Assembly (NCBI GenBank): GCA_026169535.1
Contig: JAPFCU010000078.1
Coordinates: 1 to 64,000 of the forward strand
Length of the DNA stretch: 64,000 nucleotides
Direction: 5' to 3'
From: Blautia sp.
Lineage (GTDB): Bacteria; Bacillota; Clostridia; Lachnospirales; Lachnospiraceae
The position numbers and the translations under genes were made by a program. Below, piece after piece: positions 1-64,000 of the stretch (the stretch's first letter is position 1; each line of letters opens with the position of its first letter). Under the pieces are notes generated by a model that saw nothing but the letters and a program-made list of their open reading frames with translations, did no database searches and had not been told where the DNA came from.

Positions 1-1
1 C

Positions 2-544
2 ATGAGAAAGGCTATGAACCTTATCATTGACCGTCAGTATATTGTTGACACAATCGCCCAGGCTGATCAGGAAGTTGCAAATACCTTTATTCCTACAGGT
101 ATGGCAGACGGCAACGGCGGAGAATTCCGTGTAAATGACGACGCTTATACCTATCCGGTAGAAGATGCAGTTGGATACTTTGATCCAAGTCCGGAAGCTT
201 ATGAAGCAAACCTGGAAGAGGCAAGAAAGCTTCTTGAAGGCGCTGGATATCAGTTCGATGAAAGCGGTATGCTTTCTGCAGATACTCCGATCAACATGAC
301 TTACCTTACAAACGATGCAGAAGGTAATGTTAAGATTGGTGAATCTATCCAGCAGGATTTTGCAGCAATCGGTATCAATGTAACTGTTGAGACACGTGAG
401 TGGTCTGTATTCCTTGACGAGAGAAAACAGGGTAAATTCGACTTCTGCCGTGAGGGATGGCTTGCAGATTACAACGACCCGATCAACATGCTTGAAATGT
501 GGGAGACAGAATCTGGAAACAACGATATGCAGTTTGGCAGATAA
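2..544 (+). CDS. Oligopeptide ABC transporter substrate-binding protein, 3' part only, early end
   Basis: This is the later part of an OppA/DppA-type (SBP_bac_5) extracellular solute-binding protein; the gene starts before the window, and the first ATG is internal (a 'VRKAMNLIIDR'-type stretch is normal mid-protein). It would deliver peptides to an Opp/Dpp permease. Recognisable family blocks are LEEARKLLEGAGY and the DWLADYNDP-like stretch (WLADYNDPINMLEMW). Family members normally continue about 80-110 residues after the 'GNND' block, but here the frame stops at once and a terminator follows 27 bases later. Removing one base near 534 would read FGDNPDFV before another stop. The C-terminal lobe therefore appears to be missing, and the protein may be non-functional. 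Confidence 0.8.
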   Translation: MRKAMNLIIDRQYIVDTIAQADQEVANTFIPTGMADGNGGEFRVNDDAYTYPVEDAVGYFDPSPEAYEANLEEARKLLEGAGYQFDESGMLSADTPINMTYLTNDAEGNVKIGESIQQDFAAIGINVTVETREWSVFLDERKQGKFDFCREGWLADYNDPINMLEMWETESGNNDMQFGR

Positions 545-570
545 TCCGGATTTTGTATAAGTAATAAAAA

Positions 571-627
571 AGAGGCAGTGCTTTCTTTCTGCTCGATACA
601 GAAAGAGAGGGCTGCTTCTCTTTTTTT
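571..627 (+). terminator. Rho-independent terminator after the peptide-binding protein gene
   Basis: An imperfect inverted repeat (AGAGGCAG... against CTGCTTCTC, with TTTCTTTCTG pairing with CAGAAAGA inside) is followed by a run of seven T. It isolates the truncated binding-protein gene from the OPT gene. Confidence 0.8.
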
Positions 628-691
628 ATGGAGATTTATCTCTTTATAAGATTAAAGAGAAAAATCTTTATAGGAATAAAGGGAAAACAGC

Positions 692-720
692 TTGCATATG
701 AAGCTGTAAATTAGTATAAT
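692..720 (+). promoter_or_regulatory. Sigma-A promoter of the OPT transporter gene
   Basis: TTGCAT at 692-697 and a perfect TATAAT at 715-720 are separated by 17 bases, 45 bases before the start codon. Confidence 0.75.
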
Positions 721-764
721 AAAGAATAGGTTCGTAAAAAATTAATAAAAGGGAGAGGAAATCA

Positions 765-2654
765 ATGAATAACAAAGAGTTTAAACCGTATGTTCCAGCA
801 GAAAAAGTAACTGCTGAAATGACGGTGACCTCTGTGATCATGGGTATAATCCTGGCAGTTGTATTTGGCGCAGCCAATGCTTATCTTGGTCTTCGTGTTG
901 GTATGACAGTATCTGCTTCCATTCCGGCAGCAGTTATTTCCATGGGCGTTATCCGTGTAATCATGAAGAAAAACTCCATTCTTGAGAGCAATCTGGTACA
1001 GACCATCGGTTCTGCAGGTGAATCTCTTGCAGCTGGAGCTATCTTTACTATGCCGGCGCTGTTTCTCTGGGCAGAGGAAGGTCTTTGCGAGAAACCTGGT
1101 CTGGTAGAAATTACTCTGATCGCACTTTGCGGCGGTGTCCTGGGTGTGCTTTTTATGGTACCCCTTCGTAACGCTCTGATCGTGAAGGAGCATGCCACAC
1201 TTCTTTATCCGGAAGGAACTGCATGTGCAGATGTTCTTCTGGCAGGTGAAGAGGGCGGATCAAATGCAGCTACTGTATTCTCTGGTATGGGAATCGCAGC
1301 AGCATTTAAGTTTATTGTAGATGGGCTGAAAGCCGTTCCGGCAGATGTTGCTGTAGCCTTCAAGTCCTTTAAGGGTGAAATCGGTATGGAGGTTTATCCG
1401 GCGCTTCTTGGTGTTGGTTATATCGTAGGACCGAGAATTGCATCCTTTATGTTTGTAGGCTCTATTGTGGGATGGCTGGTAATTATCCCTCTTATCTGTC
1501 TGTTTGGACCGGAAACCTCTATGTATCCGGCAGCGGCAGGTGTGACAATTTCCCAGCTTTTTGCAGAGGGCGGAGCAGCGGCTATCTGGTCAAATTATGT
1601 AAAATATATCGGAGCAGGTGCTATCGCCACAGGCGGTATCATTTCTCTGATCAAATCTCTGCCTCTGATCATTTCTACCTTCCGTGATTCTATGAAGAGC
1701 ATGAAAGGATCTCAGGCGAACAGTACTTTAAGAACTGATAGAGATCTCCCAATGGGTGTGATTCTTGTTGGTATCCTTGCAATGGTATTTATTATCTGGT
1801 TTGTTCCGGCAATTCCGGTAAATTTTCTTGGAGCTCTTCTGATCGTAGTATTCGGTTTCTTTTTTGCAACCGTTTCCTCCCGTATGGTAGGTATGATCGG
1901 ATCTTCCAACAACCCGGTTTCCGGTATGGCTATTGCCACACTTCTGATTGCTACATTTGCTATTAAAGCAACAGGTGAGACTGGTATCAAGGGTATGACA
2001 GGCGCAATCGCTATTGGTTCTGTTATCTGTATCATTGCAGCAATTGCAGGTGATACTTCTCAGGACCTTAAGACAGGATATCTTCTTGGAGCTACTCCGA
2101 AGACACAGCAGATCGGTGAACTTCTTGGTGTTGTCGTATCCGGTCTTGCAATCGGCGGCGTTCTTTATCTTCTGGATGCTGCATGGGGCTATGGTACAGC
2201 AGATGTTCCGGCTCCTCAGGCAGGTCTTATGAAGATGATCGTAGAGGGTATCATGGGAGGAAACCTTCCCTGGACTCTAGTATTTGTAGGTGTATGTCTT
2301 GCAATTGGCCTTGAAATTTTAAGAATTCCGGTAATGCCTTTTGCAATTGGTCTTTATCTTCCGATTTATCTGAATGCAACCATTATGATCGGCGGTGCAG
2401 TACGTATGTTCATGGACGGACGCAAGAAGGTAGATGCAAAAACAAAAGAAAGACAAATTACAGATGGCACACTGTACTGCGCAGGCATGATCGCCGGAGA
2501 AGGCCTTGTGGGTATTTTCCTTGCAATTCTGGCAGTAGCAGGAGTGACTATTCCATCTTTCATCAGCTTTGGAAACATTGGTGGTGTTGTGATCATGATT
2601 CTTATGATCCTCTGTCTGCTGAAATTCTCCTTATGGAATAAAAGAAAAGACTGA
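765..2654 (+). CDS. OPT family oligopeptide transporter
   Basis: A 629-residue multi-spanning membrane protein of the oligopeptide transporter (OPT/YSL) superfamily, which imports small peptides or metal chelates by secondary transport. Family blocks visible are an N-terminal 'AANAYLGLRVGMTVSASIPAA' region, 'GSAGESLAAGAIFTMPAL', the 'LYPEGTACADVL' motif and 'GDTSQDLKTGYLLGATPKTQQ', all typical of bacterial OPT proteins. Length is usual for the bacterial branch. The ATG has a good ribosome site (GGGAGAGG) eight bases upstream. It shares one base with the following PqqD-like gene, so the two are translationally linked. The substrate cannot be told from sequence. Confidence 0.93.
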   Translation: MNNKEFKPYVPAEKVTAEMTVTSVIMGIILAVVFGAANAYLGLRVGMTVSASIPAAVISMGVIRVIMKKNSILESNLVQTIGSAGESLAAGAIFTMPALFLWAEEGLCEKPGLVEITLIALCGGVLGVLFMVPLRNALIVKEHATLLYPEGTACADVLLAGEEGGSNAATVFSGMGIAAAFKFIVDGLKAVPADVAVAFKSFKGEIGMEVYPALLGVGYIVGPRIASFMFVGSIVGWLVIIPLICLFGPETSMYPAAAGVTISQLFAEGGAAAIWSNYVKYIGAGAIATGGIISLIKSLPLIISTFRDSMKSMKGSQANSTLRTDRDLPMGVILVGILAMVFIIWFVPAIPVNFLGALLIVVFGFFFATVSSRMVGMIGSSNNPVSGMAIATLLIATFAIKATGETGIKGMTGAIAIGSVICIIAAIAGDTSQDLKTGYLLGATPKTQQIGELLGVVVSGLAIGGVLYLLDAAWGYGTADVPAPQAGLMKMIVEGIMGGNLPWTLVFVGVCLAIGLEILRIPVMPFAIGLYLPIYLNATIMIGGAVRMFMDGRKKVDAKTKERQITDGTLYCAGMIAGEGLVGIFLAILAVAGVTIPSFISFGNIGGVVIMILMILCLLKFSLWNKRKD

Positions 2655-3025
2655 TGAAAAAAAGAAATAAAAAAAAGATGGCAGATATCAATTATCTGGA
2701 TTTGATACCGGAGAAAAACAGCTCATTGAAGTGGCATACAGATTTGAAAGAGCGGGTGATCCTTGAAGTGGAAAATACCGGGATCATGAATAAGATTGCA
2801 CAGAATCTGTTCAATAAACCGCGTTTTACAAAAGTCCATCTGGATGCTAATGGAAGTTTCATCTGGCCGCTGATCGACGGAAAACGTACGGTGGCAGATA
2901 TTGCTGTGCTGGTAAAGGAACAATTCGGGGAGGCAGCCGAACCTCTGTATCCCAGAATTATCAAATATTTCCAGATTGTAGAAAGCTATCATTTTATCAG
3001 ATTTGTAAATATGCCCGAAAAATAG
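2654..3025 (+). CDS. PqqD-like small protein
   Basis: A 123-residue cytoplasmic protein. The stretch 'NGSFIWPLIDGKRTVADIAVLVKEQFGE' fits the PqqD fold, best known as a peptide-binding (RiPP recognition) domain. Here it has no radical SAM partner and instead overlaps the OPT transporter stop codon by one base, so a peptide-handling role linked to transport is possible but inferred. The N-terminus is very lysine-rich. The second Met (position 9, MADINYLD) is an alternative start, and neither start has a strong ribosome site. A terminator follows nine bases after the stop. Confidence 0.75.
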   Translation: MKKRNKKKMADINYLDLIPEKNSSLKWHTDLKERVILEVENTGIMNKIAQNLFNKPRFTKVHLDANGSFIWPLIDGKRTVADIAVLVKEQFGEAAEPLYPRIIKYFQIVESYHFIRFVNMPEK

Positions 3026-3033
3026 GGCAGAAT

Positions 3034-3074
3034 AAGAGCGGGAAGCGGCTTGTGCCGTCTCCCGTTCTTTTAGG
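3034..3074 (+). terminator. Terminator of the OPT-PqqD operon
   Basis: The stem AAGAGCGGGAAGCGGC / GCCGTCTCCCGTTCTT with a TTGT loop is followed by T residues. Confidence 0.85.
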
Positions 3075-3125
3075 ATATGGGACGCTTTACCGCATTAGAG
3101 TTATAACTACAGGAGGAGGTTTATT

Positions 3126-3989
3126 ATGAAACTTGCAGGAAAAAGATCTTTGTTTCTGGAATATATGGTAATCTTTATAGGAACAGGGCTGATGGCAGCT
3201 GCAATCACCTCCTGTTTCGATGCTGCCGGTCTTGTAACAGGAGGCTTTTCCGGAGCTGCTATCCTGGTCAAAGAATGGACCAGAGGAATTGTTAAAAACG
3301 GAGTTCCTCTGTGGATTACGAATCTTAGCCTGAATATTCCTCTTTTTATACTTGCCACAAAGATCAAAGGATTTTCATTTGTAAAAAAAGCGCTGATCGG
3401 AGATATGTCATTGACTATGTGGCTGGCTGTTCTTCCGGCATGGGAGCTTTCTGATGATATTCTTCTTTCCTCTGTTTATGGAGGAATCATTCTTGGTGTG
3501 GGAATTGGGCTTGTATTTCTCGGAGGAGGAACTACTGGCGGAACAGATATGCTGGCTGCGATTATCCAGAAGTATATGAGGCATTATTCTATTGCACAGA
3601 TCATGCAGTTTATAGACGGAGCTATTGTACTTGTGGGAATGTACGTATTTGGTATTCGTAAGGGACTTTATGCGATTATTGCTGTTTATCTTGTAACAAA
3701 GGTTTCAGACGGTTTGATCGAAGGACTGAAATTTTCAAAAGCAGTTCATATTATCACCGATAAGCCAGAGGCAGTGGCCCGTATGATCATAGAGGATATG
3801 GATCGAGGGGTGACAGGGATTCATGCAAAGGGAATGTATTCTGAACAGGAAAAACTGATGCTTTACTGCGTGGTGGGCAAGAAGGAACTGGTTCAGCTTA
3901 AAGAAAAGATTGATGAGATCGATCCTAATGCATTCGTGATCGTAGGGGATGCCAGAGAGGTACATGGAGAAGGATTTATAGAAAGATAG
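3126..3989 (+). CDS. YitT family membrane protein
   Basis: A 287-residue protein with five or six hydrophobic segments in the first ~200 residues (YitT/DUF161 type) and a soluble C-terminal DUF2179-like domain (about 205-285, with 'AVHIITDKPEAVARMI' and 'HAKGMYSEQEKLMLYCVV'). The glycine-rich 'GLVFLGGGTTGGTDMLAAII' motif is characteristic. Such proteins are common in Firmicutes and their transported substrate is not established. A strong ribosome site (GGAGGAGG) precedes the ATG. The gene stands alone between a terminator and the cdaR-like gene. Confidence 0.88.
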   Translation: MKLAGKRSLFLEYMVIFIGTGLMAAAITSCFDAAGLVTGGFSGAAILVKEWTRGIVKNGVPLWITNLSLNIPLFILATKIKGFSFVKKALIGDMSLTMWLAVLPAWELSDDILLSSVYGGIILGVGIGLVFLGGGTTGGTDMLAAIIQKYMRHYSIAQIMQFIDGAIVLVGMYVFGIRKGLYAIIAVYLVTKVSDGLIEGLKFSKAVHIITDKPEAVARMIIEDMDRGVTGIHAKGMYSEQEKLMLYCVVGKKELVQLKEKIDEIDPNAFVIVGDAREVHGEGFIER

Positions 3990-4144
3990 GGAAAAATATA
4001 CAAAAATCACGCAAAAAATTGTAACAAATTTCGGATTTCCTCTTTTATTTTTGGTGATATTGTATTAAAATAGCTTTATGTACAGGTTTTCTTTATGGGA
4101 AAAGAGAAGAAACATGCAGAATGCGTAAGAAGGGATGTTAGCAG

Positions 4145-5233
4145 ATGATATCAAATCAGGTACTTCAGAATACCCTGGAAGGGTTAAAAGAAATATCCAG
4201 AATCGAGTTTTGTATTATAGATACAGAAGGAAAGGTTCTGGCATCTACATTTTCAGATTTTTCGGTTCAGCCGGAAGATGTACAGGCTTTTGTAGGATCC
4301 CAGGCAGAAAGCCAGCTTGTGAAGGGATATCAGTACTTTAAGGTAAATGATGATTACCAGCTGGAATATGTTCTGGTAGCACATGGGGACGATGAGGATA
4401 CCTATATGGTAGGTAAACTTGCGGCGTTCCAGATCCAGAATCTGATTGTTGCCTATAAGGAGCGTTTTGATAAAGATAGTTTTATCAAAAATCTTCTGTT
4501 GGACAATCTTCTTCTGGTGGATATTTATAATCGTGCAAAGAAACTTCATATTGATGCGGATGTACGCCGTGTTGTTATGATTATGGAGCTGGAGCAGGAG
4601 AAAGATCACAATGCCATGGAGGCTGTAAAGAGCTTTTTTGGCGGCAAGACAAAAGATTTTATTACGGCTGTAGATGAAAGAAGCATTATTATCGTAAAAC
4701 AGCTGGAGGATGGAGAAAACTACAGTGATATGGACAAGCTTGCACGTGCGATCCTGGATACACTTGGATTCACTCAGGAAAGCGAAACACATATTGCTTA
4801 TGGAACAATTGTAAATGAACTGAAAGAGGTTTCTCGTTCCTATAAGGAGGCCAGAATGGCTCTTGATGTAGGAAAAATCTTTTTCGGAGAAAAAGATGTG
4901 ATCGCCTATAGTTCTCTTGGAATTGGCAGACTGATCTATCAGCTTCCTATTCCGCTGTGTAAGATGTTTATTAAAGAGATTTTTGAAAATAAGTCCCCGG
5001 ATGATTTTGATGAAGAAACCCTGGTGACTATTGATAAATTCTTTGAAAACAGTCTGAATGTTTCTGAGACATCCAGACAGCTGTATATCCATAGAAATAC
5101 ACTGGTATACCGTCTGGATAAGCTGCAGAAGAGCACAGGACTGGACCTCCGTGTATTTGAAGATGCGATTACCTTTAAGATTGCGCTGATGGTGGTAAGG
5201 TATATGAAATATATGGAGACGTTGGAATATTAA
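4145..5233 (+). CDS. CdaR/PucR-type transcriptional regulator
   Basis: A 362-residue regulator. The N-terminal ~110 residues resemble the sugar-diacid recognition domain (begins QVLQNTLEGLKEISRIEFCI), the middle resembles the CdaR GGDEF-like domain, and the C-terminus has the PucR helix-turn-helix with 'SETSRQLYIHRNTLVYRLDKL'. Family members respond to sugar diacids such as glycerate or glucarate, but the ligand here is unknown. No matching catabolic genes are adjacent, and the next gene is behind a terminator with a different operator. An AAGAAGGG ribosome site lies about ten bases upstream of the ATG. Confidence 0.85.
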   Translation: MISNQVLQNTLEGLKEISRIEFCIIDTEGKVLASTFSDFSVQPEDVQAFVGSQAESQLVKGYQYFKVNDDYQLEYVLVAHGDDEDTYMVGKLAAFQIQNLIVAYKERFDKDSFIKNLLLDNLLLVDIYNRAKKLHIDADVRRVVMIMELEQEKDHNAMEAVKSFFGGKTKDFITAVDERSIIIVKQLEDGENYSDMDKLARAILDTLGFTQESETHIAYGTIVNELKEVSRSYKEARMALDVGKIFFGEKDVIAYSSLGIGRLIYQLPIPLCKMFIKEIFENKSPDDFDEETLVTIDKFFENSLNVSETSRQLYIHRNTLVYRLDKLQKSTGLDLRVFEDAITFKIALMVVRYMKYMETLEY

Positions 5234-5244
5234 TATAATGTAAG

Positions 5245-5277
5245 AGAGATCCTTTGATAATAAGGATCTCTTTCTTG
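5245..5277 (+). terminator. Terminator after the CdaR-type regulator
   Basis: A perfect ten-base stem AGAGATCCTT / AAGGATCTCT with a short loop is followed by TTTCTT. Confidence 0.9.
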
Positions 5278-5333
5278 TTAGCCGGGATGGGTAATAGTTT
5301 GCCTAATTTGTTTTAAAAATCTAATGATTTTAC

Positions 5334-5370
5334 TTGACACCAATAATATACTCGAGTATATTATTGGTGT
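5334..5370 (+). promoter_or_regulatory. lacI-type gene promoter with a 34-bp perfect palindromic operator
   Basis: TTGACA (5334-5339) and TATATT (5357-5362) are separated by 17 bases. A perfect 34-bp palindrome spans 5337-5370, centred on CTCGAG at 5351-5356, so the operator fills the spacer and covers both promoter elements. The inner 14 bases (TATACTCGAGTATA) recur at the next operon. This arrangement indicates negative autoregulation by the LacI-type protein that follows. Confidence 0.88.
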
Positions 5371-5385
5371 GAGGTGATTATTCAT

Positions 5386-6381
5386 ATGGTAACAATGAAA
5401 GACATTGCGGAAAAATTAAATATTTCCAGATGCACAGTATCCAACATATTAAATGGTAAATTAGAAAATAAATCCTATAAAAAAGAAACGATAGACTTGG
5501 TATTGGCAACAGCAGATGAAATGGGATATGTATCTAATACCATTGCTCAATCTCTTAAAACAGGTGTGACAAAAACTATTGCGGTAGTTGTGCCAGACTT
5601 TGCCAATCCTTATTATATTAATATTGTAAAAGAAATAGAACAGGCAGCAGCAGAGGACGACTATAATCTGATCATATGCATTGCAGAAGAAAAATTGGAA
5701 AAAGAAAATAAAATTTTAACAATGCTTCGCAGTAAGATGGTAGATGGTATCATTATTTCTCCAATATCTTATACGGAATCTTTAAAAGATATCAGAGGAT
5801 TAAAAATCGTGTGTTTTGACCGTAAGGTAGAAGGTAAGGAAATTCCATATATTATATCGGATAATGAAAAGGCCACGCAGAGAATGACAGAATGTATGAT
5901 AAAAAGAGGTGTAAAAAAACCTATATATATCGCAACTTCTGATCAGGATTATACGATATGCTATCGAATTCGCGGTTTTCGCCATGCATTGGAAGCTGCG
6001 GGATGCGGATTTGAAGAAAGACAGATATGTTATCATATATATAATGAGAAACAGGCTTATGACTGTATTCTTCGTCTCGTGAGAGAACAAGGTGTGTTTT
6101 TCGATGGTATTATATTAAGTACAAATTATGTATTATATGGAGTTAAACAGGCATTACAGGAATTACATTTTGATGTACCGCTGGGAGGGTTTGATGATTT
6201 TGCAGGATCCAATCTTGAAAAGAATCGAATGTTAATCGCGTCATGGCCTGAAAAAGAGATTGCTCGTATGGCGTACAAACAGTTATCCTGTTTGATTCAT
6301 AATAAGAAAGCAAAAAGTATGGTAATTCCTCATGTTATGTGGGAGGACTCTGAAACTATATTTCCAGAAAATTCCGGTTGA
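5386..6381 (+). CDS. LacI family transcriptional regulator
   Basis: A 331-residue LacI/GalR repressor. The N-terminal helix-turn-helix is 'TMKDIAEKLNISRCTVSNIL', followed by a hinge and a periplasmic-binding-protein-like effector domain starting at 'TIAVVVPDFANPYYINIV'. ATG 5386 is chosen because GAGGTG lies nine bases upstream and because it places the helix-turn-helix at the usual N-terminal position; a GTG twelve bases earlier is possible but less likely. It probably binds the TATACTCGAGTATA sites at its own promoter and at 6490-6534, controlling the ABC-M24-MFS operon downstream. Base composition is clearly more AT-rich than the flanking genes. Confidence 0.93.
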   Translation: MVTMKDIAEKLNISRCTVSNILNGKLENKSYKKETIDLVLATADEMGYVSNTIAQSLKTGVTKTIAVVVPDFANPYYINIVKEIEQAAAEDDYNLIICIAEEKLEKENKILTMLRSKMVDGIIISPISYTESLKDIRGLKIVCFDRKVEGKEIPYIISDNEKATQRMTECMIKRGVKKPIYIATSDQDYTICYRIRGFRHALEAAGCGFEERQICYHIYNEKQAYDCILRLVREQGVFFDGIILSTNYVLYGVKQALQELHFDVPLGGFDDFAGSNLEKNRMLIASWPEKEIARMAYKQLSCLIHNKKAKSMVIPHVMWEDSETIFPENSG

Positions 6382-6414
6382 CAGTGTAGATTTTACCGAA
6401 TAAAATGATAAAAG

Positions 6415-6441
6415 GCTGATACATAGGTATCGGCTTTTTTT
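6415..6441 (+). terminator. Terminator after the lacI-type gene
   Basis: GCTGATAC / GTATCGGC with a four-base loop is followed by TTTTTTT. The regulator is therefore a separate transcript from the transporter operon. Confidence 0.85.
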
Positions 6442-6481
6442 GTGTATTTTTAATAATAAATATAGAATTTTATAAAAACTA

Positions 6482-6535
6482 TTGACAAATATACACGAGT
6501 ATACTAGAATAAGACCATAGGTTACTCGAGTATAT
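6482..6535 (+). promoter_or_regulatory. Promoter of the ABC-M24-MFS operon with two operators
   Basis: TTGACA (6482-6487) and TAGAAT (6505-6510) have a 17-base spacer. Operator 1 (6490-6503) matches TATACTCGAGTATA with one mismatch and lies in the spacer. Operator 2 (TACTCGAGTATA, about 6523-6534) lies just past the expected start of transcription. Their centres are 31 bases apart, close to three helical turns, so two repressor dimers would sit on the same face of the DNA. Confidence 0.85.
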
Positions 6536-6553
6536 AGAAAGGGGGATAAAAAT

Positions 6554-8047
6554 ATGGCAGGAAAAGTATTTCTGCAAATGGAGAATATAAGCATGACATT
6601 TCCAGGAATTAAAGCACTGAATAATGTCAGATTAGATGTTCGTGAAGGTGAAGTACATGCGTTAATGGGAGAAAATGGTGCTGGAAAATCAACTTTAATT
6701 AAGATATTATCAGGAGTTCAGAAGCCGGATGTAGGATCTAAGATATTGGTAGACGAAAAAGAGGTAGAATTTGCAGGTGTTAGTGATAGTATCAAACATG
6801 GGATTAATGCAATTCATCAGGATCTGAGTTTGTTTCCTAATTTATCTGTAGCAGAAAATATTTATTTGGGACGTTCTAAAAATGGAAAGGTAGACTGGAA
6901 AGAATGTACAAAGATTGCAGAGGAAGCAATTGAGGTTCTAGGTATCACGATGAATGTTCAGGAACAGCTTAGTAATTTAAGTATTGCTAAGCAGCAGCTT
7001 GTAGCAATTGCAAGAGCAATTTCATTTAAATCAAGATTATTGATTATGGATGAACCAACCGCGACCTTATCTTTTAGCGAAGTTAGAATGTTGTATTCAA
7101 TTATAGAAAAGCTGAAAAAACAAAATATTGCCATTTTATTTATCAGTCATAAATTGGATGAAGTATTTGAAGTTTCTGATAGAGTTACTGTTTTAAAAGA
7201 CGGAGAATATGTTGGCTGTAAGGACATAAAGGAGCTTGACGAAAATAGTCTGGTACAAATGATGGTAGGACGGTCAGTAGCATATAAAGCATTAAATGAT
7301 GTATCTTATGCAGGAGATAAAATCTTAGAGGTAAAAAATCTTTCTAAACGAGGTAATTTTAAAGATATATCCTTCGCTTTGCATAAAGGAGAGATTCTTG
7401 CTTTAACAGGACTTGTTGGTGCAGGAAGAAGCGAAACTGTAAAAGCGCTATTTGGATTGAATCCTCCAGATTCTGGTGAGATATATCTTAATGGTGAAAA
7501 GATTGATATTAAAAATGTATCTCAGGCAATTCGTAATAAGATTGCGTTTATCCCAGAAGATCGACATGAAGAGGGGCTTATACTGGAAATGTCTATGAAA
7601 GACAATATCACACTACCTATATTAAAGAGAATCTTGACACCGTTTCGGTTTATTAATCGGAAAGAGGTGGATAAATTAACAGAGAATTATGTAGAAAAGC
7701 TAAGTATACGTCCATCTCAAATTGATAAGCTGGCACGTAATTTTAGTGGTGGAAATCAGCAAAAGATAGCAGTTGCGAAATGGCTGATCACTAAGCCAGA
7801 CATTTTGATAATTGATGAGCCTACCCATGGCGTGGATATTGCTTCTAAGACAGAAATTCATAAGTTGTTAAAGAAACTTGCAAAAGAAGGTATGGCGATT
7901 ATTATGGTTTCTTCTGAATGGCAGGAAGTATTTGCTCTTAGCGATCGAGTATTAGTAATGCGTCATGGAAGAATCGTACATGAAGATGATACAGCAACTG
8001 GAAATCAGGAGCTTATGATGGAAAAAGCAATTTTAGGGGGGAATTAA
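6554..8047 (+). CDS. CUT2-type sugar ABC transporter ATP-binding protein (RbsA/MglA-like)
   Basis: A 497-residue protein with two fused ABC domains, the usual length and plan for ribose/galactose-class ATPases. The first domain has Walker A GENGAGKST and Walker B LLIMDEPTATLS. The second has the degenerate GLVGAGRSE loop, a FSGGNQQK signature and IDEPTHGVD. It would power the two permeases encoded next. A GGGGG ribosome site lies eight bases before the ATG. It is the first gene of an operon reaching at least to 14656. The substrate is unlikely to be certain from class alone, since CUT2 systems also import nucleosides and AI-2. Confidence 0.95.
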   Translation: MAGKVFLQMENISMTFPGIKALNNVRLDVREGEVHALMGENGAGKSTLIKILSGVQKPDVGSKILVDEKEVEFAGVSDSIKHGINAIHQDLSLFPNLSVAENIYLGRSKNGKVDWKECTKIAEEAIEVLGITMNVQEQLSNLSIAKQQLVAIARAISFKSRLLIMDEPTATLSFSEVRMLYSIIEKLKKQNIAILFISHKLDEVFEVSDRVTVLKDGEYVGCKDIKELDENSLVQMMVGRSVAYKALNDVSYAGDKILEVKNLSKRGNFKDISFALHKGEILALTGLVGAGRSETVKALFGLNPPDSGEIYLNGEKIDIKNVSQAIRNKIAFIPEDRHEEGLILEMSMKDNITLPILKRILTPFRFINRKEVDKLTENYVEKLSIRPSQIDKLARNFSGGNQQKIAVAKWLITKPDILIIDEPTHGVDIASKTEIHKLLKKLAKEGMAIIMVSSEWQEVFALSDRVLVMRHGRIVHEDDTATGNQELMMEKAILGGN

Positions 8048-9022
8048 ATGAAAAAGATATTGGAAAAAAGAGAGACAGGAGTATTCTTAATTTTACTTTT
8101 GTTATGTTTAGGCCTGAGTCTTTACTCTCCAAGTTTTCTTTCGTATACAAATATAAAAAATGTATTAGTAAATAGTGTTCCGGTAGGTATTATGGCTGCG
8201 GGAATGACAATCGTTCTGATTACAGCAGGAATAGATGTATCAGTCGCATCCCAAATGATGTTTAGTGCTACATGGCTTGCTATTTTTTCACAAAACAGTT
8301 CTATGGCAAATCCTGTAACTGTATTAATCCTGGCATTAGTGCTAGGTGCTATAACAGGAGCGATAAATGGATTTTTGATTGCTGCATTTTCTATTCCGCC
8401 GATTATTATTACGTTGGGAACAGCAAGTATTTATCGAGGAATCATTTTGGTCTATACAAATGGACGGTGGATCATGAATATTCCTAAATGGTTTACAGCC
8501 CTTGGAAAAACCTATTATAATATTCCATTACCTATCATATATGCAATCATTATATTCCTGATAACTGCCTGGATTTTAAGACATACATATTTTGGAAGAT
8601 CTGTATATGCAGTAGGCGGAAATGAAAATGCAGCACGATATGTAGGTGTAAACATTAAGAAGACTATTTTCTTAACATATTTTTATTCAGGACTTTTATG
8701 TGGATTTGCAGGATTTGTATTAGATGCAATTCTTGGAAACTGTCAGCCATCTGGATCTAATGGCTGGGAGATGAATGCGATTGCGGCAGCAGTAATAGGT
8801 GGAACCAATATTTTAGGAGGCTCAGGATCTGTTATCGGTACTGTTATTGGCGTTGCAATGATGGGGGTTATAGAAAATGGACTTGTAGTTGCACATATTC
8901 CAACCTATTGGCAGAAGCTTGTATATGGTTTGATAATAATTGCAACTGTAACATTTGACGTACTCAGAAGAAATTATGCAGATTCTAAAAAGCAGATGAT
9001 AGAAATTGACCAGGAGGCATAA
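8048..9022 (+). CDS. CUT2-type ABC transporter permease 1 (RbsC-like)
   Basis: A 324-residue permease of the ribose/branched-chain class with about eight to ten hydrophobic segments. Family features are 'AAGMTIVLITAGIDVSVASQ' near residue 55, 'YAVGGNENAARYVGVN' and 'AAVIGGTNILGGSGSVIGT'. It abuts the ATPase gene directly (start follows the stop codon) with its ribosome site inside that gene's GGGGGG end. With the next gene it forms a heterodimeric channel. Confidence 0.93.
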   Translation: MKKILEKRETGVFLILLLLCLGLSLYSPSFLSYTNIKNVLVNSVPVGIMAAGMTIVLITAGIDVSVASQMMFSATWLAIFSQNSSMANPVTVLILALVLGAITGAINGFLIAAFSIPPIIITLGTASIYRGIILVYTNGRWIMNIPKWFTALGKTYYNIPLPIIYAIIIFLITAWILRHTYFGRSVYAVGGNENAARYVGVNIKKTIFLTYFYSGLLCGFAGFVLDAILGNCQPSGSNGWEMNAIAAAVIGGTNILGGSGSVIGTVIGVAMMGVIENGLVVAHIPTYWQKLVYGLIIIATVTFDVLRRNYADSKKQMIEIDQEA

Positions 9023-9025
9023 GTG

Positions 9026-9991
9026 ATGGAAAAATTAAGAAAAAGATTCACATTGCATGAAATGGTTCTGGCAGGAGCATTTCTTCTGATTTTCCTGATT
9101 GGTGCATGTTCTAATGAAAATTTCTTATCAATCAGAAATATTTTATCATTGTTCCAGCAGATGTCAGAGATGGGGATCATGGCAATGGGATTAACAATTG
9201 TAATTATTACAGGTGGTATGGATCTTTCTGCTGGTACAACAATGGGACTTTGCGCTGTAACATCAGGATTATGTTTAACAAAAGGATTAGGTGTGGTTCC
9301 TTCGTTGATAATTAGTTTAGGCGTAGCTGTATTATGTGGAGTAATGAATGCTGTTTTAGTAGCAATTATAAGGATTCCTCCTATGATTGCGACTTTAGGC
9401 ACTCAGATGTTCTTTTTAGGTGTAGCATTAGTGCTTAGTAAAGGAAATTCTATTTCTGGAATTCCGGAAAGCTTTTATTTTCTGGGACAGGCTAAAATAT
9501 TTGGCATGCCGCTTCAGATGTTGCTGTTATTTGGATTAGCAGTATTTCTTATAATCATGCTAAAAAATACTGTGACAGGACAGCATATTTATGCATTAGG
9601 AAATAATATGAAGGCAGCTCTGTTTTCCGGTATTCGTACAACACATGTTTTATTTTATTCATATATCATGTGTTCTGTAATGTGCTGTATAGCGGGGAAT
9701 ATCCAGGTATCACGTGTGGCGACTGCCAGAGCGGACATGGGATCAGCATTTTTGATGACGTGTATTTCCGCAGTTGTACTTGGAGGTACGAGTATTAATG
9801 GAGGAAATGGAGGAATTGTGGGTACAGTTGTAGGAATTATGATTTTTGCCATGATTGGGAATATTATGAATCTTGTAGGTATTTCATCATTTTGGCAGCA
9901 GCTTGCAACAGGAAGTATTCTGGTTTTGGTTGTGGTATTTAATCGTATGATTGAGATGCAGAAATATAAAGTAAAGAGCAGAAAAGTATGA
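9026..9991 (+). CDS. CUT2-type ABC transporter permease 2 (RbsC-like)
   Basis: A 321-residue permease paralogous to its neighbour, with 'AMGLTIVIITGGMDLSAG', 'YALGNNMKAALFSGI' and 'AVVLGGTSINGGNGGIVGT'. ATG 9026 has AGGAGG eight bases upstream; a GTG three bases earlier is the alternative. Two distinct permeases are the rule in rhamnose- and AI-2-type importers (RhaPQ, LsrCD), which supports that subgroup. Confidence 0.92.
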   Translation: MEKLRKRFTLHEMVLAGAFLLIFLIGACSNENFLSIRNILSLFQQMSEMGIMAMGLTIVIITGGMDLSAGTTMGLCAVTSGLCLTKGLGVVPSLIISLGVAVLCGVMNAVLVAIIRIPPMIATLGTQMFFLGVALVLSKGNSISGIPESFYFLGQAKIFGMPLQMLLLFGLAVFLIIMLKNTVTGQHIYALGNNMKAALFSGIRTTHVLFYSYIMCSVMCCIAGNIQVSRVATARADMGSAFLMTCISAVVLGGTSINGGNGGIVGTVVGIMIFAMIGNIMNLVGISSFWQQLATGSILVLVVVFNRMIEMQKYKVKSRKV

Positions 9992-10037
9992 TACTTTTCA
10001 AAATAAAAAAAGATTTAGAAAAAGGAGGAAAAGAACT

Positions 10038-11018
10038 ATGAGGAAAAGATTAGCACTTTTTGCACTTGGTGCAGCAATGATGATTGGGATGGGAACAACT
10101 GTATATGCGGAGGAAGAATATACTATTGCATTAATACCGCAGCAGGTAGGTATTCCGTATTTTGAGACCTCTAATGTTTGGGGTACAAAAGCTGGAGAAG
10201 ATTTAGGGTGTGAGGTTATTTATACCGGTCCTACATCAGGGGACGCAGCAGCCCAAGCTAATATTGTTCAGGATATGATAACTAAGGGTGTTGATTGTAT
10301 TGCAATTTCACCATTGGATGCGAGCGCCATCGAGCCGGTATTAAAGCAGGCTAAAGAAGAAGGTATTAAAGTAATTACGTGGGATTCTGATGTAACGGAT
10401 ACTTCTTTAAGAGATGCATATGTAAATTGTTGTTCTGAAAAAGTGCTTGGAGAACATCTAATGCAGCGGTTTGCTGAGTATATGGGAGAAGAAGGTGAAT
10501 ACGCTATCATTACAAGTGTTTTAACAGCGCAGAACTGTTCCGCATGGGCAAAATATGCAACAGAGTATCAGGAAACAAATTATCCAAACATGTCACGTGT
10601 TGCTTATGAACCGTGTGATGATGATCAGTCTAAAGCATATGCGATTACTCAAAACTTAATGACCGCATATCCAGAACTCAAGGGTATCTTAGGTGTCACA
10701 ACACCTGCACCACCAGCAGCAGCTCAGGCGGTTGGAGAAGCTGGAAAGAATGGAGAAATTGTCGTTACAGGTGTTGTAGAAGCATCTGCTGCAAAATCAT
10801 ATCTGGAAGACGGCTCTATGCAGGAAGCAAATATCTGGCATCCGGGAAAACTTGGTTATTTAGCAGTTTACACAGCTAAGACACTTTTGGATGGCGGGGA
10901 GATTACAGATGGTATGGATATACCAGAAGTTGGCGTTGTAGAAGTAAAAGGCGATCAGATTATTATGACAGAGTTGTTGGATATCACAACAGAAAATGTA
11001 GATGATTTTGACTTCTAA
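10038..11018 (+). CDS. CUT2-type ABC transporter substrate-binding protein (RhaS/LsrB-like)
   Basis: A 326-residue periplasmic-binding-protein-like protein. A signal peptide (MRKRLALFALGAAMMIGMG...) ends near VYA-EEE. The mature part has the sugar-binding class I fold ('IALIPQQVGIPYFETS', 'GVDCIAISPLDASAIEPVL', 'ITWDSDV') and resembles rhamnose/AI-2 binders most. There is no lipobox cysteine, so it looks secreted rather than lipid-anchored, which is unusual for a Gram-positive importer. A strong AAGGAGG site precedes the ATG. The ligand is unknown. Confidence 0.9.
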   Translation: MRKRLALFALGAAMMIGMGTTVYAEEEYTIALIPQQVGIPYFETSNVWGTKAGEDLGCEVIYTGPTSGDAAAQANIVQDMITKGVDCIAISPLDASAIEPVLKQAKEEGIKVITWDSDVTDTSLRDAYVNCCSEKVLGEHLMQRFAEYMGEEGEYAIITSVLTAQNCSAWAKYATEYQETNYPNMSRVAYEPCDDDQSKAYAITQNLMTAYPELKGILGVTTPAPPAAAQAVGEAGKNGEIVVTGVVEASAAKSYLEDGSMQEANIWHPGKLGYLAVYTAKTLLDGGEITDGMDIPEVGVVEVKGDQIIMTELLDITTENVDDFDF

Positions 11019-11081
11019 AATATGTGACTGTCTGTATGAATGAAAAGCATGGGACAGTTCCCATACTGGTTAGGAGGAGAT

Positions 11082-12260
11082 ATGAAGCCTAGAATTTCAA
11101 AACAGGAATTTCACAATCGTATATTAAAGATGCGTAAGTATATGGAAGCAAACGACATAGACGCGATTTTAGTATATGGAGATGAGTACAGAAAAGAAAA
11201 TTTAAGATATGTATCAAACTACTGGCCGATATTCGAACGAGGGGCAATGCTTTTGGGAAGGACGTTAGATCCGATTGTACTGTGTGCTCCGGAGGGACAA
11301 AAGGTAGCAGAGGAAATGAGTGTATGGCCTGACATACGTCTCTCACCAGATTTTCTGTGTGTGACAGTGCCGGATGAAATTGATTATCCATTAGCACAGT
11401 ATACAAGTTTTTCTTCGTTGGCAGATGAACTGCGTGAAAAAGAAAAGCTTGAAAAACTTGGTATTGTAGGAAAAGATGCAATGTCTGTAGATCTGTATGA
11501 AAAAATCAAAGCAGGTTTTGATACAGAACTGATCGATTGTAATGAACTTTTATTTGACCTTCGCCGGGAAAAAAGTGCAGAGGAAGTAGAATGTCTACGT
11601 GAAGCGGCAAGAATCGCAGATGCAGGATTTAAGGCTATGATGCAGTCGGAGCTTATAGGAAAGACAGAATTGGAGGCGGCAGGGATTGCGGAAGCAGCTG
11701 CAAGAGCTGAAGGTGCAGAACATATTATTTTTCAGATTTATGGAAGTGGAAAGAGGACGGACAGAATTGTTGGACGTCCTACAAACAAGATTATTGAAAA
11801 TGGTGATATGATCATGTGTGCATTGGCTGTCCAGTATGAGGGATATGTTGCAACCTGTGAAATGCCGTTTGCAGTTGGGGAATACAGTGAAGAGACCAAA
11901 TACGTGATTGATGTATTGGTTCGGGCATTAAAAGCTGGCCAGCCTTATTTAAAAGCTGGTGTTCCTATGAAACAGTTTGTACAAGCTGTAAAACAGGTAT
12001 TTTATGAAGAAAATCTTTCTGAGTATGATATTTATCCACCATTACATGGGATTGGATGTGCAGAAGCAGAGTCCCCATATCCTGATACTGAAACAGAAGA
12101 AGTATTTAAAGCTGGGATGACGGTAAATACAGATATTAGTTTATTTGGATTACCAGGCGGCTCCAACCGTATAGAGGAAGGTTTTATAATTACAGAGAAT
12201 GGAGCAGAATCGTTGTCTCCGTTTATAAATCAATGTTGTAAAGAATGGAAGGTGTGTTAA
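11082..12260 (+). CDS. M24-fold (Xaa-Pro aminopeptidase/creatinase-like) protein A, metal site degenerate
   Basis: A 392-residue protein with a creatinase-type N-terminal domain (about 1-155, 'LRYVSNYWPIFE') and a pita-bread C-terminal domain (about 165-385). In active M24 metallopeptidases five residues bind two metals (Asp, Asp, His, Glu, Glu). Here they read Ala247, Thr258, His322, Asn349 and Glu365, so three are lost. The creatinase catalytic His is not evident either. The activity is therefore unknown and annotation as a peptidase would mislead. ATG 11082 follows AGGAGGAG; an in-frame ATG at 11040 has no ribosome site. It lies in the ABC operon and is paired with a second such gene two bases downstream. 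Confidence 0.85.
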   Translation: MKPRISKQEFHNRILKMRKYMEANDIDAILVYGDEYRKENLRYVSNYWPIFERGAMLLGRTLDPIVLCAPEGQKVAEEMSVWPDIRLSPDFLCVTVPDEIDYPLAQYTSFSSLADELREKEKLEKLGIVGKDAMSVDLYEKIKAGFDTELIDCNELLFDLRREKSAEEVECLREAARIADAGFKAMMQSELIGKTELEAAGIAEAAARAEGAEHIIFQIYGSGKRTDRIVGRPTNKIIENGDMIMCALAVQYEGYVATCEMPFAVGEYSEETKYVIDVLVRALKAGQPYLKAGVPMKQFVQAVKQVFYEENLSEYDIYPPLHGIGCAEAESPYPDTETEEVFKAGMTVNTDISLFGLPGGSNRIEEGFIITENGAESLSPFINQCCKEWKVC

Positions 12261-12261
12261 A

Positions 12262-13443
12262 GTGAAGATAAGGATTGAAGATAGCGAATTTCAGGAAAGA
12301 ATCATTAAAACACAGAATGAAATGAAAAAGGAAGGGCTCGATATTTTATTTGCTTATGGTAATGAAGCGGAACCACAATACGTACGTTATTACAGTGATT
12401 ATTGGCCTTCTTTTGAGTCGGCAGGTGTATTGATTCCAGCAGAAGGAGAAGCTATTTTGATCATCGGACCAGAAAGTGAGACTTTTTCCAGTCATGTTTC
12501 AAGGATCAAAAAGATCAGAAAAGTGCTGGTGTTCCGTGAATCCTCTGAACCTGAGTATCCGGGGGCAAAATTAGAAACATTCGCATCTGTGATCAAAGAA
12601 GCAAGCGGAAATAAACCTGTTGCTAAGATCGGTGTGGCAGGAGGATGCCTTGTGACCCATGTGATCTATGAAGCATTACTTTCAAGTTTACCAGAACTGG
12701 GAAATCCTGAATTAGTAAAGGCTGATATGCTCGTAGCTAAGCTTCGTGCAGATAAGTCTCCGGCAGAGATCGCATGTCTCAGAGAGGCATATCGTATCAC
12801 ACAGGCTGCAATGAAAGCGGTTGTTGAAAATGTCCATGTGGGAATGACTGAAAATCAGCTAAAAGGAATTGCAATGTCTGTGATCTATAAGGAAGGTGGA
12901 GAGGGAGAAGCCTATCCATTCTGGATCCTTACTGGAAAAAATTCTAATCAGGCAATCAGTCGATGTCGAAATAAGGTTATTGAAAAAGGTGATATGATTC
13001 AGGTACAGGTAGGAGCAAGATATGAAGGATATGCTTCTACAATGGGAAGAGCCATTGTCATGGGTAAAGCAACAGAAGAGCAGAAAGGCATGATCGAGGC
13101 AGCCCTTGCAGCACAAAAAGCCATTCTCAATACTGCTAAAGCAGGAGTAAACGCATCAGAAGTCAGCAGAGTACATTATGAGACATTAAAAGAGTTAGGA
13201 TATGATTCTTGTATTCTTTATGGCCCATGTCATGGTACCGGTTTAATGGAAGGTGAATATCCATGGATTGAATCAAATTCGGATTATCTTTTGGAGGAAA
13301 ATATGACATTCTGTACATGTGTCTATCTTGGTGATGATAAAAATGAAATAGGTCTTCGTATAGAGGATGGTTTTTTGGTAACAGCTGAAGGAACAGAATC
13401 ATTTTCAGACTATCGTCGAGAGGTTATAGAGATTGACAGATAA
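12262..13443 (+). CDS. M24-fold (Xaa-Pro aminopeptidase/creatinase-like) protein B, metal site degenerate
   Basis: A 393-residue paralogue of the preceding protein, with the same two-domain plan ('VRYYSDYWPSFESAG' in the N-domain). The expected metal ligands read Gln249, Thr260, His324, Cys351 and Glu368, so the same three positions are lost as in protein A but to different residues, apart from Thr at the second. It starts with GTG behind GGAAGGTG. The shared loss in two diverged copies suggests an evolved metal-free function, perhaps as a heterodimer, since this fold usually dimerises. The substrate is presumably linked to whatever the upstream importer brings in, which is inference. Confidence 0.85.
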   Translation: MKIRIEDSEFQERIIKTQNEMKKEGLDILFAYGNEAEPQYVRYYSDYWPSFESAGVLIPAEGEAILIIGPESETFSSHVSRIKKIRKVLVFRESSEPEYPGAKLETFASVIKEASGNKPVAKIGVAGGCLVTHVIYEALLSSLPELGNPELVKADMLVAKLRADKSPAEIACLREAYRITQAAMKAVVENVHVGMTENQLKGIAMSVIYKEGGEGEAYPFWILTGKNSNQAISRCRNKVIEKGDMIQVQVGARYEGYASTMGRAIVMGKATEEQKGMIEAALAAQKAILNTAKAGVNASEVSRVHYETLKELGYDSCILYGPCHGTGLMEGEYPWIESNSDYLLEENMTFCTCVYLGDDKNEIGLRIEDGFLVTAEGTESFSDYRREVIEIDR

Positions 13444-14656
13444 ACGGAAAATGTTTCAGAAGCGCAGGTCTGGAAATTGTGATTCGGATCTGCGCTTTTT
13501 GAAATTAAGTTGTTGGATGATTTTTCTTCTTGGATTTGAGTCGGGAGGTTTTCAATTAGCATTATTAAAAATTGCAAGAGAATTTAATATTACAAATACA
13601 GAAATGGGAGGATTGGTTTCAGTACAATTTCTTGCAATGATGACTATGCCGGTTATTTTTGGAGCTTTAGCAGATATCGTTGGTAAAAAAAAGATACTGC
13701 TGTGGTTTTCTCAAATATTTACAGCGGGCTGTATAGTAACGGTAATGACACCGGCTTATATTGGTATTGTATTCGGGATATTTTGTATAGGTTCTGGATA
13801 TAGCGTATGTGAAAGTGTTTTAACAGCAAGTTTATTTGATGAATATCCTCAAAAAGGAACTTCTTATGCAGGATGGACCCAATGTTGTTTTTCCATAGGT
13901 GCAGTAACTGGTCCACTTATATGTGATTTTATGATAAAATGTGGAATTGGTGATTGGAGAAATGTCTTTTATCTAATGGCAGGTTGCTATGCTGTAAATG
14001 GTGTATTACTTTTTAAGCTTCCAATGAAAGTTCATGAGTTGCGTATAAGAAAAAAATGGGGAATAAGAACATTAAAGGGGTCGACATGTAGATCAATGAT
14101 GGATAATGTTATTAAATGTGTACCAAATTCTGTGATTCCATGCTTTGTTCTTATGATCTGTTATGTGGGTATCGAAACAGGAATTGCATATTTTTTAGAT
14201 TCGTTTTTGAATATGGAATTGAAGGCTTCTTCCAGTTCATCTAAAATATTAGCTTCGTTTTGGCTATTTATGATTCCGGGAAGAATATTTTGCGGGAAGC
14301 TTGCGAAAAAGGGCAATAAAGCTTTAGTAATATGTTTTGTAAGTATATTGATATTACTATTTGGATGGCAAAATTGCAGAAGCATTATTATGTTTGCAGT
14401 ATTGATCGGCTGTTGTGGTGTTTCATGTGGTATGGTATGGCCGATGCTCATGGGAATGGCAAATTCAAGAGCACAGGGGCTATACGGAAGAGTGTCTGGT
14501 TTAATGACAATGGGAAGTGGTATAGGAGGTGCTCTTTGGCCAATAGTATTTGGTAAGTTAATGGATGTTGGCGGGATCAGAAATTCTCTCTGGATGCTGA
14601 TTGCTACAGGGGGAGTTGCGATTTTGATACTTATTGTACAAAGAAGACAAGTGTGA
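13433..14656 (+). CDS. MFS transporter
   Basis: A 407-residue major facilitator with about twelve membrane segments and a central cytoplasmic loop near residues 195-215 ('ELRIRKKWG'). The first half has 'EFNITNTEMGGLVSVQFLAMM', a typical start of MFS helices 1-2. The TTG start is preferred because GAGAGG lies nine bases before it; an ATG 18 bases later has no site. The gene overlaps M24 protein B by 11 bases and closes the LacI-controlled operon. It could export a product of the M24 proteins or import a second substrate. Confidence 0.85.
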   Translation: MTDKRKMFQKRRSGNCDSDLRFLKLSCWMIFLLGFESGGFQLALLKIAREFNITNTEMGGLVSVQFLAMMTMPVIFGALADIVGKKKILLWFSQIFTAGCIVTVMTPAYIGIVFGIFCIGSGYSVCESVLTASLFDEYPQKGTSYAGWTQCCFSIGAVTGPLICDFMIKCGIGDWRNVFYLMAGCYAVNGVLLFKLPMKVHELRIRKKWGIRTLKGSTCRSMMDNVIKCVPNSVIPCFVLMICYVGIETGIAYFLDSFLNMELKASSSSSKILASFWLFMIPGRIFCGKLAKKGNKALVICFVSILILLFGWQNCRSIIMFAVLIGCCGVSCGMVWPMLMGMANSRAQGLYGRVSGLMTMGSGIGGALWPIVFGKLMDVGGIRNSLWMLIATGGVAILILIVQRRQV

Positions 14657-14673
14657 ATGAGAGTGCTTCATGT

Positions 14674-14712
14674 AAAATAGCGTAGCAGCATTATAGCTGT
14701 TACGCTATTTTT
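14674..14712 (+). terminator. Terminator of the ABC-M24-MFS operon
   Basis: A 16-base stem AAAATAGCGTAGCAGC / GCTGTTACGCTATTTT with one G-T pair and a six-base loop ends in T residues. It marks the right end of the AT-rich block. Confidence 0.92.
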
Positions 14713-14755
14713 ACTAATTGATATAATAATATTGTAGCTGTAGATAGGTTTTGTC

Positions 14756-14784
14756 TTGAATTCACCGGATGTTTCCTGTACAAT
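14756..14784 (+). promoter_or_regulatory. Promoter upstream of ftsE
   Basis: TTGAAT (14756-14761) and TACAAT (14779-14784) are separated by 17 bases. The following 180 bases to ftsE form a long AT-rich leader in which I see no gene. Confidence 0.6.
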
Positions 14785-14964
14785 GAAATGCGATATATAA
14801 ACAGAAGATTTTTATAAAAAACCATTGTATTTTTTGTGGAAATATGAAATATTGATGAAATTTCTTTGGATTCTCAAAAAACACTTGAAATTCACAAGGA
14901 ACTATGTTACAACATTGTTACAAAAACGTTAAAATGTTTATTCTGTATGAGAAGGAGGAACATA

Positions 14965-15648
14965 ATGATAGATTTGATAGATGTAAGTAAATCATATGAT
15001 AAAGGCAATCTGGCTGTAAATCATGCAAACTTACATGTAGATAAAGGTGAATTTGTATTTGTGGTAGGAAGCAGTGGTTCAGGTAAGTCTACACTGATCA
15101 AACTTCTGATGAAGGAGCTTGATACTACCGGAGGACAGCTTATCGTAAGCGGTGAAAGACTGGAAACAATGAAACATCGCCGTGTTGCAAAATACCGCAG
15201 AAAGCTAGGGGTTGTATTTCAGGATTTCCGCCTTCTCAAAGACCGTAATGTATATGAAAATGTTGCCTTTGCCCAGAGGGTGATCGGCAGACCGGGAAAG
15301 GTGATCCGCAGACGTGTTCCAGAGGTGCTTCAGGAGGTTGGACTTGCTGGGAAAGACAAATCTTATCCGGATGAGCTTTCCGGTGGTGAGCAGCAGAGAG
15401 TTGCTCTTGCAAGAGCGCTTGTAAATCGTCCGGATATCCTTCTTGCAGACGAGCCTACAGGAAATCTGGATCCTCAGACAGCAGAAGAGATCATGAAGCT
15501 GATAGAGGAGATCAATGAGCGTGGAACAACGGTGCTGGTGGTAACACATAACAAGGATATTGTAAATGCAATGAAAAAAAGAGTGGTTACCATGCATGAA
15601 GGCGTCATTGTCAGCGACGAGAAAGAAGGAGGATATCATGAGGCCTAG
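14965..15648 (+). CDS. ftsE: Cell division ATP-binding protein FtsE
   Basis: A 227-residue ABC ATPase that works with FtsX to activate peptidoglycan hydrolases at the division or cell-wall growth site. It has Walker A GSSGSGKST, signature LSGGEQQR and Walker B LLADEPTGNLD, plus the FtsE-specific 'LGVVFQDFRLLKDRNVYENV'. ATG 14965 follows AAGGAGGAA at proper spacing; the longer open frame upstream has no such site. It overlaps ftsX by 11 bases. Confidence 0.96.
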   Translation: MIDLIDVSKSYDKGNLAVNHANLHVDKGEFVFVVGSSGSGKSTLIKLLMKELDTTGGQLIVSGERLETMKHRRVAKYRRKLGVVFQDFRLLKDRNVYENVAFAQRVIGRPGKVIRRRVPEVLQEVGLAGKDKSYPDELSGGEQQRVALARALVNRPDILLADEPTGNLDPQTAEEIMKLIEEINERGTTVLVVTHNKDIVNAMKKRVVTMHEGVIVSDEKEGGYHEA

Positions 15649-16543
15649 TACGATATGGTTTACTCTGAAACAGGGTGTAAAGAATATTAAAAGAAACTGG
15701 ATGTTTTCGCTTGCGTCTATCCTGACGATGTCTGCATGTATATTTCTGGTTGGAGTGTTTTATTCCATTGTGAATAATGTAGACAATATTGCTCATAAAG
15801 TAGAGCAGGAAGTTCCTATTACGGTATTTTTTGAGGAAGGAACAACCCAGGAACAGATCGATATGATCGGAGAACAGATCAGACAGCGTCCGGAAGTGGA
15901 AAATATTGTGTTTAAATCAGCAGAGGAAGCATGGAATGATTTTAAAGATCAGTACTTCCAGGGATCTGAAGCAGCAGAAGGATTTAAAGATGATAATCCT
16001 CTTGTGAATTCTGCAAACTATCAGGTTTATATGAATCAGATAGAAATGCAATCGGATCTGGTATCCTATATCCAGAGTCTGGAGCATGTACGGGAGGTAG
16101 AGCAGTCAGAACAGGCCGCAAAGACCCTGGGAAGCTTTAACCGACTGGTATCTGTGGCGTCAATGGTAGTGATCGGACTTCTGGTACTGATTTCTATTTT
16201 CCTGATACATAATACTATCTCTGTAGGTGTTTCTGTCCGTAAGGAGGAAATCGGTATTATGAAATATATTGGGGCAACAGACGGATTTGTAAGAGCTCCT
16301 TTTGTAATGGAAGGAATTGTACTGGGTGTGATCGGTGCGGCTATTCCGCTGACTGCGTTATATTTCCTGTATAACACCGCAGTTGAGTATGTTCTGACAA
16401 AGTTTAATGTTCTGACGGGAGTGGTCGCTTTTATTCCTGTTTATGAAATTTATCAGACATTGCTGCCTCTGGGACTTGCCCTGGGTATTGGAATCGGTCT
16501 GATCGGAAGTTTCTGGACAACAAGAAAGCATCTGAGAGTCTGA
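15638..16543 (+). CDS. ftsX: Cell division protein FtsX
   Basis: A 301-residue membrane partner of FtsE: one N-terminal membrane segment (about 22-45), an extracellular domain (about 50-165, 'VPITVFFEEGTTQEQI'), then three segments at the C-terminus. 'VRKEEIGIMKYIGATDGFVRAPFVMEG' is the conserved cytoplasmic coupling region. ATG 15638 has AAGGAGG seven bases upstream. Together with ftsE it usually controls a PcsB/CwlO-type hydrolase. Confidence 0.95.
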   Translation: MRPSTIWFTLKQGVKNIKRNWMFSLASILTMSACIFLVGVFYSIVNNVDNIAHKVEQEVPITVFFEEGTTQEQIDMIGEQIRQRPEVENIVFKSAEEAWNDFKDQYFQGSEAAEGFKDDNPLVNSANYQVYMNQIEMQSDLVSYIQSLEHVREVEQSEQAAKTLGSFNRLVSVASMVVIGLLVLISIFLIHNTISVGVSVRKEEIGIMKYIGATDGFVRAPFVMEGIVLGVIGAAIPLTALYFLYNTAVEYVLTKFNVLTGVVAFIPVYEIYQTLLPLGLALGIGIGLIGSFWTTRKHLRV

Positions 16544-16569
16544 TGAAAAAATAATAACTTAGAGCAGAT

Positions 16570-16624
16570 ACGGCATAAAGTCCTGACTGAACAAGTCAGG
16601 ACATTGTGCCGTTTGTCTGTTTTG
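16570..16624 (+). terminator. Terminator after ftsX
   Basis: ACGGCA...GTCCTGACT / AGTCAGGAC...TGCCGT forms a long stem, followed by a T-rich stretch. Confidence 0.85.
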
Positions 16625-16639
16625 GGAGGCAATTATAAT

Positions 16640-17812
16640 ATGAAGAAAGATTTTATCAAAGGAATGGCGGCAGGAATCACAGTTTCGCTTGCTGTTGCAG
16701 CAGGTGGATATGCAGGATATCAGATCAGGGATAAAGGTGTTCTGTCTGATTCGGAGCATGTACAGAAGATCAGGGTCCTGGAAAATCTGATCCAACGGGA
16801 TTATCTGGGAGAGATAGATGAGAAACAGCTTGCAGAAGGGGTGTATGCGGGATTGATATATGGGCTGGGAGATCCTTACTCCAGATATTATACGGCAGAA
16901 GAATACAAACAGGAAAATTCAGCTGCAATGGGGGCCTATGTGGGAATTGGCGTGACTATGCAGAAAAACCGGGAAGGCGGCGTGGAGATCGTAGAATGTT
17001 ACGAAGGAGGACCTGCCAGTGATGCCGGTGTGAAGAAAGGGGATATCATCAGCGCCATTGATGATACCGACATTACAGATATGGAGGTATCAGAGGTTGC
17101 AGATATGATCAGGGAAGGAGAAAAAAAGCAGGCAGTTTTGACCATACACAGGCAGAATGAGGAAATGCCTCTGAAACTGACCGTGGAGATCACAGATGTA
17201 ACCCTGCCCTCTGTTTTTGAAGAGATGCTTAAGGATCAGGTAGGATACATCAGGATATCAGAGTTTACAGATGTAACACCGGATCAGTTCAGGGAAGCTT
17301 TTTCCAGTCTGAAAAAGAAAGGAATGGAAAAACTGATTGTTGATCTCAGAGGAAATCCAGGGGGACTTTTGACTTCTGTATGCAGTATTTTAAACGAGAT
17401 CCTTCCGGAAGGTCTGATCGTATATACAGAAGATAAGTATGGAGAGCGCCAGGAACAGAGATCAGAGGGAAAGACGCCGCTGGATATGCCATTTGCAGTT
17501 TTGGTCAACGAAAACAGTGCCAGTGCTTCTGAGATTTTTGCAGGAGCTGTTCAGGATCATGGAATCGGAACGATCGTAGGGACAACCACTTATGGAAAAG
17601 GAGTGGTGCAGGAACTTCTCCCATTAAAGGACGGCAGCGCTGTAAAACTGACGATCTCTGATTATTATACCCCAAAGGGAAATTCCATCAATAATACGGG
17701 TATCAGACCGGATGTGGAAGTAAAACTGGATCCAGAGCTTTTGAATCAGGAAGAGATTACTTATGAAAAGGACAATCAGCTGCAGGAGGCGTTGAAAGTG
17801 CTGAAAAAGTAA
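16640..17812 (+). CDS. Carboxyl-terminal processing protease, S41 family (CtpA-like)
   Basis: A 390-residue membrane-anchored serine protease. It has an uncleaved-looking N-terminal segment (about 7-30), a PDZ domain (about 95-180, 'GGPASDAGVKKGDIISAIDD') and an S41 catalytic domain. The likely nucleophile Ser is in 'NENSASASEIFAGA' and the Lys in 'TTYGKGVVQ'. ATG 16640 follows GGGAGG; the frame is open 36 bases further up but without a site. Its position after ftsEX is common in clostridia and fits a cell-envelope role. Confidence 0.93.
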   Translation: MKKDFIKGMAAGITVSLAVAAGGYAGYQIRDKGVLSDSEHVQKIRVLENLIQRDYLGEIDEKQLAEGVYAGLIYGLGDPYSRYYTAEEYKQENSAAMGAYVGIGVTMQKNREGGVEIVECYEGGPASDAGVKKGDIISAIDDTDITDMEVSEVADMIREGEKKQAVLTIHRQNEEMPLKLTVEITDVTLPSVFEEMLKDQVGYIRISEFTDVTPDQFREAFSSLKKKGMEKLIVDLRGNPGGLLTSVCSILNEILPEGLIVYTEDKYGERQEQRSEGKTPLDMPFAVLVNENSASASEIFAGAVQDHGIGTIVGTTTYGKGVVQELLPLKDGSAVKLTISDYYTPKGNSINNTGIRPDVEVKLDPELLNQEEITYEKDNQLQEALKVLKK

Positions 17813-17868
17813 CAGTGCAGTAAAATGTCACTGTTCACAGTAACTCGAAAATTTTATTATGGTTTATG

Positions 17869-17897
17869 TTGCATGAGACGAACTGTGATGTTATGAT
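17869..17897 (+). promoter_or_regulatory. Promoter of the DegV-family gene
   Basis: TTGCAT (17869-17874) and TATGAT (17892-17897) have a 17-base spacer. Confidence 0.65.
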
Positions 17898-17955
17898 AAG
17901 AACAAAAAAATCTGATACAGCATGTGCTGTAAAGCATGTTGGGAAAGGATAACGT

Positions 17956-18825
17956 ATGAGAGAGTATGTGATTACAACAGATAATAATGCGGATCTTCCG
18001 GAAGAGTATTATAAAGAGCATAATGTAGGCTGTATGTATTTCAGCTATACTATGGATGGCGTACTTTACAAACAGGACTCTTATATGCCGGAAGGTGAGT
18101 TTTACGGAAAGATGAGAGCCGGTTCCATGCCTACTACAGCGCAGGTGAACCCGGAAGAAGCCAGGCTTTTATTTGAACCATATCTGAAAGAAGGCAAAGA
18201 TATTCTGCACATTGCGTTTTCTTCCGGGTTAAGTGGAACCTATAACAGCTGCCGGATTGCTGTGGAGGAACTTAGGGAAGAATATCCGGATCGGATCATT
18301 ACTATTATAGATTCCCTTGCAGCATCTTTGGGGCAGGGGTTGCTGGTTTATCTGGCACAGAAACTGAAAGAAGATGGTGCAGATATGCAGACGGTTGCAG
18401 AATGGGCAGAGAATCATTGTAAAAATATCGTGCACCTTTTTACCGTAGATGATCTGAACCACCTTTACAGAGGAGGACGTGTTTCAAAAACAACAGCAGT
18501 TCTTGGCGGTATGCTGAATATTAAACCTATTCTTCATGTGGACGATGAGGGAAAACTGATCCCCATCGGTAAAGTTCGGGGACGTAAAAAATCAATTCTG
18601 GAGCTGGCGTCTCTTATGGATGAAAAACTTGGAAGTTGTAAAGATACCTGTGATACAATTTTTATCAGCCATGGAGACTGCCTTGAGGATGCGGAATTTC
18701 TGGCAGAAAAGATAAAGGAACGCTATCAGATAAAGACAGAAATTGTAAATTATGTAGGGTCAGTGATCGGCGCCCACTCCGGTCCCGGCACACTTGCTTT
18801 GTTTTTTGTGGGAGACGTAAGATAA
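17956..18825 (+). CDS. DegV family protein
   Basis: A 289-residue cytoplasmic protein of the DegV/FakB group, which binds a fatty acid for presentation to the kinase FakA. Typical parts are 'VITTDNNADLPEEYYKEHNV' at the N-terminus, the ligand-site 'FSSGLSGTYNSCRIA', and 'LYRGGRVSKTTAVLGGMLNIKPIL'. The length is normal. Whether it acts as a true FakB cannot be said, as no fakA is nearby. Confidence 0.92.
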   Translation: MREYVITTDNNADLPEEYYKEHNVGCMYFSYTMDGVLYKQDSYMPEGEFYGKMRAGSMPTTAQVNPEEARLLFEPYLKEGKDILHIAFSSGLSGTYNSCRIAVEELREEYPDRIITIIDSLAASLGQGLLVYLAQKLKEDGADMQTVAEWAENHCKNIVHLFTVDDLNHLYRGGRVSKTTAVLGGMLNIKPILHVDDEGKLIPIGKVRGRKKSILELASLMDEKLGSCKDTCDTIFISHGDCLEDAEFLAEKIKERYQIKTEIVNYVGSVIGAHSGPGTLALFFVGDVR

Positions 18826-18893
18826 ATTTGTTACTGCAAAGCGTTAAAAGGTAATATAAATGTAACAAAATAATAATAATTCGTAAAAAACTC

Positions 18894-18922
18894 TTGCATT
18901 CTTTCTGAACTTTTCGTATGAT
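18894..18922 (+). promoter_or_regulatory. Promoter of the FN3/lysozyme-like gene
   Basis: TTGCAT (18894-18899) and TATGAT (18917-18922) have a 17-base spacer. Confidence 0.65.
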
Positions 18923-19004
18923 AGAAAGGAAGAGCTGCTGTATATGGCTATAAAGCGGCAGCAAAAATATGAAACAAACGTGTTCAGATGAAAGGAAGGA
19001 TCGA

Positions 19005-20312
19005 ATGCAGAAAGTTGGAAGAAGAATAATCGTATTTTTTATGGCAGTTTTGGCAATGCTCGCAGTGACTTTTGAATCAGAAGTTCCGGTAAGTGCTGCT
19101 GCATCTGTGAAAAATATCAGTGTAAAAGCAAATATACAGGCATCGTCCACAAATGCACTCAGGATCAGCTGGAACCGTAGCTCTATGGCAAACGGATATG
19201 TGATTTACAGAAGGGAATCTCTTAAAAAACCATTCAAGAGATTAAAAGTTGTAAATAAAAATGCAGCCTCCTACCTGGACAGGAATCTGACCAGCAGCAA
19301 GCCTTATCAGTATGCAGTAAGAGCATATCGAAAAGAAGGCAAAAAGAATGTATACAGCAAATATGTCCCGGCTCTTGGAGCAACCCGCCCTCAGCAGACT
19401 ACTGTAAAGGCAAAAGCAGTATCCAGCAGCAGAGTGGATGTATCCTGGAATAAAAACCTCAGAAGCAGCGGATACTGTATTTACAGAAGAGCTACAGGAG
19501 AAAAATGGGTGCTGGTGGCTGATCTTGCAAGCAGAAACAGCTCTTATTCGGACCAGAAGGTAAAGGCAGACACCAAATATGTTTATGCGGTGCGCCCTTA
19601 TAAAAAGGCTGGAAATGTAAAATATATGGCCTCCTTTAAACAGAGCAGTCTAATTCATACACCGGAGAACGTATCCGGAAGTACTTATCCAGTATTTAAC
19701 CAGACGCAGAAGGATGTTATGAAAAAGATTCTTTATGCAGTAGAGACTGGCGGACAGGTTTACGGCAGACAGGATTATAAAGACTTTACAGAGGCATACA
19801 CCAACAGCGGTGCAGAACATTCCATTACCATTGGTGCAGGACAGTGGTATGCAACAGAAGCACAGAGACTTCTGAAGCTGATCCACACGAAATATCCTGC
19901 TACATGGAAAAAATATGATCCTAAGAATTATGTATGGAATGATGTGGTTAATAAAAACTGGTCTACATATAAACTAAGTGAAAATTCCGGAAGAGCAAAG
20001 ATTATTGTGAAACTGATCGGTTCTCCTGACGGTATCAAGTGTCAGGATCAGCTGATGTATGAGCAGATTGATGAGATACAGAAAGAAATCCGCAAGCTTG
20101 GCATTACAGAACCAAAGGCAGTGGGAATGTTTATCAATATTCGCCATCAGGGCGGTTATGGTGCAGTGACCCGTGTCCTTAATAAGACAAAACGTCCGGT
20201 AACTCTTGATAATATCTACAAGGCACTGCAGACAGATACAGGCAATCAGGTAGGGGCTTATAAGAGCAGACAGAAATGTGTTTATACCTGGTTAAAAACC
20301 TATATGAAATAG
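19005..20312 (+). CDS. Secreted protein with two FN3-like repeats and a C-terminal lysozyme-like domain
   Basis: A 435-residue exported protein with an N-terminal signal peptide (RRIIVFFMAVLAMLAVTF... cut near VSA-AA). Two fibronectin type III-like repeats follow (about 38-130 and 131-220), each with a 'GYxIYRR...YxYAVRxYxK' pattern. The last ~200 residues ('AVETGGQVYGRQDYKDFTEAY', 'SITIGAGQWYATEAQ', 'MFINIRHQGGYGAV') resemble lysozyme-superfamily modules of clostridial phage-type endolysins, with a candidate catalytic Glu in VETGG. This suggests a wall-bound peptidoglycan hydrolase, which is inference. ATG 19005 follows GGAAGGA; an upstream ATG at 18969 lacks a site. Confidence 0.75.
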   Translation: MQKVGRRIIVFFMAVLAMLAVTFESEVPVSAAASVKNISVKANIQASSTNALRISWNRSSMANGYVIYRRESLKKPFKRLKVVNKNAASYLDRNLTSSKPYQYAVRAYRKEGKKNVYSKYVPALGATRPQQTTVKAKAVSSSRVDVSWNKNLRSSGYCIYRRATGEKWVLVADLASRNSSYSDQKVKADTKYVYAVRPYKKAGNVKYMASFKQSSLIHTPENVSGSTYPVFNQTQKDVMKKILYAVETGGQVYGRQDYKDFTEAYTNSGAEHSITIGAGQWYATEAQRLLKLIHTKYPATWKKYDPKNYVWNDVVNKNWSTYKLSENSGRAKIIVKLIGSPDGIKCQDQLMYEQIDEIQKEIRKLGITEPKAVGMFINIRHQGGYGAVTRVLNKTKRPVTLDNIYKALQTDTGNQVGAYKSRQKCVYTWLKTYMK

Positions 20313-20325
20313 AATAAAGCAATAT

Positions 20326-20395
20326 GATGAGACTGATGGAGATCATACCCTGTGAAGAATAAAAGGTGATGATCATCATCAGTCTTATTTTGTCT
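20326..20395 (+). terminator. Terminator after the FN3/lysozyme-like gene
   Basis: GATGAGACTGATGGAGATCAT pairs imperfectly with ATGATCATCATCAGTCTTAT across a loop of about 20 bases, followed by TTTTGT. Confidence 0.65.
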
Positions 20396-20402
20396 AAAAG
20401 TA

Positions 20403-20431
20403 TTGTATTTATAGAAAAAAAGTGATATGAT
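20403..20431 (+). promoter_or_regulatory. Promoter of the riboswitch-controlled cbiK transcript
   Basis: TTGTAT (20403-20408) and TATGAT (20426-20431) have a 17-base spacer, and the aptamer starts about 23 bases later. Confidence 0.7.
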
Positions 20432-20453
20432 TTAACAAATTGAATAAGAAGAA

Positions 20454-20623
20454 CAACAGGTGCCGGAATGGATCCGGATAATAGGGAAACAGGTGTGAAT
20501 CCTGTACGATCTCGTCACTGTATTTAAGGAGTATGGAGCTGTGTATGTTACATACGGTCACTGGGAAACCGGGAAGGCTGCTTCATATGATGATCTATAA
20601 GCCAGGAAACCTGCCTGCTGTTG
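20454..20623 (+). ncRNA. Cobalamin riboswitch aptamer
   Basis: The closing helix CAACAG / CTGTTG encloses the conserved blocks AGGTGCCGG, ATAGGGAAACAGGTG, AATCCTGT, GTCACTG, CACTGGGAAACCGGGAAGGC and the 3' box AAGCCAGGAAACCTGCC, in the order expected for a cobalamin (B12) aptamer. The expression platform continues to about 20754 and ends in a terminator. With bound cobalamin, the cbiK cluster should be turned off. The whole 20313-20838 gap is explained by this element plus the flanking terminators and promoter. Confidence 0.95.
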
Positions 20624-20688
20624 GTACGGGGACTCATGTCCCGGATCACGAGTAATTGGTTGTACCGCGCATTTTCCGCAGGCCTTTT

Positions 20689-20719
20689 ACCCTTATTATA
20701 AAGATAAAGGGTTTTTTTA
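20689..20719 (+). terminator. Riboswitch expression-platform terminator
   Basis: ACCCTTAT / ATAAAGGGT hairpin is followed by TTTTTTT. A second hairpin with AAAACTTCC / GGAAAAGTTTT follows at about 20728-20754. The bases TTCCGCAGGCC occur just before each hairpin, so they may switch partners. Confidence 0.75.
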
Positions 20720-20838
20720 TTGTTAAAATAAAACTTCCGCAGGCCGGAAAAGTTTTCTCCGTACATTTTTATTCAGTTTGGGACAGGCTGCAGACAGGCA
20801 GAACTGTTCAGACAGTGTAAAGATAAAGGAGGAAAATC

Positions 20839-22128
20839 ATGAAAAACAAAACTGTAAAAGCACTGGCACTTCTTATGACTGTAACAACTGTAACTATGAT
20901 GGGATCTGCAAGCATTTATGCTTCTGAAACAGAAGCAGATGTAGCGGTAGAAGCCACAGCAGAGGAAACTGCAGAAGATGAATCTGGAGACGCAGATCAG
21001 GCAGCAGCTGATAATGCAGCAGCTCTTATTGATAAGATCTACGTTCAGGAAAGAACAGAAACCACAGACGAAGACTGTAAGGCTGCAAAAGAAGCATGGG
21101 ATGCTCTGACAGATGCGCAGAAAGAACTGGTAGAGGGAGAATTCGCAAGCCCGGACTACTTTGGGCTGGATACAGGGGATGCAGCAGCCGATGATGCCCG
21201 TAATGGAGATGAGATCGGTGAAAATGAGCTTTTGGTGGTAAGCTTCGGTACTTCTTATAATGACAGCCGGGTAGAGGATATCAAAGGAATTGAAGATGCA
21301 CTTCAGGAAGCCTATCCGGATTGGGCAGTCAGAAGAGCTTTTACCGCACAGATTATCATTAACCATGTACAGGCAAGAGACGGAGAAGTAATCGACAATA
21401 TGCAGCAGGCACTGGATCGTGCTGTAGAGAATGGAGTAAAAAATCTTGTAGTACAGCCAACTCATCTGATGCACGGTGCAGAGTATGATGAAATGACGGA
21501 GACACTGGAAGAATATCAGGATAAATTTGAGTCTGTTGCTATTGCAGAGCCAATGCTTGGTGATGTAGGAGATGATGCAACTGTGATCAATGCGGATAAG
21601 GAGGCAGTTGCCAAGGCAGTTACAGATGCAGCTGTTGCAGATGCCGGATTTGAAAGTATGGAAGCAGCGGCAGAAGACGGCACAGCTTTTGTATTTTTGG
21701 GACATGGAACTTCTCATACAGCAAAGGTAAGCTACAGCCAGATGCAGACACAGATGGAAGAGCTTGGATTTGCAAATGCATTTATTGGAACAGTTGAAGG
21801 GGAGCCGGAAGATACTGCATGCGAGGCTGTGATCGAAAAGGTAAAAGAAGCCGGATATAAGAAAGTTATTCTTCGCCCTCTGATGGTGGTTGCCGGAGAT
21901 CATGCAAATAATGACATGGCAGGCAGTGAAGAGGATTCCTGGAAGAGTATGATGGAAGCATCCGGTGCTTTTGACTCTGTTGATGCCCAGATCGCAGGTC
22001 TGGGAAGAATCGATGCAGTAAAAGAACTTTATGTAGAACATACAAAGGCAGCAATCGATTCTCTTGGGGCAGAAGGTACAGAAGAAGCAGCGGCAGAGGA
22101 AGAAACTGCAGAAACAGCAGAAGAATAA
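20839..22128 (+). CDS. cbiK: Exported sirohydrochlorin cobaltochelatase (CbiK-like)
   Basis: A 429-residue protein. Residues 1-29 are a signal peptide (cut near IYA-SE), then an acidic linker, a helical segment (about 60-110), and the chelatase domain (about 128-410). The three metal ligands of class II chelatases appear kept: His209 (VVQPTHLMHG), Glu320 (GTVEG) and His355 (GDHANNDMAG). CbiK inserts cobalt into sirohydrochlorin in anaerobic B12 synthesis, normally in the cytoplasm; a periplasmic form is known in Desulfovibrio. Both termini beyond the domain are acidic (the tail is Ala/Glu-rich). It is the first gene under the cobalamin riboswitch, and an AAAGGAGG site precedes the ATG. Confidence 0.92.
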   Translation: MKNKTVKALALLMTVTTVTMMGSASIYASETEADVAVEATAEETAEDESGDADQAAADNAAALIDKIYVQERTETTDEDCKAAKEAWDALTDAQKELVEGEFASPDYFGLDTGDAAADDARNGDEIGENELLVVSFGTSYNDSRVEDIKGIEDALQEAYPDWAVRRAFTAQIIINHVQARDGEVIDNMQQALDRAVENGVKNLVVQPTHLMHGAEYDEMTETLEEYQDKFESVAIAEPMLGDVGDDATVINADKEAVAKAVTDAAVADAGFESMEAAAEDGTAFVFLGHGTSHTAKVSYSQMQTQMEELGFANAFIGTVEGEPEDTACEAVIEKVKEAGYKKVILRPLMVVAGDHANNDMAGSEEDSWKSMMEASGAFDSVDAQIAGLGRIDAVKELYVEHTKAAIDSLGAEGTEEAAAEEETAETAEE

Positions 22129-22167
22129 AAACAAAAGCTGCATATTTTGCAGAATGAGATAATATAG

Positions 22168-22219
22168 ACTGCTGCAAAGCGGGACTGCAGAAGCAGTGGC
22201 TTTGCAGCAGTTTTTAATT
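22168..22219 (+). terminator. Terminator or attenuator between cbiK and the NEAT-like gene
   Basis: A perfect 13-base stem ACTGCTGCAAAGC / GCTTTGCAGCAGT encloses an 18-base loop that itself contains an inverted repeat (CACTGC-type), and ends in TTTTTAATTT. As no promoter is evident before the next gene, it may thin rather than stop the transcript. Confidence 0.85.
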
Positions 22220-22241
22220 TATCAAGAAAGGAGATTTTATT

Positions 22242-23120
22242 ATGAAACGAAAAATTGTAATGGTATTGTGTGCGGCAGGTGTGCTTTCCTTAGCCGGAAG
22301 CAGTCTGGCAATGGCAGGAGAAAAAACGGAAGCTGTAACTGAAGAAAGCGGAGGAGCAGAAGAAAAAGCGGATGTAGCTCTTGAGGATGGCGTTTATACA
22401 GCAGAATTTGAAACAGACAGCAATATGTTTCATGTAAATGAGGCAAATGATGGAAAAGGGACTTTGACTGTAGAGGATGGAAAGATGACCATTCATGTAA
22501 GTCTTGTATCCAAAAGCATCGTAAATCTGTTTGTCGGAACAGCAGAGGATGCTCAGAAGGAAGGAGCAGAAATTCTGGAACCTACTACAGACGAGGTAAC
22601 CTACAGTGATGGATACAAGGAGGAGGTATTTGGATTTGACATTCCTGTGCCTGCTCTGGATGAAGAGTTTGACTGTGCCCTCCTTGGAAAAAAAGGAAAA
22701 TGGTACGATCATAAGGTAAGTGTTTCTGATCCAGTGCCGGCATCAGAGGCAGGAAAGCAGGAAGCGGCAGAAGGAAACACGGTAGAGGATCTGAAGCTGG
22801 AGGATGGAAACTATACAGCGGAGGTTGTTCTGGAAGGCGGATCAGGAAGAGCGTCTGTGGAAAGTCCGGCAAAACTGGAAATTAAGGATGGAAAAGTAAC
22901 TGCAGAGCTGATCTGGAGTAGTCCGAACTATGATTATATGATAGTAGACGGTGAAAAATATGAGATGACCAATACAGAGGGAAATTCTACATTTGAAATC
23001 CCGGTAGCTGCCTTCGATACAGTGTTAGAAGTTAAAGCAGATACGGTGGCAATGAGTGAACCTCATGAGATTGACTATACTCTGCAGTTTGATTCTGAAT
23101 CAATAGAAAAGGCAAAATAA
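22242..23120 (+). CDS. Exported protein with two NEAT-like repeats
   Basis: A 292-residue protein with a signal peptide (cut near AMA-GE) and two domains of about 100 residues (about 48-162 and 187-284). Each opens with 'LEDGxYTAE', continues with a 'VxDGKxTxxxxxxS' strand and ends in an aromatic/charged strand. That plan resembles NEAT domains, which bind haem on Gram-positive surfaces, but the match is by eye and remote. The distinctive haem-binding Tyr-x-x-x-Tyr is not clear in repeat 1; repeat 2 has HEIDYTLQF. It has no LPXTG or C-terminal anchor. Sitting between cbiK and a B12/haem importer, a tetrapyrrole-carrying role is plausible. Confidence 0.6.
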   Translation: MKRKIVMVLCAAGVLSLAGSSLAMAGEKTEAVTEESGGAEEKADVALEDGVYTAEFETDSNMFHVNEANDGKGTLTVEDGKMTIHVSLVSKSIVNLFVGTAEDAQKEGAEILEPTTDEVTYSDGYKEEVFGFDIPVPALDEEFDCALLGKKGKWYDHKVSVSDPVPASEAGKQEAAEGNTVEDLKLEDGNYTAEVVLEGGSGRASVESPAKLEIKDGKVTAELIWSSPNYDYMIVDGEKYEMTNTEGNSTFEIPVAAFDTVLEVKADTVAMSEPHEIDYTLQFDSESIEKAK

Positions 23121-23121
23121 T

Positions 23122-24258
23122 ATGAAAAAATTTCTTATCTGTCTTATGACCAGTGTAATTCTTCTGACACTTGCCTGTCCGGTTCAGGCTGCAGAAAATA
23201 CTCATACGGAAATAAAAGGTCTTACCTTTGACCACAGCATGGAGCTTACTTATGCAGAACAGTTTTCTGTAGATTACTATAAAGATGGCTATGCCCTGAT
23301 CACCATAGCGGAGGAAGGGCAGTTCCTGGTAGTGCCGGAGGGAAAAGAAGCACCAAAAGATCTGGACCCGAAAATCGCTGTGATTCAAAAACCTGTAGAA
23401 AATATTTACCTGGTAGCGACTTCTGCCATGAATCTTTTTTGCGCACTGGATGCCCTGGACCATATCAGTCTGTCCGGGACAGATGCTGATGGCTGGCATA
23501 TCGAAGAAGCAAAAAAAGCCTTGGAGAATGGAAGCATTTCCTTTGCAGGAAAATACAGCGCTCCGGATTATGAGCTGATCCTGGACAAAAAGTGCAGTCT
23601 GGCAGTGGAGTCTACCATGATCTATCATACACCGGAGGTAAAAGAGAAACTGGAACAGTTTGGGATCCCGGTCCTTGTAGAACACTCCAGCTATGAATCA
23701 CATCCGCTGGGACGAACAGAATGGCTGAAACTTTATGCCGTGCTTCTGGACAAAGAAAAAGAAGCGGAGCAGCTTTTTCAGCAGCAGGCAGAGAAGCTGG
23801 AAAAGATTCAGGACAGCCGGAATACAGGAAAGACAGTTGCATTTTTTTACATTAATTCTGTAGGAGCCGCCAATGTGCGTAAATCCAATGATTATGTGGC
23901 CAAAATGATTGATCTGGCCGGAGGAGAATATATTTTTCGGAACCTTGGAGAAAAAGATAATGCACTGTCTACTATGAACATGCAGATGGAGGAATTTTAT
24001 GCCTCTGCCAAAGACGCAGATTACATTATCTATAACAGCACCATTGACGGAGAGCTGACGGATATTTCCCAACTGCTGGCGAAAAGCTCTCTTCTGGGAG
24101 ATTTTAAAGCTGTAAAGGATGGAAATGTATGGTGTACGGAGCAGAATCTGTTCCAGGAGACACTGGAGCTGGGAACGATGATCGAGGATATTCATACTAT
24201 GCTGACGTCTGAGGATGAAACTTTGGATTCTCTGACCTTTATGCATAAACTGAAATAA
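23122..24258 (+). CDS. ABC transporter substrate-binding protein, BtuF/FhuD class
   Basis: A 378-residue class III binding protein with a signal peptide; Cys19 (LTLAC) may be a weak lipobox, though VQA-AE would also suit signal peptidase I. Motifs are 'NIYLVATSAMNLFCALDALDHI', 'YELILDKKCSLAVES' and the long linking helix before 'GKTVAFFYINSVGAANVRKSNDY'. Such proteins bind cobalamin, haem or siderophores for the FecCD-type permease encoded next. The gene starts one base after the NEAT-like stop codon, so the two are tightly coupled. Under a B12 riboswitch, a corrinoid ligand or precursor is the first guess. Confidence 0.87.
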   Translation: MKKFLICLMTSVILLTLACPVQAAENTHTEIKGLTFDHSMELTYAEQFSVDYYKDGYALITIAEEGQFLVVPEGKEAPKDLDPKIAVIQKPVENIYLVATSAMNLFCALDALDHISLSGTDADGWHIEEAKKALENGSISFAGKYSAPDYELILDKKCSLAVESTMIYHTPEVKEKLEQFGIPVLVEHSSYESHPLGRTEWLKLYAVLLDKEKEAEQLFQQQAEKLEKIQDSRNTGKTVAFFYINSVGAANVRKSNDYVAKMIDLAGGEYIFRNLGEKDNALSTMNMQMEEFYASAKDADYIIYNSTIDGELTDISQLLAKSSLLGDFKAVKDGNVWCTEQNLFQETLELGTMIEDIHTMLTSEDETLDSLTFMHKLK

Positions 24259-24283
24259 ATATTGATACAGGAAGGACGAAATC

Positions 24284-25303
24284 ATGCGTAAAAAGCTACA
24301 TTTCAGATACTGGGCGGCCTTTGGCTTTCTGTTTCTGCTGCTTATCTTATTTATCATATGGAACATCAATTCCGGCAGTATCCCCATTTCTGTCAGAGAA
24401 ATCATTGATATTCTTTTTATGAGAGGGGGAGAGGAAACAGCACGGAATATTGTGTGGGAGATTCGTCTTCCAAGAATTATTTCTGCGGTGATCCTTGGAG
24501 GTGCATTGTCTGTATCAGGATTTCTCCTTCAGACTTTTTTTGGAAATCCCATTGCCAGCCCTTTTGTACTTGGAATTTCTTCCGGAGCAAAGCTGGTGGT
24601 ATCTCTTGTGATGATATTCCTGTTAGGAAAATCTATGGTGGCTTCTTCGGCAGTTCTGATTCTGGCGGCTTTTGCCGGTTCTATGATCTCTATGGGTTTT
24701 GTGCTTCTTGTGGCAAAAAAAGTAAAACAGATGTCAGCTCTTATTATCAGCGGTATCATGATCGGGTACATTTGTTCGGCAATTACAGATTTTGTGATCA
24801 CTTTTGCCGATGATTCGAATATTGTAAATCTCCATAACTGGTCGCTGGGAAGCTTTTCCGGAATGAACTGGGAGAACGTAAAGATGATGTCTGTAGTGGT
24901 ACTGACTGCCTCTGCAGTGGTATTTCTCATGTCAAAGCCTATCGGGGCTTATCAGCTGGGAGAAGGCTATGCTCAGAATATGGGAGTGAATATTAAGGTG
25001 TTCCGGGTGGCTCTGATCCTGTTATCCAGTATCCTGTCCGCCTGTGTAACAGCTTTTGCAGGTCCGATCTCTTTTGTAGGGATTGCGGTTCCCCATCTGG
25101 TAAAAAGTCTTTTAAAAACGGCCAGACCTCTTCTGGTGATCCCGGCATGCTTCTTAGGAGGAGCAGTATTCTGTCTTTTCTGTGATCTGATCGCCAGAAC
25201 TGCATTTGCCCCTACAGAGCTCAGCATCAGTTCTGTGACTGCAGTATTTGGGGCACCGGTTGTCATTTACATCATGATCCGAAGAAAGAGGACAGTGCAA
25301 TGA
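24284..25303 (+). CDS. ABC transporter permease, FecCD/BtuC class
   Basis: A 339-residue permease with about ten membrane segments. It carries the family signatures 'WEIRLPRIISAVILGGALSVSG', 'FFGNPIASPFVLGISSGAK' and 'GPISFVGIAVPHLVKSLL'. It overlaps the ATPase start by four bases (ATGA). It forms the channel for the binding protein upstream. Confidence 0.94.
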   Translation: MRKKLHFRYWAAFGFLFLLLILFIIWNINSGSIPISVREIIDILFMRGGEETARNIVWEIRLPRIISAVILGGALSVSGFLLQTFFGNPIASPFVLGISSGAKLVVSLVMIFLLGKSMVASSAVLILAAFAGSMISMGFVLLVAKKVKQMSALIISGIMIGYICSAITDFVITFADDSNIVNLHNWSLGSFSGMNWENVKMMSVVVLTASAVVFLMSKPIGAYQLGEGYAQNMGVNIKVFRVALILLSSILSACVTAFAGPISFVGIAVPHLVKSLLKTARPLLVIPACFLGGAVFCLFCDLIARTAFAPTELSISSVTAVFGAPVVIYIMIRRKRTVQ

Positions 25304-26394
25304 ATGAATTTTATGTACAGACAGAACAGATGACAGTGGGATATGATGGAAAGCCCTTGATCCGGAATATTGAGATCCGTCTGAAGCGAGGAGAGATCCT
25401 TACATTGATCGGACCAAACGGTGCAGGAAAATCTACAATCCTGAAAAGTATGACAAAACAGCTGAAGTTGGTGGGCGGAACCGTATACCTGGGCGGTGAA
25501 CAGATGAATCGTATGTCTGGCAAAGAAGTTGCAAAGAAGCTGGCAGTAGTTATGACGGAGAGACTGCGTCCGGAACTTATGACATGTGAGGATATTGTAG
25601 CTACTGGCCGTTATCCATATACAGGAACTCTGGGAATCCTCAGTGAAAAAGACTGGGAAAAGGTTCATGAGGCCATGGCATTAGTCCATGCCGGTGATTT
25701 TAAAGACCGGGATTTTACGGCTGTCAGTGATGGCCAGAGACAGAGAATCCTTCTGGCCCGGGCAATCTGTCAGGAACCGGAAATTATTGTTCTTGATGAA
25801 CCGACTTCTTTTCTGGATATCCGTCATAAGCTGGAACTTTTGACGATCCTTAAAAACATGGTGGTTCAGAAAAACACAGCAGTCCTGATGTCTCTGCACG
25901 AACTGGATCTGGCACAGAAGATATCAGATTCTGTGATCTGTGTTCATGGAGAACAGATTGAAAAGTATGGTCCTCCGGAAGATATTTTTACTTCAGAATA
26001 TATCCATCATTTGTATGGAATTACAGCAGGAAGCTATAATGCTGCATTTGGCTGCCTTGAAATGGAGCCGCCAAAGGGAAAACCGGATATTTTTGTGATT
26101 GGAGGCAACGGACAGGGGATTCCTGTTTACCGGAAACTGCAGCGTGCCGGAATTCCTTTTGTGGCCGGAGTTCTTCATAAAAACGATCTGGATCACCAGG
26201 TGGCAAAGGTTCTGGCAGCGGAAGTGGTGGAGGAAGCTCCGTTTTCTGCGATCAGTGAAGAAAGTTTTCAGAGAGCTAAGAAATTGATGGAAACCTGCAG
26301 CCGTGTAATCTGCTGCGTAGATATATTTGGTCCTGCCAATGAAAAAAACCGGCAGCTGCTGGAGATTGCAGAAGCTTCCGGAAAACTGGTATAA
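25300..26394 (+). CDS. ABC transporter ATP-binding protein, BtuD class, with a C-terminal extension
   Basis: A 364-residue protein. Residues 1-255 are a standard FecE/BtuD ATPase (Walker A GPNGAGKST, signature VSDGQRQR, Walker B IIVLDEPTSFLD). About 110 extra residues follow, starting at 'KPDIFVIGGNGQGIPVYRKL' and with a Rossmann-like glycine pattern. Similar tails occur in some archaeal and clostridial B12-type ATPases, with no role known to me. It is the last gene of the riboswitch cluster. No clear terminator follows before the ftsW-type promoter. Confidence 0.92.
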   Translation: MNEFYVQTEQMTVGYDGKPLIRNIEIRLKRGEILTLIGPNGAGKSTILKSMTKQLKLVGGTVYLGGEQMNRMSGKEVAKKLAVVMTERLRPELMTCEDIVATGRYPYTGTLGILSEKDWEKVHEAMALVHAGDFKDRDFTAVSDGQRQRILLARAICQEPEIIVLDEPTSFLDIRHKLELLTILKNMVVQKNTAVLMSLHELDLAQKISDSVICVHGEQIEKYGPPEDIFTSEYIHHLYGITAGSYNAAFGCLEMEPPKGKPDIFVIGGNGQGIPVYRKLQRAGIPFVAGVLHKNDLDHQVAKVLAAEVVEEAPFSAISEESFQRAKKLMETCSRVICCVDIFGPANEKNRQLLEIAEASGKLV

Positions 26395-26458
26395 TGAAAA
26401 TCAGGCTGCTTTCGAAAATCCCTGCTTTTTACAAAACTGTGAACAATTTTTCCCAGGC

Positions 26459-26487
26459 TTGTACAGTGCAGGGGATTTTGCTATAAT
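26459..26487 (+). promoter_or_regulatory. Promoter of the ftsW-type gene
   Basis: TTGTAC (26459-26464) and TATAAT (26482-26487) have a 17-base spacer. Confidence 0.7.
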
Positions 26488-26582
26488 GAAAAATCAGGAG
26501 ATAAAGAATATCAGAAGATTCTGTGATTCTTTATCAGCAATCCAGCAGCAGAAAGATTTTTTAGAAAGAAACAGGTGTTTTC

Positions 26583-27782
26583 ATGGCAGATACAGCACAG
26601 CAGAAAAAGCTGTCTGAACAGAAAAAAAGAAAAAAGAAACCCGTAAGCAGAAAAAAAGCAGATTATTATGACTACAGCCTTCTGGCAGTGGTGATCCTTC
26701 TGACATGCTTCGGTCTTATCATGCTTTACAGTACCAGTGCTTATATGGCTGAAGTAAGGTATGGGGACGATATGTATTTTTTCAAGAAGCAGGCATTTAT
26801 CAGTGCAGGATGTATTGTAGTTATGATCCTCATATCCAAGATAGATTATCATATTCTTACTAAATTTGTAACAGTTCTGTATGCGGCAGCTTTCATCCTG
26901 ATGGCGCTGGTACGTTTTACACCTCTGGGGGTTGTGGTAAATGGAGCAAAAAGATGGCTGAAGATCGGAATCCAGTTTCAGCCCTCGGAAATTGCCAAGA
27001 TTGCGGTAATTGTCTGTCTGCCTTATATGATCATAAAGATGGGAAGGCAGGTTCAGACACTGAAGGCATGTATGATACTGGGACTGGCAGGTGTTGTTCT
27101 GGCAGGAGGAGCTTATATCTTTACCGATAACCTGAGTACGGCTATCATTATCTTTGGCATTACGGCAGGGCTGATCTTTGTAGCACATCCCAAAGTAAAG
27201 CCTTTTCTGCTTATAGGTGCAGTGGGAGTCGTGCTGATACTGGGACTGGTGCTGTTTTTGTATGCAACGGTAGATCCGGAAACCAATGAAAACTTTCGTA
27301 TTGGCCGTATTCTTGTATGGCTGCATCCGGAGGACTTTGCCGATGGAGACGGGTACCAGACTCTTCAGGCGCTTTATGCCATTGGATCTGGTGGTTTTTT
27401 GGGAAGAGGTCTGGGAAACAGTATCCAGAAACTGGGCAGCGTTCCAGAAGCACAGAACGATATGATCTTTTCGATTGTATGTGAAGAACTTGGGATTGCA
27501 GGTGGAATTATGGTGCTGCTTTTGTTTTCCTATCTTCTTTACAGACTGTTTTTTATTGCACAGAATGCGCCGGATATGTTTGGATCGCTGATGGTAAGCG
27601 GAGTATTTATTCATATTTCACTGCAGGTGATCTTTAATATTGCGGTCGTGGTAAATATGATGCCTAATACGGGTGTCACCCTGCCGTTTATCAGTTATGG
27701 AGGTACGTCCATCATGTTTTTGATGGCAGAGATGGGACTTGCCTTGAGCGTCGCCCGGCAGATACGGTTTCAGGATGTATGA
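26583..27782 (+). CDS. FtsW/RodA/SpoVE family peptidoglycan glycosyltransferase
   Basis: A 399-residue SEDS protein with about ten membrane segments after a basic cytoplasmic N-terminus (lysine-rich, residues 1-25). Family motifs are 'VVVNGAKRWLKIGIQFQPSEIAK', 'GDGYQTLQALYAIGSGG', 'GLGNSIQKLGSVPEAQNDMIF' and the C-terminal 'LPFISYGGTSIM'. SEDS proteins polymerise lipid II with a class B PBP. FtsW (division) and SpoVE (spore cortex) cannot be told apart here; the lack of a neighbouring mur cluster leaves both open. The ribosome site (CAGGTG) is weak. Confidence 0.9.
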   Translation: MADTAQQKKLSEQKKRKKKPVSRKKADYYDYSLLAVVILLTCFGLIMLYSTSAYMAEVRYGDDMYFFKKQAFISAGCIVVMILISKIDYHILTKFVTVLYAAAFILMALVRFTPLGVVVNGAKRWLKIGIQFQPSEIAKIAVIVCLPYMIIKMGRQVQTLKACMILGLAGVVLAGGAYIFTDNLSTAIIIFGITAGLIFVAHPKVKPFLLIGAVGVVLILGLVLFLYATVDPETNENFRIGRILVWLHPEDFADGDGYQTLQALYAIGSGGFLGRGLGNSIQKLGSVPEAQNDMIFSIVCEELGIAGGIMVLLLFSYLLYRLFFIAQNAPDMFGSLMVSGVFIHISLQVIFNIAVVVNMMPNTGVTLPFISYGGTSIMFLMAEMGLALSVARQIRFQDV

Positions 27783-27810
27783 AGCCTGGGGAGAAAATCC
27801 CTGAAATCTA

Positions 27811-27865
27811 TTGACAAAAAGTTCTGTAGAATATATACTTTCCACATCAAAGTATCATGTTTGAT
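27811..27865 (+). promoter_or_regulatory. acpP promoter with adjoining inverted repeat
   Basis: TTGACA (27811-27816) and TATACT (27834-27839) have a 17-base spacer. The inverted repeat ATCAAA-N8-TTTGAT (27846-27865) covers the expected start of transcription and could be an operator for a fatty-acid regulator, though it does not match the FapR box and has the reverse order of FabT half-sites. Confidence 0.75.
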
Positions 27866-27882
27866 AAAAGGAGAAGAGAGCA

Positions 27883-28116
27883 ATGTTAGAAGAAATGAGA
27901 AAAATGATCGCAGAGCAGTTAAGCTGTGATGAAAACGAAATTACAGCAGATACTTCTTTTAAAGATGATCTGGGAGCAGATTCCCTGGATCTTTTTGAAC
28001 TGGTAATGGCTCTGGAGGATGAGTACAATATTGAAATCCCGGCAGAAGAGCTTGCAGATCTGGCTACCGTTGGCGATGTGATCGAATATCTGAAAAACCG
28101 TGGCATCGAAGCATAA
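27883..28116 (+). CDS. acpP: Acyl carrier protein
   Basis: A 77-residue acidic helical protein that carries acyl chains in fatty-acid synthesis. Ser34 in 'DDLGADSLDLFELVMALED' is the phosphopantetheine site, and an Sfp-type transferase gene lies at 31.5 kb. It has a strong own promoter and an AAAGGAG site. It is monocistronic, with a terminator 12 bases after the stop. Confidence 0.96.
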   Translation: MLEEMRKMIAEQLSCDENEITADTSFKDDLGADSLDLFELVMALEDEYNIEIPAEELADLATVGDVIEYLKNRGIEA

Positions 28117-28128
28117 TTGAGAAAAATT

Positions 28129-28158
28129 CCCTGAGGCAGAGATGTCTCAGGGTCTTTC
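28129..28158 (+). terminator. Terminator after acpP
   Basis: CCCTGAG / CTCAGGG with a ten-base loop is followed by TCTTTC. Confidence 0.8.
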
Positions 28159-28241
28159 ATTGATAAGACGTAATTACATAGCGGCCGCAGTAAAGATTTG
28201 GAGCAGCTGCTGTAAGAAAAAATGGGAACAGGAGAGATAGC

Positions 28242-29690
28242 ATGACTAAGTTAAGAACAAGATTTGCACCCAGCCCAACAGGCAGGATGCATGTAGGAAA
28301 TCTGCGTACAGCTCTTTATGCATATTTGATCACCAAGCATGAAGGCGGAGATTTTATCCTTCGTATTGAGGATACAGACCAGGAACGCTACATGGAGGAG
28401 GCAGTAGATATTATCTACCGCACCATGGAAAAAACAGGGCTGCTTCACGATGAGGGACCGGACAAAGATGGCGGAGTAGGACCTTATGTACAGAGTGAAC
28501 GCCAGGCATCCGGAATTTATCTGAAATATGCACAGCAGCTGATCCAGCAGGGAGATGCTTATTATTGCTTCTGCGGTCCGGAAGAACTGGAATCCATGAA
28601 GAGAGTAGTTGCAGGAAAAGAAATCTCTATTTATGACAAACGTTGTCTGAACCTTCCGAAAGAAGAAGTTGAGAAAAAACTTGCAGCAGGTGAGCCGTAT
28701 GTGATCCGATTCAATATGCCTACAGAAGGAACTACGACTTTCCATGATGTGATCTATGGAGATATTACGGTAAATAATGAGGAGATGGAAGACCTGATCC
28801 TGATCAAATCTGATGGATATCCAACATATAATTTTGCTAATGTTGTAGACGATCATCTGATGGGAATTACCCATGTGGTACGTGGAAACGAGTATCTTTC
28901 CTCCGCACCGAAATACAACCGCATTTATGAGGCATTTGGCTGGGATATCCCGGTGTATGTACATTGTCCTCTGATCACCAATGAGGATCATCAGAAGCTC
29001 AGCAAACGTTCCGGACATTCTTCCTATGAGGATCTCCTGGATCAGGGATTTCTGACAGAAGCTATTGTAAACTTTGTTGCACTTCTGGGATGGAGTCCTC
29101 AGGAAAACAGAGAAATCTTTTCTCTTGAGGAGCTTGTTGAAGCATTTGATTATCATCATATCAGCAAATCTCCTGCAGTCTTTGATATTCAGAAGCTTCG
29201 CTGGATGAATGGAGAGTATATCAAAAAAATGGATCCGGAAGCTTTTTATGAAAAAGCGCTGCCTTATATGAAGGAAGTTCTGAAAAAAGAGTATGACTTC
29301 CGTAAGATCGCAGGAATGGTACAGACCAGGATTGAAGTATTCCCGGATATTCCGGCTTTGATTGATTTCTTTGAAGCAGTTCCGGAGTATGATTCTTCTA
29401 TGTACTGCCATAAGAAAATGAAAACAACAGAGGAGACTGCACTTTCAGTTCTGAAAGAAGTGCTTCCCGTTCTGGAAGCACAGGAAGACTATAAGAATGA
29501 TCCTCTTTTTGAGTCTTTAAGTGCTTTTGTGAAAGAAAAAGGATACAAAAACGGTTACGTGATGTGGCCGCTGCGTACTGCAGTATCCGGCAAACAGATG
29601 ACTCCTGCAGGAGCAACAGAGATCATGGAGATCATTGGTAAAGAAGAAACTATTAAACGCGTAAAAGCAGCAATCGAAAAACTCAGCTAA
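28242..29690 (+). CDS. gltX: Glutamate--tRNA ligase
   Basis: A 482-residue class I synthetase that charges tRNA-Glu (and often tRNA-Gln, with later amidation, in clostridia). The HIGH-like motif is in '[20 protein letters not shown]', the KMSKS-like motif is KLSKR ('[12 protein letters not shown]'), and '[13 protein letters not shown]' is characteristic. The length is normal. An ACAGGAGAG site precedes the ATG. The helicase gene follows 12 bases later and is probably co-transcribed. Confidence 0.96.
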
Positions 29691-29702
29691 GAACGGACTC
29701 AT

Positions 29703-31541
29703 ATGGAACGTAACCCATCTCAAAAACGGGCGATCGCCCACCTGTCAGGACCGATGATGGTTCTGGCAGGCCCCGGTTCGGGGAAAACCTCAGTGATTGT
29801 AGAAAGAACTGCATATATGACAGGAGAAGGCGGGATATTACCGGCCTCTGTTCTTGTTGTGACTTTTTCCAGAGCAGCAGCCCGGGAAATGAAAGAAAGA
29901 TTTTTGAAATTTACCGGACAGGAACGGACTCCAGTGACTTTTGGTACTTTCCATGGTGTGTTTTATGGTATCTTGAAGCAGGCTTATGGATTTACAGCAG
30001 AAAATATTCTTTCTGATGAGGAAAAATATGGAATTCTGAAGGAACTGCTCCTGGAGCATGGAGGGGAACTGGCAGAGGAAGGTGATTTTTCGGAAGAGAT
30101 CGCCAAAGAGATCAGTGTGGTAAAGGGAAATAGGATCTCTCTGGAGCATTATTATTCTTCATGCTGTCCGGATGAAATATTCCGGCGTATTTATCAGGGC
30201 TACCGGAGTATCTGCACTGCAAGGAGAAAGCTGGATTTTGATGATATGATCCTGTACTGCTACGATCTTTTTGTAAAAAGACCGGATATCCTGGCGGCCT
30301 GGCAGAGAAAATTCCGCTATATCCTGGTGGATGAGTTTCAGGACATCAATCAGCTTCAATATGATATTGTAAAACTGCTGGCAAAGCCGGAAGACAATCT
30401 TTTTATTGTGGGGGATGACGATCAGTCTATTTATCATTTCCGGGGAGCCCGGCCGGAGATCATGCTGAATTTTACGAAGGATTATCCAAAAGCAGAAACA
30501 GTGGTGCTGAATATGAATTATCGCTGCACGAAGAGGATCCTGGCGTCTGCTATAAAAGTCATAGAAAACAATAAGACCCGTTTTCAAAAAGATCTTTCTA
30601 CTCCAAACGAAGAAGGGACTCCGGTAAAGTTTCAGGAATTTCCCAATCCCAGAGAAGAATATATGACCATTGCCGGAGAGCTGAAGGACAGGATGGACAG
30701 AGGAGAGGATATCCGGGATACGGCGATACTGCTCAGGACAAATCAGGAGGCGGAAGGGCTGGTGGGAGCATTAATGGAAAGACAGGTGCCTTTTACCATG
30801 AAAGAGACTCTTCCAAACCTTTTCAGGCACTGGATCTGCAGAAATATGATCGCCTATATGAAGCTGGCAGCAGGAGAGAACAGCAGGAAAAATTTTCTGG
30901 AGATCATGAACCGGCCGAACCGGTATATTTCCCGGGATGCTCTTGCAGTCTCTTATGAACTGTCTTTTTCTCAGCTGAAAGAGTTCTATAAAGATAAAGA
31001 CTGGATGTGCGACCGTATCACCACACTGGAAACACATTTAAGGATCCTGAAGGGACTGCCTCCCTTTGCTGCCATAAATTTTATCAGGAAGGGTATGGGC
31101 TACGAAGAATACTTGCATGAATATGCTCAGTATCGTAAAATAAAACCAGAAGAACTGTTGGAAATCCTGGATCGGCTGTCAGAAAGTGCCAGGGGTATGA
31201 ACAGTCTGAAGGAATGGGAAGATCATATAGAAGATTATACAAGAAAACTCAGTGAACAGGCAAAAAAACAGTCCAGAGAACAGGAGGGGGTTCTGATCTC
31301 CACTATGCACGGGGTAAAAGGCCTGGAGTATGATAAGGTTTATATCCTGAATATAAATGAGGGAAGCATTCCCTATAAAAAAGCTGTTCTGGAATCAGCC
31401 ATTGAGGAAGAGCGAAGACTGTTTTATGTGGGGATGACGCGGGCAAGAAAGCGGCTGACTCTCTGCTGGGTGAAGCAGCAATATGAAAAAGAGCGGGAAG
31501 CATCAAGATTTTTAAAGGAGGCAGGAAGATGGAAGCAGTGA
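29703..31541 (+). CDS. UvrD/PcrA-like superfamily I DNA helicase
   Basis: A 612-residue ATP-dependent helicase. Motifs in order are Walker A 'LAGPGSGKTS', motif Ia 'VVTFSRAAAREMKERF', motif II 'LVDEFQDINQLQYDI', motif III 'GDDDQSIYHFRGA', motif V 'STMHGVKGLEYDKVYILN' and motif VI 'EEERRLFYVGMTRARKRL'. It is about 100 residues shorter than PcrA and lacks a Tudor-like tail, so it is a small clostridial UvrD paralogue rather than the main PcrA. It overlaps the phosphopantetheinyl transferase gene by 13 bases. Confidence 0.93.
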   Translation: MERNPSQKRAIAHLSGPMMVLAGPGSGKTSVIVERTAYMTGEGGILPASVLVVTFSRAAAREMKERFLKFTGQERTPVTFGTFHGVFYGILKQAYGFTAENILSDEEKYGILKELLLEHGGELAEEGDFSEEIAKEISVVKGNRISLEHYYSSCCPDEIFRRIYQGYRSICTARRKLDFDDMILYCYDLFVKRPDILAAWQRKFRYILVDEFQDINQLQYDIVKLLAKPEDNLFIVGDDDQSIYHFRGARPEIMLNFTKDYPKAETVVLNMNYRCTKRILASAIKVIENNKTRFQKDLSTPNEEGTPVKFQEFPNPREEYMTIAGELKDRMDRGEDIRDTAILLRTNQEAEGLVGALMERQVPFTMKETLPNLFRHWICRNMIAYMKLAAGENSRKNFLEIMNRPNRYISRDALAVSYELSFSQLKEFYKDKDWMCDRITTLETHLRILKGLPPFAAINFIRKGMGYEEYLHEYAQYRKIKPEELLEILDRLSESARGMNSLKEWEDHIEDYTRKLSEQAKKQSREQEGVLISTMHGVKGLEYDKVYILNINEGSIPYKKAVLESAIEEERRLFYVGMTRARKRLTLCWVKQQYEKEREASRFLKEAGRWKQ

Positions 31542-32077
31542 TCTACATAACAGAAATACCAGGGCAGTATGAGAAAAAGAATATGGAGCATATGACGGGA
31601 GAGAAACTTCTGGAGGAGGCTCTGTACAGAGAGTATGGTCTGAAGCTGTCTTTTGAACCAAGAGCAAAAGGAGAGCATGGAAAACCATTTTTTACTTTGC
31701 GTCCGAAGCTTCATTATAATATCAGTCATTCCGGAAAATATGTGGTGTGCGTTATGGCGGATCAGGAGGTTGGAATTGATATCCAGCAGCATAAAGAGGT
31801 CAACTTTGAAAAAATGCTGCAGAAACTGGTTCCTTCTGAGATGGTTCCGGAAATACTTGGTGCAGAGGATGTTTCAGCAGCCTTTTTTAAACAGTGGGTT
31901 CTGAGAGAGGCTTATACGAAATGGACCGGAGAGGGCTTTTACAAGGATTTCCGAAAAATACCCATGGAAAAGGGACATCATGTACTTTTGGATATGGAAC
32001 CAGGCTACAGCGGGGCGCTGTGGTCGGCAGATCCTCTGGATATCCGCTGGGAAAAAGTGGAGATCAGCCTTCCATAA
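31529..32077 (+). CDS. 4'-phosphopantetheinyl transferase, Sfp type
   Basis: A 182-residue enzyme that moves phosphopantetheine from CoA to a carrier-protein serine. Motifs are 'LHYNISHSGKYVVC', the Mg-binding 'VGIDIQ' and 'FFKQWVLREAYTKWTGEGF'. It is shorter than Sfp (224), typical of the compact clostridial form. It could act on AcpP or on another carrier; no AcpS-type gene is seen in the window. A TTAAAGGAGG site lies inside the helicase gene. Confidence 0.9.
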   Translation: MEAVIYITEIPGQYEKKNMEHMTGEKLLEEALYREYGLKLSFEPRAKGEHGKPFFTLRPKLHYNISHSGKYVVCVMADQEVGIDIQQHKEVNFEKMLQKLVPSEMVPEILGAEDVSAAFFKQWVLREAYTKWTGEGFYKDFRKIPMEKGHHVLLDMEPGYSGALWSADPLDIRWEKVEISLP

Positions 32078-32126
32078 AAACTTGTACTAAAATGGGAACA
32101 CTCACATATATTATGTGTAAAGAGGG

Positions 32127-33056
32127 GTGAGGACCATAGAGGCAAGTCAGATTCAGAATCTGTTTTCCGGAAATATCCGCAGGCTCCTTCTCCAGGCGGA
32201 TCTGGATTATGAAAAGCTGTACGAGATCCGCCTGCGGGCAGGACGTCCGATGTTTCTGATCTACGATGGAGGAGAATGCTTTCTGCGTACCAGAGGAAGG
32301 GAGCCGTATCTGGTTACAAGAGAGGATCTGAAAGAAACGCTGGAGTATGTCAGCGGATATTCTCTGTATGCTTATGAAGATGAGCTGCGTCAGGGGTATA
32401 TGAGCGTACAGGGAGGACACAGGGTCGGTGTTACCGGAAAGGTGATCCTGGATGGAGACCGGATCAGGGGAATGAAATATATATCTTGCATCAATCTCCG
32501 GCTGGCTCATGAGATACGAGGATGTGCAGATCCGGTCATGGAACATATCCGGAAAGAAAACTGGACAGCCCATACACTTTTGATCTCTCCGCCAAGATGT
32601 GGGAAAACCACTCTGCTCAGAGATATGATCCGGCAGCTCAGCAACGGATATGGAAAGGTTCCAGGAGTAACGGTAGGAGTGGTAGATGAGCGAAGCGAGC
32701 TTGCAGGCTGTTATCAGGGAATGCCTCAGAACGATCTTGGCATCCGGACAGACGTGCTGGATGGCTGTCCAAAAGCTCATGGGATGCAGATGCTGATCCG
32801 CTCCATGTCGCCTTCTGTAGTTGCAGTGGATGAACTTGGAAGGGAGGAGGATTTTAAGGCGGTGGAATCTGTAATCTACAGTGGATGTAAGCTGATTGCT
32901 ACTGCCCATGGAGAGAGTCTGGAGGAGATTTTTTCCACACCTTTTTTTGGACGTCTCAGAAAGATGAAAGTATTTGAAAGGTATATCCTTCTTGGAAAAG
33001 AGCAGAGAGCCGGGATCATCCGGGGAATTTATGACGAAAGAGGAAATCCATGCTGA
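32127..33056 (+). CDS. spoIIIAA: Stage III sporulation protein AA
   Basis: A 309-residue secretion-type ATPase that powers the mother cell-forespore channel. It has Walker A 'SPPRCGKTTLLRDMIRQL', 'VDERSELAGCYQGMPQNDLG' and 'AVDELGREEDFKAVESV'. The start is uncertain: GTG 32127 begins the family-like N-terminus, but AAAGAGG is unusually close. CATATATT at about 32109 could be the -10 of a sigma-E promoter, which normally drives this operon, but the -35 is poor. It overlaps spoIIIAB by seven bases. Confidence 0.94.
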   Translation: MRTIEASQIQNLFSGNIRRLLLQADLDYEKLYEIRLRAGRPMFLIYDGGECFLRTRGREPYLVTREDLKETLEYVSGYSLYAYEDELRQGYMSVQGGHRVGVTGKVILDGDRIRGMKYISCINLRLAHEIRGCADPVMEHIRKENWTAHTLLISPPRCGKTTLLRDMIRQLSNGYGKVPGVTVGVVDERSELAGCYQGMPQNDLGIRTDVLDGCPKAHGMQMLIRSMSPSVVAVDELGREEDFKAVESVIYSGCKLIATAHGESLEEIFSTPFFGRLRKMKVFERYILLGKEQRAGIIRGIYDERGNPC

Positions 33057-33568
33057 AGGCGGCAGGGATTTTTTTGATTTTTCTGGCAGGAACAGGTATC
33101 GGTTTTTCAAAAAGCATGGAGTTTACAAGAAGAGAACAGGAGCTGAGAAATTTTCTTCAGATCGCAGCATATCTGAAGGGTGCTGTAAGATGTGGGAATT
33201 CGTCTCTTCCAGAAGCTTTTCTGGAAACCGCCGGTAAAATGGAAGGCACCTACCGGGATTTTCTTATGTGTGTGTCCGCTTCTATGAAAGATGCTCAGGG
33301 CAGGCCTTTTGGAAGTATATTCAGGGACTGTGCTGAAAAAATTCTGACAGAGACAGCGCTTTCTATAGAAGAAAAAGAAACCGTCTTTTCTTTTGGTGGA
33401 CGTCTTGGCCATCTGGACAGGGAAATGCAGATCCGTCAGATAGAAGTATTTGAGATGGAATTATCAGAAGCGTTGGAGAATTTGAAAAAAGAGCTTCCGG
33501 AAAAGAAAAAACTGTGCAGGAGCATGGGAATCCTGGGCGGTATCCTTCTGGGAGTGCTGTTATGGTAA
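33050..33568 (+). CDS. spoIIIAB: Stage III sporulation protein AB
   Basis: A 172-residue membrane protein with an N-terminal hydrophobic segment ('AAGIFLIFLAGTGIGFS'), a cytoplasmic helical middle similar to GspF-like folds, and a C-terminal hydrophobic segment ('MGILGGILLGVLLW'). The 'LRNFLQIAAYLKGAVRCGNSSLPEAF' region is typical. Its place between AA and AC confirms the call. Confidence 0.93.
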   Translation: MLKAAGIFLIFLAGTGIGFSKSMEFTRREQELRNFLQIAAYLKGAVRCGNSSLPEAFLETAGKMEGTYRDFLMCVSASMKDAQGRPFGSIFRDCAEKILTETALSIEEKETVFSFGGRLGHLDREMQIRQIEVFEMELSEALENLKKELPEKKKLCRSMGILGGILLGVLLW

Positions 33569-33590
33569 AGATACCGGAAAGGAGGAGGAA

Positions 33591-33785
33591 TTGGAGGTCA
33601 GTATTATATTTAAGATCGCGGCAGTGGGAATCCTGGTCTCCGTTCTTTCCCAGATACTGAAGCACAGCGGAAGGGACGAGCAGGCATTTCTTGTAAGCCT
33701 TGCAGGGCTTCTGATTGTGCTGTTCTGGATCGTACCTTATATCTATGATCTTTTTGAGAGTATACAGTCGCTTTTTGTTATGTAG
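33591..33785 (+). CDS. spoIIIAC: Stage III sporulation protein AC
   Basis: A 64-residue protein with two membrane helices, joined by the conserved 'SQILKHSGRDEQAFLVSLAG'. It starts with TTG after a GGAGGAGG site. It is part of the feeding-tube channel membrane complex. Confidence 0.92.
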   Translation: MEVSIIFKIAAVGILVSVLSQILKHSGRDEQAFLVSLAGLLIVLFWIVPYIYDLFESIQSLFVM

Positions 33786-33832
33786 TCTGCCGATGGGAGT
33801 TGTTGTTATACGGGTGGAGACCGGAGGATGAT

Positions 33833-34219
33833 ATGGATATCATAAAAATTTCTCTTCTGGGGATCTGTGGAGTGATCCTTGGGTTTTTACTAAAAGGAAC
33901 AAAACCGGAATATGCTGCTTTTGTGACAATGGGGATAGGTGTTGTGATCCTGGGACTGGCTGTGGGAAAAATCCGGTATATCTATGAAGTTATGGAAGAA
34001 CTTCGGGAAAGTGTGGGGTTCGAAAAAAGTTATTTGTCTTCTCTGATCAAAATGCTGGGAATTGCTTATATCGGGCAATTTTCTGCAGGAATCTGCAGAG
34101 ATGCCGGGCATCAGGCAACAGCCGGACAGATTGAGTTGTTTTGCCGGCTTTCGATCATGGTACTGAGTCTTCCGGTACTTATGGCTCTTCTGGAAACAAT
34201 CCAGAAGTTTTTTGTATGA
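33833..34219 (+). CDS. spoIIIAD: Stage III sporulation protein AD
   Basis: A 128-residue membrane protein with four hydrophobic segments. Family sequence 'GVILGFLLKGTKPEYAAFVTMG' and 'LGIAYIGQFSAGICRDAGHQATAGQIEL' is clear. ATG 33833 follows GGAGGATG and gives the usual length; the open frame extends 33 bases further up without a site. It overlaps spoIIIAE by four bases (ATGA). Confidence 0.93.
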   Translation: MDIIKISLLGICGVILGFLLKGTKPEYAAFVTMGIGVVILGLAVGKIRYIYEVMEELRESVGFEKSYLSSLIKMLGIAYIGQFSAGICRDAGHQATAGQIELFCRLSIMVLSLPVLMALLETIQKFFV

Positions 34220-35394
34220 GTCTGTTTATAAAAAAAACAGGCATTCTGCTTTGCATATTCCTGTTATTTTTTAGCGAAAGAAATACTGTCCGGGCAGAAC
34301 CTGAAAAAGCAGAGGGCAAAGAAATAGCCGAGAAGATACAGGGAGATCTTCTTATGGAGCTTGACCTGAGCAAAATACAGGAGATAGTAAATGAAATACT
34401 GGGCGAGGACAGTTTTTCTTTTCGTGAGGCTTTGAATAAAATGATTCATGGAGAAGAAGCAATATCAAAAGAAACCGTAGGGAGATTCCTGAAAAGTCTC
34501 TTTTTTTCCGGCCTCCAGAAGGAGAAAGAATTATTTGTAAAGCTGCTGCTCCTTATACTTGCGGCAGCTCTTTTGCTGAATTTTTCTTCTGTTTTTGAAA
34601 ACAGCCAGGCAGGAGATATCAGTTTTTATATTGTATATTTACTCTTATTCACACTTCTTGCGGACTCTTTTTTTGAGGCAGGAAATAAACTGTATCAGAC
34701 AATTTTATGGATGATGGAATTTATGAAAGCTTTGGCTCCGGCATATTTTATTACAGTGACAGCAGCTTCCGGAGCTGTATCGGCTGCTGTGTTTTATGAA
34801 GGGATCCTTATTTTGGTCTGGCTGCTTCAATGGGTCCTTCTCAATGTGCTTTTGCCGGCGGCAGATCTCTATGTGCTGCTTTGTCTTGTTAATCACCTTT
34901 CCAGAGAAGAGATGCTGGGAAAACTTTCAGATCTTCTGGCGGTAATGACAAGCTGGGGATTAAAAACGCTCTTGGGAACAGTAGCGGGGCTTCAGATCAT
35001 CAAAAGTCTGTCAGCGCCGGCTATGGATTCTTTAAAGAGAACTTTTATCGGAAGGGCGGCCAGTTCTCTGCCGGGAGTAGGAAATGCAGTAAATACGGTG
35101 ACAGAACTGGTTCTTGCAAGTGCAGTGCTTGTGAGAAACTGTCTGGGTATTGTAATATTGATCGTACTGCTGATGGCAGGAGCCGGACCTGTGATCCATT
35201 ATGGGATGCTGTCTTTTGCTTATCGTTTTCTGGCAGCGGCAGCGCAGCCTGTGTCGGACAGGCGTATTGTAGAATGTCTGTCTACTATGGGGGAAGGGTA
35301 TGGTATTTTTCTGAAGATCCTTTTTTCGGCAGAGATACTTTGTATCCTGACGTTTTTGATTGTTATGGCAGGAACTCGGGGAGGCGGGATATGA
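34216..35394 (+). CDS. spoIIIAE: Stage III sporulation protein AE
   Basis: A 392-residue membrane protein with a signal-like N-terminal segment followed by about seven to eight membrane helices. 'TVTAASGAVSAAVFYEGI' and 'FIGRAASSLPGVGNAVNTVTELV' are characteristic. The ATG of the ATGA overlap with AD is chosen as start, since the extra upstream codons would lie entirely within AD. It also overlaps AF by ATGA. Confidence 0.94.
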   Translation: MSLFIKKTGILLCIFLLFFSERNTVRAEPEKAEGKEIAEKIQGDLLMELDLSKIQEIVNEILGEDSFSFREALNKMIHGEEAISKETVGRFLKSLFFSGLQKEKELFVKLLLLILAAALLLNFSSVFENSQAGDISFYIVYLLLFTLLADSFFEAGNKLYQTILWMMEFMKALAPAYFITVTAASGAVSAAVFYEGILILVWLLQWVLLNVLLPAADLYVLLCLVNHLSREEMLGKLSDLLAVMTSWGLKTLLGTVAGLQIIKSLSAPAMDSLKRTFIGRAASSLPGVGNAVNTVTELVLASAVLVRNCLGIVILIVLLMAGAGPVIHYGMLSFAYRFLAAAAQPVSDRRIVECLSTMGEGYGIFLKILFSAEILCILTFLIVMAGTRGGGI

Positions 35395-35960
35395 AAGAAC
35401 AGATTTGTCAGTGGACAAGAAATCTGGCTGTGTTCTATCTGATCTTTACATCATTGCTTCACTTGATACCGGATAAAAAATATGAACGTTATGTCCGTTC
35501 TTTTATGGGGCTTCTTCTGATTTATATGATATGTGTTCCTGTGTTTTCTGTGTTCGGAAAAAGTACGGAGATTTTGTCAGGTTTTGAAGAATATTTCCGG
35601 CAGGAGCAGAAAAGAATGGAACAAATGGAAAACAGGGGACTACAGGCATTTTATCTGGAACAGGGCTATGAAAGGGCACTGTCATCAGAAATCACAGGTT
35701 ATCTGAAAAAAACAGGAATAAATCATGCACAGGCAGTCGTAGATATAGAAGGAGAGCAGATATTTTTAAAACTGACTGTAAGCATAAAGCTGACGGAGGA
35801 ACAGGAAGGAGGGATCCGCCATGGACTCCAGGAGAACTTCGGGATCACAGAGGAAAACTGTCAGATCTTTTTTGAAGGGGATGACGGGGCAGCAGTGGAC
35901 GATGATTCTTCTTCTGGGGCTTCTTCTGACAGTGATCTCTCTTCCTGTATCAGAAAATAA
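35391..35960 (+). CDS. spoIIIAF: Stage III sporulation protein AF
   Basis: A 189-residue protein with two N-terminal membrane helices (about 10-28 and 38-58) and an extracellular alpha/beta domain. The family's usual C-terminal strand pattern appears to end at 'NCQIFFEG' near residue 166. The last ~23 residues are an acidic, Ser/Asp-rich tail that exists only because the frame stays open inside spoIIIAG. The overlap with AG is 140 bases, far longer than the other overlaps in this operon. Confidence 0.9.
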   Translation: MKEQICQWTRNLAVFYLIFTSLLHLIPDKKYERYVRSFMGLLLIYMICVPVFSVFGKSTEILSGFEEYFRQEQKRMEQMENRGLQAFYLEQGYERALSSEITGYLKKTGINHAQAVVDIEGEQIFLKLTVSIKLTEEQEGGIRHGLQENFGITEENCQIFFEGDDGAAVDDDSSSGASSDSDLSSCIRK

Positions 35961-36264
35961 AAAGGAAAAAAGAACAAGAAGCGGGATATTGGAAGAGACA
36001 GAAGAAAATATGACAGACCGAACAGAACTGGAGGCGAAGCTGGAATCTATCCTGGAAAATACAGAAGGCGCCGGACAGGTGCAGGTACTTCTGATGACCG
36101 GACAGCAGCAGGGATTTTATGGATCCGGAAAGATAGAGGTAACCGGTGTGCTTATTTCAGCAGAAGGAGCAGATGATCCTGTTATCGTACGGAATATTCA
36201 GCAGGCAGTCATGGCATTATTTCAGATTGAAGCCCATAAAATTAAAATAATGAAAATGAAATGA
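35821..36264 (+). CDS. spoIIIAG: Stage III sporulation protein AG
   Basis: A 147-residue protein with a basic cytoplasmic N-terminus, one membrane helix (about 26-44, 'QWTMILLLGLLLTVISLPV') and an extracellular ring-building domain containing 'LESILENTEGAGQVQVLLMT' and 'VIRNIQQAV'-like sequence. SpoIIIAG builds the channel ring from the mother-cell side. The start inside spoIIIAF is supported by an AAGGAGGGA site seven bases upstream. It is shorter than the B. subtilis protein (about 229). Confidence 0.92.
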   Translation: MDSRRTSGSQRKTVRSFLKGMTGQQWTMILLLGLLLTVISLPVSENKKEKRTRSGILEETEENMTDRTELEAKLESILENTEGAGQVQVLLMTGQQQGFYGSGKIEVTGVLISAEGADDPVIVRNIQQAVMALFQIEAHKIKIMKMK

Positions 36265-36274
36265 GGAGAGTAAA

Positions 36275-37000
36275 GTGAAAAAGATCATGAAGAAAAATCA
36301 GGTGATCATCACCTCGCTGGCAATCCTGATCGCAGTTGCAGGCTATCTGAACTTTGCAGATGTGGATCTGGGCTTTAAAGATCAGGAGGCAAGTACAGAC
36401 AGCAGCAGTATCCTGGAAGAGACAGAGTACGATATTACAGATGAAACAGCCCTTCTGGATGAGAACGGGGCAAATGGCGCTGAGGAGCTTGAAACAACAG
36501 GTACTCCAGGGGAAGCCGTACTTACAGGTGCTACAGATTTTGCCGCTCAGGCAAGACTTTCAAGAGAGCAGATACGTTCCCAGAATAAGGCGGATCTTCA
36601 GGAAATCATAGGAAATGCAGATATCAGTGAAGAGAAAAAGCAGGAAGCAATCAGTACGATGGTCTCTATGACGGAACTTACAGAAAAAGAGGCGGCAGCA
36701 GAGCTTCTTCTGGAGGCAAAAGGATTTGAAAATGTGGTTGTGAATCTGACTGGAGAAACAGCGGATGTTGTTGTGCCGGATGCAGATCTTGAAGATTCCA
36801 GACGGGCTCAGATTGAGGATATTGTCAAACGTAAGACAGGGATCGCGGCAGAAAACATTGTGATCACACCGTTAAACGGATCTTCTGAAGAAATTTCCGG
36901 AGCGGAGGAGCAGGTGGCAGAAGAGGAGACTCCGTCGGAGGAAACTGCTGCGGACGCAACAGAAGAACCAACAATCGAGACAGAAGGGATTTATGATTGA
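36275..37000 (+). CDS. spoIIIAH: SpoIIIAH-like protein
   Basis: A 241-residue protein with one N-terminal membrane helix (about 10-28), a spacer, and the YscJ/FliF-like domain ('AREQIRSQNKADLQEII'-type helix, 'ELLLEAKGFENVVVNLTGETADVVV'). It binds forespore SpoIIQ or its equivalent in the channel. A GTG start lies behind GAGGAGAG. The last ~40 residues form a Glu/Thr-rich acidic tail not found in the B. subtilis protein. It closes the spoIIIA operon. Confidence 0.92.
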   Translation: MKKIMKKNQVIITSLAILIAVAGYLNFADVDLGFKDQEASTDSSSILEETEYDITDETALLDENGANGAEELETTGTPGEAVLTGATDFAAQARLSREQIRSQNKADLQEIIGNADISEEKKQEAISTMVSMTELTEKEAAAELLLEAKGFENVVVNLTGETADVVVPDADLEDSRRAQIEDIVKRKTGIAAENIVITPLNGSSEEISGAEEQVAEEETPSEETAADATEEPTIETEGIYD

Positions 37001-37016
37001 CAGGCAGATGTTTTTT

Positions 37017-37050
37017 GGAGGGAGGCTGTGTTTTTCGCCTCCCTCCTCTT
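37017..37050 (+). terminator. Terminator of the spoIIIA operon
   Basis: A perfect ten-base GC-rich stem GGAGGGAGGC / GCCTCCCTCC is followed by a short TCTT tail that overlaps the next -35 box. The T tract is weak. Confidence 0.75.
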
Positions 37051-37078
37051 GACATTGCCTCCTTTTGTATACTAGAAT
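37049..37078 (+). promoter_or_regulatory. Promoter of prfC
   Basis: TTGACA (37049-37054) and TAGAAT (37073-37078) have an 18-base spacer. A closer TATACT (37068-37073) is only 13 bases from the -35 and is less likely to be used. Confidence 0.65.
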
Positions 37079-37141
37079 GTGTTTGTTGTGCAAAAGAACG
37101 TAAAAGATAATGAAATAGAAAAAATAACAGGAGGCTTTAAC

Positions 37142-38731
37142 GTGTCCAAGTATGCGAAAGAGATAGAAAAAAGAAGAACCTTTGCCATTATTTCCCACCC
37201 GGATGCCGGTAAGACGACTCTTACAGAGAAGTTCCTTCTTTATGGAGGAGCAATCAATCTGGCAGGAAGTGTAAAGGGAAAGGCAACTGCCCGCCATGCG
37301 GTTTCTGACTGGATGGAGATTGAGAAGGAGAGAGGTATCTCTGTTACTTCCTCTGTACTTCAGTTCCATTATGACGGCTACTGTATCAATATCCTGGATA
37401 CTCCGGGACATCAGGATTTCTCTGAGGATACCTATCGTACATTGATGGCAGCAGATTCAGCAGTGATGGTTATTGACGGAAGCAAGGGTGTAGAGGCACA
37501 GACAAGGAAGCTGTTTAAGGTTTGTGTAATGCGCCATATCCCGATCTTTACATTTATCAACAAAATGGACAGAGATGCAAACGATACTTTTGATCTTCTT
37601 GATGAAATTGAGAAGGAACTTGGGATTGCTACCTGCCCGATCAACTGGCCTATTGGATCCGGTAAAAAATTCCGTGGAGTGTACGACAGAAATACTCATA
37701 AGGTACTTACTTTTTCTGATACACAGAAAGGAACAAAAGAGGGCAGCATAGAAGAAATCGATATAGATGATCCACGTCTGGACGAGATTGTGGATGAAGA
37801 ACAGAGAGAACAGCTGATGGAAGAGATCGAGCTGCTGGATGGAGCCAGCGCAGATTTCGATCAGGAGCTGGTAAGCAAAGGAGAACTGACACCGGTATTT
37901 TTCGGTTCCGCCCTTACCAATTTCGGTGTGGAAACATTCCTGGAGCATTTTCTGTCCATGACTTCTTCCCCTCTGCCGCGAAAAGCAGAGGATCAGGAGA
38001 TCAATCCTATGTCTGATGACTTTTCAGCCTTTGTATTTAAGATTCAGGCAAATATGAATAAAGCACATCGTGACAGGATTGCTTTTATGCGTATCTGTTC
38101 CGGTAAATTTGATGCCTCTCAGGAGGTTTATCATGTACAGGGGGACAAGAAGATGCGTCTTCTTCAGCCCCAGCAGATGATGGCGGAATCCCGTCATGTT
38201 GTGGACGAGGCTTATGCAGGAGATATTATCGGTGTATTTGACCCGGGAATTTTTTCTATCGGAGATACTATCTGTTCTCCGGGCAATAAATTTGCTTTTG
38301 AAGGAATCCCGACCTTTGCCCCGGAGCATTTTGCAAGAGTTCGCCAGATCGACACCATGAAGCGTAAGCAGTTTGTAAAAGGAATCAACCAGATCGCACA
38401 GGAAGGTGCAATCCAGATCTTCCAGGAATTTAATACCGGTATGGAGGAGATCATTGTAGGCGTTGTAGGTGTCCTGCAGTTTGATGTGCTGAAATATCGC
38501 CTGGAGAAGGAATATAATGTAGAGATCCGTCTGGAAAATCTGCCTTATGAACATATCCGCTGGATCGCAAACAAAGAAGAAGTGGATGTAGCTAAGATTA
38601 CAGGTACTTCAGATATGAAGAAGGTAACAGACCTTAAGGGAAATCCATTGCTGCTGTTTGTCAACGCATGGAGTGTGGGTATGACACAGGATCGTAATCC
38701 GGATCTGGTACTGACTGAATTCAGTAAATAA
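37142..38731 (+). CDS. prfC: Peptide chain release factor 3
   Basis: A 529-residue translational GTPase that recycles RF1/RF2 from the ribosome. G-motifs: G1 'SHPDAGKTTLTEK', G2/switch 'ERGISVTSSV', G3 'DTPGHQDF' and G4 'FINKMDRD'. The long 'GVVGVLQFDVLKYRLEKEY' near the C-terminus is specific for RF3. GTG 37142 follows AGGAGG at seven bases and gives the normal family length; the frame is open 63 bases further up without a site. Confidence 0.96.
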   Translation: MSKYAKEIEKRRTFAIISHPDAGKTTLTEKFLLYGGAINLAGSVKGKATARHAVSDWMEIEKERGISVTSSVLQFHYDGYCINILDTPGHQDFSEDTYRTLMAADSAVMVIDGSKGVEAQTRKLFKVCVMRHIPIFTFINKMDRDANDTFDLLDEIEKELGIATCPINWPIGSGKKFRGVYDRNTHKVLTFSDTQKGTKEGSIEEIDIDDPRLDEIVDEEQREQLMEEIELLDGASADFDQELVSKGELTPVFFGSALTNFGVETFLEHFLSMTSSPLPRKAEDQEINPMSDDFSAFVFKIQANMNKAHRDRIAFMRICSGKFDASQEVYHVQGDKKMRLLQPQQMMAESRHVVDEAYAGDIIGVFDPGIFSIGDTICSPGNKFAFEGIPTFAPEHFARVRQIDTMKRKQFVKGINQIAQEGAIQIFQEFNTGMEEIIVGVVGVLQFDVLKYRLEKEYNVEIRLENLPYEHIRWIANKEEVDVAKITGTSDMKKVTDLKGNPLLLFVNAWSVGMTQDRNPDLVLTEFSK

Positions 38732-38817
38732 AATACTTTTATTTTCTGTGGAAATTTGATATACTAATCCTATGAATATGGATGGATTTCTAAGAACAGA
38801 AATGTCCATAATAAGAG

Positions 38818-38861
38818 CAACGAATCGTTACTGTGAACGAAGTGAACAGTAACAACGAATC
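38818..38861. repeat. Small inverted repeat bracketed by 9-bp direct repeats
   Basis: CAACGAATC occurs at 38818-38826 and again at 38853-38861. Between and overlapping them lies the inverted repeat GTTACTGT (38827-38834) / ACAGTAAC (38846-38853). It sits in the leader of the Asp23-type gene. Confidence 0.7.
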
Positions 38862-38889
38862 AGATTCTGGATCCTTAGGAGGAGTTAAT

Positions 38890-39276
38890 ATGGCAGAAAA
38901 AAGAACAACTTATAAAATACAGGATGTCGGAGGAATCGGTGAAGTGAAGATCGCAGATGAGGTGGTAACGATCATTGCAGGTCTGGCAGCCACTGAGGTG
39001 GAAGGAGTTGCTTCCATGGGCGGCAATATCACTAATGAACTGGTGGGCAAGCTGGGAATGAAGAACCTGTCCAAAGGAGTAAAAGTAACGATCCTGGAAG
39101 GTGTTGTTACCGTGGATCTGACACTGAACATTGATTTTGGAAAGAATATCCTGGATGTCAGCAGAATGGTTCAGGACAAAGTCAAGACATCTATTGAAAA
39201 TATGACGGGCCTTGAAGTTGCAGATGTAAATATCCGCATTGCAGGCGTAGATATGGAGAATGAAAAAGGAAAGTAA
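38890..39276 (+). CDS. Asp23/Gls24 family envelope stress protein
   Basis: A 128-residue protein of the Asp23/YloU type, associated with cell-envelope homeostasis at the cytoplasmic face of the membrane. Family sequence: 'VVTIIAGLAATEVEGVASMGG', 'GVKVTILEGVVTVDLTLNIDFG' and 'VQDKVKTSIENMTGLEVADVNI'. ATG 38890 has AGGAGG seven bases upstream. In clostridia this gene regularly precedes nusB, as here, and starts the nusB-to-recN run. Confidence 0.94.
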   Translation: MAEKRTTYKIQDVGGIGEVKIADEVVTIIAGLAATEVEGVASMGGNITNELVGKLGMKNLSKGVKVTILEGVVTVDLTLNIDFGKNILDVSRMVQDKVKTSIENMTGLEVADVNIRIAGVDMENEKGK

Positions 39277-39307
39277 ACCTTTCCTTTTTTCTTTATGAGG
39301 AGGAATT

Positions 39308-39829
39308 ATGCGAAGACACGAACAGAGAGAGCATATCTTTAAGCTGCTGTTTATGACACAGTTTAACGAAGAAGGAGAGATGCCGGAGCAGCTGTCCCTT
39401 TATTTTGATACTCTTGAGGAGATGACTGAAGATGAGCAGTCGGATATGAAGCAGAAGTACGATCATATCCTTGAAAAACTCCCTGAGATCGATCAGGAAC
39501 TGAATGACTACAGCCAGGGATGGAAGACCAGCCGTATGAACAGAGTGGATCTGACGGCACTGCGTCTGGCAGTTTATGAAATGAAATTTGACGATGATAT
39601 TCCGGTGGGAGTTGCCATCAACGAGGCAGTAGAGATTGCCAAGCTTTTTGGCGGAGAAGATTCTGGCTCGTTTGTAAACGGCGTACTTGGCAGGATCGCA
39701 AGCGGAAATAAGACTCCTGGTACAGCAAAAAGACCACAGCGTCCGGCACACCAGGCAAAGCATATTATTCTGTCAAAAAAAGATCAGAAGAAAAAAGAAG
39801 CACCGGGATCTGAAGAAAGCAAGAACTGA
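39308..39829 (+). CDS. nusB: Transcription antitermination protein NusB
   Basis: A 173-residue RNA-binding protein of the rRNA antitermination complex, with '[18 protein letters not shown]' at the N-terminus and '[37 protein letters not shown]' as signature. The fold ends at about residue 137 ([10 protein letters not shown]). The last ~35 residues are an unusual basic tail rich in Lys, Gln and Pro that may be disordered. A GAGGAGG site precedes the ATG. Confidence 0.95.
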
Positions 39830-39831
39830 AA

Positions 39832-41043
39832 ATGAAAACAGTATATTCAGTAGGACAGGTAAACCGATATGTAAAAAATATGTTTGTTCAGGATTTTGTT
39901 CTGAAGAAGATATATGTGAAGGGAGAAGTGTCCAACTGTAAATATCATCCCAGCGGTCATATTTATTTTTCTCTGAAAGATGAAACAGGGGTTCTTTCCT
40001 GTGTGATGTTTGCAGGGCACAGAAGAGGTCTGGCTTTTCGAATGAAAGATGGAGACCAGGTGGTGGCAGGCGGAGCGGTTGACGTTTATGAAAGAGACGG
40101 GCGTTATCAGCTTTATGCCAGGGAGATTACCCAGGAAGGATCAGGCGTTCTCTATGAACGCTTTCTTGCCCTCAAGAGCGAACTGGAAGAAATGGGGATG
40201 TTTGCCCAGGAATATAAACAGCCGATTCCAAGATTTATAAAAAAACTGGGAGTGGTGACAGCACCTACAGGAGCGGCTGTTCAGGATATACGGAATATAT
40301 CCCTTAGAAGAGATCCCTATCTGCAGATCATTCTGTATCCTGCGCTGGTACAGGGAGAGGGAGCTGCAGACAGTATTGTAAAGGGAATCCAGATGCTTGA
40401 CCGCTATGGTGTGGATGTGATCATTGCAGGCAGAGGGGGAGGTTCCATGGAAGATCTATGGGCCTTTAATGAAGAGAAAGTAGCCAGAGCTATTTTTGAA
40501 TGCAGGACACCTCTGATTTCTGCAGTGGGCCATGAAACGGATTTTACCATTGCTGATTTTGTAGCCGATCTGCGGGCACCTACCCCTTCTGCGGCGGCAG
40601 AACTGGCAGTAGAAAACCGCAGAAAGATAATGGAAACTGCAGAAGGATATCGGGAACGTCTCAGAAGAGGGATGCAGGCAAGAGTCGATCTGTATAATCT
40701 CAGGCTGGAACAGGAAAAACTGCGGTTTCAGTATCTCAGCCCGGAAAGCCGTCTGAGAGAAAAGCGCCAGATACTGCTTGACTATGAAAATGCTGTCCGC
40801 GGAGCAATGGAATGGAAGATCCGGGAGAACAGACACAGGCTGGGGATTTTTCTGGAGAGATATAAAGGACTGTCTCCTCTTGGAAAACTGAATCAGGGAT
40901 ATGCCTTTGTTTCAGACCAAAAAGGCTGTGCCGTGAAGTCTGTTTCACAGGCCAGAACAGGTGAAATGCTGGATATTTCTGTGACGGATGGGGTGATCGA
41001 AGCCCGGATCACAGGAACCAGAAAGGAAAAATGGGATATATGA
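39832..41043 (+). CDS. xseA: Exodeoxyribonuclease VII large subunit
   Basis: A 403-residue nuclease subunit with an N-terminal OB fold ('IYVKGEVSNCKYHPSGHIYFSLKD'), the catalytic core ('GVVTAPTGAAVQDI', 'IIAGRGGGSMEDLWAFN', 'VGHETDFTIADFVADLRAPTPSAAAEL') and a coiled-coil tail. It starts two bases after the nusB stop and overlaps xseB by 13 bases. Confidence 0.96.
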   Translation: MKTVYSVGQVNRYVKNMFVQDFVLKKIYVKGEVSNCKYHPSGHIYFSLKDETGVLSCVMFAGHRRGLAFRMKDGDQVVAGGAVDVYERDGRYQLYAREITQEGSGVLYERFLALKSELEEMGMFAQEYKQPIPRFIKKLGVVTAPTGAAVQDIRNISLRRDPYLQIILYPALVQGEGAADSIVKGIQMLDRYGVDVIIAGRGGGSMEDLWAFNEEKVARAIFECRTPLISAVGHETDFTIADFVADLRAPTPSAAAELAVENRRKIMETAEGYRERLRRGMQARVDLYNLRLEQEKLRFQYLSPESRLREKRQILLDYENAVRGAMEWKIRENRHRLGIFLERYKGLSPLGKLNQGYAFVSDQKGCAVKSVSQARTGEMLDISVTDGVIEARITGTRKEKWDI

Positions 41044-41276
41044 CAGACACAGCTGATCAGGAAAGAATGCTGCAGGAGGAACAGACACTGGAGGAAGCTT
41101 TTGCAAAGCTTGAGGAACTGGCACAGAAGCTTGAAGACAGTGAGACTTCTCTGGAGGATTCCTTTCGTTTTTATAAAAAGGGAATGGAGCTTTTGAAATA
41201 CTGTAGCCAAAAGCTGGACACAGTAGAAAAAAAGATGCTCCAGATGGATGAAGATGGAACATTACGGGAATTTTAA
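41031..41276 (+). CDS. xseB: Exodeoxyribonuclease VII small subunit
   Basis: An 81-residue two-helix protein with the family pattern 'LEEAFAKLEELAQKLEDSETSLEDSFRFYKKGMEL'. ATG 41031 has AAAGGA just upstream; the Met three codons later is an alternative. It overlaps xseA by 13 and ispA by 29 bases. Confidence 0.94.
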   Translation: MGYMTDTADQERMLQEEQTLEEAFAKLEELAQKLEDSETSLEDSFRFYKKGMELLKYCSQKLDTVEKKMLQMDEDGTLREF

Positions 41277-42153
41277 GGAAGAACTGAAGCAAAAGACCGA
41301 TCATGCAGAAAAGGTGATCCGTTTATGGCTTCCAAAAGAAGAGGGATTTGCAAAGACTATGGCAGAAGCCATGAATTACAGCATGTGTGCAGGCGGCAAA
41401 CGTCTGAGACCTGTCCTTCTTCTTGAAACACTCCGTCTTTTCGACGGAGATGAAAAGCTGGCAGAACCATTTATGGCAGGGATAGAGATGATCCATACCC
41501 ATTCTCTGATCCATGATGATCTTCCGGCTATTGATAATGACGATTACAGAAGAGGATGCCTGACGACTCATAAAGTATATGGAGAAGCTATGGGTGTTCT
41601 GGGCGGGGCAGCTCTTTTAAATTACGCTTATGAAACCATGTTCCGGGCTTTTGAACTGGCGCCGGGAAATGAACGGGTGATCCGGGCGGTTCGTATCATG
41701 GCAGAAAAAACAGGCATATACGGAATGCTTGGCGGTCAGAGCGTAGATGTGGAAAATGATGGAAAACCATTAACAAAAGAATTGCTTGATTATATTTATG
41801 AGCACAAGACAGCAGCTCTTCTGAAAGCTTCGATGATGGTCGGTGCGGTTCTGGGCGGAGCGGAACAAGAAGAGCTTGCCCTTGTAGAAAGTGCGGCTTC
41901 TCACATTGGACTGGCATTCCAGATCCGTGATGACATCCTGGATGTAACAGCTACAAGCCAGGAGCTTGGAAAGCCGGTACACAGTGATGAAAAGAACAAT
42001 AAAGTTACATATGTGACGCTTTTTGGTATAGAAGAGGCGGCACGCCAGGCAGAGGAGCTTTCTGCCCGGGCAGTCGCACATCTGGAAAAGCTGAACAGAA
42101 AAAATGAATTCCTGATGGCCCTCATAAAGGAGATGGCAGGCCGAAGGAAGTAA
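41248..42153 (+). CDS. ispA: Polyprenyl synthetase family protein (farnesyl/geranyl diphosphate synthase)
   Basis: A 301-residue trans-prenyltransferase that joins isopentenyl diphosphate units. The first Asp-rich motif is 'HDDLPAIDNDDYRRG' and the second 'QIRDDILDV'. 'GGKRLRPVLLLE' and 'HKTAALLKASMMVGAVLGG' are also typical. Neighbouring dxs supplies the precursor pathway. The start at 41248 has no clear ribosome site and may depend on coupling with xseB. Confidence 0.93.
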   Translation: MKMEHYGNFKEELKQKTDHAEKVIRLWLPKEEGFAKTMAEAMNYSMCAGGKRLRPVLLLETLRLFDGDEKLAEPFMAGIEMIHTHSLIHDDLPAIDNDDYRRGCLTTHKVYGEAMGVLGGAALLNYAYETMFRAFELAPGNERVIRAVRIMAEKTGIYGMLGGQSVDVENDGKPLTKELLDYIYEHKTAALLKASMMVGAVLGGAEQEELALVESAASHIGLAFQIRDDILDVTATSQELGKPVHSDEKNNKVTYVTLFGIEEAARQAEELSARAVAHLEKLNRKNEFLMALIKEMAGRRK

Positions 42154-42169
42154 GAGAGGAATACGGAGG

Positions 42170-44053
42170 ATGTTGGAAAAGATCAATAAGCCAAATGACA
42201 TTCATAAGATCGCACTGGCAGATTTTCCTGAACTGGCAGCAGAGATCCGGCAGTTTCTGATCCGGTCTGTAAGCCATACAGGCGGTCATCTGGCGTCAAA
42301 TCTGGGTGTTGTGGAGCTGACTCTTGCCCTTCATAATGTTCTGGATCTTCCACAGGATAAGATTATCTGGGATGTAGGGCATCAGGCGTATACACATAAG
42401 ATACTTACCGGAAGAAAGGAAGGATTTGTCAATCTCCGGAAGGAAGGCGGCATGAGCGGATTTCCGAAAAGAAAGGAAAGTGACTGTGATTCTTTTGATG
42501 CAGGCCACAGCTCCAATTCTATTTCTGCAGGTCTTGGATATGTACGTGCAAGAGATCTTCAAGGTCAGAATTACCGGGTGGTTTCTGTGATCGGAGATGG
42601 CTCTCTGACAGGAGGCATGGCTTATGAGGCTATGAATAATGCAGCAGAACTGAAGACAAATTTTATCATTGTACTGAATGATAATAATATGTCAATCTCA
42701 AAAAATGTAGGAGGAATTTCCTCTTATCTGAGTGCTCTCAGGACAGCAGAAGCCTATACCGGGATGAAGATGAACACAACCAAGGCGCTGAAAAAAATCC
42801 CGAAAGTGGGACCAGCTATTGTAGATACCATGCGAAAGACAAAAAGCAGTATCAAACAGCTGATCATACCGGGCATGTTTTTTGAAAATATGGGCATTAC
42901 CTATCTGGGACCGGTAGACGGTCACAATATGCGGCAGATGATGCGGCTGTTTAATGAGGCAAAACGGGTAGAAGGACCGGTTCTGGTACATGTATTGACA
43001 GAAAAGGGACGAGGCTATACTCCGGCCTGTGTTCATCCGGACAGATTTCATGGAACAGGTCCCTTTGATATAAAAACGGGAAAGCCGCTGTCAGAAAAAA
43101 AGATTCCTACTTATACAGATGTTTTTTCAGATACAATGGCAGCTCTGGGAAAAGAACAGAAGAAACTGGTAGGCATCACAGCTGCTATGCCGGATGGGAC
43201 AGGACTTAAGAAATTTGGAAAGCTGTTCCCGGAGCGGTTGTTTGATGTGGGAATTGCGGAAGAACATGCAGTATCCTTTGCGGCAGGTCTTGCTCTTGGA
43301 GGAATCACTCCGGTAGTAGCCATTTACTCATCTTTTCTTCAGAGAGCAGTGGATCAGATTCTGCACGATGTATGTATGCAGAACCTTCATGTGGTTTTTG
43401 CCATTGACAGGGCGGGTCTGGTAGGCGCTGATGGCGAGACTCATCAGGGATGTTTTGACCTTTCCTATCTGACTATGATGCCGAATATGACAGTGATGGC
43501 TCCGAAAAACCAATGGGAACTGGAAAAGATGCTGGAATTTGCTGTATGTGCAGCCGGACCATGTGCAATCCGTTATCCAAGAGGTAATGCATACCAGGGA
43601 CTGAAAGAATTTAACGGACCTATTCAGTATGGAAAAAGTGAGGTTATTTCCAGAGGAAGCAAAACTGCGATTTTATCAGTGGGGAGCATGACTGCTGTCT
43701 GCGAGCAGGTTTTCCATGAAATGAAGGCCAGAGGAGACAATCCTACATTTGTAAATGCAAGATTTGTAAAACCTTTGGATACAGCGCTTCTGGATGAACT
43801 GGCAAAAGACCACAGTCTTTTTGTGACTGTGGAGGAAAATGTAAAGAACGGCGGTTTCGGGGAGCATGTGGCATCTTATATGGAAGCATGCCATCCCCAG
43901 ACAAGAGTCCTTTCTCTTGCAATCTGGAACCATTTTGTAGAGCACGGGGAGGTAGACAGTCTGAGAGCCAGAGTGGGGCTTTCTCCTGTAGAAATTCTCA
44001 GTGCCATAGACAATGAATTATCAGAAGAAAACGGGTATGAGGAAGTAAAATGA
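42170..44053 (+). CDS. dxs: 1-deoxy-D-xylulose-5-phosphate synthase
   Basis: A 627-residue thiamine-diphosphate enzyme, the first step of the MEP isoprenoid pathway (pyruvate plus glyceraldehyde 3-phosphate). The cofactor motif is 'GDGSLTGGMAYEAMNNA', with 'VSHTGGHLASNLGVVELTLALH' and 'DVGIAEEHAVSFAAGLA' also present. The length is normal. It overlaps tlyA by four bases (ATGA). Confidence 0.97.
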   Translation: MLEKINKPNDIHKIALADFPELAAEIRQFLIRSVSHTGGHLASNLGVVELTLALHNVLDLPQDKIIWDVGHQAYTHKILTGRKEGFVNLRKEGGMSGFPKRKESDCDSFDAGHSSNSISAGLGYVRARDLQGQNYRVVSVIGDGSLTGGMAYEAMNNAAELKTNFIIVLNDNNMSISKNVGGISSYLSALRTAEAYTGMKMNTTKALKKIPKVGPAIVDTMRKTKSSIKQLIIPGMFFENMGITYLGPVDGHNMRQMMRLFNEAKRVEGPVLVHVLTEKGRGYTPACVHPDRFHGTGPFDIKTGKPLSEKKIPTYTDVFSDTMAALGKEQKKLVGITAAMPDGTGLKKFGKLFPERLFDVGIAEEHAVSFAAGLALGGITPVVAIYSSFLQRAVDQILHDVCMQNLHVVFAIDRAGLVGADGETHQGCFDLSYLTMMPNMTVMAPKNQWELEKMLEFAVCAAGPCAIRYPRGNAYQGLKEFNGPIQYGKSEVISRGSKTAILSVGSMTAVCEQVFHEMKARGDNPTFVNARFVKPLDTALLDELAKDHSLFVTVEENVKNGGFGEHVASYMEACHPQTRVLSLAIWNHFVEHGEVDSLRARVGLSPVEILSAIDNELSEENGYEEVK

Positions 44054-44859
44054 AAAAAAGACTTGATCTTTTGATGATGGAGAGGGCGCTTGCCCCCTCC
44101 AGAGAAAAAGCAAAGGCATATATTATGTCCGGAGATGTTTATGTAGACGGACAGAAGGAAGATAAAGCAGGGACTATGTTTCCGGAAACTGTAAAGATTG
44201 AAGTAAGGGGAAATACCCTTCCTTATGTAAGCCGCGGAGGGCTGAAGCTGGAAAAGGCAATGAATCATTTTGGAGTTGCTCTGGATGGAAAAGTCTGTAT
44301 GGATGTAGGCGCTTCCACTGGCGGATTTACAGACTGTATGCTGCAGAATGGGGCTGTGAAAGTTTACTCTATTGATGTGGGATACGGTCAGCTTGACTGG
44401 AAGCTCAGAAACGACCCTCGAGTAATCTGTATGGAAAAAACAAATATCAGATATGTGGTTCCTGATGATATCCAGGAAGCGGCAGATTTTTCTTCCATAG
44501 ACGTATCCTTTATATCGCTTACAAAGGTTCTGCTTCCGGTAAGAGAACTTCTGACTGAGACAGGAGAGATCGTTTGCTTGATCAAACCTCAGTTTGAAGC
44601 AGGAAGAGAAAAAGTTGGAAAAAAAGGTGTGGTCCGTGATCCGGCAGTACATCTTGAGGTGATAGAAAAAGTTATGGAATATGCAATGTCCATTTTCCTG
44701 GAACCGGCACATCTTTCCTTTTCACCGATTAAAGGACCTGAGGGAAATATTGAATATCTCCTTCATCTGAAAAAAAGACCGGAAGGTACAGCAGTGGTTT
44801 CCTGTCTGGAAACAGCCCCGGAAATAATAGTCCGGGATGCACATGCACAGCTGGATTAA
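44050..44859 (+). CDS. tlyA: TlyA family rRNA (cytidine-2'-O)-methyltransferase
   Basis: A 269-residue protein with an N-terminal S4 RNA-binding domain (about 4-65, 'RLDLLMMERALAPSREKAKAYI') and an FtsJ-like methyltransferase domain ('CMDVGASTGGFTDCMLQNGA'). It probably methylates ribosomal RNA; 'haemolysin A' is an older name. Its position between dxs and nadK is standard for clostridia. Confidence 0.94.
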   Translation: MKKRLDLLMMERALAPSREKAKAYIMSGDVYVDGQKEDKAGTMFPETVKIEVRGNTLPYVSRGGLKLEKAMNHFGVALDGKVCMDVGASTGGFTDCMLQNGAVKVYSIDVGYGQLDWKLRNDPRVICMEKTNIRYVVPDDIQEAADFSSIDVSFISLTKVLLPVRELLTETGEIVCLIKPQFEAGREKVGKKGVVRDPAVHLEVIEKVMEYAMSIFLEPAHLSFSPIKGPEGNIEYLLHLKKRPEGTAVVSCLETAPEIIVRDAHAQLD

Positions 44860-44871
44860 GAAAGGTTTGTT

Positions 44872-45732
44872 ATGGACAGGTTTTATATAATCACAAACAG
44901 CGCCAAGGATAAAGAACTGAAACTGACGGGAGAAATCGTTTCCTATCTCAGAAGCCATGGAAAAGAATGTATGGTCCAGCAGGCAGAGAGAAAACTGGAG
45001 GGAAGTTATCACTATACGAATCCGGATCTGATTCCGGAGGGAACACAGTGTATTCTGGTTTTGGGAGGAGATGGAACACTTCTTCAGGCAGCAAGGGATG
45101 TTGTCCACAGAGAAATCCCTCTTTTGGGAATGAATCTGGGCACGCTGGGATTTTTGGCGGAGGTAGACCGCTATTCCATATATCCATCTCTGGATCAGCT
45201 GATGTCAGATGACTATGAGATAGAAGAACGCATGATGCTTACCGGAAGCGTGTGGAGGGGAGAGACACTGATCGGGGAAGATGTTGCTTTAAATGACATT
45301 GTGATTTCCAGAGATGGTCCTCTCAGAGTGGTAAGGTTCAAAAATTATGTGAATAATGAATATCTGAATTCCTATAATGCGGATGGAATCATTATTTCCA
45401 CACCTACGGGATCCACAGGCTACAGTCTGTCATGTGGAGGACCGGTAATATCACCAAATGCAGCAATGACTTTGATGACACCGGTGGCGCCTCATACAAT
45501 GAATACCAGGAGTATTATATTCCCTGCAGAAGACGTGATTACGGTGGAGCTTGGAGAAGGAAGAAGGCAGGATCAGGAAAAGGGACTGGCTTCTTTTGAC
45601 GGAGATACGGTGATACCAATGGTAACAGGAGACAGGATCACTATAAGAAAAGCAGCAGTCAGCTGCCGGATCCTGAAGCTGAACCATTTAAGCTTTGTAG
45701 AGGTTCTAAGACAGAAAATGCGCGATAATTAA
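44872..45732 (+). CDS. nadK: NAD kinase
   Basis: A 286-residue enzyme that makes NADP from NAD. The GGDGT motif is in 'CILVLGGDGTLLQAARDV', and the NE/D motif region in 'LNDIVISRDGPLRVV' and 'NADGIIISTPTGSTGYSLSCGGP'. The length is normal, and an AAAGG site precedes the ATG. Confidence 0.96.
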   Translation: MDRFYIITNSAKDKELKLTGEIVSYLRSHGKECMVQQAERKLEGSYHYTNPDLIPEGTQCILVLGGDGTLLQAARDVVHREIPLLGMNLGTLGFLAEVDRYSIYPSLDQLMSDDYEIEERMMLTGSVWRGETLIGEDVALNDIVISRDGPLRVVRFKNYVNNEYLNSYNADGIIISTPTGSTGYSLSCGGPVISPNAAMTLMTPVAPHTMNTRSIIFPAEDVITVELGEGRRQDQEKGLASFDGDTVIPMVTGDRITIRKAAVSCRILKLNHLSFVEVLRQKMRDN

Positions 45733-45753
45733 GCATCGGACGGAGGGGTTATT

Positions 45754-46206
45754 GTGAAAGTAGCAAGACATGAAAAAATAAAGGAACTGATCCGGCAGTA
45801 TGATATTGACACGCAGGAGGAATTGGCAGCTCGTCTGAACGAGGCAGGCTTTAAGGTGACTCAGGCAACTGTGTCAAGAGATATCCGTGCACTGAAGATG
45901 ACAAAGGTAGCGGATGGTGAAGGCAGATCCCGCTATGCCATTCTTCAGGAACTGCCTTCCGGATTAGGCGATAAATATACCAGAGTGCTTCATGATGCAC
46001 TTCTTACGATAGACCAGGGACAGAATCTTGTAGTGGTAAGGACAGTTCCTGGCATGGCTATGGGAGTAGCGGCAGCGTTGGATGCCCTGGAATGGGAAGA
46101 AATCCTGGGCTGTATTGCCGGTGATGATACGGTAATGTGTGCTGCTCGGACAACAGAGGAGGCATCAGGTGTGGTGAAGCGCCTGAAGGGCATTCTGAAG
46201 AAATAG
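45754..46206 (+). CDS. argR: Arginine repressor ArgR/AhrC
   Basis: A 150-residue regulator with an N-terminal winged helix ('RHEKIKELIRQYDIDTQEEL', 'KVTQATVSRDIRALKM') and a C-terminal arginine-binding hexamerisation domain ('LEWEEILGCIAGDDTVMCAA'). A GTG start follows GGAGGGG. The ArgR-recN order is conserved in clostridia, where this repressor controls arginine genes elsewhere. Confidence 0.95.
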   Translation: MKVARHEKIKELIRQYDIDTQEELAARLNEAGFKVTQATVSRDIRALKMTKVADGEGRSRYAILQELPSGLGDKYTRVLHDALLTIDQGQNLVVVRTVPGMAMGVAAALDALEWEEILGCIAGDDTVMCAARTTEEASGVVKRLKGILKK

Positions 46207-46218
46207 AAAGGCGGTAAA

Positions 46219-47904
46219 ATGTTAGTTCATCTGCATGTAAAAAATCTTGCACTGATCCAGGACATTGAAGTGGAATTTGGACCGGGGCTGAATATCCTCA
46301 CAGGAGAGACCGGAGCAGGAAAATCAATTCTTCTGGGCTCTATGCAGCTGATCCTGGGGGGACGGATCGCAAAAGATATGATACGGGCAGGAGCACCTTA
46401 TGCATTGGTAGAACTTCTTTTTCAGGTGGAAAATCAAAAGGCGGAGGCTTCTCTGAAGAATCTGGGGATTGAACTTGAGGATGGTCAGGTGCTTCTTTCA
46501 CGAAAAATCACAGATGGAAGAAGTATCAACAAGATCAACGGAGAGACATGTACGGTAAGTCAGATGAAAGCGGCAGCTTCCTGTCTTCTGGATATCCATG
46601 GACAGCATGAGCATCAGTCTCTTTTGTACCAGGATAAACAGCTGGAAATCCTGGATGCATATGGAAAGGAAAAAATACAGCCGGCGAAAGAAAAAGTAAG
46701 AGAAATCTACGGTACTTATCGCAGCTGTGTACAGCGGCTGAAAGAACTGGACACAGATGAAGAACAGAGAAACAGGGAAAAAGCTTTTCTGGAATTCGAA
46801 ATAGAAGAGATTGAAAAAGCGCATTTGTTATCCGGAGAAGATGAAGAACTGGAAACTTTGTACCGTAAGCTGAATAATGGAAAGCTGATTCTTGAGACAC
46901 TTCAGACGGTTCACAGCCTGACCGGATACGATCAGGGCGCTGGAGATGCGGCAGGTACTGCGGTCAGGGAACTTTCAAAAGTAACAGAATATGATCCGCA
47001 GCTGGAGATTATGTCACAGTCCCTACAGGAGATTGATTCCCTTTTAAATGATTTTAACAGAGAAATTTCTTCCTATGTGGAGGATTTAAGTTTTGATGAT
47101 GAAACTTTTTATGAGACAGAAAGGCGTCTTGATCTGATTAATGGACTGAAGGCAAAATATGGACGTACCATAGAAGAAATCCATGCCTATGAGGAGGGAC
47201 AGCAGAAAAAGCTGGAAGAACTTTCCAGATATGAAGAAAATTTCCTGAAAGCCAAGGAAGATCTGAAAAAAACAGAAGAACAGCTTGAAAAAGCCTCACA
47301 TGTTTTGTCAGAGATCAGGAAAGAATATAGTAAAACACTGACAGAAAAAATCATAGAAGGTCTTCGTGACATGAATTTCCTGGACGTGAAATTCCGTATT
47401 GATTTTCAACGGAAGAAAGAATTTTCTGATAATGGAACAGATGAGATAGAATATGAAATTTCCACAAATCCCGGAGAGGATGTAAAGCCGTTGGGAAGGA
47501 TCGTCTCAGGAGGTGAGCTTTCCAGAATCATGCTGGCAATCAAGGCCATTCTTGCAGACCGGGATCAGATCGAGACGCTTATTTTTGACGAGATCGATAC
47601 AGGTATCAGTGGAAGGACTGCTCAGAAAGTATCGGAAAAAATGGCTGTGATCGGAGCCTGCCATCAGGTTTTGTGCATCACGCATCTTCCTCAGATTGCT
47701 GCTATGGCAGATACTCATTTTGAAATTGAAAAACATCAGAAAGGGACGGAAACTATTACAGAGATCCATCCTTTGGAAGGTGATGAATCTGTACGGGAGC
47801 TTGCAAGGCTTCTTGGAGGAGCTGAGATCACAGACGCTGTTTTTGGCAATGCAAAAGAGATGAAAGAATTGGCACTGGTACATAAAAATACAAGACTGAA
47901 ATAA
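46219..47904 (+). CDS. recN: DNA repair protein RecN
   Basis: A 561-residue SMC-like ATPase for double-strand break repair. Walker A 'GETGAGKSILLGSMQLILGG', a long coiled coil (about 155-370), signature 'GRIVSGGELSRIMLAIKAIL' and Walker B 'LIFDEIDTGISGRTAQKVSEKM' are in the usual order and spacing. Confidence 0.96.
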   Translation: MLVHLHVKNLALIQDIEVEFGPGLNILTGETGAGKSILLGSMQLILGGRIAKDMIRAGAPYALVELLFQVENQKAEASLKNLGIELEDGQVLLSRKITDGRSINKINGETCTVSQMKAAASCLLDIHGQHEHQSLLYQDKQLEILDAYGKEKIQPAKEKVREIYGTYRSCVQRLKELDTDEEQRNREKAFLEFEIEEIEKAHLLSGEDEELETLYRKLNNGKLILETLQTVHSLTGYDQGAGDAAGTAVRELSKVTEYDPQLEIMSQSLQEIDSLLNDFNREISSYVEDLSFDDETFYETERRLDLINGLKAKYGRTIEEIHAYEEGQQKKLEELSRYEENFLKAKEDLKKTEEQLEKASHVLSEIRKEYSKTLTEKIIEGLRDMNFLDVKFRIDFQRKKEFSDNGTDEIEYEISTNPGEDVKPLGRIVSGGELSRIMLAIKAILADRDQIETLIFDEIDTGISGRTAQKVSEKMAVIGACHQVLCITHLPQIAAMADTHFEIEKHQKGTETITEIHPLEGDESVRELARLLGGAEITDAVFGNAKEMKELALVHKNTRLK

Positions 47905-47913
47905 AATGTTTCA

Positions 47914-47968
47914 CCGCATAATAAGAGAGGATGACAGGAGAAGTCGTCCTCTCTTTTAAATTATGCGG
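47914..47968 (+). terminator. Long hairpin terminator between recN and spoIVB
   Basis: The inner stem AAGAGAGGATGAC / GTCGTCCTCTCTT (one G-T pair) is extended by an outer stem CCGCATAA / TTATGCGG. A TTTTAAA tail interrupts the two. The outer stem covers an ATG at 47963, which argues against that ATG as the spoIVB start. Confidence 0.85.
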
Positions 47969-47983
47969 AAAGGATGTGACAGA

Positions 47984-49180
47984 ATGAACAGAAGAAGGTA
48001 CAGAAAATTTCTTCTGTGGTGTCTGGGACTGGATATTCTTGCCATGGGATGGCTGGGATATCGTTATATAGACCGTAAGGTTCCCGATGAAATATATGTG
48101 TCAGAAGGAGAAAATCAGAAGGTAGCGCAGCTTTTGGAACATCCTCTTCTGAAATTTGAGGATGCCATAGCTGTATCAGGGGAAGGAAGCTATCTTCTTC
48201 CATGCAGACTGCTGGGTTTTCTTCCCTTTAAAGATATAAAGGTAATGCCTGCAGAGAATGGAACTGTCTATGCAAGTGGAAATACAGTAGGGATTTATAT
48301 GGAGACAGAAGGAGTCCTGATCATTGATACAGGGGAGATAATGACAGAGCAGGGAACACATCAGAATCCTGCAAAAAACATTGTAAAGCCTGGAGATTAT
48401 ATAGTGGCATTCAATGAACAGAAAGTTACAAGTAAACAGGAGCTGATAGAAGATATCTCTCATTTGGATGGAGATGAAGTGATTCTTGATATATTAAGAG
48501 AAGGACAGGAAATCCCGGTCTCCCTGACACCGGTAAAAGATACAAACGGAGATTATAAGCTTGGGATCTGGGTACGGGATAACACTCAGGGGATTGGTAC
48601 ACTGACTTTTGTAGATAAAGAAGGAAATTACGGCGCTTTAGGACATGGGATCAGTGATGTGGACACAGGTGATCTTTTCCATATCAGTAAAGGTTCCCTT
48701 TACCAGGCAGAAGTTCTGGGCATACAAAAAGGAGAAAGCGGCAGTCCGGGAGAACTTTCCGGTTTGATACGTTATGAACCGGGAAGAGTTCTGGGAAATA
48801 TTGATATAAACAGTAAAAATGGAATTTACGGACATATATCTGCTGGACAGGAAGGGATGTTTCTAAAAAAAATGCCTGTGGCATATAAACAGGAACTGAA
48901 AACAGGCTCTGCTTCTCTTTTATGCTGTGTAGATGGAAAGGTGCAGGAGTATCAGGCAGAGATAACCCGGATCGATATGAACCATGAGGACACAAATAAA
49001 AGCTTTGTGCTCCATGTAACAGATCCGGAACTTCTGGAAGCAACCGGAGGTATCGTCCAGGGAATGAGCGGTAGCCCGATCATTCAGGATGGGAAGCTGG
49101 TGGGAGCGGTAACCCATGTTTTAGTCAACGATCCTACGAGGGGATACGGTATTTTTATTGAAAATATGCTGGAGTATTGA
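47984..49180 (+). CDS. spoIVB: SpoIVB peptidase
   Basis: A 398-residue serine peptidase (S55) secreted from the forespore, which triggers sigma-K activation. It has an N-terminal membrane anchor (about 10-27), a PDZ domain (about 110-190, 'KPGDYIVAFNEQKVTSKQEL') and the S55 catalytic domain, with His in 'YGALGHGISDVDTG' and Ser in 'GIVQGMSGSPIIQDGKLVGAVTHV'. ATG 47984 follows GGAAAGGATG. In this gene order spo0A normally follows, but here accessory DNA does. Confidence 0.95.
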   Translation: MNRRRYRKFLLWCLGLDILAMGWLGYRYIDRKVPDEIYVSEGENQKVAQLLEHPLLKFEDAIAVSGEGSYLLPCRLLGFLPFKDIKVMPAENGTVYASGNTVGIYMETEGVLIIDTGEIMTEQGTHQNPAKNIVKPGDYIVAFNEQKVTSKQELIEDISHLDGDEVILDILREGQEIPVSLTPVKDTNGDYKLGIWVRDNTQGIGTLTFVDKEGNYGALGHGISDVDTGDLFHISKGSLYQAEVLGIQKGESGSPGELSGLIRYEPGRVLGNIDINSKNGIYGHISAGQEGMFLKKMPVAYKQELKTGSASLLCCVDGKVQEYQAEITRIDMNHEDTNKSFVLHVTDPELLEATGGIVQGMSGSPIIQDGKLVGAVTHVLVNDPTRGYGIFIENMLEY

Positions 49181-49199
49181 GCAAATGTCGCGCTACGAG

Positions 49200-49241
49200 A
49201 AAAGGACATGACGTAAGCTTGCTTACAGACATGTCCTTTTT
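49200..49241 (+). terminator. Terminator after spoIVB
   Basis: AAAAGGACATG / CATGTCCTTTT is a perfect 11-base stem with an inner GTAAG/CTTAC pairing and a T tail. Confidence 0.9.
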
Positions 49242-49252
49242 GAAGTAACGAG

Positions 49253-49329
49253 ATATGGCGAAAGCCAAACACCTAGAAAAGCATAGCTTTTTCGAGGTGG
49301 CTTGGACGGAATGGAGATATATGGCGAAA
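49253..49329. repeat. Hairpin flanked by 11-bp direct repeats
   Basis: ATATGGCGAAA is found at 49253-49263 and 49319-49329. Between them a hairpin of about 40 bases (49266-49305; CACCTAGAAAAGC against GCTTTTTCGAGGTG) occupies most of the space. It lies exactly at the border between the core run ending in spoIVB and the accessory region. Confidence 0.65.
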
Positions 49330-49350
49330 TTCAAAGAAATATTTATTATA

Positions 49351-49397
49351 TTGAAAGCTTAAGAATTATGTGATACAATAACCACACACCGAGTGGT
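49351..49397 (+). promoter_or_regulatory. Promoter and candidate operator of the XRE/RhuM-Doc pair
   Basis: TTGAAA (49351-49356) and TACAAT (49374-49379) have a 17-base spacer. The inverted repeat ACCAC-N7-GTGGT at 49381-49397 covers the expected start of transcription, where an autoregulating antitoxin would bind. Confidence 0.7.
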
Positions 49398-49413
49398 GAA
49401 AAAGGAGGGCAAG

Positions 49414-49659
49414 ATGGACAAGAAAGAAAGGATTGAGAAGCAGATCCATACATTAAAAGGAATTCGTGAAATGTTAGGCATGAACAGAACAGAATTTTCA
49501 CGGTATATGGATATTCCTTTAAGAACATTAGAGGAGTGGGAAGCTGGACGACGAAAAATGCCGGAATATGTTCTTAGATTAATTACTTATTATGTGAAGG
49601 TACAGCATGTATTACGTGAAAAAGGGATAACATTAGAGGAAGAGTATGAACAAGAATGA
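49414..49659 (+). CDS. XRE-type helix-turn-helix protein, likely antitoxin/repressor
   Basis: An 81-residue protein. The helix-turn-helix lies at about 20-50 ('LGMNRTEFSRYMDIPLRTLEEWEAGRRKMP') and resembles the helix-turn-helix of MqsA/HigA-like antitoxins. The C-terminus is a short helix. ATG 49414 follows GGAGGG; a GTG-less extension to 49393 lacks a site. It overlaps the RhuM-Doc gene by 14 bases, the usual spacing of a toxin-antitoxin operon. Confidence 0.8.
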   Translation: MDKKERIEKQIHTLKGIREMLGMNRTEFSRYMDIPLRTLEEWEAGRRKMPEYVLRLITYYVKVQHVLREKGITLEEEYEQE

Positions 49660-50566
49660 AATTGTGATATTTGAAACAGAAGATAAAATGATAACAATTC
49701 CTGTAGCGGTAGAGCATGAAACTGTCTGGTTGAGTCAAGCTCAAATGATTGAGTTATTTGAAAGGGATCAGTCTGTAATTTCAAGACATATTAGAAATGT
49801 TTTTAAAGAACATGAAGTTGATGAAAAAAGCAATATGCATTTTTTGCATATTGCAAATTCAGATAAGCCAGTAGCATTTTATAGTTTGGATGTTATCATC
49901 TCCGTCGGCTATCGTGTAAAATCAAAACGAGGCGTGGAATTCCGACGCTGGGCAAATTCGGTTCTTAAGCAATACATATTGAAAGGTTACGCAGTAAACG
50001 ATAATCGTATCAAACAATTAGGCGAGGTGATACGAATTATGAAGCGAACCGAAAATGAGTTGGACAGCAGACAGGTTCTTTCTGTAATAGAAAAATATAG
50101 CAATGCGTTAGATTTGTTGGATTCATATGATCATCAGAATATGACACGACCTGAAGGAAATCGTACAACATATATTCTTACCTATGAGGAATGTATGAAT
50201 GTGATTCAGAGTATGCGCTTCGGGGATGAATCAGATTTGTTTGGAAAGGAAAAGGATGATTCTTTTAAAGGAAGTATCGGGAATATTTACCAATCCTTTG
50301 GAGGAATAGAAATTTACGAATCATTGGAAGAAAAAGCAGCAAATCTGTTATACTTTGTAACTAAGAATCACAGCTTTTTTGATGGAAATAAAAGAATTGC
50401 TGCAACAATGTTTCTTTATTTTCTTGATAAAAATGAGGCTTTACTCATAGATGGAGAAAAGAAGATAGAGGATGCTACATTGGTTGCATTAACTATTATG
50501 ATTGCAGAATCCAGACCGGAAGAAAAAGAAATGATGATTAGTGTCATTATGAACTGCATGCTATAA
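49646..50566 (+). CDS. RhuM family protein fused to a Doc-type Fic domain
   Basis: A 306-residue protein. Residues 1-115 are a RhuM domain ('VWLSQAQMIELFERDQSVISRHI', 'VEFRRWANSVLKQYI'), residues about 140-165 a linker helix, and about 175-300 a Fic/Doc domain with the catalytic loop HSFFDGNKR (242-250). The Lys after Asn (GNKR, not GNGR) is the Doc pattern, in which the enzyme phosphorylates EF-Tu rather than AMPylating; transfer of that activity here is inference. RhuM-Fic/Doc fusions are common in gut Firmicutes mobile regions. Confidence 0.85.
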   Translation: MNKNEIVIFETEDKMITIPVAVEHETVWLSQAQMIELFERDQSVISRHIRNVFKEHEVDEKSNMHFLHIANSDKPVAFYSLDVIISVGYRVKSKRGVEFRRWANSVLKQYILKGYAVNDNRIKQLGEVIRIMKRTENELDSRQVLSVIEKYSNALDLLDSYDHQNMTRPEGNRTTYILTYEECMNVIQSMRFGDESDLFGKEKDDSFKGSIGNIYQSFGGIEIYESLEEKAANLLYFVTKNHSFFDGNKRIAATMFLYFLDKNEALLIDGEKKIEDATLVALTIMIAESRPEEKEMMISVIMNCML

Positions 50567-50569
50567 AGG

Positions 50570-50806
50570 ATGAATGAATATGGAGAAATACAACGGTATA
50601 ATATTTACAAAATGAGTAGCCCGCCTGAGGGAAGACTGTACGGTCGTAAAACCCACTTCTTATTGACAGAGATGAAAAAACGATTTGAAAACATATCAAT
50701 AATGTTTTTTCAGAAGACGAGGTAGATAAAAGTAACAACACGCAAAAAAAGCGTGTTGTTGATGTTAAGCAATACATATGATCATCAGAATATGATACGA
50801 CCAGGG
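50570..50806 (+). pseudogene. Remains of a second RhuM-Doc gene
   Basis: 50692-50745 reads 'HINNVFSEDEVDKSNN', similar to HIRNVFKEHEVDEKSN of the intact protein. 50765-50802 then joins two pieces nearly identical to the intact gene: 49965-49979 and 50124-50151 (27 of 28 bases match). They meet at CATAT, so 149 bases between the two copies of CATAT are deleted. Stop codons break the frame. A 51-codon frame starting at 50570 (ATG after AAAGG) is not recognisable. The patchwork suggests recombination between related copies. Confidence 0.7.
50734..50760. terminator. Perfect ten-base hairpin, possible bidirectional terminator
   Basis: AACAACACGC and GCGTGTTGTT are separated by seven A. It lies between two convergent transcripts (RhuM-Doc and the histidine kinase), but it lacks a good T tract on either strand. 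Confidence 0.5.
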
Positions 50807-50810
50807 CTCT

Positions 50811-52181
50811 CTACGATGAAAGACAAAATGGCAGTTCCACGGTTACGGTCATTCCCTGGGGAAGGTTTTGGGAAAAATAAATCTTTCCTCCATGGGCTTT
50901 GACGATCTGTTTTACAAGTTTCAGCCCATTTCCGTGAATGATTTCTCCATGGGCATTCTGGGTAATGGCAATTGCTTCTATATGGTTCAGCTTTTCCATA
51001 AGAGATTCATCAGTGCCTTGTCCTGTATCGGCGATCATAATTCGGCAGAAATTTTTTTCTGCTGTTACAGATACAAGGATCTGACAGCCTTCCGGATTGT
51101 GATGGATACTGTTTTCAATAAGATTATCAAGCATTCGTGTAAGAAGCGAGTGATCGCCTTCGATCGGTTGTGATGCTATATCTCTGTTGATATCCAGTTC
51201 TAGATTGTACTTTGGATCCAGCCCGTTATTTAAAAAATCACTGATGCACTGGCGAACCAGCTCCACAGGATTTATGAGCGTTTTCTTTAGAGGCTGCATG
51301 GCATATTCCAGCCTGGAGGCAAGGTTAAGATCGGAGATAAGCCGACGCAGCTTTTCTCCCTGCTTACAAATCATTGCAGCCTGATCCCGGACATCAGATG
51401 AAAGGGAAGGATCGTCCTCCATATTGCCTGCATAGCCAAGGATGACGGAAAGAGGCGTTCGTATATCATGGGAAACACCGCCGATCCACTGGGCTCTTGC
51501 TGCATCTTTGTTCTGGAGCATTTTGGCTGTGCGGTTTACTTCTGCGCTGATTTCTGCAAGCTCCCCTTTTTCTTCTAATGAAACAGCTTTACCCTTAGCC
51601 ATGGCGCTGATTCCTGTAAGGATGGGGCGGATGGCTTTTTCTACGTTATGGGTATTTTTCCAGAACAGCAGGAGCATGAAAAGGAGATTGGCAGACAAAA
51701 TCATAAAAATTCCAAGAACAAAGGAGGAAAGGTAACTGCTGTCCATGGAAAAATTATATTTCTGCATACTGCCTTTCGGATAAGCGGTCACAAATAACCC
51801 CAGAGGATGTTCCCATACATATACAGGATATTCCTGCAGATACCATCGGCTGAATTTGGCAATCTCTGAGGCGGTATAGCTTCGGGGGAGGGACTTCGGC
51901 ATTCCTTCTTCCCACACGACGGTACCGCTGTCATCCAGAAGCATGGCCCAGCAGCGATTTTCAGTCAGAATTTTTTTTACCTGAGGATCAGAGCAGATAA
52001 TCCCGTTACGTTCTGTTATTCCCTCAGCAAGCCGGGCAACAGGCAGCTCCGGAGCCGAAGAGCTTTTGTAAGAGACAATAAGGACGGTAAGAGCAAGAAG
52101 AATATTTATGGATAAAAACAGCAGCAGCAGTCCCATAGTGGACAGAAAATATTTACGAAAAAAACGCTGTATGGAATTCAT
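50811..52181 (-). CDS. Sensor histidine kinase of the LanFEG-linked two-component system
   Basis: A 456-residue membrane sensor with two transmembrane helices (about 15-37 and 150-173), an extracellular domain of about 110 residues, then a HAMP-like linker, the phospho-acceptor His238 in 'IGGVSHDIRTPLSVILGYAG', and an ATPase domain ('DNLIENSIHHNPEG', 'DTGQG', 'HGNGLKLVKQIVKAHGG'). It is read from the opposite strand to the exporter genes, right after its response regulator. The extracellular domain, and so the signal, is not recognisable. Confidence 0.92.
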   Translation of the reverse strand: MNSIQRFFRKYFLSTMGLLLLFLSINILLALTVLIVSYKSSSAPELPVARLAEGITERNGIICSDPQVKKILTENRCWAMLLDDSGTVVWEEGMPKSLPRSYTASEIAKFSRWYLQEYPVYVWEHPLGLFVTAYPKGSMQKYNFSMDSSYLSSFVLGIFMILSANLLFMLLLFWKNTHNVEKAIRPILTGISAMAKGKAVSLEEKGELAEISAEVNRTAKMLQNKDAARAQWIGGVSHDIRTPLSVILGYAGNMEDDPSLSSDVRDQAAMICKQGEKLRRLISDLNLASRLEYAMQPLKKTLINPVELVRQCISDFLNNGLDPKYNLELDINRDIASQPIEGDHSLLTRMLDNLIENSIHHNPEGCQILVSVTAEKNFCRIMIADTGQGTDESLMEKLNHIEAIAITQNAHGEIIHGNGLKLVKQIVKAHGGKIYFSQNLPQGMTVTVELPFCLSS

Positions 52182-52873
52182 CGGTTTTCCTCCCTGGTTA
52201 TGAGCTTGTAGCCCAGTCCTTTGATGGTGATAAGAGAGACAGGGGCAGACGGATTGGATTCGATTTTTTCGCGCAAATGACGGATATGGGTCATCAGAGT
52301 AGATTCATAGCCCTGCCAGATCTCTCCGCAGGCAGTCTGGCAGAGAGAACCAATAGTAACGATCCGGCCTGCATTTTCTGCAAGCTTCAGAAATACGGCG
52401 TATTCTTTTGCAGTAAGCCGAAAGACTTCTTTTCCTTTTCGTACTTCGGCTTTGTCCAGATCCACCTGGGAAGCTGCCAGCGTGACAATACGGTTTCCTT
52501 CCGGATAGACACGTTTCAGGATTGCGGTAACCCGAAGCAGAAGCTCTCTGGGTAAAAATGGCTTTACCAGATAGTCGTCTGCACCTAATTCCAGTCCGGT
52601 ACAGCGGTCTTCCGGTTCGCCCTTTGCAGTCAGCATTAAAACCGGCATACTGCTGACTTTACGGATTTCTTTTAAAAGCGCAAACCCATCCATTCCCGGC
52701 ATCATCACATCAAGGACAGCCATAGCCGGCATTTTGACAGAAAGAATTTTCAGAGCCGCTTCAGCGGAGGCGGCAGTCATGATCTGGGTAAATCCTGCCC
52801 GTTCAAAAATTTTGCGTATCATGATCAGAAGCTCCTGTTCATCATCCACAATGAGGATTGGTTTTTCATACAT
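52178..52873 (-). CDS. OmpR-family response regulator of the LanFEG-linked system
   Basis: A 231-residue regulator with a receiver domain (phospho-acceptor Asp55 in 'AVLDVMMPGMDGFALL', Lys in 'DDYLVKPFLPRE') and a winged-helix DNA-binding domain ('FRLTAKEYAVFLKLAENAGR', 'TLMTHIRHLREKIE'). It starts with ATG behind AGGAGG and overlaps the kinase by four bases. It probably binds the CTCAAGG repeats in the gap to the exporter genes. Confidence 0.93.
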   Translation of the reverse strand: MYEKPILIVDDEQELLIMIRKIFERAGFTQIMTAASAEAALKILSVKMPAMAVLDVMMPGMDGFALLKEIRKVSSMPVLMLTAKGEPEDRCTGLELGADDYLVKPFLPRELLLRVTAILKRVYPEGNRIVTLAASQVDLDKAEVRKGKEVFRLTAKEYAVFLKLAENAGRIVTIGSLCQTACGEIWQGYESTLMTHIRHLREKIESNPSAPVSLITIKGLGYKLITREENR

Positions 52874-52961
52874 AGCAGTTCCTCCTGATTTTAGAATTTC
52901 TAAAAAAGCTTCTTATATTATACATCTGCCACCAGTTTCTGCATAGTATTCCCTGTTGAAT

Positions 52962-53001
52962 CTCAAGGTAAACTCAAGGCAGTCTCCATAAAAGCTCAAG
53001 G
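52962..53001 (+). promoter_or_regulatory. Three phased CTCAAGG direct repeats
   Basis: CTCAAGG occurs at 52962, 52973 and 52995, that is 11 and 22 bases apart, one and two helical turns. They lie between the divergent response-regulator and exporter genes. OmpR-class regulators often bind direct repeats with about 10-11-base phasing next to a -35 region, and GATATT at 53017-53022 could be the -10. Confidence 0.75.
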
Positions 53002-53044
53002 AAAGTGAGTTAAGATGATATTAAAAATAAAGGAGGCTGTTTTC

Positions 53045-53968
53045 ATGAATGATCTGATAATTGAAACAAAAAAACTGACAAAAATTTACGGGAACCAGAA
53101 GAGTGTTTCCGAACTGAGTCTTCATGTACGCCGGGGGCGTATCTACGGGCTTTTGGGAAGAAACGGCGCGGGAAAAACAACGACAATGAAAATGCTTCTT
53201 GGACTGACAAAACCCACTTCAGGAAAAATCCGTATCTTTGGGGAAGCGTTTCCCGACAACGAAAAAAAGGTTCTTCCTCTGGTGGGCAGCCTGATTGAAG
53301 CCCCGGGCTTTTATCCGAATCTGACAGGAACAGAGAATCTGAAGATTTTTGCAGAGCTTCGCAGGATCAGAGATCCAAAAGCAATTCAGAAGGCTCTGGA
53401 GCTTGTGGGACTGCCATACAGGGATAAGAAGCTTTATTCCCAGTATTCTCTTGGTATGAAACAGAGGCTGTCTATTGCTCTGGCAGTGATGCATGATCCG
53501 GAGCTTCTGATTCTGGATGAACCGATTAACGGTCTGGATCCTATTGGCATTGCGGAGATCCGTTCTTTTATCCGTGAGCTTTGCGACGTACAGGGCAAAA
53601 CGGTTCTAATTTCCAGCCATATTCTTTCGGAAATAGCGCTTCTGGCGGACGATATTGGAATTATTGACCATGGAGTGCTTCTGGAAGAAGAAAGCCTGAA
53701 GGAGCTGGAGGAAAAGAACAGGAAGTATGTCCGGTTTGTCCTGTCCGATGCAAAAAGAGCATCCGGACTTCTCTATCAAAATTTCGGAACAGAGAAGCTT
53801 CAGATAGAGGATAGCCACAGGCTGCGGCTGTTTGATACCTCCCTTCCGGTGGAGCGTATCAATCGCTGTTTTGTAGAAAATGGAATTGAGATCAGAGACG
53901 TTCATATGTGTGAAGATACTCTGGAGGATTACTTCAAAAAAGTTACCGGAGGTGTTGGAATTGCTTAG
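53045..53968 (+). CDS. ABC transporter ATP-binding protein, LanF/BcrA type
   Basis: A 307-residue ATPase of the bacitracin/lantibiotic self-protection group. Walker A GRNGAGKTT, the Q-loop region 'VGSLIEAPGFYPNLTGTENL', signature YSLGMKQRL and Walker B LLILDEPINGLDP are clear. The C-terminal ~85 residues are the usual BcrA-like extension. ATG 53045 follows AAAGGAGG; an upstream ATG at 53015 lacks a site. It overlaps the first permease by eight bases. Confidence 0.93.
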   Translation: MNDLIIETKKLTKIYGNQKSVSELSLHVRRGRIYGLLGRNGAGKTTTMKMLLGLTKPTSGKIRIFGEAFPDNEKKVLPLVGSLIEAPGFYPNLTGTENLKIFAELRRIRDPKAIQKALELVGLPYRDKKLYSQYSLGMKQRLSIALAVMHDPELLILDEPINGLDPIGIAEIRSFIRELCDVQGKTVLISSHILSEIALLADDIGIIDHGVLLEEESLKELEEKNRKYVRFVLSDAKRASGLLYQNFGTEKLQIEDSHRLRLFDTSLPVERINRCFVENGIEIRDVHMCEDTLEDYFKKVTGGVGIA

Positions 53969-54758
53969 ACTGCTCAGATGTGAATTATGGAAATTAAAGA
54001 GAAAACGGTTTGTTCAGCTTGTGATTGCGGCGGCATTTTTGTTTCCGGTTCTGCTGACGTTCTTTTTTATGAACTGGGATCCGATTTGGGAAAAGTGCAG
54101 CACTCAGGCGGAGGTATTTGACATGATGTGGCAGTCGGTGCTGGGATATGGAATCCAGCTTTTCATGCCCTGTATTCTTGGAATCGTTGCAGCGCTTCTG
54201 TTTTTTATGGAACGTGACAATGATACGTTCAAAAGCTTGAAAACCATCCCAATATCAAGTACAAAGCTGGTACTTGCAAAAGTGATACTGTTGTTTCTTT
54301 TCAGTGTTGTATTCTGTGCAGCGTCTACAATTGCTTCTGTGTTTTGCGGAGGGATCGTCTTTGAGGTACAGGGGATTGGATATAAGCTGTGGATGTCGGT
54401 AAAAATAGGAATTTATATTACGTCAGGGACTCTGCCTCTGGTGGCAGTAATTGTTTTTTGCAGCAAATCTTATATTTTTTCGATCTTTTTGTGTGTCTTT
54501 TACAGCGTTCTTAATGAGGCGGGAGCTTTTGTAATGGGAGCGCTTCCAAAGGCTGTGGTATATCTGATGCCGGTTCCTTTGACAACCTTATGGAGTGCAG
54601 ACGACATGCAGAAGCATATGGCGATCAGTGATCCGAAGGATCTGGAGTCTCTTAGAGCGCTGATTCCTGCTGAAGCTGAAGTGGCTGTAATTCTTTTTAC
54701 AGTTGCTTTTATTTCTGTGATTTTTATGGTAAAGCTTTATCAGAGGAGGGGAGAATAA
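53961..54758 (+). CDS. ABC transporter permease, LanE/LanG type (first)
   Basis: A 265-residue membrane protein with six segments, typical of LanE/LanG and BcrB. It begins with a short basic stretch ('RCELWKLKRKRFVQ'). The TTG at 53961 is chosen because GGAGGTG lies six bases upstream; no ATG or GTG fits better, and the frame is open to 53880 inside the ATPase gene. The family exports or shields against peptide antibiotics acting at lipid II. Confidence 0.85.
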   Translation: MLRLLRCELWKLKRKRFVQLVIAAAFLFPVLLTFFFMNWDPIWEKCSTQAEVFDMMWQSVLGYGIQLFMPCILGIVAALLFFMERDNDTFKSLKTIPISSTKLVLAKVILLFLFSVVFCAASTIASVFCGGIVFEVQGIGYKLWMSVKIGIYITSGTLPLVAVIVFCSKSYIFSIFLCVFYSVLNEAGAFVMGALPKAVVYLMPVPLTTLWSADDMQKHMAISDPKDLESLRALIPAEAEVAVILFTVAFISVIFMVKLYQRRGE

Positions 54759-54759
54759 T

Positions 54760-55542
54760 ATGATACGTCTGATCAAAACAGAGCTTATGAAAATGAAGCG
54801 CTATCACATTCTCTGGGCAGGGGTGGCGCTGATGCTTTTAACGGTAATGCTGACGTTGTTTACTACCCTGGCGGAAGACGGAACAGTCTGGACATACAGC
54901 TTTTTTTCGGAACAGGTGATCAAAAATAATATGCTTATGATTTTTCCCATGTGTATTACTTTAATTACAGGGTATATCATTAACTGTGAAATAAAAAACG
55001 ATACCCTGAAAAGTCTTCTCACGGTTCCGGTGTCTTTTCGTGCCATCCTGACGGCAAAACTGGTTGTTGCCGGGCTTTTTTCTGCGGCGCTTGGCATTGT
55101 CTGTGCTGTATTTACAGCTGCCGGATGTTTTGCCGCAGGGATTTCCGGATTTACCGTGGACGGGGCGATTCTTTCTCTTTACCAGCAGGTCGTAGTAAAC
55201 CTGTTCCTTTATATCTCTGTACTGCCAATCATTATTGCAACCAGCCGGTCCAGGAACGGATTCCTTGGAGGAGTGGCAGTGGCGTTCGTCTATGGATATG
55301 CCGGACTGTTTGTGGCAGGGAGCAGCAGGCTTTCCCAGATTTACCCGATTACTGCCAGTCTTGGAATGGCTGGCTATCGAAGCTACGAGGCATACTGGAA
55401 TCTGCCTGTGTGCTGCGCCACTATGGCGGCGGTACTGACGGTATCCGCAGGAATGATTTTGTGCATGAAGGACAGAGGAATACAGGAGGCAGGAAAAGAC
55501 AGAAAGAAATCGCATGTAAAAAATGCCCATAATATGATATGA
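54760..55542 (+). CDS. ABC transporter permease, LanE/LanG type (second)
   Basis: A 260-residue paralogue with six membrane segments ('RLIKTELMKMKRYHILWAGVALMLL' first). It starts one base after the first permease stop, with GAGGGGAG upstream. Two distinct permeases after one ATPase is the LanFEG plan. The C-terminal ~20 residues are basic and unlike the first permease. No biosynthetic lantibiotic genes are in view, so it serves as stand-alone resistance. Confidence 0.88.
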   Translation: MIRLIKTELMKMKRYHILWAGVALMLLTVMLTLFTTLAEDGTVWTYSFFSEQVIKNNMLMIFPMCITLITGYIINCEIKNDTLKSLLTVPVSFRAILTAKLVVAGLFSAALGIVCAVFTAAGCFAAGISGFTVDGAILSLYQQVVVNLFLYISVLPIIIATSRSRNGFLGGVAVAFVYGYAGLFVAGSSRLSQIYPITASLGMAGYRSYEAYWNLPVCCATMAAVLTVSAGMILCMKDRGIQEAGKDRKKSHVKNAHNMI

Positions 55543-55583
55543 TAGTAAATAAACTGGTGACAGAGATAGGGAACTGGTTTAGG

Positions 55584-55670
55584 ATGAAAAAAGCTTATTT
55601 TAACTGGAGTAGTGGAAAGGCCTCTTTCCTTGCTCTGTATTATTCAATGAAATCAAAAAGGAATTTCTGA
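55584..55670 (+). pseudogene. 28-codon remnant of a diphthine--ammonia ligase-like (PP-loop ATPase) gene
   Basis: The frame reads 'MKKAYFNWSSGKASFLALYY' followed by a few residues and TGA. This is the start of the Dph6-like ATP-pyrophosphatase family, where 'WSSGKDSALALY' is the PP-loop. The loop Asp is changed (SGKAS) and about 200 residues are missing. It has no good ribosome site and lies directly before another damaged gene. Confidence 0.65.
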
Positions 55671-55676
55671 TAAGCT

Positions 55677-56588
55677 GTGTTTGACAGACCGATGCTGGCT
55701 TATGTAAAAGGGGACAGGCTGTCCTTAGCTATAGACGCGGGATATTCGTCACTTCATATGAAAGATTTTTATGAAGCAATAGAGGCTGCTGATTTCAGGA
55801 AACCGGATTTTACGGCTATCACTCACTGGCATTACGATCATACTTTTGGTATGCATGCCATAAAGGGGGTAAGCATAGCCCATAAAAAAACAAATGAATT
55901 CCTGAGAAGCCAACAGGAAAAGGCAGAGGATCCAAGTTATATTGAAATACTGAAAAATGAAGATGAGCATTTCAGAAAAAAATATTGCGGGCAGAAGGAA
56001 TTAAATATTGTACTTTCGGATTTTGAATTTTCAGATGAAATAACTTTGAATCTGGGAAATGTAACTGCCCGGATTTTTCATACTGTTTCACCACATTCAG
56101 AAGACACGACCTGTATCTATATACCAGAAGAAAAGCTGGCTTCTCTGATCCGGACAATCGATTCCACAGACTGCGAATACTGCGTACTTAGCCATTGTGA
56201 ACCGATGAAAAAGGAGCATTTGCTTGAATATCTGAAAAATATGACTTCATATACTTATGTTACTTTACGGGAAAGACCGGAATTAAAGGAAAAGGCGGCT
56301 GCATGGTTTCACAGTAAATGGAATGTACCGGAAGATGCTTATCTTGCATGTATGGATATGTATCTTGCTCATAAAACAGAGTATGGGTGGTATCTCTGTC
56401 TGGATCAGGAGGAGATCGCAGGACGTCTTCTGGAGCTTGCAGTAGATGATCTGAGAATAAAAGGTATAACGCCCGTTTATTTGATTACGGATCATCAGGG
56501 TTTCTATGAACGATATGGATGGGAATTTTTATGTATGGTTCAGGGAGATGACGAACCTGATATGACAAGAATGTATATCCATAAATAG
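55677..56588 (+). CDS. Degenerate metallo-beta-lactamase-fold/GNAT acetyltransferase fusion
   Basis: A 303-residue open frame. Residues 1-185 are an MBL-fold hydrolase: the metal motif HWHYDH (50-55) and a later 'VLSHCEP' are kept, but the strand with the third ligand (LGD) is missing between 'IYIPEEK' and 'LASLIRT'. Residues about 195-303 are a GNAT domain ending in 'LITDHQGFYERYGWEFLCMV', which lacks about 35-40 residues, including part of the acetyl-CoA loop, between 'WYLCLDQ' and 'EEIAGRLLEL'. A TAA one codon before the GTG shows the family N-terminus is also cut. The frame is intact, yet activity is doubtful. Confidence 0.6.
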   Translation: MFDRPMLAYVKGDRLSLAIDAGYSSLHMKDFYEAIEAADFRKPDFTAITHWHYDHTFGMHAIKGVSIAHKKTNEFLRSQQEKAEDPSYIEILKNEDEHFRKKYCGQKELNIVLSDFEFSDEITLNLGNVTARIFHTVSPHSEDTTCIYIPEEKLASLIRTIDSTDCEYCVLSHCEPMKKEHLLEYLKNMTSYTYVTLRERPELKEKAAAWFHSKWNVPEDAYLACMDMYLAHKTEYGWYLCLDQEEIAGRLLELAVDDLRIKGITPVYLITDHQGFYERYGWEFLCMVQGDDEPDMTRMYIHK

Positions 56589-56665
56589 AAGCTGGGCTTT
56601 GTGTAAGGATATGCCGAAAAGATAAATTGCTGTCCATAAAATGGAAAAGATAAGGAGCAGGCATA

Positions 56666-57364
56666 ATGAATGAAAAAATTCTGATTGTAGATGATGAACG
56701 GGAGATTGCAGATCTGCTGGAGGTTTATCTTCAAAATGACCATTACGTTGTTTATAAATTTTATAATGGAACAGATGCCCTGCGGTGCATGGAAGAAACA
56801 GATATCGACCTGGCTGTTCTGGATGTGATGCTGCCGGATATTGACGGATTTCGTATCTGCCAGAAGATTCGGGAAAAATTTTTTTTCCCGGTAATCATGC
56901 TTACTGCCAAAATAGAGGACAGTGATAAGATTATGGGGCTGACGATAGGAGCAGACGATTATATTACGAAACCCTTCAATCCGCTGGAGGTTGTGGCGCG
57001 GGTAAAAACACAGCTAAGACGGTGCTCCAGATATAATACTTCCATTTCCGGTCAGCCAGTGGAAAAGTCAGAATACGATATCAGAGGGCTCGTGATTAAT
57101 AAAGAAAGCCACAAATGCTTTCTGTATGGCAGAGAGATATCCCTGACGCCCATTGAGTTTTCGATTCTCTGGTATCTGTGTGAACATCAGGGAAAGGTTG
57201 TCCCGTCGGAAGAATTATTTGAAGCGGTATGGAAGGAGAAATACCTGAACAATAATAATACGGTGATGGCACATATAGGACGTCTCAGAGAGAAACTGGA
57301 GGAACCGGCAAAAAAGCCAAGATTTATCAAAACAATATGGGGAGTGGGATATGGAATTGAATAA
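56666..57364 (+). CDS. VanR-like OmpR-family response regulator
   Basis: A 232-residue regulator with phospho-acceptor Asp53 ('LAVLDVMLPDIDGFRIC'), 'GADDYITKPFNPLEVVARVKTQLRR' and a winged helix ('ISLTPIEFSILWYLCEHQGKVV', 'NNNNTVMAHIGRLREKLEEP'). The receiver and linker resemble VanR and its many relatives. It starts at an ATG behind AAGGAG and overlaps the kinase by 14 bases. No van ligase genes follow. Confidence 0.93.
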   Translation: MNEKILIVDDEREIADLLEVYLQNDHYVVYKFYNGTDALRCMEETDIDLAVLDVMLPDIDGFRICQKIREKFFFPVIMLTAKIEDSDKIMGLTIGADDYITKPFNPLEVVARVKTQLRRCSRYNTSISGQPVEKSEYDIRGLVINKESHKCFLYGREISLTPIEFSILWYLCEHQGKVVPSEELFEAVWKEKYLNNNNTVMAHIGRLREKLEEPAKKPRFIKTIWGVGYGIE

Positions 57365-58436
57365 AAATGGAAGGAATTTTTTGCTGGGAACCCTGTTAAA
57401 AAGTTATCTTATACAGTTTGCAGTCTGCTCCGTGATCATTATGGCAGGTATCTATGGGACGGACATAGCAGCTACGTGGCTGTTTCGCAGATGGTACGGG
57501 GAACATTACTTTCTGCATTACAGAGCGCTTTATACATATACGGCGGGGCTTGTCGTATGGGTGATCTGCGTTGTGTGGCTGACTTACAGACTGTTAAAAA
57601 AAGTGGTCAGCTATGTCTACGAACTGCAGGCGGCAACAGTAAAAATGTTTGATAAAAATACGGATTACATTGAGCTTTCTCCGGAACTCAGTGAGATTGC
57701 AGTAAAAATCAATGCCTTAAAACAGGAAGCAGAGCAGAATGCAAGGCTTGCAAAAGAAAATGAACAGAGAAAAAATGATTTGATTATGTATCTGGCGCAT
57801 GATCTGAAAACGCCGCTTTCTTCAGTTATGGGATATCTTACGCTATTGCATGATGAACCCCAGATATCAGAAGAGGTGAGGAAAAAATATCTTTCCATTG
57901 CCAGAAATAAGGCGCAGCGGCTGGAAGATCTTATCAATGAATTTTTTGAGATCACAAGATTCAATCTGTCGGAGATCATATTACAGTATACAGAGATCAA
58001 CCTGACACGTCTGCTGGAACAGCTGATCTTTGAATTTCAGCCAATGCTGCAGGAAAAAGGGCTTCAATGCAGTCTCCATGCGCCTGAAAATCTGTTTTTT
58101 CGCTGTGATCCGGACAAAATTCAGCGTGTATTTGACAATTTACTGCGCAATGCGATCATTTACAGCTTTCCGGACACTGTCATTACGATTACCGCGGAAT
58201 TGCAGCAGGGAGAGATAACCATACGGTTTAAAAATTATGGAAACACTATTTCGAGGGAAAAACTGTCGCTGATATTTGAACAGTTTTACCGGCTGGATGT
58301 GGAGAGAAGCACAGGGGGCGGTACAGGACTTGGCCTTGCCATTGCGAAACAGATTGTAGAACTTCACAAAGGAAGGATTTCTGCTAAAAGCGAGGAAGAA
58401 ACGGTTCAATTTACGGTTGTTCTTCCCGTTTCGTAG
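57351..58436 (+). CDS. VanS-like sensor histidine kinase
   Basis: A 361-residue sensor with two membrane helices (about 15-38 and 62-82) and only a ~25-residue outer loop, a HAMP-like linker, phospho-acceptor His150 in 'LIMYLAHDLKTPLSSVMGYLTLL', and an ATPase domain ('DNLLRNAIIYS', 'FEQFYRLDVERSTGGGTGLGLAIAKQIVELHKG'). VanS-like domain order, but the small outer loop suggests sensing within the membrane. It is paired with the regulator before it. Confidence 0.93.
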   Translation: MELNKNGRNFLLGTLLKSYLIQFAVCSVIIMAGIYGTDIAATWLFRRWYGEHYFLHYRALYTYTAGLVVWVICVVWLTYRLLKKVVSYVYELQAATVKMFDKNTDYIELSPELSEIAVKINALKQEAEQNARLAKENEQRKNDLIMYLAHDLKTPLSSVMGYLTLLHDEPQISEEVRKKYLSIARNKAQRLEDLINEFFEITRFNLSEIILQYTEINLTRLLEQLIFEFQPMLQEKGLQCSLHAPENLFFRCDPDKIQRVFDNLLRNAIIYSFPDTVITITAELQQGEITIRFKNYGNTISREKLSLIFEQFYRLDVERSTGGGTGLGLAIAKQIVELHKGRISAKSEEETVQFTVVLPVS

Positions 58437-58494
58437 GAAAATCGTAAGAAATTCCGTATAAAATATGAGGATTTCCATATGAGGAAACAATGAA

Positions 58495-58545
58495 AAAAAG
58501 ACTTTTGTTCTGATACAATAATCATATCAAAACAAAAGTCTTTTT
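58495..58545 (+). terminator. Terminator after the VanS-like gene
   Basis: A 15-base stem AAAAAGACTTTTGTT / AACAAAAGTCTTTTT with a ~20-base loop. It lies just before the lipoprotein gene's AAGGAGG site, so a separate promoter is expected, possibly within the loop region. Confidence 0.8.
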
Positions 58546-58564
58546 CTTTAAGGAGGATACGATC

Positions 58565-59035
58565 ATGAAAAAATTAAAACCGGTTATTGTAAGTTTTGCA
58601 ATGCTTCTTGGACTGACGGCAGCAGGATGCGTACATGCGGATTCTGACGTCAGAGGATTTACTGATTTTGCACACATTGAAAAGGAATATCTGGAAAGTA
58701 TTGAAAAGCTGGACTGGCCGGAAGGCGCTGATTTACCGGAAAAACTGGAAGGTGAAGATACCGGCGCATCTTTTCAGTCAGGCTATGGAGATACAAGAGC
58801 TTCCCTCTTATGGGAATATACATGGATAAAAGAATGGCTGGATACTTATCAGACAGAGCCGGAACAGGCGGAGGAGGCACTGGAAAAACTGGAGACCGCT
58901 TTTGATATGCCTTATATGGGAGAGGATCGCTGCGACGATGCAACCAGAAAATACCTTCGTGAGAATATCAGAAAAGCGAAGGAAGGAGATCCATCCGGAT
59001 TTATGGAAAGTATCCAGGAGGATGATGCGGACTGA
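58565..59035 (+). CDS. Putative lipoprotein, function unknown
   Basis: A 156-residue protein with a signal peptide and a good lipobox (LTAAGC, Cys22), then an acidic, mostly helical mature part ('RGFTDFAHIEKEYLESIEKLDWPEG', 'EALEKLETAFDMPYMG'). I do not recognise the family. It follows the VanRS-like pair on the same strand and could be part of that signalling unit or its target. An AAGGAGGATACG site precedes the ATG. Confidence 0.75.
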   Translation: MKKLKPVIVSFAMLLGLTAAGCVHADSDVRGFTDFAHIEKEYLESIEKLDWPEGADLPEKLEGEDTGASFQSGYGDTRASLLWEYTWIKEWLDTYQTEPEQAEEALEKLETAFDMPYMGEDRCDDATRKYLRENIRKAKEGDPSGFMESIQEDDAD

Positions 59036-59093
59036 AGCATTTTTTAACTCCTGTTGTTATAATGGGAGAATGAGGACTGTCAGAGCAGTAAAT

Positions 59094-59127
59094 AACCGCC
59101 AACTACTGAACAAAAAAGTTGGCGGTT
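59094..59127. terminator. Bidirectional terminator between convergent genes
   Basis: A perfect 11-base stem AACCGCCAACT / AGTTGGCGGTT separates the lipoprotein gene (+) and the membrane protein gene (-). Confidence 0.8.
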
Positions 59128-59137
59128 GTATTTTGTA

Positions 59138-59815
59138 TCAAGATGACCTGCGTTTTTCTGAATTTTTACGGAGCGCCAGCCACATGGTAATGAAAATGAT
59201 TACATACACCACCATACCAATACCGGCAGATTCCCGGGCAAATTTTGTAGAGAGATTCAGTCTGGCCTGTTCTTCGCCAACCTCCGCTACTGCGCCGGAA
59301 TATTTTTCTAATGCCCAGTCCAGTTTAAAAAGATAATAAAAGACTATTCCGACATAAAGAGCAAGAGTACCGCCCATAATTCCGGCATAAAGATTTAAGG
59401 AAGGCTTCCATGAGGAGATACTCTGCTTTGCAACAAAATAAAACAAAAATACCATGACCGCGCATCCGAAAAGCAGCAGAACCAGTTCCATAACAAATAT
59501 GGAAATCATGGTGTTTCCGCTTTGGCGGACAAACATTTCTGTAATAGCGTCGATTCCTGTTTTTAATAATGTGGCAGCTGCGCCAAAAATAGCTGCCTGA
59601 CCAAAGACCCTGGAATAACTGTCAATATTTTGGGTATATTCCCGGATTGCCACATAAAGAGCGCCGGTGTACAGGAACCACCACAGCAGGGACAGCAGGA
59701 AGAACAGGTCGAAATATCCCCATGCCATGTAGGGAACACGGACAGTCACTTTGGAAAAAACTCCGAAGCACATAGTTGCTGCAATGACAATGAAACCATC
59801 TTTTCTGTTATCCAT
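59138..59815 (-). CDS. Membrane protein of unknown function
   Basis: A 225-residue protein with about six hydrophobic segments ('GFIVIAATMCFGVF', 'FFLLSLLWWFLYTGALYVAI', 'FVMELVLLLFGCAVMVFLFYF', 'LYAGIMGGTLALYVGIVFYYLF', 'GIGMVVYVIIFITMWLAL') and a basic C-terminus. It resembles small DUF4199-like or sensor-associated membrane proteins but I cannot name a family. ATG 59815 has AGGAGG at seven bases (complement of 59822-59829); a TTG six bases earlier is possible. It is the only gene on this strand outside the first kinase pair. Confidence 0.7.
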   Translation of the reverse strand: MDNRKDGFIVIAATMCFGVFSKVTVRVPYMAWGYFDLFFLLSLLWWFLYTGALYVAIREYTQNIDSYSRVFGQAAIFGAAATLLKTGIDAITEMFVRQSGNTMISIFVMELVLLLFGCAVMVFLFYFVAKQSISSWKPSLNLYAGIMGGTLALYVGIVFYYLFKLDWALEKYSGAVAEVGEEQARLNLSTKFARESAGIGMVVYVIIFITMWLALRKNSEKRRSS

Positions 59816-60014
59816 AGGCAAACCTCCTGTTATTTTAACTTTCAGTCTTAAGATACGGTTTTAGTAAAAAAATTATATCATGGAAAAGAGAAGAAATTCA
59901 ATCTGATATTTTCTGTATGTTACAGGTTTCAGGCTGTAAAAAGGCAAACAGATTCTATACAAAATTTGGAATTTTTGATATAATTAAAACAATAATTTGG
60001 CATGAGGTGGCATC

Positions 60015-60707
60015 ATGAAAAAAATATTAGTAGTAGAAGACGACCTGGCATTAAGCACAGGTCTTTGTTTTGAACTGGATACGGAAGGCTATCTGTCCAT
60101 GGCGGCGTTTAACTGCCAGAAAGCCCGTCAGCTGTTGAAAAACAGTGAAATGGATCTGATTCTTCTGGATGTAAATCTTCCGGACGGAAATGGTTTTGAT
60201 CTGTGCAGAGAGATCAAAACCATATACCCGGAACTTCCGGTAATCTTTCTGACCGCCAATGATCTGGAGCAGAATGTTCTGGACGGATTTGATCTCGGAG
60301 CGGAGGATTATGTAACAAAACCATTCAATATGAAGATTCTCCTTCGCCGGGTAGAGGTGGCGCTGCGCCGCGCCCAGGGGCAGAAGACCGTCAAAAGTCA
60401 TGTGCAGTGGAGCGACGGATTTTTAACACTGGATTTTGGATCTCTGACGGCACAGAGGGATGGAGAAACACTGTCCATTACACCGAATGAATATAAGCTT
60501 TTGCGGATCCTGACAGAAAATTCAGGACAGATCCTTACCAGACAGGTTCTTCTGGAGCGGCTGTGGGACAGTGGAGGAAATTTTATTGACGATCACACGC
60601 TGACCGTGACTATGAACCGTCTGAGGGCAAAGATAGAAAACTCTTCCCATACTTATATCCAGACGGTACGGGGCATGGGTTATATATGGAAAGGAAATGC
60701 ACAATGA
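60015..60707 (+). CDS. OmpR-family response regulator of the MacB-linked system
   Basis: A 230-residue regulator with phospho-acceptor Asp52 ('LILLDVNLPDGNGFDLC'), 'GAEDYVTKPFNMKILLRRVEVAL' and a winged helix ('SITPNEYKLLRILTENSGQILT', 'DDHTLTVTMNRLRAKIEN'). A TATAAT lies at 59979-59984, with a poor -35. GAGGTGG precedes the ATG. It overlaps the kinase by four bases. Confidence 0.93.
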   Translation: MKKILVVEDDLALSTGLCFELDTEGYLSMAAFNCQKARQLLKNSEMDLILLDVNLPDGNGFDLCREIKTIYPELPVIFLTANDLEQNVLDGFDLGAEDYVTKPFNMKILLRRVEVALRRAQGQKTVKSHVQWSDGFLTLDFGSLTAQRDGETLSITPNEYKLLRILTENSGQILTRQVLLERLWDSGGNFIDDHTLTVTMNRLRAKIENSSHTYIQTVRGMGYIWKGNAQ

Positions 60708-61726
60708 AAAGGAAACAGACAAAGTGGCTGTCTGCGGTTCTGTTTTTTGCAGGTGCAGTCCTTGTGGGATTTTTGTTCCGGCTTTTATGGGAGTACGTCC
60801 CGAGAGCTTCGGCGCGTTATGGGATTCTGGCCGTCTGCGGGGGAATTGTTCTTTTGAATCTTCTGTGGTCTGTATTAAAGAGGCGGCAGATCGAACAGTT
60901 TTCGGATGATATCTGTGAGACGCTGGATGCTGCCATTGCGGGACGACAGCCGGAGTATTTTCAGCCTTATGAAGATTCTCTGACGGCAAAGGTACAGGGG
61001 AAGCTTCTGCAGTATTATGATATTATGCAGGAGGGAAGGATGCAGAGCCGGAGGGATAAGGAGATCCTGCAGGGGCTTGTCAGCGATATTTCCCATCAGG
61101 TAAAGACGCCTGTGGCAAATATGAAGCTGTATTCAGGGATCCTGCAAAAGCCGGATCTCACAGAAGAAAAACGGCAGATATTTATGACGACTTTAGAAGA
61201 ACAGATCGATAAGCTGGATTTCCTTATGCAGTCCCTGATCCATATGTCCAGACTGGAAACAGGGACGTTTGTACTGCATCCCACGGAAGGCCGGATCCAT
61301 GAAACCATTGCGCAGGCAATGAGCGCCGTCTGGGCAAAGGCAGAGCAGAAAGGAATCGTGCTTTCTGTGGAATGTGATCCGGAGATTACGGTACAGCACG
61401 ATCCGAAATGGACGGCGGAGGCTCTTGGAAATATTCTGGATAACGCTGTAAAATATACGCCGGCGGGCGGTCATGTGTCCATCACGGTACGGCCATGGCA
61501 GTTTTATACCCGTATTGACATCAGGGATACAGGAATGGGCATACCGGAAGCACATTATCAGGATGTTTTTCAGCGGTTTTACAGGGCGGAGGAGGCCGCG
61601 GCACAGGAAGGAGTCGGTCTTGGCCTGTATCTGGCAAACGGCATTATCAACCGGCAAAAGGGATATATCAGTGTGAAATCGAAAATGGGAGAGGGCACGA
61701 CCTTTTCCGTGTATTTATTAAGCTGA
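60704..61726 (+). CDS. Sensor histidine kinase of the MacB-linked system
   Basis: A 340-residue kinase with two close membrane helices (about 9-28 and 40-57) and almost no outer domain, the plan of BceS-like 'intramembrane' kinases, which read their signal through a partner transporter. The phospho-acceptor is His131 in 'LVSDISHQVKTPVANMKLYS'. The ATPase domain has 'DNAVKYTPAGG', 'DTGMGI' and 'GVGLGLYLANGIINRQKG'. The ATG of the ATGA overlap is chosen; an earlier ATG at 60686 lies wholly inside the regulator gene. Confidence 0.92.
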   Translation: MKRKQTKWLSAVLFFAGAVLVGFLFRLLWEYVPRASARYGILAVCGGIVLLNLLWSVLKRRQIEQFSDDICETLDAAIAGRQPEYFQPYEDSLTAKVQGKLLQYYDIMQEGRMQSRRDKEILQGLVSDISHQVKTPVANMKLYSGILQKPDLTEEKRQIFMTTLEEQIDKLDFLMQSLIHMSRLETGTFVLHPTEGRIHETIAQAMSAVWAKAEQKGIVLSVECDPEITVQHDPKWTAEALGNILDNAVKYTPAGGHVSITVRPWQFYTRIDIRDTGMGIPEAHYQDVFQRFYRAEEAAAQEGVGLGLYLANGIINRQKGYISVKSKMGEGTTFSVYLLS

Positions 61727-61748
61727 CAAAGGGAGAGAGGAAAAAGAA

Positions 61749-62414
61749 GTGGATATTCTGACAATAAAGGATCTGCACAAAACATATGGGAAAGGGGAGG
61801 GCGCAGTGAAAGCGCTGGACGGCATCGACCTTTCTGTTGAAAAAGGAAAGTTTACTGTAATTATCGGAGCCTCCGGTTCCGGCAAGACAACTCTTTTGAA
61901 TATGATGGGTGGACTGGATATTCCCGATGAGGGGGAAGTGATCGTAGACGGTGTGAATCTGTCCGGGCTGAAGGAAAAGGAGCTTGCCGTATTTCGCAGG
62001 AACAAGGTAGGTTTTGTGTATCAGAGCTTTAATCTGATTCCAACGCTTACCGTACAGGAAAATATTTTATTTCCTTTAAGTCTTGCAGGTTCTGCGCCGG
62101 ATTCTGTGTTTTTTCAGGAAATTACAGAATTACTCCAGTTAAAGGACCGGCTGACCGCTTACCCTCATGAATTGTCCGGCGGCGGACAGCAGAGAGCGGC
62201 GATTGCAAGAGCTCTGATTGCAAAGCCATCCATTCTTCTGGCAGACGAGCCTACAGGAAATCTGGATTCCAGAAGCGGACAGAACGTACTTGGACTTTTG
62301 AAAATGTCTGTGGAGACTTATCACCAGACACTGGTGATGATTACCCATAACCTGGAGATCGCTCAGATGGCAGACCGGGTGGTACGGATCGAGGACGGCA
62401 GGATTCTGGCGTAG
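61749..62414 (+). CDS. ABC transporter ATP-binding protein, MacB/LolD type
   Basis: A 221-residue ATPase with Walker A GASGSGKTT, Walker B LLADEPTGNLD and the MacB-like 'FRRNKVGFVYQSFNLIPTLTVQENI'. The signature reads LSGGGQQR where LSGGQQQR is usual: the C-loop Gln is Gly. GTG 61749 follows GGGAGAGG. It pairs with the FtsX-type permease beginning 14 bases later and with the two-component system before it. Confidence 0.93.
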   Translation: MDILTIKDLHKTYGKGEGAVKALDGIDLSVEKGKFTVIIGASGSGKTTLLNMMGGLDIPDEGEVIVDGVNLSGLKEKELAVFRRNKVGFVYQSFNLIPTLTVQENILFPLSLAGSAPDSVFFQEITELLQLKDRLTAYPHELSGGGQQRAAIARALIAKPSILLADEPTGNLDSRSGQNVLGLLKMSVETYHQTLVMITHNLEIAQMADRVVRIEDGRILA

Positions 62415-62427
62415 GAGAGGAAAAGAC

Positions 62428-64000
62428 ATGATTGCAAATAATAATCTGAAGGTCTGCCGTACCCTTGTCAGAAGGGACGTGCGGTTTCACCCTGTAAAAT
62501 ATATACTTTTGTCCTGTGCGGCAATGCTGGTGACAGCGCTGTATACTTTTGTGTTTCTTCTGGGAAGTTCCGTGGAGAATGCATATTTGCTGAACTATCA
62601 GTATTCCTATGGCTCTACCAGCCATATCCTTTATACCGGACTTACAGAGAAACAGGCAGATACACTTACCGGAAACAGCAGCATCAAAAGTACAGTGCGT
62701 CTGAGCACAATCGGACAGTTATCCGATCCGGTGATCGGTCGGAGAAGTATTAAGCTGGCTGTTACAGACCGTGCCTATGCTCAGACGGTGTTATCTGTTC
62801 CGACTGTGGGAACGCTGCCTCAGAAAAATGGAGAAATCGCTCTGGATGAGTTTACCATGGATTCCCTTGGTATACCCCATGAGATAGGAAGTCCGGTATC
62901 CATCGACTGGACAGACCCGAAGGGAGAAACGCATACCACAGCGTTTACCCTCTGCGGATGGTGGGCAAGTCCTGCGAATTTTTCAGAAGCCTGCGCCTGG
63001 ATCACGAAGGAGGAGGCGAAGAAGCTCCTGCCGGATTATGATGAAGAGAATGCTGCGAATGTAACTCTTGGGGTAAACCTGCATCAGCCAAAAGATATAG
63101 AGAAACAGGCAGAAGCCATTCTTTCTCAACAGGGTGTGACAGGCTGTACCTATACCACGAATCTGGCATATCAGGATGCGCGGAAAGAAATGGCAGAACA
63201 TCAGGCACGTCCTTATTACATGCCTGCTTTTCTGGTGATATTATGTGGGTACCTGATGGTTTACAGCATTGTCCATGTAGCTGCAGACAGAGAGCATTTG
63301 TTTTATGCAGGACTGAAATCTCTGGGAATGACGCCACGTCAGATCTGGCGGCTGCTTCTGGAACAGGGGATTCTGGTTTCTGCTCTGGGAATGATTCCCG
63401 GCTGGGCGCTGGGATTTGTCCTTCATTATTTTATTACAGGACGGGTGGTTATCGGAATGGAAGAGAATCCGGCGCTGTATTTTCTGTCCTGGCCGCCATT
63501 TGCAGCCGCTGTTTTGTGTACGATGGCAACTGTTTTACTGGCATATTTTCTTCCGGCGCTTCGGCTTTCACGCAGGACTCCGGCAGATATGCTGAACAGC
63601 GCTTTCGGGAGACTGCCAAAAAGAAGGCAGAAGTCTGACGGACGTATGACTCTGGCACAGCTTGCATTTCGTACTCTGGGGAAAAATCGCTGGCGCACGC
63701 TTTTGTCAGTGGTTTCTCTGCTTCTGGCAGTGCTGCTCCTGAATTCCGTATGGATCCGGTATATCAGCGCCAAAGAGGAGATTTATCTTTCTTCCATGTT
63801 CCCATGGGATTACAGCCTGTGCGATGGCTCCGCATATCTTTCCGCACAGCAGTATAATGAAAAAAATCAGGGAATTACAGAAGAAACCGTGGCGGAACTG
63901 AAAAAGCGTCGGGAGGTAACATCTGTAAGTATGCTGAAAAGCCATGAAATTCCCATGACGGCGTCAGGAACGCTGCGTGAACGTATTACAGCATTTTATA
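62428..64000 (+). CDS. FtsX-type ABC transporter permease, 5' part (runs off the window)
   Basis: At least 524 codons are open to the window end. After a basic start, a membrane helix (about 25-48) leads to a ~215-residue outer domain. Three helices follow (about 262-280, 310-335 and 350-375), with the FtsX-like coupling sequence 'LFYAGLKSLGMTPRQIWRLLLEQG' between them. A linker and a fifth helix ('RTLLSVVSLLLAVLLLNSV') then start a second, similar half. This is a double FtsX arrangement with two large outer domains, unlike BceB, which has one. AGGAGAGG precedes the ATG. Confidence 0.9.
   Translation, partial: MIANNNLKVCRTLVRRDVRFHPVKYILLSCAAMLVTALYTFVFLLGSSVENAYLLNYQYSYGSTSHILYTGLTEKQADTLTGNSSIKSTVRLSTIGQLSDPVIGRRSIKLAVTDRAYAQTVLSVPTVGTLPQKNGEIALDEFTMDSLGIPHEIGSPVSIDWTDPKGETHTTAFTLCGWWASPANFSEACAWITKEEAKKLLPDYDEENAANVTLGVNLHQPKDIEKQAEAILSQQGVTGCTYTTNLAYQDARKEMAEHQARPYYMPAFLVILCGYLMVYSIVHVAADREHLFYAGLKSLGMTPRQIWRLLLEQGILVSALGMIPGWALGFVLHYFITGRVVIGMEENPALYFLSWPPFAAAVLCTMATVLLAYFLPALRLSRRTPADMLNSAFGRLPKRRQKSDGRMTLAQLAFRTLGKNRWRTLLSVVSLLLAVLLLNSVWIRYISAKEEIYLSSMFPWDYSLCDGSAYLSAQQYNEKNQGITEETVAELKKRREVTSVSMLKSHEIPMTASGTLRERITAFY

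Follow-up and report, generated by a model that had tools for sequence, protein, structure and literature searches.

Tandem M24 proteins beside a CUT2 transporter in Blautia sp. belong to a Clostridia clade without the bridging aspartates of M24 metallopeptidases

The M24B enzymes prolidase and aminopeptidase P hold a dinuclear metal center by five ligands, in the order Asp, Asp, His, Glu and Glu. The tighter of the two metal sites uses all of these except the first Asp. Not all proteins of this fold are peptidases. In creatinase, a Phe and an Arg of an N-domain loop reach the site of the other subunit. Spt16 is a non-peptidase M24 protein, and PA2G4 (EBP1) is described as another. In the E. 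coli prolidase PepQ, the ligands are Asp246, Asp257, His339, Glu384 and Glu423, and greater density was seen at the metal held by His339, which the authors relate to a higher-affinity site (PMC4213023). The ectoine hydrolase EutD depends on its partner hydrolase EutE to break ectoine down efficiently (PMC8739950), and in the DMSP lyase DddP, a metalloenzyme, the ligands are invariant (PMC4108388).

The window, a stretch of 64,000 nucleotides of Blautia sp. DNA in contig C33 of a 2.6-Mb genome (90% complete), carries two adjacent M24 genes, A and B. They are part of a plus-strand operon in the order LacI, CUT2 ATPase, two permeases, solute-binding protein, A, B and MFS:

5374..6381, plus strand: LacI-type regulator, probably of this operon; kept upstream in loci L038, L039 and L044
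6554..8047, plus strand: CUT2 double ATPase, by profile matches
8048..9022, plus strand: CUT2 permease 1 (PF02653), no gap to the ATPase gene
9023..9991, plus strand: CUT2 permease 2 (PF02653), no gap to permease 1
10038..11018, plus strand: CUT2 solute-binding protein (PF13407); best NCBIfam model RhaS at 220 bits, cut-off of 342 not reached
11082..12260, plus strand: M24 protein A, 392 aa; ATG behind GGAGGAG, longest ORF from 11040
12262..13443, plus strand: M24 protein B, 393 aa; starts with GTG, separated from the A stop by a single base
13433..14656, plus strand: MFS transporter; first 11 bases shared with the end of B

The MFS gene is also present in L038 (81%) and L044 (37%) and was not seen in L039. 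The window operon contains neither an ASRT gene nor a partner metallohydrolase. An imported small molecule, as proposed earlier for A and B, fits the CUT2 operon of the window and the CUT2 genes beside some relatives.

Both genes are real and intact. A and B match PF01321 and, over the whole or nearly the whole of the model, PF00557 (A 96.9 bits, B 139.7 bits; cut-off 23). Together with the predicted pita-bread fold (AlphaFold2: mean pLDDT 93.4 and pTM 0.91 for A, 96.2 and 0.93 for B), the curated cut-off places both in the Pfam M24 family. Of the named relatives found, a Lachnospiraceae MAG is the closest, with an A protein that is 98% identical.

In a MAFFT alignment including canonical M24 proteins, two creatinase-type proteins and one DoeA protein, the five metal columns hold Ala247, Thr258, His322, Asp351 and Glu365 in A, and Gln249, Thr260, His324, Cys353 and Glu368 in B. 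The column of the canonical fourth-ligand Glu is Asp351 in A and Cys353 in B; Asn349 and Cys351, which the earlier note had read by eye, lie two residues too early, while its other eight positions stand. For A, phmmer against solved prolidases gives the same register, with GMTVNTD against GMVITIE. The statement that three of the five ligands are gone in each protein has to be revised: A has lost two, with a third changed from Glu to Asp, and retains His/Asp/Glu; B has lost three, one of them to Cys. The fold, the His and the last Glu are kept in both, as had been noted, and A contains a new ExE motif, Glu328/Glu330. Neither protein has the Asp, Asp, His, Glu, Glu set of an M24B Xaa-Pro peptidase. 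With the tighter site composed as above, A would keep three of its four positions, so that a lost metal site was too strong a wording and A could still hold one metal. Both bridging Asp are present in all nine canonical M24 rows of the alignment (seven controls and two neighborhood M24 proteins), and the M24 proteins of all 40 control loci have them too. The other two M24 genes of the window genome, one with a product of 594 residues, also keep the Asp pair; they are presumably methionine-aminopeptidase-like and, for the 594-residue protein, aminopeptidase P-like.

In a profile search of 391 Clostridia-class genomes, 42 gave matches that reached E 1e-60; the match in one of them (G224) turned out to be canonical. 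From loci with high profile scores and closer relatives, 71 proteins were aligned after removal of identical rows; two were canonical, leaving 69 relatives that include A and B and leave aside members of G011 (L038), G1009, G692 and G591. None of the 69 has Asp at either bridging column, and four further proteins (two of G1009, one each of G692 and G591) are also without both. His322, Glu328, Glu330, Arg363 and Glu365 (A numbering) are invariant (69/69). The fourth column holds Asp in 63 relatives and Cys in the six B-type proteins; the Glu52 position is Glu in 66 and Asp in 3, and the Glu71 position is Glu in 65 of 69. The N-domain of the family has a loop WPxFE where the creatinase-type rows have a loop ending in FG.

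In the maximum-likelihood tree, the 69 relatives and the G591 protein form one clade (70 rows, 100/99). As neither Asp occurs in any of the 69, the loss is, judged from the aligned sequences, ancestral to this one clade and not tied to the tandem pair. A groups with the D-type, and B with the B', C, E and F types; every type except E forms a single clade, and the labels of L124 and L045 were assigned by hand. The A and B branches are about 31% identical, old and separately supported. A recent tandem duplication is ruled out by the tree; what had been taken for a diverged tandem duplicate sits in two old branches of one demetallated clade. The link of the clade to creatinase is weak (94/74) and rests on long branches.

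Outside this set, a phylum sample searched with A2 gave matches at E 1e-60 in 61 of 299 genomes, mostly at 205-233 bits; 17 of these loci were checked, and all are canonical. Scores above 400 bits occurred only in the window genome, G692 and G591, the latter two with the demetallated pattern. A tblastn search of plasmids matched 95 records with A and 644 with B, all below 60% identity (the best 30 and 40 at 22-31%). The observation made on A and B is real after correction and is part of a larger pattern, a probable non-peptidase variant of the M24 family. One relative, the 5.7-Mb genome G078, has eight demetallated M24 members, and its loci L040 and L043-L047 each have CUT2 transporter genes.

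One difference from creatinase lies in the column of the creatinase/MAP catalytic His, which we take to be MAP His79 and creatinase His232. The column holds Val230 in A and Ile232 in B, and His in 0/69 relatives; that this His is not evident had been seen correctly, and membership in creatinase is rejected. The creatinase-type rows have the catalytic His and keep Glu at the fourth column, but carry His in place of the last Glu, whereas the A/B family has ExE instead. These two control rows were named creatinase from their neighbors (sarcosine reductase; creatininase), their records reading M24 family metallopeptidase. No creatine or sarcosine-pathway genes were found in the window operon. The DoeA row also keeps His at the catalytic column, unlike the A/B family, and no DoeB/EutE-type gene is present in the window operon; ectoine hydrolase EutD/DoeA is rejected by score (A, 57.5 bits vs. 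575 for NF038259; B, 77.2 vs. 613 for TIGR02993). As a functional analogy, EutD appears to be the best available for the family. DddP resembles what is proposed for A and B, an M24 fold with non-peptidase chemistry on a small solute; membership is rejected, as B reaches 45.8 bits against the NF043017 cut-off of 600, A is not listed and the ligands are missing. Prolidase and aminopeptidase P share the fold, the His, the last Glu and an RxE motif with A and B, but not the dinuclear site.

Nine genomes or records yielded an A-type gene, and seven of them also have a B, B' or B-like gene: B in G000, G011, G042, G020 and G078, B' in L036, and in G1009 a B-like gene, whose product is 47% identical to B and has Asp, not Cys, at the fourth column. 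The two in which an A-type gene was found without B are G146, a genome 73% complete, and L037, a 3.6-kb contig. A and B are adjacent in G000, G011 and G042; in G1009, the order is B-like and then A, with 68-base spacing. In a family sample of 299 genomes, nearly one per genus, matches at E 1e-100 to A and to B fall in the same three genomes (chance figure 2.3e-5 for 2/2 among 298, with relatedness ignored). G321 has B without A at the search threshold, and in G078 one B gene stands with a CUT2 set and no A-type gene alongside. A heterodimer of A and B, or two successive steps, is possible, as the earlier note had suggested.

Within 6 kb and on the same strand, 59 of the 69 relatives have an ASRT, metallohydrolase or CUT2 permease gene: ASRT 36, partner hydrolase 45, CUT2 permease 18. 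Ten have none of the three and 51 no CUT2 permease in this range, where several contigs end. The partner varies with the branch. C-type relatives are accompanied by ASRT (20/28) and by creatininase-like genes (20/28), a family seen beside no A or B types; B' types by PTE-like (8/9), D-types by M81 (7/10) and ASRT (6/10), F-types by PTE-like (3/4) and ASRT (4/4), and E-types by M20 (2/3). CUT2 genes lie beside five of seven A-type and five of six B-type genes. With flanks of an equal 1.5 kb, ASRT, creatininase, PTE or M81 genes occur at 25/29 family loci vs. 0/40 canonical M24 loci (singly, ASRT 16 vs. 0, creatininase 20 vs. 0, PTE 4 vs. 0), and DUF4432 at 6/29 vs. 0/40; CUT2 permease and M81 genes were found in these flanks at none of the 29 or the 40. 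The 29 are the top-scoring loci of the Clostridia-class search, mostly of C and B' types; none carries either Asp, whereas all 40 control loci carry Asp/Asp/His/Glu/Glu.

The partners keep their own motifs, ExH in 21/21 creatininase-like and HEH in 13/13 PTE-like proteins, presumably metal ligands. Other neighbors are sugar-related: DUF4432, which we take to be a mutarotase-like family, PfkB, NagB-like, L-rhamnose mutarotase, GH3 and GHL6. The earlier note held that it would be refuted by relatives combining this gene context with a full metal site; these were looked for and not found among the 69 at the loci examined. In L114, a lone canonical M24 gene stands on the opposite strand, at a distance of about 1.6 kb from a B'-type gene. 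ASRT (PF07100) genes recur by demetallated M24 and metallohydrolase genes in L040, L042, L036, L047, L048 and L053-L076. ASRT genes have been reported with monosaccharide ABC operons, and an inactive zincin-like metallopeptidase is mentioned beside another ASRAH family (PMC2739507). The main text of that paper contains no word beginning with peptidase, M24 or creatin, and an M24 or hydrolase partner of ASRT was not found in it.

Tentatively, A and B are best explained as members of an M24 subfamily with a catabolic role, which would have no dinuclear center and would act on solutes that are imported and probably sugar-like. An ancestor of this subfamily, which is found in Clostridia, would have lost both bridging Asp, hence the dinuclear center, together with the His that is catalytic in creatinase and prolidase. 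A remade pocket is suggested by the kept His, the last Glu, the new ExE and the WPxFE loop; it would combine these with Asp (or Cys) at the fourth ligand and the near-invariant Glu of the N-domain loop. The CUT2 transporter would import a small polar solute, probably sugar-like or amino-sugar-like; the acidic residues and the NagB-like and PfkB neighbors at two A-type loci favor the amino-sugar-like one. A and B may then hydrolyze a bond of the solute (C-N or C-O) by His/Glu acid-base chemistry, either in two steps or as a dimer whose subunits depend on each other. If the loop acts as in creatinase, each subunit would lend a Glu to its partner, a possible reason for two diverged subunits. Because A keeps three of the four tighter-site positions, its metal-free state is only a presumption. 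A wider proposal, doubtful as a whole, is a recurring Clostridia module of a demetallated M24 protein, an ASRT-type small binding protein and a branch-specific metallohydrolase (creatininase-like, PTE-like, M81 or M20), acting on amino-sugar-like solutes by a new His/ExE mechanism, with A and B as an obligate heterodimer sharing two composite active sites.

It is also possible, though not probable, that A and B are one-metal enzymes. A single metal, activating water or the substrate, would then be bound in A by His322, Asp351 and Glu365, perhaps with the help of Glu328, and in B by His324, Cys353 and Glu368. His/Asp/Glu remain in A and in 63/69 relatives, and the Cys of the six B-type proteins is a possible Zn ligand. 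The proposed site is the more tightly binding one in prolidases, with which the metal density at PepQ His339 agrees (PMC4213023). However, 69/69 lack the bridging Asp shared by the two sites, and the change from Glu to Asp gives a shorter side chain.

Rather unlikely are non-catalytic ligand-binding or scaffold proteins that, like Spt16 or PA2G4, aid the transporter or a partner hydrolase. It would fit that 69/69 have neither the bridging Asp pair nor the creatinase/prolidase His, as would the intact motifs of the neighboring creatininase-like and PTE-like proteins, but the five residues invariant in 69/69 look like catalysis or very specific binding, and apart from A and B, the window operon contains no obvious catabolic enzyme. 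It is very improbable that A and B are ordinary Xaa-Pro peptidases whose ligands have moved to shifted positions: the fold and the Pfam and PDB matches are those of prolidases (fold search: best 50 matches), but A and B stay far under the cut-offs of all the NCBIfam models listed for them, and shifted Asp/Asp ligands, the refutation foreseen earlier, are ruled out by a careful alignment that restores no bridging Asp, by the agreement of HMMER and MAFFT for A, and by 0/69 relatives vs. 9/9 canonical rows. Decaying pseudogenes after duplication, to which the lost ligands could point and which had already been thought unlikely, deserve practically no credence, since the frames are full-length, the dN/dS of 0.044-0.057 (vs. 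the G011 and G042 relatives; 0.020-0.059, where computable, for the solute-binding protein, ATPase, permease 1 and LacI genes) excludes decay, and the residue pattern, its pocket residues invariant in the family, is common across Clostridia, with function retained.

With their matches to M24 peptidase models, the genes of this family would be annotated as peptidases, which, by residues and neighbors, they are probably not. If the proteins are enzymes, as in the catabolic explanation preferred here, they would stand next to creatinase and EutD as another metal-poor catalytic solution of the M24 fold, and their residues offer a clear hypothesis for such catalysis. The recurring link of the family to ASRT and to varied metallohydrolases points to a solute-degradation module in Clostridia. 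Among the full-text matches listed, with most subscription journals outside the coverage, no paper on a demetallated M24 family or on such a module was found.

Three further gene groups were observed. A gene of about 257-294 residues, with no Pfam match in the two copies scanned, stands beside B'-type M24 genes, mostly together with PTE (L078 2693-3466, L093, L105, L110, L114 and L131). Two NagB-like proteins (L043 8981-9907 and L165 17028-17942) are 61% identical, and each is encoded next to a PfkB kinase gene and an A-type M24 gene; both are without a Pfam match, and the L043 protein reaches 73 bits, under the NCBIfam cut-off. Finally, ahead of the CUT2 operon, the window contains at 765-3989 an OPT oligopeptide transporter gene, then a PqqD-like gene and a gene presumably YitT-like, upstream of a PucR-type regulator.
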